Assembly: GCF_018860345.1 (NCBI RefSeq)
Contig: NZ_JAHKPJ010000018.1
Location: forward strand, 1 to 32,475
Source: Psychrosphaera sp. F3M07
GTDB taxonomy: Bacteria; Pseudomonadota; Gammaproteobacteria; Enterobacterales; Alteromonadaceae
DNA length: 32,475 bases
Reading direction: 5' to 3'
Part shown: positions 1 to 32,475 of the stretch, in pieces
Layout of the letters: each line of letters opens with the position of its first letter
Numbering within the stretch: position 1 is the first letter of the stretch
Position numbers and translations under genes: made by a program
Notes under the pieces: model-generated
What the model was told of the DNA's origin: nothing
Databases searched by the model: none
Seen by the model: only the letters and a program-made list of their open reading frames with translations

Positions 1-290
1 GGGACAAAACGATGCAGCACCTACAGGGATGTATTTGTGCTGTAGCCGCAAGGATGAGCTGATTTTGCATGAGTGCCGTGAATACATGGATGCTATATAT
101 AAATAAAGTGCGGAGCGGCCGTTTAAGGGACAAAACGATGCAGCGCTTACAGGGTCTGATTTTAAGAAGAGAATGTGCTGTAGCCTCAAGGATGAGCTGA
201 TTTTGCATGAGTGCCGTGAATACATGGATGCTATATATAAATATAGTGCGGAACGGTCGTTTAAGGGACAAAACGATGTAGTGTTTAGTG
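1..290. repeat. Tandem non-coding repeat, about 2.2 copies
   Basis: Units start at 1, 127 and 265, each with GGGACAAAACGATG. Unit 1 is 126 bp and unit 2 is 138 bp; the third stops after about 20 bp. From the TGCTGTAGCC segment to the next unit start, the first two differ at only four positions in about 100. The length difference lies in the segment after TACAGGG. Short ATG frames inside (for example from 12) stop after a few codons and look spurious. The repeat sits at the window edge, which fits an assembly break in a dispersed repeat family. Bases 291-381 hold only the terminator described separately. Confidence 0.8.
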
Positions 291-316
291 AATGAAAATA
301 ATACAGCAAGATCAAA

Positions 317-351
317 AAAGCCAAATACTGTGTTAAACACTATTTGGCTTT
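317..351 (-). terminator. Hairpin terminator of the leucine dehydrogenase-type gene
   Basis: The arms AAAGCCAAATA (317-327) and TATTTGGCTTT (341-351) are perfectly complementary, and an inner GTGT/ACAC pair extends the stem. On the minus strand the stem is followed by a T run (bases 312-317 are A on the plus strand). It lies about 30 bases past the stop of the 382-1425 gene. Confidence 0.8.
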
Positions 352-381
352 AAACCTTTAAACCTTAATTTTCTATTAAGA

Positions 382-1425
382 TTATTTGCCGCCGTTGGCG
401 ATGATCTCTTGTGCCATAATATCCGCTACTTTATAGGTAGGCATGTTATCAGCTTTTGAACGTTCAAAGATCTCTGTTAGGGTTTGGTATATTTCACCAA
501 CTTTAGCTGTTGCTTTGTCGGCACTGTAACCATCTTCGTCTTGCTCAAAGAAGATATTGATAATGCCGCCAGCGTTAATAACGTAATCCGGTGCGTATAA
601 AATATCTAATTCAGTTAATTTATCACCATGTCGTGGCTCTTTAAGCTGATTGTTCGCACAACCTGCAACTATTTTTGCTTTTAACTGAGGAATGGTTTCG
701 TCGTTAATGGTAGCACCTAATGCGCAAGGCACATAAACATCAACGTCTAGTGCGTATATTTCATCTAATGCTACCGCTGTCGCAGCGTATTCAGTTACTG
801 CTTTATCAATAGAGTCTTGGTTAATATCGGTAACAAATAACTCAGCACCATCTTTATGTAAACGTTCACAAAGGTACATACCAACAGATCCAAGACCTTG
901 AATAGATAATTTAACACCTGCTAAGTCATCTTTACCTAATCTGTGTTTTACGGCTGCTTTAATACCTAAATAAGTACCTAGTGCGGTAAATGGGGCAGGG
1001 TTGCCACTTTTGCCTTCTAAACCGACTACATAATCAGTTACTTGATGGGCAATCATAATATCACCCGTGGTGATATTAACGTCTTCAGCTGAATAATATG
1101 TGCCATTCATGTTATTTAACGCATGGCCAAACGCTCTAAACAGTTCGTCAGATTTCAGTAGTTTAGGGTCGCCAATGATCACGGCTTTACCGCCACCAAA
1201 GTTCAATCCAGCTAATGCATTTTTATAGGTCATGCCTTTAGACAAACGTAATACGTCAACCAATGCTTCTTCGTCAGATGCATAATTCCAAAAACGACAA
1301 CCACCAACAGCAGGGCCACAATTTGTATTGTGTACAGCAATAATTGCTTTTAAACCTGAGGCTTTATCTGAGCAGAATACAACTTGCTCGTGATCATCGA
1401 ACTCAGCTTGAGAAAATACTGACAA
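382..1425 (-). CDS. Leucine dehydrogenase-type branched-chain amino acid dehydrogenase
   Basis: This is an NAD-dependent oxidative deaminase of the Glu/Leu/Phe/Val dehydrogenase family. It interconverts a branched-chain L-amino acid and its 2-oxo acid plus ammonia in the cytoplasm. The 347-residue length fits leucine dehydrogenases. The glycine-rich substrate region is present near residues 36-45 (CGPAVGGCRF). Lys68 (TYKNAL), Lys80 (GGGKA) and Asp115 (SAEDVN) fall at the same numbers as the active-site residues I recall for Bacillus leucine dehydrogenase. The NAD-binding Rossmann motif GLGSVG is at about 177-182. It appears to be transcribed alone and ends at a clear hairpin. Whether leucine, valine or another amino acid is preferred cannot be read from the sequence. 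Confidence 0.9.
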   Translation of the reverse strand: MSVFSQAEFDDHEQVVFCSDKASGLKAIIAVHNTNCGPAVGGCRFWNYASDEEALVDVLRLSKGMTYKNALAGLNFGGGKAVIIGDPKLLKSDELFRAFGHALNNMNGTYYSAEDVNITTGDIMIAHQVTDYVVGLEGKSGNPAPFTALGTYLGIKAAVKHRLGKDDLAGVKLSIQGLGSVGMYLCERLHKDGAELFVTDINQDSIDKAVTEYAATAVALDEIYALDVDVYVPCALGATINDETIPQLKAKIVAGCANNQLKEPRHGDKLTELDILYAPDYVINAGGIINIFFEQDEDGYSADKATAKVGEIYQTLTEIFERSKADNMPTYKVADIMAQEIIANGGK

Positions 1426-1579
1426 AATCTACTCCAATTAGCATAATTTTAAACAGCGCGACTTTAGCAGAGTGATGTAAGCAAGGCTAGTAATCAATAG
1501 GGATTGAAAACAGGTCTAACCAGTGAAAATCGTAAAGAAATCGAGCTAATAAATAGGTGAGGAATTATCATTTATCACG

Positions 1580-2035
1580 TTAATGTAAAATGGTGTTGTG
1601 GCTTTTAAATTTATCTAAAGGACAAGCTAAGGCTTGTTTAGCAATACCAGCGTCCATAAACACATTACTAATAGCGTTAAAGCCATATTTTCGGTATTTC
1701 TCAACGTCGTCTAGTTCAGAGTCGATATAAACTTTTTTAAGCCCTTTATTTTTGGCAATCGCGAGTAATTTAGAGATAACTTGGCTGGATACATCATGTT
1801 TTCTGTGTTTCATTAAAACAGCAATTCGACTAATTTTACCATTAGCACAAATTCTGCCTGTGGCGATTGCTGTATTTTCATTATCCCGTATTAATACATG
1901 TTCACAATTGCGGTCAATATTATCAAACTCAGAGTCTTGGGGGAGTCGATATTCGCAAACAAATACCTTCTCCCTGATTAACATTATTTCATCTGCATTC
2001 ACTTGCCAGTTAACGTGATCAACTCTGTAACTCAT
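1580..2035 (-). CDS. GNAT-family N-acetyltransferase with degenerate acetyl-CoA motif
   Basis: A 151-residue protein with the fold order of small GNAT acetyltransferases: an N-terminal region with VFVCEYRLPQDSEFD, a beta-4 strand (ISRIAVL, about 68-74), then the helix that normally follows the Q/R-x-x-G-x-G/A pyrophosphate loop, and a C-terminal KYGF segment. The loop here reads HRKHDVSSQV and has lost its glycines, so acetyl-CoA binding may be weak or altered. The start ATG lies 2 bases after the roxA stop, so the two genes are almost certainly co-transcribed, with roxA first. The acceptor is unknown. This pairing recalls other marine gammaproteobacteria, but I infer no shared substrate. Confidence 0.75.
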   Translation of the reverse strand: MSYRVDHVNWQVNADEIMLIREKVFVCEYRLPQDSEFDNIDRNCEHVLIRDNENTAIATGRICANGKISRIAVLMKHRKHDVSSQVISKLLAIAKNKGLKKVYIDSELDDVEKYRKYGFNAISNVFMDAGIAKQALACPLDKFKSHNTILH

Positions 2036-2037
2036 AT

Positions 2038-3189
2038 TTATTCATCTATATACCAATATCCTTGATTTATAAGTGTAGTAACAAGTTGTATATTTTCTAG
2101 CCACTTTAATGAACTTTTTAACTGTTCCGATGTCACGTTATTTTGATGATGTAAAAAGCGAATAAAATCAATTTGATGCGATTCACAAACAAATTCTTCA
2201 CCACAACAAAAAAAGCTTATTGCCGTACCATCATTATAAATGGACGTCTCTACGCCGTTCACTTTATTAATGTTTAGATTAGAATTGAAAAATAAATTCA
2301 CTAAGTAGTCAGTGGTATGTTGTTCAACTTCTTCTGGGATGTCTAACTCTCTACTAGGTGCGGTTAAGCCTTGGTTTAAGAATTTTTCAAAGTGCCCGTC
2401 GTTGTTAATTAAGTCTGTTAACATCAATTGCATTTTTTTAAGTTGTGCATCATTGATTAAACTATCCGATTGATTATTTACGACCAGTTCATCATCTTGG
2501 AAGCGGGTTAAGCCTATTTCAGAGTCGATGACAAAATCTGCGAATCCACTGATTAACTCTTGCTGACTAGGCGCTCTAAATCCAATCGAATAATTAATTG
2601 CGGTTTCTATGGTTTCACCGTTGTGAGGGCTAAACGGAGGGATATAGATAATGTCGCCAGGCTCTAACACTTCATCGACAATCGCTGTGAAATCGTCAAC
2701 TTGTAACAAGTCTTTGGCTTTTTCTGTTTGTTGTAACAAGGAATCAACAGCCCCAGCTTTCCAACGACGTTTACCTTGTCCTTGCACAATAAATACATCG
2801 TATTGATCTAAATGACTGCCAACGCCTGCATGAGGAGTTGAATAAGATACCATGACATCATCAATACGCCATTTAGGAATAAAGTCCACCGCAGATCTCA
2901 AATCAAATACCGTTGGGATCCATCGGTCAACCCCTTGCACTAATAAACTCCAATGACTATCACCAAGTTCATCAAATTGTTCAATTGGGCCGTGAGTCAC
3001 TCTCCAATCACCGTTTTTATTGGTTACTAAACGAGAATCTATGAACGACTCCATCGCCAAACCTGCGACTTCATCTGGCGTAATAGGCTCTGCAAAATTG
3101 GGAAGGGCATTTTTAAGTACCACAGGCTTTTTTTGCCAATAGTCAGAAATGAATTCTTGTTGGGATATGTTTTGCCAATTAATGTTCAT
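2038..3189 (-). CDS. roxA: RoxA/YcfD, ribosomal protein uL16 arginine 3-hydroxylase
   Basis: A JmjC-type cupin Fe(II)/2-oxoglutarate oxygenase that, in the E. coli YcfD family, hydroxylates an arginine of ribosomal protein L16. At 383 residues it is close to family length. The iron ligands are visible: His126 and Asp128 (SHLDQYD) and distal His189 (PFSPHNGE), each one or two residues from the E. coli numbering as I recall it. After the JmjC core (about 85-205) comes a helical dimerisation region, then a winged-helix-like C-terminal domain (about 290-383), as in YcfD. A terminator separates it from purB upstream on the same strand, so it probably has its own promoter in 3190-3263. The GNAT gene follows after 2 bases. 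Confidence 0.92.
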   Translation of the reverse strand: MNINWQNISQQEFISDYWQKKPVVLKNALPNFAEPITPDEVAGLAMESFIDSRLVTNKNGDWRVTHGPIEQFDELGDSHWSLLVQGVDRWIPTVFDLRSAVDFIPKWRIDDVMVSYSTPHAGVGSHLDQYDVFIVQGQGKRRWKAGAVDSLLQQTEKAKDLLQVDDFTAIVDEVLEPGDIIYIPPFSPHNGETIETAINYSIGFRAPSQQELISGFADFVIDSEIGLTRFQDDELVVNNQSDSLINDAQLKKMQLMLTDLINNDGHFEKFLNQGLTAPSRELDIPEEVEQHTTDYLVNLFFNSNLNINKVNGVETSIYNDGTAISFFCCGEEFVCESHQIDFIRFLHHQNNVTSEQLKSSLKWLENIQLVTTLINQGYWYIDE

Positions 3190-3263
3190 AGGTACTCGTG
3201 GTTGATCTTGGTTAAATGGAATAGAGTTTTAATAAAGCGCTTAACGCGAAAATAGTCAAACAC

Positions 3264-3290
3264 AAAAAATGCCAGTCAACGACTGGCATT
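3264..3290 (-). terminator. Rho-independent terminator after purB
   Basis: The arms AATGCCAGTC (3268-3277) and GACTGGCATT (3281-3290) form a perfect 10-bp stem with a 3-base loop. On the minus strand they are followed by a T run (A at 3264-3269). It closes the mnmA-hflD-purB operon and separates it from roxA. Confidence 0.9.
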
Positions 3291-3317
3291 CTTCATCTGA
3301 CAAATGACGTTTAGTGA

Positions 3318-4700
<1,383 letters not shown>

Positions 4701-4720
4701 CTATACGTGTTTAAAGTTAA

Positions 4721-5368
4721 TTAATTGGATGTTAATTCTTGGTTAAACGATATGACGTCTTGTAACACCGTTTTACGATTAAAGATAAAGTCTCGACGCT
4801 TTCCGCCCATTTGTCGCCATAATACTGCAGCCCTGACACCCGATAACAACAGAGCTCGTACTTTATGTTGCACACTCGTTTGTTTTAATAATGCTGGGTT
4901 GCCGATGACTTGAATTTTTTGACCTAACGGACTGATAATTTCGCTGTAACAGTCAGCAAAGTTTTGAATTATAGAAGGGTCATCCAATTCAAAATGAGTA
5001 AGTCGTCTTTGCACTTCATCTAGTTTTTCTTTTAATCCTCCTAACGCAGAAGGATTTTTCAATAATTTTTTCGATATAGACATAATGCCAGCTAAATAGC
5101 GGGTAACTTCCACGTCTTTTTTGGTGGCATTACCCGATAACTGGTGTTGGACCAATTTTGCGCCATCGGCCAGTGTTTCTATTGAGCTATACACGTCAAA
5201 GACTGATTGCGGATCGGTTGCAATGACGCCATTAAATAAACACATTAAACTGTCTTTATCTAAAATAGTTCCTTTTGAAACATGTTGGATCATTAACGCC
5301 GATTGACACATAGCTGATAACGCTACGGTTTGAGAACGTCGTGAAGTCATTGAAGTCTTGTCTGTCAT
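4721..5368 (-). CDS. hflD: High frequency lysogenization protein HflD homologue
   Basis: A 215-residue, mostly helical protein recognisable as HflD, including the N-terminal QTVALSAMCQSALMI region and the C-terminal VRALLLSGVRAAVLWRQ helix. In E. coli, HflD is a membrane-associated protein known for affecting lambda CII; its everyday cellular role is not settled. It lies between mnmA and purB. The ATG is one base after the mnmA stop and the purB start follows 32 bases downstream, so it is in the same operon. A second in-frame ATG six codons in (MTSRRSQ) is a possible alternative start. Nothing here suggests a resident phage; the name is historical. Confidence 0.93.
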   Translation of the reverse strand: MTDKTSMTSRRSQTVALSAMCQSALMIQHVSKGTILDKDSLMCLFNGVIATDPQSVFDVYSSIETLADGAKLVQHQLSGNATKKDVEVTRYLAGIMSISKKLLKNPSALGGLKEKLDEVQRRLTHFELDDPSIIQNFADCYSEIISPLGQKIQVIGNPALLKQTSVQHKVRALLLSGVRAAVLWRQMGGKRRDFIFNRKTVLQDVISFNQELTSN

Positions 5369-5369
5369 G

Positions 5370-6479
5370 TTATCGAATATACTGCTCTATAATACCGCCA
5401 CCTAAACACACTTCACCGTCGTAAAATACTGCGGATTGGCCGGGTGTAACAGCGCGTTGTGGTTGATCGAATATGACTCTAACATTGCCGTTATCATCAG
5501 GGAAAACTTCACAATCAACGTCTTCTTGACGGTATCGAGTTTTAACAGTGTATCTACCTTTAGCCGGGCCTTTATGATCAACCCAGTTTAATTGATTGGC
5601 AATCAAACCATTAGAGAAGAGCAGTGGGTGGTTTTTACCTTGCCCAACGATTAACACGTTTCGTTTAACGTCTTTATCTACGACATACCAAGGTTGGTCG
5701 TTAAAGTCTTTTAAACCACCAATTAACAATCCTTTACGTTGCCCTAAAGTGTGATACATCAAACCTTCGTGTTCACCAACAACGTCACCTTCTGGAGTTT
5801 CAATTTTGCCAGGCTGTGCCGGTAAATACTTTTGTAAAAAGTTTTTAAATTTACGCTCACCAATAAAACAAATACCCGTTGAGTCTTTTTTATCCGCTGT
5901 CACTAAACCTTGTTCTTCTGCAATTCTTCGCACTTCTGGTTTTTCTAATTCACCAACTGGGAATAGGGTTTGACCTACTTGTTCTTGGCCAACCGCATAC
6001 AGAAAATAACTTTGGTCTTTGTTTTGGTCTAATCCGCGTAACATTTTTGTATTAGTATCGTCTTTTGTTCTTCTAACGTAATGACCGGTTGCAATATAGT
6101 CTGCACCTAAAATTTCGGCTGAAAATTGTAAAAAGGCTTTAAACTTAATTTCTTTGTTACACATGATGTCAGGGTTTGGCGTTCTGCCTGCTTTGTATTC
6201 TTCTAAGAAATGTTCAAATACATTATCCCAGTACTCAGATGCAAAATTGACTGTATGCAATTCAATGCCAAGTTTTTCACAAACTGACTCTGCATCTTTT
6301 AAGTCATCAGCCGCAGCACAATATTCGTCATTGTCGTCTTCTTCCCAGTTTTTCATAAACAGGCCTTCAACTTGATAGCCCTGTTGTAATAACAAGTACG
6401 CAGAAACAGAGGAATCTACGCCCCCTGACATACCTACAATTACTTTTTTATTTGCGTTAACTGAATTTGAATCTGACAT
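5370..6479 (-). CDS. mnmA: tRNA-specific 2-thiouridylase MnmA
   Basis: MnmA adds sulphur to C2 of the wobble uridine in tRNAs for Lys, Glu and Gln, using ATP and persulphide sulphur relayed by the Tus system. The N-type PP-loop SGGVDSS is at about 18-24. The two catalytic cysteines are Cys107 (NPDIMCN) and Cys204 (STGICF), with the same spacing as E. coli Cys102/Cys199. The 369-residue length is normal. It is the first gene of the mnmA-hflD-purB operon, with a likely extended -10 promoter close upstream. Confidence 0.96.
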
Positions 6480-6516
6480 AAAAACTTAAAAATTAAACCG
6501 TATAAAATTGGCGCGC

Positions 6517-6525
6517 ATTCTATCA
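6517..6525 (-). promoter_or_regulatory. Candidate extended -10 promoter for mnmA
   Basis: Read on the minus strand, the sequence is TGATAGAAT: a TGN extension plus the hexamer TAGAAT (6517-6522), about 38 bases before the mnmA ATG. No good -35 hexamer is visible at 16-18 bases, which fits an extended -10 type. This is a pattern call only. Confidence 0.4.
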
Positions 6526-6637
6526 TACAAGATGAATAAAAAGTATTGCTCTGATGAGGTTAATTTGAAGTTTTTCTTGTTGTGGAAAAGGGAGGTAAAT
6601 ATGGACGTTTTTTTCAAAACTACCGCTTGAGAATATA

Positions 6638-6674
6638 AAACTAATCAAAGGGGCTTTGCCCTTTAATTAGTTTT
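6638..6674 (-). terminator. Terminator of the thioesterase gene
   Basis: The outer arms AAACTAAT (6638-6645) and ATTAGTTT (6666-6673), together with inner AAAGGG (6647-6652) and CCCTTT (6659-6664), form a long stem with a GCTTTG loop and one mismatch. Both flanks are A/T-rich, so it could act in either direction. The gene it serves is the thioesterase ending at 6698. Confidence 0.8.
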
Positions 6675-6697
6675 TTAATGAGTTTTAACTGGTGCCA

Positions 6698-7174
6698 CTA
6701 CTCAACAAATATCTGCATTTCTTCGCCAATTTGTTTACGCATGTCCATTAGTTTTTTAGCCGTATCGTGTTGAGCGATATCGGCTTCTGTTTTTGGTATC
6801 CATTCTGGAATTTTTTCAGGCTGGCCGTTTTGATCAACCGCCACCATAATGACAATACAATGCGTGGTTAATCGACGGTTTAATGATTTAGGGTCACAAG
6901 CATTTACTTCAAGGGCAATATGCATAGATGAAGTACCGGTATAAATTACTTTAGCCTCGACTTCCACCAAACTTCCAACATGAATAGGGGCAACAAATCG
7001 AATGCCACCGGCATAAGCCGTTACACAATAGCGACCACTCCAACCCGCAGCACAGGCGTAAGCTGCTAAATCTATCCACTTCATAACGGCACCACCATGA
7101 ACTTTGCCGCCAAAGTTAACGTCTTGAGGTTCGGCTAAAAATCGTAAAGTGATATCACGTTGAGGTTGGTTCAT
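6698..7174 (-). CDS. Hot-dog fold acyl-CoA thioesterase (YciA/ACOT-like)
   Basis: A 158-residue single hot-dog domain that should hydrolyse acyl-CoA to free acid and CoA in the cytoplasm. Family hallmarks: the N-terminal RFLAEPQDVNFGGKVHGG segment, in which the asparagine/histidine region precedes the long hot-dog helix (AVMKWIDLAAYACA); then the RFVAPIHVGSLVEVEAKV strand block and the VIMVAVD strand. The C-terminal 35 residues form a charged helical extension. It has its own hairpin terminator. Acyl-chain preference cannot be read from the sequence, and the match is to the family rather than a specific orthologue. Confidence 0.85.
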   Translation of the reverse strand: MNQPQRDITLRFLAEPQDVNFGGKVHGGAVMKWIDLAAYACAAGWSGRYCVTAYAGGIRFVAPIHVGSLVEVEAKVIYTGTSSMHIALEVNACDPKSLNRRLTTHCIVIMVAVDQNGQPEKIPEWIPKTEADIAQHDTAKKLMDMRKQIGEEMQIFVE

Positions 7175-7295
7175 ATTGTGCTCTGTTAGGTGAATTGGGG
7201 TTTATGCCTTTGATATTATGTCAATTTGGTCTAAACACCAAGTTTTACAACCAGTTATAGTTATTCGTAAACGCTATAATAAATTTGTTTTTAAT

Positions 7296-8003
7296 TTACA
7301 GTTTTAACAAGGTGTATTGACCATTAGGAATATCATCAATTGTCCATTCCCCTACACGATACCGTATAAGTCTAAGGGTTGGGTGTCCTATATGGGCAGT
7401 CATTCGCCTAACTTGTCGATTACGGCCCTCTGAAATTGTGATCTCTAACCAACAATCTGGAATGTTTTTACGTTCACGGATTGGAGGTTCTCTGTCCCAC
7501 ACTATTTGTGGCTGTTCAATTATCTTAACTAAGGCAGGTTTAGTCATGCCGTCGTTTAATTCAACACCATCTCGTAATTGTTGTAATTTTTTTTCATCTG
7601 GGATGTTTTCAACTTGCACCCAATAACATTTGCTGGTTTTGTGTTCAGGACTGGCAATTTTGTTTTGTAATTGTCCATTGTTGGTCAACACCAATAAACC
7701 TTCACTGTCACGATCCAAGCGCCCTGCAGGGTATACACCTGTTATCGGTATGAAATCTTTTAAGGTTTTTCTACCATCGGCATCGGTGAATTGAGTCAGC
7801 ACTTGAAAAGGCTTATTAAACAAAACAACTTGTGTCTGCTCTGGTGCTTGATTAATCGATTTTTTATTTCGATTAAAAGAGGGTGAGGATTTATGTTTAA
7901 CCACCCCAGAGGTCTGACCTGATCGACTTGCAACTTTAGGCCGGTTCTGAGACGTAGATTTATTTTTATTACTTTTAAATTTGGTCTTATTTGAAAAATT
8001 CAT
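7296..8003 (-). CDS. rluE: 23S rRNA pseudouridine(2457) synthase RluE
   Basis: A pseudouridine synthase of the RsuA/RluB/E/F family. The family signature [17 protein letters not shown] is at about 95-111 and carries the catalytic aspartate (RLDRD). [12 protein letters not shown] near 190 is the second conserved block. There is no N-terminal S4 domain; instead the first 55 residues are a Lys/Ser/Asn-rich, probably disordered extension. Absence of S4 favours RluE over RluB, RluF and RsuA. In E. coli RluE modifies U2457 in the peptidyl transferase region. It is transcribed away from icd across a 232-bp intergenic region. Confidence 0.9.
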
Positions 8004-8146
8004 ATCAGCTATTTGGATAAAATGCTTTCATTAATGGCCTGTATTTTATAGTATTCACACCCAAAATTCAGACTTAATTCTAGTTTGTTTGGAATTGTTT
8101 AAATTTCGAACGATTATGTAAAGTTAAACTGTTTGAATTAGCTAAA

Positions 8147-8183
8147 TGTTGTAATTAAACAACACTTGATGATAATCGTCATC
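8147..8183. promoter_or_regulatory. Inverted repeats in the rluE-icd divergent region
   Basis: The perfect arms TGTTGT (8147-8152) and ACAACA (8159-8164) have a 6-base AATTAA spacer. Close by, GATGA (8168-8172) and TCATC (8179-8183) form a second, shorter pair. They lie 53-89 bases before the icd ATG and may be operator or leader structures. No regulator can be named. Confidence 0.3.
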
Positions 8184-8226
8184 GGCATTAGCTAATTTTT
8201 TCAGACATTCACACTGTACAATGTAG

Positions 8227-10458
<2,232 letters not shown>

Positions 10459-10481
10459 CTTAAGCACTGAATTGTCATTAG

Positions 10482-10510
10482 AAAGCCAGAGAACTATCTC
10501 TGGCTTTTTT
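10482..10510 (+). terminator. Terminator of icd
   Basis: The 11-bp arms AAAGCCAGAGA (10482-10492) and TCTCTGGCTTT (10497-10507) enclose a 4-base loop and are followed by further T residues. Confidence 0.92.
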
Positions 10511-10626
10511 GTATAGAAATTGACGAAATTGATTAAAGATACAAAATTATACTAATTGGAGATTGAATTAGTTTGCTTTTGTGATTAAAGTCAGAACATA
10601 AATATTTGATCAAGACCGAGAAAAAG

Positions 10627-11022
10627 ATGAAAAAATTAGCTAGTGTATTAATCGCAACTGTTTTAGCGTTCGGTGTTAATGCTAATCAAAATCAAAGTTA
10701 TAAACTTATTACTGTTTCTACTTATTTAAACTTTTACCTATTAAACTTAAATGCTTGTGAAGATTATCATCCATCTACACGTCAAGCGGCATATAAAGCA
10801 GAAGCAACCTTATATCCTTATTTTGAGAGCCTAGATAAAAAAGTATCAGCATTAAAAATCGATCAAGACGATAAAGATGCAATTGCTAAAACGGTATCTG
10901 CTCGTAGAGATAAACTTAATACGCAAATCGCAGAAGGCGAGTTTACAATAGAACATTGTAACGCTGTGGTTAGAATCGTAAATGAAGGTTTAGACCCAAC
11001 AATCTTAGCTTCAATTAAATAA
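10627..11022 (+). CDS. Small secreted protein of unknown function
   Basis: I do not recognise this protein. From the ATG at 10627 it has 131 residues. It starts MKKLASVLIATVLAFGVNA, a textbook Sec signal peptide with likely cleavage after the Val-Asn-Ala near residue 19. The mature part is mostly helical and charged, with two cysteines (Cys44 and Cys111) that could form a disulphide in the periplasm. A frame extension from a TTG at 10606 would place charged residues before the signal peptide and is less likely. It sits between the icd terminator and its own terminator, so it is transcribed alone. No enzymatic motif is visible. Confidence 0.8.
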   Translation: MKKLASVLIATVLAFGVNANQNQSYKLITVSTYLNFYLLNLNACEDYHPSTRQAAYKAEATLYPYFESLDKKVSALKIDQDDKDAIAKTVSARRDKLNTQIAEGEFTIEHCNAVVRIVNEGLDPTILASIK

Positions 11023-11040
11023 TTGCAATTAATTGTCGAA

Positions 11041-11067
11041 AAAAACCAGCTAAACGCTGGTTTTTTT
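11041..11067. terminator. Shared bidirectional terminator
   Basis: The arms AAAAACCAGC (11041-11050) and GCTGGTTTTT (11056-11065) form a perfect stem with a TAAAC loop. A runs on one side and T runs on the other allow it to serve both the secreted-protein gene (plus) and the DUF2069 gene (minus) that converge here. Confidence 0.9.
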
Positions 11068-11100
11068 ATTGGTGAATTTAATAACCGATTAAAACAGTGA

Positions 11101-11571
11101 TTATTTTTTCAAACGTTTTTCAAAAAAGGCTTTTTCCTGTTCTTTAATTTCTTTTATCTTTGGTAAAGCCATACCAAGCTCACGTCCTCGGTAACGAGCA
11201 AAATAGGTATTCCCTATAAACGCCCCCGTCAATAATACCACTTCAATTATGATCAGCCCAATGTGACCTGTGTATGTCCATAACGCGGTAAGTCCATGAA
11301 TATAACACCACATTAATACAAAGTTACTCCAAGCATAAGTGTATGGATTTCCTTGTATTAGCCCTTTAATTGCAAATAACATTGGTAACCAAAATAAGGT
11401 CATTGGTATATAAGACGCCGCATCAGGGTTAGGTTCTAACAATACAAAAAGGATAGGGTAATAAACAACTAATAATAAATAACTGGTTAATCCTAACCGT
11501 TTCAGTTTTTTTACAAACTGAGCCATAGGTGCATTTTTAAAAGCATCTTGTACATTTTCAAATTTTTGCAT
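11101..11571 (-). CDS. DUF2069-family inner membrane protein
   Basis: A 156-residue protein with about four hydrophobic segments: near 28-46 (TSYLLLVVYYPILFVLL), 54-72, 80-98 and 102-122. A basic C-terminal tail (KIKEIKEQEKAFFEKRLKK) is probably cytoplasmic. The layout and its place downstream of a WrbA-like gene fit the DUF2069 family, whose function is not known to me. It follows the flavodoxin-like gene after 50 bases on the same strand and is probably the last gene of a bepA-arsC-wrbA-DUF2069 transcript. Confidence 0.75.
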   Translation of the reverse strand: MQKFENVQDAFKNAPMAQFVKKLKRLGLTSYLLLVVYYPILFVLLEPNPDAASYIPMTLFWLPMLFAIKGLIQGNPYTYAWSNFVLMWCYIHGLTALWTYTGHIGLIIIEVVLLTGAFIGNTYFARYRGRELGMALPKIKEIKEQEKAFFEKRLKK

Positions 11572-11621
11572 GAATTTTTCTTTTGTTAGTTAAATGATTG
11601 GTTAAGGAATTGAACAAGGAG

Positions 11622-12197
11622 TTAACCTAACTTTTGAGCAGTTATGGCGAGTCGCTGCCCCAGGGTTTTACAAATGGCTACTTCACTGTCGGTTAGTTCG
11701 TTTGACGAATTTAACCCGGATACATGACTTGCACCGTAAGGCGTGCCACCGCTGGTTGTATTATGTAATTCAGGTTCAGAGTAAGGTACGCCCATAAGTA
11801 ACATACCATGATGTAACAAAGGCAAAGATAGAGTTAATAAGGTGGCTTCGTTGCCACCATGTAAACTTGAACTTGAAGTAAAGACACATGCCGGTTTATC
11901 AATTAAATCACCACTTAACCAATTGATAGACGTGCTTTCCCAAAAGGTTTTAAGAGGGGCGGCCATAGTTCCAAATCGACATGGGCTTCCCATGGCTATC
12001 CCTAAGCACGAAACCAAATCATCTTGTGTTACCAAAGGGTAATCGGATTCGGTCTCATCTCTGGCAGATACCGTTCTAATTTTAGCTTCTATTCCTTGGC
12101 TTTCTATTCCTTTAGCAATTTGTTTTGCCAAATTTAATACCGATCCATGCCGTGAGTAATAAAGCACTAAAATAAATGGTGAAGTTGTCATTGTCAT
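11622..12197 (-). CDS. WrbA-like NAD(P)H:quinone oxidoreductase (flavodoxin fold)
   Basis: A flavodoxin-like FMN protein of the WrbA type, expected to reduce quinones by two electrons in the cytoplasm. The FMN phosphate loop is visible at the N-terminus (LVLYYSRHGSVLNLAKQIA). The GMALP-like role is taken by GIAMGSPCRFGTMAAPLKTFWE, and the FTSSSSLHGGNEATLLTL block and a GTPYGASHVSG motif follow. I place the start at the ATG ending at 12197, or the next one at 12191. This puts it just after the arsC stop; a longer frame to 12257 would overlap arsC by over 50 bases and add unrelated residues. The length from here (191 aa) suits WrbA. The orthology is to the family; the gene is not named wrbA with certainty. 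Confidence 0.88.
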   Translation of the reverse strand: MTMTTSPFILVLYYSRHGSVLNLAKQIAKGIESQGIEAKIRTVSARDETESDYPLVTQDDLVSCLGIAMGSPCRFGTMAAPLKTFWESTSINWLSGDLIDKPACVFTSSSSLHGGNEATLLTLSLPLLHHGMLLMGVPYSEPELHNTTSGGTPYGASHVSGLNSSNELTDSEVAICKTLGQRLAITAQKLG

Positions 12198-12201
12198 CAA
12201 C

Positions 12202-12549
12202 TTATAAAATGGCCAATACGTTTTCTGGAGGACGACCAATAGCCGCTTTATCTCCATTGATCACAATAGGACGTTCAATTAATTTAGGGCTATTAGTTAA
12301 GATAGTGAAAATCTCATCATCAGTGAGCGATGTATTATCTAACCCTGTTTCTTTGTATTCTGTTTCTTTTGAACGAATAATATCTCTTACGTTAACGCCG
12401 AGTTTTGACACCACTGAAGCTAACAACTCTTTGCTTACTGGTGTTTTTAAGTATTCAAATACCTCAGGTGTTACACCATTCTCTTCCAACAAAGCTAATG
12501 TTTGACGGCTTTTAGAACATCTAGGGTTATGAAAAATAATGATACTCAT
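12202..12549 (-). CDS. arsC: ArsC-family reductase (YfgD-like)
   Basis: A 115-residue thioredoxin-fold protein of the glutaredoxin-linked arsenate reductase family. The N-terminal HNPRCSKSRQTL carries the nucleophilic Cys11. Arg59, Arg93 (ERPIV) and Arg106 (IGRPPE) line up with Arg60/94/107 of plasmid-type ArsC, so the catalytic set looks intact. Its context is chromosomal, 3 bases after bepA and just before the WrbA-like gene, as for E. coli yfgD beside bepA. No arsenite pump or ArsR is nearby, so arsenic resistance should not be assumed from the family name. Confidence 0.9.
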   Translation of the reverse strand: MSIIIFHNPRCSKSRQTLALLEENGVTPEVFEYLKTPVSKELLASVVSKLGVNVRDIIRSKETEYKETGLDNTSLTDDEIFTILTNSPKLIERPIVINGDKAAIGRPPENVLAIL

Positions 12550-12552
12550 TAG

Positions 12553-14016
12553 TTAAAATCCTTTAATATTTTTTATGTATTTATCACGTTCACGATATTT
12601 AATTTTAAGTGCTTCAATTCGTTTAACTTCAGCTTTTTGTTCAGCCGTTAATAAGTTTAATGCTAAATCGACTGACTTCATTGCACTTCGATAGTCAGAT
12701 CTTAGCGCTGACAATTCGGCACTTGTAATATGATAACGAATTAGATTTTCATCCGCTTTATATGCGTCGCTTAATAATTGCGTTGCCAAAAAGTCTCTAG
12801 GTTTAACTAACAAATAATACTCTAAAATGCTGATGGCTTTTTTGGTGTTATTACTTTTTAACAACACATTGGCGTAGTTTAACGTAACCACAGAATTATT
12901 GGGCCTTAATTGATAGGCATAAGTTAACTTTTCAATGATTTTATCTGGTTTGCCTTGGGCGATATAAAGGTCTGACTGGGCATCTAAAACATATAAGTTG
13001 TTGGGTGATAGCTGATCTAATTCATCTAACAATGCAGCGGCTAAACTTAATTTCCCAGTATCTAAATACGCTAACGCTAAGCCATATTGCGATGCAAACT
13101 GTTTATTACCATGCTGTTTTTTTACTAAGTCTTCAAATAACTCAACGACTCGCTCTTTATCATAAATATATCGGGCTAAAATACGTGCTCGCATTAATAA
13201 GAAGTCTATCGAGTCGGCATAAAACTTTTTGGTGTATTGTTGTGCACGTAATTTAGCGTCTGTCACACGAGAATCGGCTAACGGATGGGTAATTAAAAAG
13301 GGTGCTAATTTTGTTTGATAACGCTGTTGCTCTTGTAACTTGCCAAAAAACTCAGCCGCCGCATATGGGTCAAAACCGGCTGTCGCTAATACGTTCATGC
13401 CAATGTTGTCAGCTTCTTGTTCGTTACTTCTGGTGTAGTTGATCATTGCTTGTTGTGAACCCGCCGTTGTCGCCATCATCGAAGCCATCATAGCTTGCGG
13501 GCTGATAGCGGCTAACAAGATAGAACCTACAATACCAGCCAGAGTCATATTTGATGTTTGTGCTGACGCTTCTTTTCTTCGAGCTAAATGACGTTGAGTA
13601 ACATGCGCTATTTCATGGCCTAATACTGAGGCTAATTGACTTTCCGTTTCGGCATTAGCGATTAACCCAGTATGCACTCCAATATAACCACCATAAAATG
13701 CAAACGCGTTTATATCTGGACTGTTGACGGTAAAAAAAGTAAATGGAAATTTTACATCTTGAGAGTTGGCTACTAACTTGTTGCCAATCGAGTTTATATA
13801 TTCCATCACAAGGGGATCATATAACAGGCTCGCTCGACCTTGTAATTGGTTAAATATGATTTCACCAAGCTGTTTCTCTTTCTCAATACTTAATACTGTT
13901 AATGCCGAGGCCCCTAAGTCTGGTAGTTCGTTGTTATCAGCAAAAGAAGAGGCCACAAAAAAAAGACTAAGGGAAAAGGTACAGGCGGAAAATAGAGATC
14001 TTATTTTTTTATACAT
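12553..14016 (-). CDS. bepA: BepA, periplasmic beta-barrel assembly-enhancing protease
   Basis: An M48 zinc metalloprotease with C-terminal TPR repeats that supports assembly of LptD and degrades misassembled outer-membrane proteins. A signal peptide is at 1-26 (cleavage probably after SSFA). The HEIAH zinc motif is at 134-138, with a third ligand Glu201 (NEQEAD) and His244 (THPLADSR) at the E. coli BepA regulatory histidine position. TPR-type helical repeats fill about 265-450. The 487-residue length matches the family. It is the first gene of a transcript running into arsC, the WrbA-like gene and DUF2069. Confidence 0.94.
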   Translation of the reverse strand: MYKKIRSLFSACTFSLSLFFVASSFADNNELPDLGASALTVLSIEKEKQLGEIIFNQLQGRASLLYDPLVMEYINSIGNKLVANSQDVKFPFTFFTVNSPDINAFAFYGGYIGVHTGLIANAETESQLASVLGHEIAHVTQRHLARRKEASAQTSNMTLAGIVGSILLAAISPQAMMASMMATTAGSQQAMINYTRSNEQEADNIGMNVLATAGFDPYAAAEFFGKLQEQQRYQTKLAPFLITHPLADSRVTDAKLRAQQYTKKFYADSIDFLLMRARILARYIYDKERVVELFEDLVKKQHGNKQFASQYGLALAYLDTGKLSLAAALLDELDQLSPNNLYVLDAQSDLYIAQGKPDKIIEKLTYAYQLRPNNSVVTLNYANVLLKSNNTKKAISILEYYLLVKPRDFLATQLLSDAYKADENLIRYHITSAELSALRSDYRSAMKSVDLALNLLTAEQKAEVKRIEALKIKYRERDKYIKNIKGF

Positions 14017-14071
14017 AGACTACTTTTAGTTATTAATTAAGTTTAAAACGACGAGTTAGCGTGCGATGAGA

Positions 14072-14749
14072 TTAAAATAAGTCTTTATCTTCTATTTGAC
14101 TCTTAATTACATCATTCGCTGCAAAATCAGGATTGGTACTTTGTTTACTAAAGGCTTCTTTAATTGTCATACCTTTAACGGCATATACGTTCACTTCTTG
14201 TTCTAACATTGAAATGATTTTACATACTACATTGTATGCATGAACGATAAGCGCCATATCGGCGCTGTCGCCATTCTTGTTATTAAAAGCAATAAACTTA
14301 TGCAGTTGTGGAATTCTTACCAATACTTTCATTTGTGACGGATCCCAAACATCAAACTCCATATTTGGATCACCATTACGGTACTCGTCAATTAGTATGT
14401 CTTTGATGTAAGGTAAGGCTATTAGTTCATAACCTTGTGCATTAAAAACATGATAAAGGCAGATCCTAGGTTTTTTAAGTGGTTGAATTAATTCAATGTG
14501 GTCGACTTTATTAATATCAATAGTGGGATCAATACCCAAGTTGTCGTAATTCCAATTACGACGATTAACGATTCTTTTATAGGCATTATCAAAGCCATAA
14601 GTGATAAACCCTTCTGCTTCTGCAACGGCATTGGCAATCAAGTGAAAGAAGGCTGGAATTTCACCCCAATTAATTTTCTTTTTAAACGCATTAATATCCT
14701 TAATTGAAGGATCATCCGGCAATTGTGAATTTTCAGGATACAGTGACAT
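14072..14749 (-). CDS. Conserved-looking protein of unknown function
   Basis: A 225-residue protein that I do not recognise. It has no signal peptide, membrane segment or coiled coil. The composition is mixed alpha/beta with many aromatic and Asp/Asn residues. The centre holds alternating strands (RICLYHVFNAQGYELIALPYI and MKVLVRIPQLHKFIAFN), then a helix (ADMALIVHAYNVVCKIISMLEQE) and a polar tail. It ends 55 bases before bepA on the same strand and is divergent from the TusA-like gene. The spacing allows co-transcription with bepA, but nothing more can be said about its role. Confidence 0.65.
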   Translation of the reverse strand: MSLYPENSQLPDDPSIKDINAFKKKINWGEIPAFFHLIANAVAEAEGFITYGFDNAYKRIVNRRNWNYDNLGIDPTIDINKVDHIELIQPLKKPRICLYHVFNAQGYELIALPYIKDILIDEYRNGDPNMEFDVWDPSQMKVLVRIPQLHKFIAFNNKNGDSADMALIVHAYNVVCKIISMLEQEVNVYAVKGMTIKEAFSKQSTNPDFAANDVIKSQIEDKDLF

Positions 14750-14842
14750 CTAAAATAGTTACTCTTAAAATTACTTTGGCTACAAGTATTAAGTATTGTG
14801 GTAAATTAATGAAGTAATAAATAAATATATTAGATTAAATTT

Positions 14843-15052
14843 ATGATATTTGATGGAAAAGGGCTTAAATGTCCTTTGGCATTTGTTAAAGCCAAACAAG
14901 CTTTAATGAAAAATAAGTCTAAAGAATTTCTGTTTGATGATGATATTAGCCTATACAATTTTACTTCTTACCTAGATAATCAAAACATACTCTACCAATC
15001 AATAGAATTAGCTGATTGTGTAAAGATAAAAGTCGTCGGCGATAATGCATAA
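14843..15052 (+). CDS. TusA-like sulphur carrier protein
   Basis: A 69-residue protein of the TusA/SirA fold. The signature Cys-Pro lies at 10-11 in the motif GLKCPLAFVKAKQAL: the persulphide-bearing cysteine at the start of the first helix. A second cysteine lies near the C-terminus (ELADCVKIKV). It is shorter than E. coli TusA and is probably a paralogue, so I do not assign the gene name. It is 20 bases upstream of a PerM-type permease with a GAAGGA ribosome site between them, so they form an operon. Sulphur transfer to tRNA or another acceptor is possible but unproven. Confidence 0.8.
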   Translation: MIFDGKGLKCPLAFVKAKQALMKNKSKEFLFDDDISLYNFTSYLDNQNILYQSIELADCVKIKVVGDNA

Positions 15053-15072
15053 AGTGAAGGAACAATTAAGAC

Positions 15073-16152
15073 ATGTTTGATGTATTTAAACAGTGGTACA
15101 AGAAAAATTTCTCCGATCCAAACGCAGTGACCTTAATGTTAGTAATTGTGCTAACTGCAGGACTGATTACTTTATTTGGTGATTTGCTCACCCCAGTATT
15201 TGTGGCCATCGTATTTGCGTTTTTATTAGAATGGCCGGTAAAAAAAGCCACTCAGTTAGGTTTAAATCGTAACCTGAGTACCACATTAGTTATTACTATT
15301 TTTATTGGCATTATGACAACAATATTTGTTATGGCGATACCTGTTATCTGGAAACAGAGCATTGGCTTAATTAAAGAGTTGCCTGACATGATGGTGCATA
15401 TAAAACGTTATATTTATACCTTACCTGATTTATACCCAAGTTTAGATCCTGCGCTCATTACCAATTTAATCAATAACTTTGACACCAAGTTAGTGTCAGT
15501 TCTAGAAAATTCAGTACAAACGATAATGGCCTCATTAACGGATGTTGTTGCTATATTAATCTATTTGATTTTAGTGCCTATGATGGTGTTTTTTATCATT
15601 AAAGATAAAAAAGACCTATTAGCGGGTTTTGACAAAATAATGCCAGTGCGTAGACGTTTAATAACTCAAGTGTCCAACGAAATGAATGAACAGATCATCA
15701 ATTATATACGTGGCAAAATGATCGAATTGTTTATTGTCGGTGGCGCTACCTATATTGCCTTTGCCATTATGGACTTAAGGTATGCAGCCGTATTAGGTTT
15801 GCTCGTTGGTTTATCGGTGTTAATTCCATATATTGGTGCCGCAGTTGTAACTGTACCGGTTACCGCCGTCGCGTTATTTCAATTTGGATTAACCCCTGAT
15901 TTCTATGCCGTGATGATAGCGTATGGTGTTATTCAAGCGCTTGATGGTAATTTGTTAGTACCATTGTTGTTTTCAGAAGCGGTAGATTTAAATCCAGTTT
16001 ACATCATAGTGGCGGTGTTATTCTTTGGCGGGCTTTGGGGTTTTTGGGGCGTGTTTTTTGCCATTCCATTAGCATCATTAGTCAAAGCGGTTATTAATGC
16101 GTGGTCAGTGAAAAGCGTGCCTGAAAATATACAGACAGACACGTGCAATTAA
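15073..16152 (+). CDS. perM: AI-2E family transporter / PerM-type permease
   Basis: A 359-residue inner-membrane protein of the AI-2E/PerM family. Hydrophobic pairs lie near the N-terminus (about 18-50 and 70-95), a soluble helical stretch spans about 100-150, and TM segments follow to about 340, with the conserved LIPYIGAAVVTVP and ALDGNLLVPLLFSE blocks. E. coli perM (yfgO) lies beside bepA and yfgD; here the same three genes are neighbours, which supports orthology. The true substrate of this family is not established; some members export AI-2 or act as Na+/H+ antiporters. A strong terminator follows. Confidence 0.85.
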   Translation: MFDVFKQWYKKNFSDPNAVTLMLVIVLTAGLITLFGDLLTPVFVAIVFAFLLEWPVKKATQLGLNRNLSTTLVITIFIGIMTTIFVMAIPVIWKQSIGLIKELPDMMVHIKRYIYTLPDLYPSLDPALITNLINNFDTKLVSVLENSVQTIMASLTDVVAILIYLILVPMMVFFIIKDKKDLLAGFDKIMPVRRRLITQVSNEMNEQIINYIRGKMIELFIVGGATYIAFAIMDLRYAAVLGLLVGLSVLIPYIGAAVVTVPVTAVALFQFGLTPDFYAVMIAYGVIQALDGNLLVPLLFSEAVDLNPVYIIVAVLFFGGLWGFWGVFFAIPLASLVKAVINAWSVKSVPENIQTDTCN

Positions 16153-16169
16153 GTTAAAACAAGATGTAA

Positions 16170-16203
16170 AAAAAGGCTCATTATATAAATGAGCCTTTTT
16201 TAT
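16170..16203 (+). terminator. Terminator of perM (hairpin copy 1)
   Basis: The 13-bp arms AAAAAGGCTCATT (16170-16182) and AATGAGCCTTTTT (16188-16200) have an ATATA loop. A nearly identical hairpin occurs at 19062-19094, on the far side of the kinase gene. Confidence 0.92.
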
Positions 16204-16368
16204 ATGATTTTTCTGAACATAGATTGAGGTAACTCAACATATATCCATAATTAAAGTATAAGAATTTTCTAATATGATTATACTTGAGATATAAATATAT
16301 TAACGACTAGCTCCATAACGTTAACATTCAAATTAGCTAATTTATCACTATTTAGGTTTAGGCATTAG

Positions 16369-19044
16369 ATGACAAAGAATTCTAATAATCCATCATCTCC
16401 ATTTTCGCCGTTTTTCAGATCATTATTTTTTCCAACACTTGTCCTCATTATTGGCATGTTTTTATCCATTTGGGATCATCTTCAATTTCAAAAAGAAACC
16501 AACGATAATATTCAGGTTAAGCTAGATCAGCGCATTGAATACATCAGAGATGGTGTGGCTGAAAAATTTAATTTATATAAATATGGTTTAAAAGGTCTAC
16601 GTGGCGCAATGGTAAGCGCTGGAGTACAGGACTTTGATTACCTCAAGATGCAAAATTACATTAACAGTCGTGAGCATGAAATTGAATTCCCTGGCGCGAG
16701 AGGATTTGGGGTATTAAAAAAAATACCACAAGCTGAAATAAAACAATTTGTGGCAGATGCAGCACGAGAGAGACCAGATAAACACTTTCAATTGAAGCAG
16801 TTAACTCAACATAATGATGATGTATTTATTCTGCAATATATAGAACCAGAGATAACCAATAAGCAGGCAATCGGGCTTGATATTGCATCAGAACCCACGC
16901 GGCATAAAGCGGCGATTAAATCGGCATTAAACAACAGTCCAACATTAACCGCACCAATAATATTAGTTGAAGAAGACCAAAGTAAACGCCAGGGTTTTTT
17001 ATTATTATTGCCGGTTTACAGTCAGCACAAAATTCCTGAAATACCAGAACAACGTATGCAAGTTCTATATGGTTGGGTGTCGGCTGTCTTATCTATTGAT
17101 GAAGTATTAACGTCATTCTCTGGACTTTCTAAAGACGTTAATTTGAAAATTTACGACGTAACGGAACAAAATGTCAGTGAATTTTTTTCATTTGGAAAAA
17201 ATATATCTGAAGTGACACATCAATCTGAAACCACTATAGAGTTATTAGGTAGACATTGGATGTTTGAGTTATTGGTGGATGATTCTTATATTGAAACCTT
17301 AAATAACTCTGAGTTTAATGAGTCATTTTTTGCCATTATTATTATCACTTTATCTATAGTGCTTATAATTTACATCGTGCAACTTGTTTTTCAACGAAGA
17401 AGGTTAGTGATTGACAAAGGCATTGAACAAGAAAATATATTAAAACTAGCAAATCAGAATTTGGAACGTAAAGTCAATGAACGTACGTTAGAGATCACCA
17501 GATTAAGTTCGTTACAAAAAAGCATTCTAGAAGCCGCCAGTTATGCCATTATTGCGACGACAAATGAAGGCATGATAATGGCTTTCAACCCAGCCGCTGA
17601 AAAATTATTAGGTTATAAAGCGAGTGACGTAATTGGAAAAATAACACCAGCACAATTTCATATTGAACAAGAAGTGGTGATAAGGGCATTAGAATTAACA
17701 GAAGAGCTCGGGCAAGAAATTAAACCTAGTTTTGACGTATTTACGATCAGAGCTAGTTTAGGGTTGCCAGAATTGAACCGGTGGACTTATCGAACTAAAA
17801 GCGGTGATGAAATACCAGTAAATTTAAGCATTACCGCTCTGACAGATGGCAATAACCAGCAAATTGGATTTTTAGGCATAGCCTATGATCTTACTGAGCA
17901 AATTAAACAACAAACGGCATTAGCTAAAGCAAAAGAGATTGCAGAGAAAGCGAACCGCTCTAAATCAGAATTTTTAGCTAATATGAGCCATGAAATTCGA
18001 ACTCCAATGAATGGATTATTTGGAACCTTACAATTATTAGAAAACAAAGCACTTGATGAGGAAGGAAAAAACTTATTAAGTAAAGCAATCTACTCGACTA
18101 AGTCATTAACGACCATCATTAACGATATTTTAGACTTCTCAAAGATTGAAGCTGGCAAGTTTGCACTTGAAATCATTCCATTTAGTTTAACTGAGTTAAT
18201 CGATAACTTAGCGACTGGATTAGAAATTGAAGCTAATAATAAAAAGATAAATTTAGAGATAATCAATAACGTTGAAGATGACTACTGGTTTGGCGATCCA
18301 ACTAGAATAAGCCAAATATTAATAAATATATTATCCAATGCCATTAAGTTTACTACTGAAGGGATAGTCAGCTTAGAAGTCATGCAAGATAAGGAGACAG
18401 AAGGCGTTGTATTCACAGTTATAGACACCGGTATTGGAATTAGTGATGAAGCGCTTCAGCGGCTGTTTGATCGGTTTGAGCAAGCGGATAACTCAACCAC
18501 CAGAAAGTTTGGTGGCACTGGACTCGGCTTGGCTATCAGTGATTCTTTAGTAAAGTTAATGAATGGCAAAATAGGCGTTGAAAGCACATTGGGACTCGGT
18601 AGTAAATTTACCATTCATATACCATTAACCCATGCGAATGAAAGTCAAATAAACTCACCTAATGTAGTAATTGAAGCGTTAAATTTACAAGACAAAACCA
18701 TTTTAGTTGCAGAAGATAATCCGATTAATCAGTTGGTTGTGGTTACTATGTTAAAACAAACTAACGCTAGAGTAGATGTGGTAGACAATGGTCAAAAGGC
18801 AATAGATTATTGTTTAGAAAATCGTCCAGATCTCATTTTAATGGACATTCAAATGCCAGAAGTTGATGGTGTAGAAGCATGCACTGAGATAAAAAGTAAA
18901 AATAAAGTTCAAAAAGTTGTGGCGCTAACCGCTAATGTATTTACCGAAGAGCGAATACAATATGAATTATTATTCGACGGCTATTTGGCTAAACCGATAG
19001 AAAAGCAGGCATTATATAAAATGTTGTCAACCCTATTAACCTAG
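16369..19044 (+). CDS. Hybrid sensor histidine kinase: CHASE-PAS-HisKA-HATPase-REC
   Basis: An 891-residue membrane-bound hybrid kinase. TM1 spans about 18-37 and TM2 about 320-341; the periplasmic part between them resembles a CHASE ligand-binding domain. Then follow a short coiled linker, a PAS domain (about 380-510), and HisKA with phosphoacceptor His541 in NMSHEIRTPMNG. The HATPase domain has a glycine box GGTGLGLAIS near 715. A C-terminal receiver domain (about 775-890) has phosphoacceptor Asp826 in LILMDIQMPEVDG. There is no Hpt domain in the protein and no response regulator or DNA-binding partner next to it, so the phosphorelay partner must be elsewhere. It is transcribed alone, between matching terminator hairpins, and interrupts a gene neighbourhood otherwise similar to other gammaproteobacteria. 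The ligand is unknown. Confidence 0.93.
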   Translation: MTKNSNNPSSPFSPFFRSLFFPTLVLIIGMFLSIWDHLQFQKETNDNIQVKLDQRIEYIRDGVAEKFNLYKYGLKGLRGAMVSAGVQDFDYLKMQNYINSREHEIEFPGARGFGVLKKIPQAEIKQFVADAARERPDKHFQLKQLTQHNDDVFILQYIEPEITNKQAIGLDIASEPTRHKAAIKSALNNSPTLTAPIILVEEDQSKRQGFLLLLPVYSQHKIPEIPEQRMQVLYGWVSAVLSIDEVLTSFSGLSKDVNLKIYDVTEQNVSEFFSFGKNISEVTHQSETTIELLGRHWMFELLVDDSYIETLNNSEFNESFFAIIIITLSIVLIIYIVQLVFQRRRLVIDKGIEQENILKLANQNLERKVNERTLEITRLSSLQKSILEAASYAIIATTNEGMIMAFNPAAEKLLGYKASDVIGKITPAQFHIEQEVVIRALELTEELGQEIKPSFDVFTIRASLGLPELNRWTYRTKSGDEIPVNLSITALTDGNNQQIGFLGIAYDLTEQIKQQTALAKAKEIAEKANRSKSEFLANMSHEIRTPMNGLFGTLQLLENKALDEEGKNLLSKAIYSTKSLTTIINDILDFSKIEAGKFALEIIPFSLTELIDNLATGLEIEANNKKINLEIINNVEDDYWFGDPTRISQILINILSNAIKFTTEGIVSLEVMQDKETEGVVFTVIDTGIGISDEALQRLFDRFEQADNSTTRKFGGTGLGLAISDSLVKLMNGKIGVESTLGLGSKFTIHIPLTHANESQINSPNVVIEALNLQDKTILVAEDNPINQLVVVTMLKQTNARVDVVDNGQKAIDYCLENRPDLILMDIQMPEVDGVEACTEIKSKNKVQKVVALTANVFTEERIQYELLFDGYLAKPIEKQALYKMLSTLLT

Positions 19045-19061
19045 TGGCGTTTAGCACATAC

Positions 19062-19094
19062 AAAAAAAGCTCATTATATAAATGAGCCTTTTTT
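19062..19094. terminator. Shared terminator of the kinase gene and bcp (hairpin copy 2)
   Basis: The arms GCTCATT (19069-19075) and AATGAGC (19081-19087) have an ATATA loop, extended by A/T runs with one A-C mismatch. It serves two converging genes. Loop and right arm match the 16170-16200 hairpin base for base. Confidence 0.88.
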
Positions 19095-19106
19095 GTATAT
19101 TAGGTA

Positions 19107-19583
19107 TTACTTTGCTAATTCGTTTAATACTTCTAATACCACTTCATGATGGTCTTTAGTTTTAAACTTGTTAAAGAAATGCGTAATTGTGCCATCTTGG
19201 CCAATAAGGAAACTAAGGCGATGAATGCCATCGTACTCTTTGCCCATAAACTTTTTTAGCCCCCACACACCAAACTCATCAGCAACTTTGTGGTCTTCAT
19301 CTGATAGAAGAGGGAAGTTTAACTCGTCTCTTTCCGTGAACTTAGTTAATCGTTTAACTGCATCAGGACTGATCCCCACGGCAACCGTATTTAATTGATC
19401 CAATTGCGTTTTTATGTCTCTTAGGTTTTGTGCTTGAACGGTACAACCTGGGGTCATCGCCTTTGGATAAAAATAAACGAGAACTTGTTTGGTTTTTAAT
19501 GTTTGGGCTAAATCAAACAAGTCACCATTTTGGTTTTCAAGTTTAAACATTGGGGCTTTATCGCCTACGGAAAGAGTATTCAT
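19107..19583 (-). CDS. bcp: Thiol peroxidase Bcp, apparently 1-Cys
   Basis: A thioredoxin-fold peroxiredoxin of the BCP/PrxQ type that reduces hydrogen and organic peroxides in the cytoplasm. The peroxidatic Cys47 lies in MTPGCTVQAQ. The usual resolving cysteine five residues later (E. coli Cys50) is Gln52, and no other cysteine exists in the 158 residues, so it should work as a 1-Cys enzyme resolved by an outside thiol. The FGVWG, GIHRLSFLI and C-terminal family blocks are intact. It follows gcvR by 71 bases on the same strand, the E. coli gcvR-bcp order. Confidence 0.94.
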   Translation of the reverse strand: MNTLSVGDKAPMFKLENQNGDLFDLAQTLKTKQVLVYFYPKAMTPGCTVQAQNLRDIKTQLDQLNTVAVGISPDAVKRLTKFTERDELNFPLLSDEDHKVADEFGVWGLKKFMGKEYDGIHRLSFLIGQDGTITHFFNKFKTKDHHEVVLEVLNELAK

Positions 19584-19654
19584 AATTTTCTAGCCTATTG
19601 ATGGTTATATTTTTGTGTTCAAAATTGGTTTATTTGCTGAGCGTGTGATGATTG

Positions 19655-20206
19655 TTATTGCTCGATAGTGATTGGATTAAAAGAGCATGTCATGGCTAAA
19701 TTTTTACATAAAGCTTCGCAGCCTGAAATCACGGTATCTAACAGTAATTCATCTGCCAAATCGATTCTAATTTCCGCCACTTGCCAATCTTTGCCGTCTT
19801 TTTGTGTTGCTTTTGATTTTAAACTACTGATACCTACTTTGTGTTCAGCAAAAAAGCTAGTGATCTGGCGAATGGTGCCTGAGCTGTCAGGACCATCAAA
19901 TACCACCTGATATTGTGCTCTTTCTAAACCTTTGTGCGTGGTGGTACGTTTCATCATCGTCAGTAAATTAAGTGACATAGCTAATGGCGGTAATTGCACT
20001 TCTAATTTTGTTAATGAAGTATTGTCACCGGCAAGCAGCATGATCATGGTGAATTCGCTGCCAAAAATGGCCATTTTACTGTCAAGTATGTTGCATTTAC
20101 ATTGAGTTACTAAGCCCGTTAGTTGACTAACTAAGCCCGTTCTATCTTTACCTATAACAGTAAGTACTAAATGTTGGGTGGGAGTATTGGAAAACGCCTG
20201 GGTCAT
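19655..20206 (-). CDS. gcvR: Glycine cleavage system repressor GcvR
   Basis: A 183-residue protein with two ACT domains: first about 10-85 (LVLTVIGKDRTGLVSQLTGLV), second about 97-170 (YQVVFDGPDSSGTIRQITSFF). GcvR binds GcvA and represses the glycine cleavage operon when glycine is low; it has no DNA-binding domain of its own. It lies divergent from dapA and just upstream of bcp, an order conserved with E. coli, which strengthens the name. Confidence 0.9.
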   Translation of the reverse strand: MTQAFSNTPTQHLVLTVIGKDRTGLVSQLTGLVTQCKCNILDSKMAIFGSEFTMIMLLAGDNTSLTKLEVQLPPLAMSLNLLTMMKRTTTHKGLERAQYQVVFDGPDSSGTIRQITSFFAEHKVGISSLKSKATQKDGKDWQVAEIRIDLADELLLDTVISGCEALCKNLAMTCSFNPITIEQ

Positions 20207-20291
20207 TATCTAAAAGTCACAGTATTGATTGTATTATATCGGGCAAGTTTAACATATAAGGATAAAAACACACCAGAAGGTTGAAAGACGC

Positions 20292-20320
20292 TTGTTTTGT
20301 TATCACTGCCTGAGTAACAT
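20292..20320 (+). promoter_or_regulatory. Candidate sigma-70 promoter of dapA
   Basis: TTGTTT (20292-20297), a 17-base spacer and TAACAT (20315-20320), about 26 bases before the dapA ATG. This is a good but not perfect match to consensus. Confidence 0.45.
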
Positions 20321-20345
20321 AGCCGGCTTAATATCAGGAGGGATC

Positions 20346-21236
20346 ATGTCGTCCACAGTAATTAATAATTTTTCAGGTTGTTTTGTCGCATTAATCACAC
20401 CTATGTTCGAAAACGGTGATGTGGATTATATGGGCTTAAGAAAATTGGTTGATTGGCATATAGCCAGTGGTACGGATGGCTTGGTCATCTTAGGTACTAC
20501 TGCAGAAACCGCCACATTAACAGAGCAAGAACAAGCTCTTATATTGGACGTTGCCATTGAACAAAATCAAAAACGCGTACCAATTATTGTTGGAAATGGT
20601 TCAAATTGCACCCGCTCTACGATTGAGAAAACTAAACAGTTAGATAAACTGGATATTGACGGCTATCTAACAGTAACACCTTATTATAATAAACCTAGCC
20701 AAAAGGGCATGGTTGAGCATTTTAAAGCCGTTGCTGGCGCCACGACAAAGCCAATCATTTTATATAACGTACCATCACGTACCGGTGTAGACTTATATAA
20801 CAAAGCGGTTTTTGAATTAATGGAAGTTGAAAACATTGTTGGTATCAAAGACGCAACAGGCGATTTATCTCGTGTTACAGCGATGAAACAACAAGACCCT
20901 TCATTTTTATTATTCAGTGGCGATGACTTAACATCACAACATTATGTTTCTCTTGGTGGTGATGGCGTTATTTCGGTTACTGCCAATGTTGAACCAGAAC
21001 TAATGCACAAAATGGTTAAGGCAAGTAAAGCGGATAACCAAAAAGAGGCTGAATTATATGATGAAAAACTTTGTTTATTGCATCGTGATTTATTTATTGA
21101 GCCAAATCCAGTACCCGCAAAGTGGGCGTTAAAAGAAAAAGGACTCATTTCTAGCGATATGGTTCGATTACCTTTGTTAACGATGGAACCAAATAACCAT
21201 CAGACCATCAAACTAGCTCTACAACACGTAAATTAG
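20346..21236 (+). CDS. dapA: 4-hydroxy-tetrahydrodipicolinate synthase
   Basis: DapA condenses pyruvate with aspartate semialdehyde, the first committed step to diaminopimelate and lysine. From the ATG at 20346 it has 296 residues. A strong AGGAGG site at 20336-20341 fixes this start; an in-frame TTG at 20292 lies inside the likely promoter. Active-site residues line up with E. coli at a shift of seven: Thr51/Thr52 (LGTTAET), Tyr114 (TPYYNKP), Tyr140 (ILYNVPSRTG), Arg145 and the Schiff-base Lys168 (VGIKDATGD). bamC follows 16 bases after the stop, as in E. coli. Confidence 0.96.
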   Translation: MSSTVINNFSGCFVALITPMFENGDVDYMGLRKLVDWHIASGTDGLVILGTTAETATLTEQEQALILDVAIEQNQKRVPIIVGNGSNCTRSTIEKTKQLDKLDIDGYLTVTPYYNKPSQKGMVEHFKAVAGATTKPIILYNVPSRTGVDLYNKAVFELMEVENIVGIKDATGDLSRVTAMKQQDPSFLLFSGDDLTSQHYVSLGGDGVISVTANVEPELMHKMVKASKADNQKEAELYDEKLCLLHRDLFIEPNPVPAKWALKEKGLISSDMVRLPLLTMEPNNHQTIKLALQHVN

Positions 21237-21252
21237 TCATTCGGAGTACTAA

Positions 21253-22308
21253 GTGAATTTTATCAAATTAGCAGCTGTAACAGTTGTATTATCGTTTACC
21301 ACAGCTTGTGTATCATTTTTTGATGAGCAAAAAAACGAGCTAACAGACCGAAAGTCTGCCTTGGTATTACCTGAAGGATTTAGTGATCCTAAAAAGAGTA
21401 AAGAATATGATTTACCCGTTGTTGAGTCTTCAGCCGATACAGACGGCGAAATGACATCACCAACCACGGTATTAGTTATTTTTGACGGGAGTTGGTTAGA
21501 CGAGCAAGATACTCACCCTGCAAAAATTAAAGTAGAGAAACCAGAATTAGTAGAAAACTTTGCTAATTTCATCGACGAAGGTATTCAGTCTTTTGCAGAG
21601 CAAAATAATCTAACGTTAACAAAAAACGCTAACGGTTATCTCGTTGAGCAACTTATTGTTGAAGACGACGGTTATTGGTTTATAGAAGACTTAGTTGAAG
21701 TTGAACGTTTTTCTTACAACGTGGTTGTTAATTTAAACGAACAAGGTCGTAGCGGAGATGTAGCTATCGACATGTTAGATTACCAAAAAATAAGCCAAGA
21801 CTTAGCGCCAAACCACGCAGTACGTTATAGAAAAGAAGCCTTAGCCGCAGAAACGTTAAACAACTTAATGTTGGAACTGGACTATATCTACCGTGTTAAA
21901 TTGTTGAAAGAACGTGCGTCGTTAGATATCACCTTAGCGTTAGTTAAAAATGTTTCTGGTAATTACGTGATCAGATCACAACAAGACATTAAATATGTAT
22001 GGTCACAAGTAGACGATATCATTGAAGAGCTTGGTTTTGATATTGAAGAGTCAGACAAAGACTTGCATATATTTGATGTTGTTTATAACAAAGCCAGCGA
22101 CTCTATATGGCATCGTTTATTCTCATCAGATTACTCAGGTAAATTAGATATTGAGCCTGGTGAATATGAAGTGGCACTGACCACAAGTACCACAGGTGTG
22201 AATATCAGCTTCCGCTCTAAGAAAGGTACATTCTTAGACCAAGCAAGTATGGAACAACTATTCCAGTTAATGCTAGAAGTGGTAAAAGACGAAGAAGCTG
22301 AGCTTTAA
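21253..22308 (+). CDS. bamC: Outer membrane protein assembly factor BamC (NlpB)
   Basis: A lipoprotein subunit of the BAM complex that inserts beta-barrel proteins into the outer membrane. It starts with GTG at 21253, 16 bases after dapA, with CGGAG upstream. The N-terminus is a lipoprotein signal ending in FTTAC with Cys19 as the likely lipid-bearing residue; Thr rather than Leu at -3 is a weak lipobox. A disordered stretch (about 20-65) binds BamD in E. coli, followed by two helix-grip domains (about 70-190 and 225-345). The 351-residue length and the dapA-bamC linkage support the name. A strong terminator follows. Confidence 0.92.
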   Translation: MNFIKLAAVTVVLSFTTACVSFFDEQKNELTDRKSALVLPEGFSDPKKSKEYDLPVVESSADTDGEMTSPTTVLVIFDGSWLDEQDTHPAKIKVEKPELVENFANFIDEGIQSFAEQNNLTLTKNANGYLVEQLIVEDDGYWFIEDLVEVERFSYNVVVNLNEQGRSGDVAIDMLDYQKISQDLAPNHAVRYRKEALAAETLNNLMLELDYIYRVKLLKERASLDITLALVKNVSGNYVIRSQQDIKYVWSQVDDIIEELGFDIEESDKDLHIFDVVYNKASDSIWHRLFSSDYSGKLDIEPGEYEVALTTSTTGVNISFRSKKGTFLDQASMEQLFQLMLEVVKDEEAEL

Positions 22309-22335
22309 TTTCTAGAAAATTAACATAGTAAAATT

Positions 22336-22361
22336 AAGGCGCTCATTGAGCGCCTTTTTTG
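22336..22361 (+). terminator. Terminator of dapA-bamC
   Basis: The 9-bp arms AAGGCGCTC (22336-22344) and GAGCGCCTT (22348-22356) have a 3-base loop and are followed by a T run. Confidence 0.93.
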
Positions 22362-22428
22362 TTTCTGCTGTCATATGGTGGCTAAATATACATTCAGTTC
22401 AAATTGGGATCTTATTCGGATCTTTTGC

Positions 22429-22456
22429 TTGAAAATAAGCACTTTAGCCCTTATAA
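22429..22456 (+). promoter_or_regulatory. Candidate promoter of the SMC operon
   Basis: TTGAAA (22429-22434), a 16-base spacer and TTATAA (22451-22456). An alternative -10 TATAAT lies at 22470-22475 but has no matching -35. Either places the transcript start just before or around the first possible ATG, at 22481. Confidence 0.3.
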
Positions 22457-22501
22457 ACAGCTTAATAACTATAATGAGTCATGAAGACATTCAGAGAGCC
22501 T

Positions 22502-25500
22502 ATGCCTGCTTTAAATCGAATTATTTTAATCAATACCCACATGAGTGGCATCGTAGAATTAAAACTAAATGGTCACACCAATATTTGTGGCACAAATGCC
22601 TCTGGTAAAACAACATTACAACGGCTGATCCCTGTATTTTATGGTGAGTATCCAAGCCGAGTTGTGCCTGCTACTCGTGACAGTTTTGAGCGTTGGTATT
22701 TGCCAACAGAATGCAGTTACATCATTTATGAATATTTCAGAGACAATGACGAAACTTGCCAAGTGGTGTTAAGTTCAGGTGGCACAGGTGTTGATTTTCG
22801 ATTGATCGCAAAAGGCTTTGATATTGAAGATTATGCCAAAGCTTCATTAACCGATGAACGTCATGTTATTCCACCAAAAGAATTAAGCCGCGACATTAAA
22901 CGCCAAGGCATTATTTGTAGCCGCATATTAAATACCAAAGAATACAAAGCTATTATTCAAAATGATCGCAGCGTGTTATCCACCAATCGTGATTTACCGG
23001 GATTAGCGCGTTTATTTAGTTTGTGCGAACAAAACGCCAACTTACGCCATATAGAAAAACTAGCCAAAGCGGTGCATTCCAAAGAAGGCAAAATGGAAAC
23101 CATTAAAGCTATGGTTGCCGCTATTTTGGAAGAAGACGGTGTACAGCCGGGCGAGACGAAACTTAGCCACAATAAAGTAGAAGAGTGGATACGTGAATGT
23201 AAATTAATTAAAGGCTTTGAAGATATTCGCCCTGAGTTCAGTAAATTAGAACAAGCTCATTTTGAGTACGGTGAAAACAATCAAAGATTGGCTCAGTTAA
23301 AACAACAATATTCGTTAGACCTTTCTAAAGTAGCGCAAACCATTGCAGAAAATGAAGCCTTGTTAGAAGAAGTGATCTTAACCATTAAGCAATCTGAAGC
23401 AACGTGGTCAGAACAAAGAGACAGCTTAAACCAAACCTTATCTTCAGCCAAAGCTGACAGTCGTAAACTAGAGTCTGAGTTAGACGCGGTAGAGCAGCAA
23501 TACGATGATTGGCAAGACAAAAATATTGATGAGTTAAGTCAAAACCTTGAAAACTTACCGCGTTGGAAAAACGAACTTGAAACCAATGAGTCTCGTTACA
23601 CCCTGTTAACGGAGAAACATCAAGATATTGAAGCCAGTTTTCACAAACGTAAAAGTGAAGTACAAGAACAACATAATCAAGAGTTAGAAGGGTATAACGA
23701 GCAAAAAGACGATGCCCGAGATCAACTCTCAAGCAAAAATGCAGAGCAACAAACGCAACTATTAAACACTCAACAAAAATATAAAGATCAAATAGCGGCG
23801 ACTAATGTTGATTATCAGAATCAGCAACATGAATTAAAAAACCAGATCACCGAAATTAATACTTTGGCGAACAATGTAGGTTTCACCAATCAAGAACAAA
23901 ACCAAGTGGACATCTTTGAACATACCATCAAAGAAGCCTCAAGCATTGAAGACAGTTGTCGTGACCGTTTACGCCAAGCCAATAACGAATTAAGCCAAGC
24001 TAAAACGGCTAGAGACAAAGCCAATAAAGAGCTTGAACAAACCCGTAAACAATTTGCAGAACAACAAATACGGGTAGAACAAACAGAGCAGTTATTGTAC
24101 CCAGGTCAAAATACCTTATTGGAGTTTTTACGTCGTGAAAAGTCAGGTTGGGAGTTTGAGTTAGGTAAAGTTATTCATCCTGATTTATTAAAACGTACGG
24201 ACTTACATCCAAGTTTAGCTAATGCGGATGACAAAAGTTTATTTGGTATTTTACTTGAGTTAGGCAGTGTTCCACAGCCGGATTATGCAGAGTCTGAACA
24301 TGAACTGAAAAGTCGTTTGGAACAAGAGCAAGAAAAACTAAGCTATATTATTGCTGCACAAGACGTGGCCGAAGCTAAATTAGTTGAAACCAACAAAACC
24401 GTACGCAACGCAGAAATGCTGCAAACTAAGATCAGCACAGAGTTAAACAATGCGGAATTAAGCCGTAAACGAGCACAACAAGATAAAGACGATACGTTAA
24501 AAGAGTTTCATCAAGCTCTGCAAGAACGTAAACAAGGTTACACCAGTAAACTGGCTAAACTTAAGTCAGACAGTCAGAAGTTAACCTTGTTACAACAAGA
24601 AGCGATAGAAGAGCTACAAGACCAACAGCGCGAAGCTGAAATGGAGCTTAGTTCGCATTGGCAATTGGTGATCAACGACATTCAACAACAATTGGCGCAA
24701 GTGGAAACCCACATTGCACAATGTCGTAGTTCATTAAAACAAGAACTATCAAAATTGGATAACTGGTTAAAAGACGAGTTAGCTAACCGTGGTGTAGACG
24801 TTGATGTAATAGGACAGTTAAAGCGTGATATCACTAAGTTAAAACAAGACATTCAAGCAACTGAAAAGAACAGCCATTTTGTTGCCGAGTTTAAACATTG
24901 GTACAACACCTATTACATGGGTCATAAAGTTAAATGGCAAGAGCAACTGGCTGATGTGCGCAAACAAGTCAGTGACACCACCCGTGAATTAGAGAAACAA
25001 CAAACCACCTATAAACAAAATGTTGAATTAGCTAAATCAAAACAAGTTCGATTTGAGAAAAGCTTAAAAGAAGCCAACGAACACGAATTTGAATTAACTA
25101 ACATTAGTAAGCAGTTAGCAAAAATAAAACTGCCAACGGCTGAAGTGAACCAAGACAACAGCTCTATCTCGCAACGTATTAATGAAGGTCAAACACGTTT
25201 AGCAAAACGCGAAGAATTAACCGCCGACATTAAAGCGTATGTAGAACACTTTGACCAAAAGATTGCAGCGCAATCAGGAACTGGTTTTTACGATACATGG
25301 GAACACAGCCGTGCCGAGTGCTCTGTGGTTAACGAACAAGGCATACGTTCACTGGATCATATTCGTTTGGTTGGTCATTTGGACCGTTTCATTAATGAAT
25401 TAGTCCCTCAACGTGTCAACGGTATCCGTGAACAAGGTCGTATATTTGGTTTAGCCTTGTCTGAATACTATAAATTGTTAAAAGACATAGAAGGGCACAT

Positions 25501-26206
25501 AGGTGGCCAAAGTAAGCGCATCAGTAAAGAAGTTGATGAAGAGCTGTTTTTAGATGGCGTGTCTGAGTCTGCGGTTAAAATTCGTTCTAAAATTAGTGAG
25601 CTTGAATTCTGGCCAGAACTTCAACAGTTTAACCAATTGTATACTGACTGGATCAGTGAAGGTGCCCATGATTTACCGGGGGACGATTACGCCTACAGCA
25701 TGCGCCGTGTGATGGATATTTTAGGTCGTTCTGCGTTAACTGGGGGCATTAGTAAGTTATTGGATATAGAACTGCATATCAAAGAAGGCAACAGCGACTT
25801 AGTTATCCGTACAGACAGACAATTAAACGAGTCTTCAAGTCACGGTATGGCGTACCTTATTTTATGTAAATTCTTATTGGCCTTTACCCGCTTATTACGT
25901 GGTAACAGCAAAACAGTTATCCATTGGCCAATTGATGAATTAGGCACGTTACATCAGAGTAACATCAAAAAGATATTTGATGCCTGTCAGAATAACAATA
26001 TCCATGTTGTTGGTGCGTTCCCAAATCCAGAGTCAGAAGTTTTGACCTTATTTGAAAACCGCTACTTAATAGATAAAAACAAAAAACAATTACAAGTAGT
26101 TCAACCTAAAGTGAGCGCGATTACTAAGTTGTTAAAATCCAAAAGCTCTGGTGCAGAAAGCACTGATGCCAAACAAGTTGATACAACACAAGGAGCAGGC
26201 GCATGA
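22502..26206 (+). CDS. SMC-like condensin ATPase (DUF3584 type, MksB/JetC-related)
   Basis: A roughly 1234-residue SMC-type ATPase. The N-terminal head has Walker A GTNASGKT at about 30-37 and a WYLP motif at about 65-68; GKT and YLP are the two hallmarks recorded for DUF3584. Two long Gln/Glu/Lys-rich coiled-coil arms run from about 245 to 525 and from about 605 to 900, separated by a globular hinge-like stretch at about 530-600. The C-terminal head carries a signature-like SSSHGMA at about 1111-1117 and Walker B with Asp1145-Glu1146 (HWPIDELG). The ATG at 22502 gives MPALNRIILINTH; an in-frame ATG at 22481 adds seven residues and has no better ribosome site. The gene overlaps the next by ATGA. 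By family and operon it should form a DNA-loop-extruding complex acting on chromosome organisation or foreign DNA. MukB is excluded by the motifs; JetC/MksB is the nearest analogy. Confidence 0.82.
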   Translation: MPALNRIILINTHMSGIVELKLNGHTNICGTNASGKTTLQRLIPVFYGEYPSRVVPATRDSFERWYLPTECSYIIYEYFRDNDETCQVVLSSGGTGVDFRLIAKGFDIEDYAKASLTDERHVIPPKELSRDIKRQGIICSRILNTKEYKAIIQNDRSVLSTNRDLPGLARLFSLCEQNANLRHIEKLAKAVHSKEGKMETIKAMVAAILEEDGVQPGETKLSHNKVEEWIRECKLIKGFEDIRPEFSKLEQAHFEYGENNQRLAQLKQQYSLDLSKVAQTIAENEALLEEVILTIKQSEATWSEQRDSLNQTLSSAKADSRKLESELDAVEQQYDDWQDKNIDELSQNLENLPRWKNELETNESRYTLLTEKHQDIEASFHKRKSEVQEQHNQELEGYNEQKDDARDQLSSKNAEQQTQLLNTQQKYKDQIAATNVDYQNQQHELKNQITEINTLANNVGFTNQEQNQVDIFEHTIKEASSIEDSCRDRLRQANNELSQAKTARDKANKELEQTRKQFAEQQIRVEQTEQLLYPGQNTLLEFLRREKSGWEFELGKVIHPDLLKRTDLHPSLANADDKSLFGILLELGSVPQPDYAESEHELKSRLEQEQEKLSYIIAAQDVAEAKLVETNKTVRNAEMLQTKISTELNNAELSRKRAQQDKDDTLKEFHQALQERKQGYTSKLAKLKSDSQKLTLLQQEAIEELQDQQREAEMELSSHWQLVINDIQQQLAQVETHIAQCRSSLKQELSKLDNWLKDELANRGVDVDVIGQLKRDITKLKQDIQATEKNSHFVAEFKHWYNTYYMGHKVKWQEQLADVRKQVSDTTRELEKQQTTYKQNVELAKSKQVRFEKSLKEANEHEFELTNISKQLAKIKLPTAEVNQDNSSISQRINEGQTRLAKREELTADIKAYVEHFDQKIAAQSGTGFYDTWEHSRAECSVVNEQGIRSLDHIRLVGHLDRFINELVPQRVNGIREQGRIFGLALSEYYKLLKDIEGHIGGQSKRISKEVDEELFLDGVSESAVKIRSKISELEFWPELQQFNQLYTDWISEGAHDLPGDDYAYSMRRVMDILGRSALTGGISKLLDIELHIKEGNSDLVIRTDRQLNESSSHGMAYLILCKFLLAFTRLLRGNSKTVIHWPIDELGTLHQSNIKKIFDACQNNNIHVVGAFPNPESEVLTLFENRYLIDKNKKQLQVVQPKVSAITKLLKSKSSGAESTDAKQVDTTQGAGA

Positions 26207-26838
26207 TCACAGAACAAGGTCGCGTATTAGAGTTATTGTTGTCGGGTCAATTTGTTTGCGCCACTACCGACGAAGATGCATTTCGTTATTTGCAGTCCAG
26301 TGTTAATAGAGAGCTGGTGGATCAACAATTAAATGTGCTTAACCGCCATCTATCCAGTGCCGCTGACGGAGAAGTGTATTTCTGTTCTTATCAGTCCATT
26401 GGTGAAACCGAGCGTAAGGTATTGGCAACGCAATTTAACGACATATCAAGCCACTTATTACCTTTGATTGAATGGTTATTGTTAGTGCAAGAAACCATGG
26501 GCACAGACGTACCGTTAACCCAAGGCACGTTAATACGTTTACAAGAAGTGCAAACCGTTGTTGAAGACACACCGGCTTATGCTGAGCAGCTTGGTAAAAT
26601 ATCTCGATATGCCATGTTTGGTTCAAAAGCCAACGAGTTAGATTCGCAGCTTAAACTCATCTTTAAACGTTTGGTTGAGTTAGGTTATTTGGTTCGTCCC
26701 AATATGGATAAACAAATTTACTGTGCCACCGGCAAGATTGATTATTTATTTGATGTACTTAAGTTTATTGACGAGACAGAAAACTTGTCGTTATCTGAAC
26801 GTGCTGAAGACTCTATAAACCAATCAAGTTTATTGTAG
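26203..26838 (+). CDS. Putative KITE/MksE-like subunit of the SMC complex
   Basis: A 211-residue protein whose start overlaps the SMC stop (ATGA) with AGGAG at 26191-26195. It seems to hold two winged-helix-like parts: an N-terminal one (RVLELLLSGQFVCATTDEDAFRYL) with a short beta stretch EVYFCSY, and a C-terminal one (KLIFKRLVELGYLVRP) with a following strand (QIYCATG). This is the layout expected of MksE/JetB or MukE dimers. Primary sequence similarity is weak to my eye; the call rests on size, domain pattern and position between an SMC and a kleisin-like gene. A role in DNA binding and in bridging kleisin to SMC heads is inferred. Confidence 0.6.
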   Translation: MITEQGRVLELLLSGQFVCATTDEDAFRYLQSSVNRELVDQQLNVLNRHLSSAADGEVYFCSYQSIGETERKVLATQFNDISSHLLPLIEWLLLVQETMGTDVPLTQGTLIRLQEVQTVVEDTPAYAEQLGKISRYAMFGSKANELDSQLKLIFKRLVELGYLVRPNMDKQIYCATGKIDYLFDVLKFIDETENLSLSERAEDSINQSSLL

Positions 26839-26844
26839 GCAACC

Positions 26845-28065
26845 ATGAATATTAACTTAAATAAGTCAGGGGTTAGCTTACTTAACGCGCTGAGTAATCA
26901 TTCAGAATTGATCATGCAGGCGTATTTTAGTGGCAGTGTAAACGAAGCTGAATATTCACCCAACATCATACAAAGCTTAATTGATTTAAAAGTATTATGG
27001 CGACCAGAGTCGGATGTGCAATTACGTTTGCGCCCGTCACTTAGAACCTTGTTAGAAGAAAGTCTACAAGATGAAAGCAATCGTCAGATTGATGCCAATA
27101 TAGGTAACTTATTAGCCACATTAACCACCCAAGCGGAACATTACAAAGAAGCCTTGGCACATCAAAAATATAATGAATCCCAAGCGCATTTGTCCGACTT
27201 AACAGAACATGTGTATACGTTAACGGAAACCTTATCCACTAACGTTCGTTTGTTATGGTCGCGTATAAGCAATGAGTTTGGTTATGTTAGTTCGGTGGAT
27301 GCAAAAATCCGTGAAAACGAATTAGCACAAACCCAAGTGACCGACATGTTAAATCAATTATCTATGTTCCACTTTGATACGTTAAGCCAGTTGGCTGGTA
27401 GTCACAGAGAGTTACGTCATTTATTGGTGATAACCTTACAGTCAGCCTTTGCAACCAGCACTCAAGAGCTGAGCTTAGTGCAAAGTAAGTTACTTGAACT
27501 GTTAGGTCGATTTAGAGAATTTAAAGGCCGTACCCGTTTGCTTAAAGGCTTTATGTTACACATGGAGCAAAAACCAGACTTTACGCCCGTTAATTATTCT
27601 ACTTTATCTCAAGTACCAAACTTGTTTAACCGTGCAGATGGTATTATTAAAGCCGCAGCGCCAGATATACATAATGTTGAACATGAATTTGAATTAACCT
27701 CTTTGGTTAATAACTTACGCAGCGTTAATCGATTATGGCAAGGTAAACTTAACCGTGAAGTGGCCAATCCGTTAATTCTAGAACAAGAAACGTCGGTGTC
27801 ATTAGAAGAAGACTTGTTAAAAAATGCAGTTGAAAATTACTTTTGTGAAGTGATTGATTCGGGACAAAATACCCGAGCATTGGATTATTACAACAAACAC
27901 GATTTAACCTTTGATCAAGAAGTGTGGATTTATCAAGTTCTTGGTGCATTCCAAGGATTACCCGACAGCGAACGCCAGTACTTTGATATCGATTTAGAAG
28001 GTGTGCCGCACCAAGTGTTTGATGGTAACTTTATCATTCAAGACATTGAATTAGGCTTGCGCTAG
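26845..28065 (+). CDS. Putative kleisin/MksF-like subunit of the SMC complex
   Basis: A 406-residue protein starting 6 bases after the KITE-like gene. The N-terminus (about 1-75) looks like a winged helix (LLNALSNHSELIMQAYF, then LIDLKVLWRP and LRLRPSLRTLLEE). The middle (about 80-260) is a long helical stretch with coiled-coil character. The C-terminus (about 315-406) is a compact acidic domain ending FDGNFIIQDIELGLR. N-terminal wHTH, helical middle and small C-terminal domain is the kleisin plan, and kleisins link the two SMC heads. It is shorter than typical JetA/MksF. Function is inferred from the operon; I see no catalytic motif. Confidence 0.58.
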   Translation: MNINLNKSGVSLLNALSNHSELIMQAYFSGSVNEAEYSPNIIQSLIDLKVLWRPESDVQLRLRPSLRTLLEESLQDESNRQIDANIGNLLATLTTQAEHYKEALAHQKYNESQAHLSDLTEHVYTLTETLSTNVRLLWSRISNEFGYVSSVDAKIRENELAQTQVTDMLNQLSMFHFDTLSQLAGSHRELRHLLVITLQSAFATSTQELSLVQSKLLELLGRFREFKGRTRLLKGFMLHMEQKPDFTPVNYSTLSQVPNLFNRADGIIKAAAPDIHNVEHEFELTSLVNNLRSVNRLWQGKLNREVANPLILEQETSVSLEEDLLKNAVENYFCEVIDSGQNTRALDYYNKHDLTFDQEVWIYQVLGAFQGLPDSERQYFDIDLEGVPHQVFDGNFIIQDIELGLR

Positions 28066-28122
28066 CAATGAACATATCAGGATAGCACCATTCAAAATAA
28101 AATTAATTACATAGGAATACCC

Positions 28123-28380
28123 ATGAATCCAATTATCCAAATATTAAAAGAATTTAATGTAAGCCAAGAGCAAATTAACGACTTGTTTAAAACATTAACA
28201 GAAAACCCAATGGCCGCGATGATGACCATTCAGCAGTTGGGTATTCCACCAGAAAAGCTGCAATCGTTAATGGGCCTAGTCATGACCAATCCAGGGCTGA
28301 TAAAAGAAGCCGTTGACGAGTTAGGTTTAGATTTTTCAAAAGTAGAACAAGCAAAAGAAACATTAAATAACGGGCAATAA
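28123..28380 (+). CDS. DUF2999 family small protein
   Basis: An 85-residue soluble helical protein recognised as DUF2999: it starts MNPIIQILKEFNVSQEQI and contains the repeat-like LTENPMAAMMTIQQLGIPPE and LMTNPGL-type helices (here LVMTNPGLIKEAVDELGLDF). It has AGGA about seven bases before the ATG. It follows the kleisin-like gene by 57 bases on the same strand with no terminator in between, so read-through from the SMC operon is possible. Function is unknown. The family occurs as a stand-alone gene in related marine bacteria as I recall, so a link to the SMC complex is only positional. Confidence 0.85.
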   Translation: MNPIIQILKEFNVSQEQINDLFKTLTENPMAAMMTIQQLGIPPEKLQSLMGLVMTNPGLIKEAVDELGLDFSKVEQAKETLNNGQ

Positions 28381-28450
28381 GCGAGATAAGAGTTGCGAGA
28401 TAAAAGCTGCGAGAGCCGAGTTTCGAGCTGCGAGTTTCGAGTTAATAGCT
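28381..28450. repeat. Heptanucleotide tandem repeat, ten units
   Basis: Directly after the DUF2999 stop, 70 bases divide into ten 7-mers in register: gcgagat, aagagtt, gcgagat, aaaagct, gcgagag, ccgagtt, tcgagct, gcgagtt, tcgagtt, aatagct. All ten have AG at positions 4-5, and most have G before it. The phase is kept without gaps, so this is a degenerate microsatellite. Confidence 0.85.
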
Positions 28451-28452
28451 AA

Positions 28453-28478
28453 GCCGTTGGCAGTTCATTGCTAACGGC
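28453..28478. other. Hairpin without T run after the DUF2999 gene
   Basis: GCCGTT (28453-28458) pairs with AACGGC (28473-28478), with a partly paired inner region and a TTCA loop. No T run follows (AATTCACC), so it is a structure or weak terminator only. Confidence 0.4.
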
Positions 28479-28510
28479 AATTCACCTTATTATTAACCAT
28501 TTATACTGTT

Positions 28511-28555
28511 AATTTATGAGCTACCTGTTTAAGAGCTACCAATTTACGAGCTTAG
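28511..28555 (+). repeat. Three 15-nt tandem repeats over the rsuA ribosome site
   Basis: AATTTATGAGCTACC (28511-28525), TGTTTAAGAGCTACC (28526-28540) and AATTTACGAGCTTAG (28541-28555) abut the rsuA ATG after one base. The GAG in the last unit (28548-28550) is the only Shine-Dalgarno-like sequence at suitable distance. Confidence 0.8.
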
Positions 28556-28556
28556 T

Positions 28557-29270
28557 ATGCGCCTAGATAAATTCATCTGTAAAAGTACCAAGTTTACGCG
28601 TGCAGAAGCTAGAGCGGCTATTAGTGACGGGCGGGTAAAAGTAAATGGTTGGTACGACTGTCACGAAGCCACTCAAGTGCATGAAAACAATGTCATGACC
28701 TTAGATGGCGAAATACTGCAAGCCCGTGCGTCACGTTATTTAATGTTGCATAAACCGGCAGAGTTTGTCAGTTCAAATGTCAGTGGCCGTTATCCGTCTT
28801 TATTTAACAATTTAACCCGTGATGATAACAATTTAGGCATACAAGATATTGAAAATTTACATATAGCAGGGCGCTTGGATGCAGATACCACAGGGTTAGT
28901 CTTGATCACAGATGATGGCCGTTGGTCTTTTAATGTCATATCCCCAGCGCGTGAATGTGAAAAAGTATACAGAGTCAATTTAAGAGATCCAATAACAGAA
29001 GACGCCATCAAACAGTTAGTCAACGGCGTACTTTTAAGAGGCACTGAACAACCCACACTGCCTGCCAAACTAACCGTAGTGAATGAAAAAGAAGTATTGC
29101 TCACCATCACCGAGGGTAAATACCACCAAGTAAAACGTATGTTTGGTGCGGTACGCAACAAAGTTGTGGCATTACACCGTGAAAAAATTGGGCCGTTAAG
29201 TTTAGATGTGCCATTGGGACAATGGCGCTATTTAACGGCAGAAGAGGTTGCTTATTTTTATGATGAGTAG
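28557..29270 (+). CDS. rsuA: 16S rRNA pseudouridine(516) synthase RsuA
   Basis: A 237-residue pseudouridine synthase with an N-terminal S4 RNA-binding domain (RLDKFICKSTKFTRAEARAAI, about 2-60). The catalytic motif GRLDADTTGLVLITDDG is at about 105-121, with the active aspartate in RLDAD. TEGKYHQVKRMFGAV near 185 is typical of RsuA. The S4 domain and motif details separate it from RluE at 7296-8003. It modifies U516 of 16S rRNA in E. coli. It is likely monocistronic, with repeat-rich DNA upstream and a terminator downstream. Confidence 0.92.
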   Translation: MRLDKFICKSTKFTRAEARAAISDGRVKVNGWYDCHEATQVHENNVMTLDGEILQARASRYLMLHKPAEFVSSNVSGRYPSLFNNLTRDDNNLGIQDIENLHIAGRLDADTTGLVLITDDGRWSFNVISPARECEKVYRVNLRDPITEDAIKQLVNGVLLRGTEQPTLPAKLTVVNEKEVLLTITEGKYHQVKRMFGAVRNKVVALHREKIGPLSLDVPLGQWRYLTAEEVAYFYDE

Positions 29271-29280
29271 AAGCAGCTAT

Positions 29281-29344
29281 AAGCCTTAACTTTAGCTGAC
29301 ACGACTCATAAGTAATGTTTATTAAGGCTTTTTATTTGTTGCCG
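29281..29344 (+). terminator. Probable terminator of rsuA
   Basis: The arms AAGCCTTAA (29281-29289) and TTAAGGCTT (29332-29340) are perfect complements and are followed by more T residues. The 42-base loop is long, so efficiency is uncertain. Confidence 0.55.
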
Positions 29345-29378
29345 TTTATTAGGGATGATTTTACCGATTGTTCTGTTA

Positions 29379-30182
29379 TCACCACATAAATGCCGATATT
29401 TTTCTATTAAACAAATAGTCACTAAATACTCTCGTTGCAGGCGTATTTTGTTTCATAGCGGCACCAAAACAAACGTGCATTGGTAATAAATGTTCTTCTC
29501 TGGCATGACATGCACGGGCTGAGGGCGCTTGCTCCCATTGAATTAAATCTTGTTTAGATTGCTCCATGTCATTAGCGGTTAATGTTTCATTGAGCCAATT
29601 ATCAAACTCTATGCTCTCTTCTAAGGAGCCTCTAAAGTTATGGAATGACATTCCCGAGCCAACAATCAACACGCCTTGTTCTCTAAGTGTTGATAACGCT
29701 TCACCAATCTTGATATGTTCTTTAGGATTTAAAGAGCGTAACAAAGACATTTGAACCACTGGTATATCTGCATTTGGATACATCAACATTAATGGAACAA
29801 AAGTACCGTGATCATAGCCTCTATTCATGTCTAAGTTAGACTTAATACCCTTAGCTTTAAATAAGTCAGCAATTTGATTTGCAACCTTAGGCTCACCAGA
29901 TGCAGGATATTGATATTGGTAAGTCTCTTGCGGAAAACCGCCATAATCATAAATCATACCTGGCTGAGGCGATGATGAAATACTAACATTGTGAGATTCC
30001 CAATGTGCCGTGATCATTAAGATCACTTTTGGAGTTTCAATGTTGTTATGGATTTGGCTTAAATACGCAATCAATTCTTTGTGATCTGCATCTCCAAGAA
30101 GCGGCATAGGGCCGCCTCCATGGGGAATGTATATAACAGGCATCAAAGCAGATTGAGCTTGATTTGATGTGTTTATATTCAT
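29379..30182 (-). CDS. DODA-type (LigB family) extradiol ring-cleavage dioxygenase
   Basis: A class III extradiol dioxygenase of the 4,5-DOPA dioxygenase/YgiD type. It cleaves a catechol-like ring next to the hydroxyls, using non-haem Fe or a Zn site. Metal-binding candidates: His21 (YIPHGGGPM), His60 (ITAHWESH) and a histidine in GSGMSFHNFRG; RGYDHGTFVPL is a family block. It has 267 residues from the ATG that overlaps the doxX stop (ATGA); the ATG 13 codons in (MPVIYIPHGG) is the shorter option. The natural substrate is unknown. Together with doxX it forms a two-gene operon divergent from a LysR regulator, suggesting a response to an aromatic or reactive compound. Confidence 0.88.
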   Translation of the reverse strand: MNINTSNQAQSALMPVIYIPHGGGPMPLLGDADHKELIAYLSQIHNNIETPKVILMITAHWESHNVSISSSPQPGMIYDYGGFPQETYQYQYPASGEPKVANQIADLFKAKGIKSNLDMNRGYDHGTFVPLMLMYPNADIPVVQMSLLRSLNPKEHIKIGEALSTLREQGVLIVGSGMSFHNFRGSLEESIEFDNWLNETLTANDMEQSKQDLIQWEQAPSARACHAREEHLLPMHVCFGAAMKQNTPATRVFSDYLFNRKISAFMW

Positions 30183-30538
30183 TCTATTATTTGTTCCTTA
30201 CGGCGATTAACGATTATATTAACTAATAGTATAGCTAAAACAATAGCTGGTACTGCGTTAGCTGCACCGTCATAAACTAAGTGGAAGTAAATTGCACCGC
30301 CCATAATAGCGACTAACCCCGAAGCTGCATAAAGACTGAACTTTTTAAACCAAACCCCTATAGAGCCTGCAAATTCACTGGCACCAATAAAGTAACCAAA
30401 CCAAACCGGTAAACCCATAGCGGCAAATGACATATGCATTTGTTCAACACCGGCTAATTTAGCTATTCCAGCTGCGGCAAAAGCAAATGTAACTAAACCT
30501 AATGAACCGTACATTGCATATTTTTTAATTTTACTCAT
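30179..30538 (-). CDS. DoxX-family membrane protein
   Basis: A 119-residue protein with four hydrophobic helices (about 8-28, 42-60, 68-86 and 92-112): DoxX/DoxD-like topology. A family-type LPVWFGYFIGASEFAGSIGV stretch lies at about 43-62. The stop overlaps the start of the dioxygenase gene, so they are translationally coupled. DoxX-like proteins appear in many redox and aromatic operons, with no single proven reaction. The divergent LysR gene is the probable regulator. Confidence 0.83.
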   Translation of the reverse strand: MSKIKKYAMYGSLGLVTFAFAAAGIAKLAGVEQMHMSFAAMGLPVWFGYFIGASEFAGSIGVWFKKFSLYAASGLVAIMGGAIYFHLVYDGAANAVPAIVLAILLVNIIVNRRKEQIIE

Positions 30539-30642
30539 GTTATTACTCCAGTATATTTAAGTTAGATAAACCAAGTGTTGGCTTAATCAGTGGAGGAATA
30601 TTAATGGGAGTAGAGGTAAATAAATATTGAATGTTTTTGTAT

Positions 30643-30669
30643 AAGATGTAAATTAAAAGTTTACATCTT
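30643..30669 (+). promoter_or_regulatory. Perfect inverted repeat before the lysR start, probable LysR operator
   Basis: AAGATGTAAA (30643-30652) and TTTACATCTT (30660-30669) are perfect complements with a 7-base TTAAAAG spacer. The repeat ends one base from the GGAGG ribosome site (30670-30674) and lies about 105 bases from the doxX start. Dyads of this kind between a LysR gene and a divergent operon are typical regulator sites; in RNA the same arms would form a hairpin. Confidence 0.6.
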
Positions 30670-30679
30670 GGAGGGGCCA

Positions 30680-31576
30680 ATGAAACTTGATCAACTTACT
30701 ATGTTTGTTAGCGTAGCAGAGCTAGGTACATTGAGCTTAGCTAGTGCAAAGTTACACAAAACACAACCGGCAATTAGCCAGAGCATACGACAGTTAGAGT
30801 CGTCTTTTAATCTATCTTTATTTAACCGAACAGGCTATCGTTTAGAGCTGACAGACGCCGGAAATGTATTGTATCAAAAGGCAATCCACCTTTTAGACGA
30901 AGCGACCGCATTACAGCAAGTGGCAGAAAATATAGCTCTAGGTAATGAGATCAGTATTACCATTGCAATCGAAGCTTCGTTTAATTTAAAAGGCATTTTG
31001 CCACTATTGGAAAATGTGCAGGCGCAGTTTCCAGATACTCAAATCATTATTAAACAAGAGTATCTAACTGGCGCTATTGACGCGATAAATAATCAAGATG
31101 CCACTTTGTGCATCAGTCCGCAGTCTCATATTATGCAAGTTGACTCTCAAACAGAAGGGCACTTTTTAACTAAAGGAACTTTATTAAATGTAGCCTCACC
31201 GAGATTAATTAGCAGACACCCTAATCTAACAACACGAAAAGAGTTGTTAAATGAATATCAAATCATTGTACAAGACTCAGGTACAGGTTCTAAAAATAAA
31301 GAGTGGGGTGTGCAAGAGGGTCAACGTAGGTGGTATGTAAATGACTTCTCGACTAAAAAAATGTTAATAGAAAGTGCAATGGGCTGGGGCAAACTGCCAG
31401 ATTATATTGCCGAGCAAAGTTTGAAAGATGGAAGACTGGTGTTATTAAAATTAACGGACGCCCGCAACGAAGTTCAGATGGAATATCACATAATGAAAAA
31501 TAAATCTAAAACGTTAGGGCCGGTAGCCCAGGCTGTTTGGCAGCAATTTAAACACTATACTTTTAATCGTTTTTAA
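30680..31576 (+). CDS. LysR-family transcriptional regulator
   Basis: A LysR-type regulator of 299 codons including the ATG at 30680, which follows GGAGG. An in-frame TTG at 30668 lies inside the inverted repeat and is unlikely. The N-terminal winged helix (1-60) reads MKLDQLTMFVSVAELGTLSL, then ASAKLHKTQPAISQSIRQLE with the recognition helix, and LFNRTGYRLELTDAG. The rest is the two-lobed effector domain. Divergent from doxX-dioxygenase, it probably activates or represses that pair and controls itself. The co-inducer is unknown. Confidence 0.93.
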   Translation: MKLDQLTMFVSVAELGTLSLASAKLHKTQPAISQSIRQLESSFNLSLFNRTGYRLELTDAGNVLYQKAIHLLDEATALQQVAENIALGNEISITIAIEASFNLKGILPLLENVQAQFPDTQIIIKQEYLTGAIDAINNQDATLCISPQSHIMQVDSQTEGHFLTKGTLLNVASPRLISRHPNLTTRKELLNEYQIIVQDSGTGSKNKEWGVQEGQRRWYVNDFSTKKMLIESAMGWGKLPDYIAEQSLKDGRLVLLKLTDARNEVQMEYHIMKNKSKTLGPVAQAVWQQFKHYTFNRF

Positions 31577-31826
31577 AACCTCTCTTTGCCATAAAATTCA
31601 AAGGTTATGAAATCATATAAGGACCTTTTGCTAAAACAAATAACAAGGCCACCCACCACAATAAAAAAATAACAAGATAAATAACAAGATAAATTACAAG
31701 GCCACCCACCTCAATTTGACTGACAAATAACAAGGCCACCCACTTCAATTTGACAGTTACTTAAACTGAAAATAACAAGGCCACCCACCTCAATTTGACA
31801 GTTAGTTAAACTGCACTAGACTTGCT

Positions 31827-31844
31827 TGTACCTATATTGGTACA
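31827..31844 (+). promoter_or_regulatory. Inverted repeat before the transposase fragment start
   Basis: TGTACC (31827-31832) and GGTACA (31839-31844) flank TATATT, 15 bases before the ATG at 31859. The equivalent sites before the next two starts have one mismatch (GATACA). It could be an operator, a promoter element or a transposase recognition structure. Confidence 0.35.
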
Positions 31845-31858
31845 GTGAGTATTTTGTT

Positions 31859-31918
31859 ATGCCTAGACCCAGAGAATTTCAAATTAGCTTATCGGATACG
31901 CCGTATGAAATCGACTGA
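31859..31918 (+). pseudogene. Transposase 5' fragment 1 (Y1/RAYT type)
   Basis: It begins MPRPREFQISLSDTPY, identical to the two later copies, then switches to EID and a TGA stop after 19 residues. The switch is after base 31906; 13-14 unrelated bases follow, and the next repeat copy starts at 31921. It is a broken 5' end of the gene starting at 32259. Confidence 0.88.
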
Positions 31919-32046
31919 GAAATAACAAGGCCACCCACTTCAATTTGACAGTTAGTGAAATAACAAGGCCACCCACCTAAATTTGACAGTTATTTAAACT
32001 GCACTAGACTCACTTGTACCTATATTGATACATTGAGTGTTTACTT

Positions 32047-32175
32047 ATGCCTAGACCCAGAGAATTTCAAATTAGCTTATCGGATACGCCGTATTATCAT
32101 TGTATCTCTCGTTGTGTTCGTAGGGCATTTTTATGTGGAGAAGATAAACAAACCCATCAATCTTATGAGAAATAA
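32047..32175 (+). pseudogene. Transposase 5' fragment 2 (Y1/RAYT type)
   Basis: 42 residues: the same MPRPREFQISLSDTPYYHC start, then ISRCVRRAFLCGEDKQ and QSYE as in the 32259 copy, but it runs straight into the next 29-nt repeat after GAG at 32169 and stops at the TAA inside that repeat. The break is exactly at the repeat boundary, with no filler. Confidence 0.9.
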
Positions 32176-32258
32176 CAAGGCCACCCACCTCAATTTGACA
32201 GTTACTTAAACTGCACTAGACTTGGTTGTACCTATATTGATACATTGAGTGTTTACTT

Positions 32259-32465
32259 ATGCCTAGACCCAGAGAATTTCAAATTAGCTTATCGGATACG
32301 CCGTATTATCATTGTATTTCAAGGTGTGTTCGTAGGGCATTTTTATGTGGAGAAGATAAACAAACCCATCAATCTTATGAGCACAGAAGACAATGGGTAG
32401 AAGATAAGCTGTTATTTCTCCCTCAAATATTTGCTATTGAAGTCTGGGCTGATGCAGTCATGAGT
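32259..32465 (+). CDS. Y1/RAYT-type transposase, 5' part, cut by contig end
   Basis: 69 residues are visible, from MPRPREFQIS to EVWADAVMS. The TPYYHCISRCVRRAFLCG block and the later HRRQWVEDKLLFL and FAIEVWADAVMS blocks match the N-terminus of REP-associated tyrosine transposases (Y1_Tnp, HUH superfamily) as I remember them. The HUH motif should follow AVMS (usually Asn-His-Tyr-His) but lies beyond the genomic sequence, so intactness cannot be judged. It is the longest and probably parental copy of the two upstream fragments. A 29-nt repeat copy leads it at 32171. Confidence 0.78.
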
Positions 32466-32475
32466 CTGTCTCTTA
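32466..32475. other. Probable Nextera adapter remnant at contig end
   Basis: The last ten bases read CTGTCTCTTA, the beginning of the Tn5 mosaic-end adapter as read through from an insert. The transposase reading frame loses its expected continuation exactly here (AVMS is normally followed by Asn-His-Tyr-His, here Leu-Ser-Leu). It is best treated as non-genomic sequence. Confidence 0.8.

Follow-up and report, generated by a model that had tools for sequence, protein, structure and literature searches.

How does a series of copies of one repeat arise in which every copy begins at nearly the same base and ends at a different one? The question was raised by the right end of a 32,475-nt stretch of DNA (the window; contig C10) from Psychrosphaera sp. 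F3M07, whose genome comprises 3.87 Mb in 29 contigs. Seven copies of a repeat lie there on one strand between 31642 and 32174, and several continue into the gene of a RAYT-like transposase. How RAYT/TIRYT-type enzymes move is not well understood.

The copies share the sequence AAATAACAAGGCCACCCAC(C/T)... and are listed in Table 1. When the window was searched for the repeat with at most 3 mismatches, 8 matches were found, whereas 100 shuffled sequences gave 0.42 on average; the match at 22087, with 3 mismatches, was unrelated. The search, together with alignment to a full copy on contig C26 of the same genome, confirmed the seven-copy array with varying right ends described in the original prediction, and two extra 10-nt copies absent from its list were found at 31667 and 31679. 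In the alignment, the inner ends of the seven copies fell at element positions 21, 26, 40, 132, 31, 207 and at least 291, in agreement with the predicted reach into the leader, codon 16, codon 41 and beyond codon 69. Among the 21 pairs of copies, matching ended after 4-13 nt on the outer side and extended for 0-202 nt on the inner side, and the copies were not identical to one another in sequence. The codon-41 fragment had been said to break where the next copy starts, and this was exact, its last base lying directly before AAAT of that copy. The claim of a shared left boundary held insofar as the outer edge was nearly constant. However, the 13 nt ahead of copy 5, GAAATCGACTGAG (31907-31919), were also found ahead of a copy on contig C2, which makes the outer edge less than perfectly constant.

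Table 1. Features at the right end of the window
Feature	Coordinates	Strand	Basis
ORF, 302 aa, LysR-type regulator (by eye), left neighbour of array	30668..31576	+	ORF list
LE copy 1, element positions to 21, then 8 non-element nt	31638..31662	+	alignment to full copy
Mini LE copy, 10 nt, AAATAACAAG	31667..31676	+	sequence
Mini LE copy, 10 nt, AAATAACAAG	31679..31688	+	sequence
LE copy 2, element positions to 26	31691..31720	+	alignment
LE copy 3, element positions to 40 (leader)	31725..31768	+	alignment
LE copy 4, to transposase codon 16 (ATG at 31859)	31770..31906	+	sequence, alignment
Outer flank, 13 nt, common with contig C2 copy	31907..31919	+	alignment
LE copy 5, element positions to 31	31920..31954	+	alignment
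LE copy 6, to codon 41 (ATG at 32047), adjoins copy 7	31958..32169	+	alignment
LE copy 7, open at contig end; transposase from 32259	32170..32465	+	alignment, ORF list
Adapter-like 10 nt	32466..32475	+	departs from element sequence; resembles start of Nextera mosaic end

The end beyond codon 69 had been read as one more truncation, but the contig ends there. Its final 10 bases (32466-32475, CTGTCTCTTA) stand where the full copy has another sequence and look like adapter; we take them to be the start of the Nextera mosaic end. A longer, 18-base adapter pattern had no match in the window, since the contig ends at this point. As these bases replace element sequence and are adapter-like, the right end of copy 7 was regarded as the contig end.

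An element of about 1.3 kb has this repeat as its left terminal inverted repeat (TIR). The full copy on C26 consists of a left end (LE), a 342-aa ORF and a right end (RE), the RE being an inverted repeat of the LE. In this copy the RE was tandemly duplicated, with mini copies of 10-12 nt, and short LE pieces stood ahead of the LE. The anchoring at left ends only that had been proposed was therefore abandoned, because right ends carry a mirror-image series. Several other contigs of the genome ended within the element.

From loci of three genomes 110 TIR matches were gathered, and the 100 that resembled the outer consensus, and were kept for that likeness, were used for conservation. Among these 100 Psychrosphaera TIRs, outer conservation faded at about position -9. 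The TIR core was GCCACCCACYT, also given as G(C/A)CACCCA. The TIRs were clear at element ends, but LE hairpins were weak, with z-scores of -2.3 to 0.5 in fold predictions for seven sequences. No match was found in an Rfam search of one array locus. A TGA had been noted just upstream of the last five window copies; it was present there but was not general, occurring at -14 to -10 in 16 of the 100 TIRs, with 8 at the best position, and TGA as a fixed target motif was not supported.

The transposase has 342 aa counted from the listed TTG and 332 aa from an ATG. Residues N72, H73 and H75, W169 and E170, and Y190-P195 were invariant in 22 relatives, corresponding to an NHxH HUH motif, WE and YVDLNP. 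The residue between the HUH histidines was variable among the 22 sequences, and a single Tyr motif was invariant. In one AlphaFold model (pLDDT 76) the predicted fold was that of an HUH Y1 enzyme, with E. coli RAYT 4er8 as the best match (E 7.6e-4, prob 1.00). The motifs and the fold upheld the earlier assignment to RAYT-like HUH transposases, while the scores for Pfam PF01797 (20.7 bits, cut-off 23) and NCBIfam NF047646 (41.7 bits, cut-off 80) were below threshold.

The transposase was present in four of eight Psychrosphaera genomes. On a 3.63-Mb contig of Psychrosphaera saromensis, six LE cores led up to one full copy that was followed by RE copies, and one LE piece measured 914 nt. In a second array of this species, three LE pieces ended at about codons 45, 37 and 28 without a full copy. 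The transposase pieces of P. saromensis comprised two full and three N-terminal ones and none that was C-terminal only. At a third site, an LE with 142 nt of an SseB-domain gene was followed by an LE with a WD40-like gene and then by an LE with the full SseB-domain gene. Because a gene that is not a transposase thus has an LE-anchored partial copy, the sequence downstream of the LE need not be transposase, and the arrangement of this site suggests that the transposase may act in trans.

Several other structures were observed in these genomes. A gene with a weak SIR2 match (L191:3381-4600, minus strand) lay between an attC-like palindrome, judged by eye, and an LE array that starts at the attC-like GCTAACAAG. 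A dispersed repeat of about 230 nt from the same locus (query positions 2491-2718) occurred many times in P. saromensis and Psychrosphaera sp. 2-982 and showed no apparent relation to the TIR. Pfam matches identified a GNAT gene (L050:1-920, G000 C16) and a methyltransferase gene (L051:1-890, G000 C3), each between right-end repeats in a cassette-like arrangement. MITE-like short LE-RE pairs without a gene were found at L015 (G000 C24:205331-205390) and L215 (G006 C2:289646-289709), and at L060 (G006 C10:102414) a 26-nt LE was fused directly to transposase codon 66.

When 84,980 species genomes were scanned, 417 relatives were obtained, and the analysis was restricted to the 80 best of these (79 loci). 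Partial copies were counted at 73 of the 79 loci, the 6 at contig edges being left out. LE pieces on the same strand lay 37 times to the left and 8 times to the right of the element, and RE pieces 8 times to the left and 22 times to the right (Fisher p=2.4e-6; counted by locus 19/5 vs 8/15, p=0.003). Because the loci are related, these and the later p values overstate independence. The original prediction had set truncation on both sides equally against its one-ended reading; both kinds of truncation exist, with each end type mostly on its own side. Pieces at most 60 nt from the element comprised 8 LE pieces on the left, 6 RE pieces on the right, 5 internal pieces and none of the reverse classes. 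The unexpected side was occupied by 16 of the 75 same-strand end pieces. Thirteen same-strand pieces had neither end (15 counting both strands), and three full second copies were found, none of them adjacent. On the opposite strand there were three LE, one RE and two internal pieces. The median piece length was 52 nt for LE (n=45) and 72 nt for RE (n=30). In a few arrays there was a hint that the copies are ordered by length with increasing distance from the full copy.

End duplications were found in Psychrosphaera, Colwellia, Marinomonas and complete Pseudoalteromonas chromids. In Marinomonas MED121 scaffolds a full copy was followed by RE pieces of 240, 90 and 45 nt, and an LE piece of 1078 nt adjoined another. 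Fragments were also listed across the whole genomes of Colwellia marinimaniae (48 matches) and Marinomonas MED121 (40 matches), but these lists served as examples only, since several Colwellia pieces end at contig ends. Two Colwellia LE duplications with different flanks (L063 and L072) had the same inner end base, beside the 3' arm of a predicted CACTCA/TGAGTG hairpin.

Tandem duplications with units of 18-1300 nt were surveyed at 87 loci, namely the 79 loci and 8 from a plasmid database. LE windows contained 19, RE windows 16 and the remaining sequence 46, which corresponds to 2.90, 1.33 and 0.065 per kb, or a density 20-45 times higher at the ends (p=7e-34). The end-duplication unit had a median of 38 nt and was full length in none of 35 cases, one of which (L075) belongs to another repeat, judged by its neighbours. 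Thirteen of the 35 were exact, and the microhomology of these was 0 nt in eight, 1 nt in two, and 2, 3 and 4 nt in one each. A motif used to reclassify the 46 located elsewhere, picked after viewing these duplications, was carried by 28 of the 46 compared to 5.8% of random segments.

Exact RE duplications were present in Pseudoalteromonas records titled complete, with units of 205 nt in NC201, 131 nt in Bsw20308 and 178 nt in HL-AS2. The NC201 unit was the same as its neighbour with 0 mismatches, whereas a related P. piscicida element was 82% identical over that stretch; this identity to the neighbour favours local copying. In two records named P. shioyasakiensis, 2 and 6 LE cores stood before the same gene, the six being a three-core array doubled. 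The outer edge of the duplications compared lay 8-21 nt outside the core, and no tetranucleotide common to the inner ends was found by eye. In CF6-2 the element was absent between the same genes, with flanks too diverged to give the exact insertion point.

As controls, 30 loci with other Y1 transposases were analyzed, including 15 IS200-like and 9 TIRYT-like loci. All 30 together had 6 duplications near the gene and 5 far from it (0.34 and 0.06 per kb), and the 87 study loci had 0.83 per kb near the gene in the same 300-nt windows. Duplications near the ends were found at none of the 15 IS200-like loci compared to 36 of the 87 study loci (Fisher p=0.0009, with the split of the controls made after seeing the data). 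The controls overall therefore show the effect, and the IS200-like ones are free of it. Three of the 9 TIRYT-like controls (L288-L290), whose ends carry GGGGTC, did have end duplications, and the process may therefore be common to TIR-bounded Y1 elements generally. Mini-copy arrays upstream of the Y1 gene were seen at L289, with 11 GGGGTC cores in 500 nt, and at L290, with 3.

The partial copies thus have a constant outer edge, a variable inner edge, abutting junctions, mirror symmetry at the two ends, local identity in the recent, exact cases and little microhomology. We consider it moderately probable that local, TIR-anchored re-copying by the Y1 (HUH) transposase built the array as stacked, partial tandem duplications of the LE. 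The transposase would nick one strand a few nt outside the TIR and keep hold of the 5' end, and the free 3' end would be extended inward across the TIR for a short, variable distance. Joining of the held 5' end to the new 3' end would then leave one added partial copy. With the TIRs in inverted orientation, an identical reaction on the opposite strand would account for the mirror series at the RE. A staggered second nick with fill-in would be an alternative route to the same product. We infer this order of nicking, extension and rejoining from HUH chemistry and from Helitron models, as outlined in the sections of PMC5876387 consulted. An outer edge that varies by several nt fits poorly with a precise nick, and a simple form of the mechanism is also at odds with this variation, with the pieces on the counter side and with the weak hairpins. 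More tentatively, it is possible that the Y1 transposase makes partial tandem copies of its own ends independently of microhomology, also in trans, and so seeds solo TIRs that bracket genes (LE-gene-LE, RE-gene-RE) as cassette-like units.

Two origins had been offered in the original prediction, and one-ended copying that stops early was the one supported; repeated arrival was not, since exact duplications copy their own neighbour, as in NC201. A related explanation is one-ended insertion, by which pieces from the LE to a variable point are copied from elsewhere and placed beside an existing LE where the target sequence lies, as in IS91/IS801. Some transfer from one site to another is suggested by the 13-nt flank that window copy 5 has in common with contig C2, and solo end pieces and LE-cargo units exist. 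We nevertheless think it unlikely, in view of the match of exact duplications to their own neighbour and of inner ends without a common tetranucleotide (by eye), unlike the IS801 pieces in the portion of PMC3189936 available. Full-length tandem copies shortened later by deletions starting at the TIR would leave the same anatomy, and adjacent RE|LE junctions exist (G000 C26:632138/632152). However, with no full-length unit among the 35, a median of 38 nt and no adjacent copy among the three full second copies of the 73 loci, such a history appears distinctly unlikely.

Nested arrival, slippage and assembly artefact fit worse than local re-copying. Replication slippage at short repeats would involve no transposase; slippage often yields tandem duplications, and polymerase might stall at TIRs. 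It is very unlikely given that 10 of the 13 exact cases have 0-1 nt of microhomology and that the duplications are strongly focused on element ends, with none near the 15 IS200-like genes. Insertion of each copy inside the previous one would likewise leave each type of end on its own side, but matching right-hand remainders are needed, and the lack of C-terminal-only pieces in P. saromensis, together with RE-only duplications that contain no inserted copy, makes it highly improbable. That the array is a short-read assembly artefact could be suspected from the window copy that ends with adapter-like bases at the contig end and from the several contigs ending inside the element. The same anatomy was found in the 3.63-Mb contig, in Marinomonas MED121 scaffolds and in records titled complete, and the window copies differ in sequence, so an artefact is extremely improbable.

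Compared to known systems, the transposase fits TnpA_Y1 subclass 2.3 by its motifs and length as described by Quentin et al. 2018 (PMC6006769), in whose consulted sections the subclass has NHxH, WE and YVDLNP, occurs in Alteromonadales in several copies per genome and has a median of 325 aa compared to 332-342 aa here. According to the same sections the subclass has no identifiable REP-like flanking structures, whereas clear TIRs with weak hairpins, MITE-like pairs and end-anchored duplications were found here. In RAYT/REPIN systems flanking REPs carry a GTAG-type tag, and none was seen by eye in the element ends. The TIRYT/TIRtron type, in the part of its description available (PMC3733652), shares TIR families and a RAYT-like gene between inverted repeats, as in the C26 copy, and TIR 'dimers or clusters' are mentioned there. 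Part of its TIRs have GGGGWSAS in place of the G(C/A)CACCCA core, and a series with constant outer and variable inner edges was not found in that part of the account. One-ended transposition of IS91/IS801 likewise involves an HUH enzyme, one end kept and the other variable, but its pieces, as described in the available portion of PMC3189936, insert elsewhere and end at set tetranucleotides, while those described here are tandem, local, present at both ends and without an inner motif seen. Moreover, the IS91 family has a Y2 enzyme, in contrast to the single Tyr motif here. For the Helitron Helraiser, the consulted part of PMC5876387 likewise describes a nick at one end and leading-strand synthesis that restores the donor, with full circles and full tandem arrays as products instead of short partial tandem copies. 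IS200/IS605 elements (class 1) share the Y1 HUH fold and differ in that no tandem duplication was seen near the ends of the 15 IS200-like loci. No description of such arrays was found in the literature on RAYT/TIRYT elements or one-ended transposition, judged mainly from titles and abstract openings.

We regard the element with its end series as a variant of the TIRYT/TIRtron type, with an enzymology that is proposed here. If a nick is followed by local re-copying of the ends, cleavage and rejoining would be readable from genomes and directly testable. TIR clusters, MITE-like pairs and TIR-bracketed genes would then all come from one reaction, and the long-tailed subclass 2.3 would gain defined ends.
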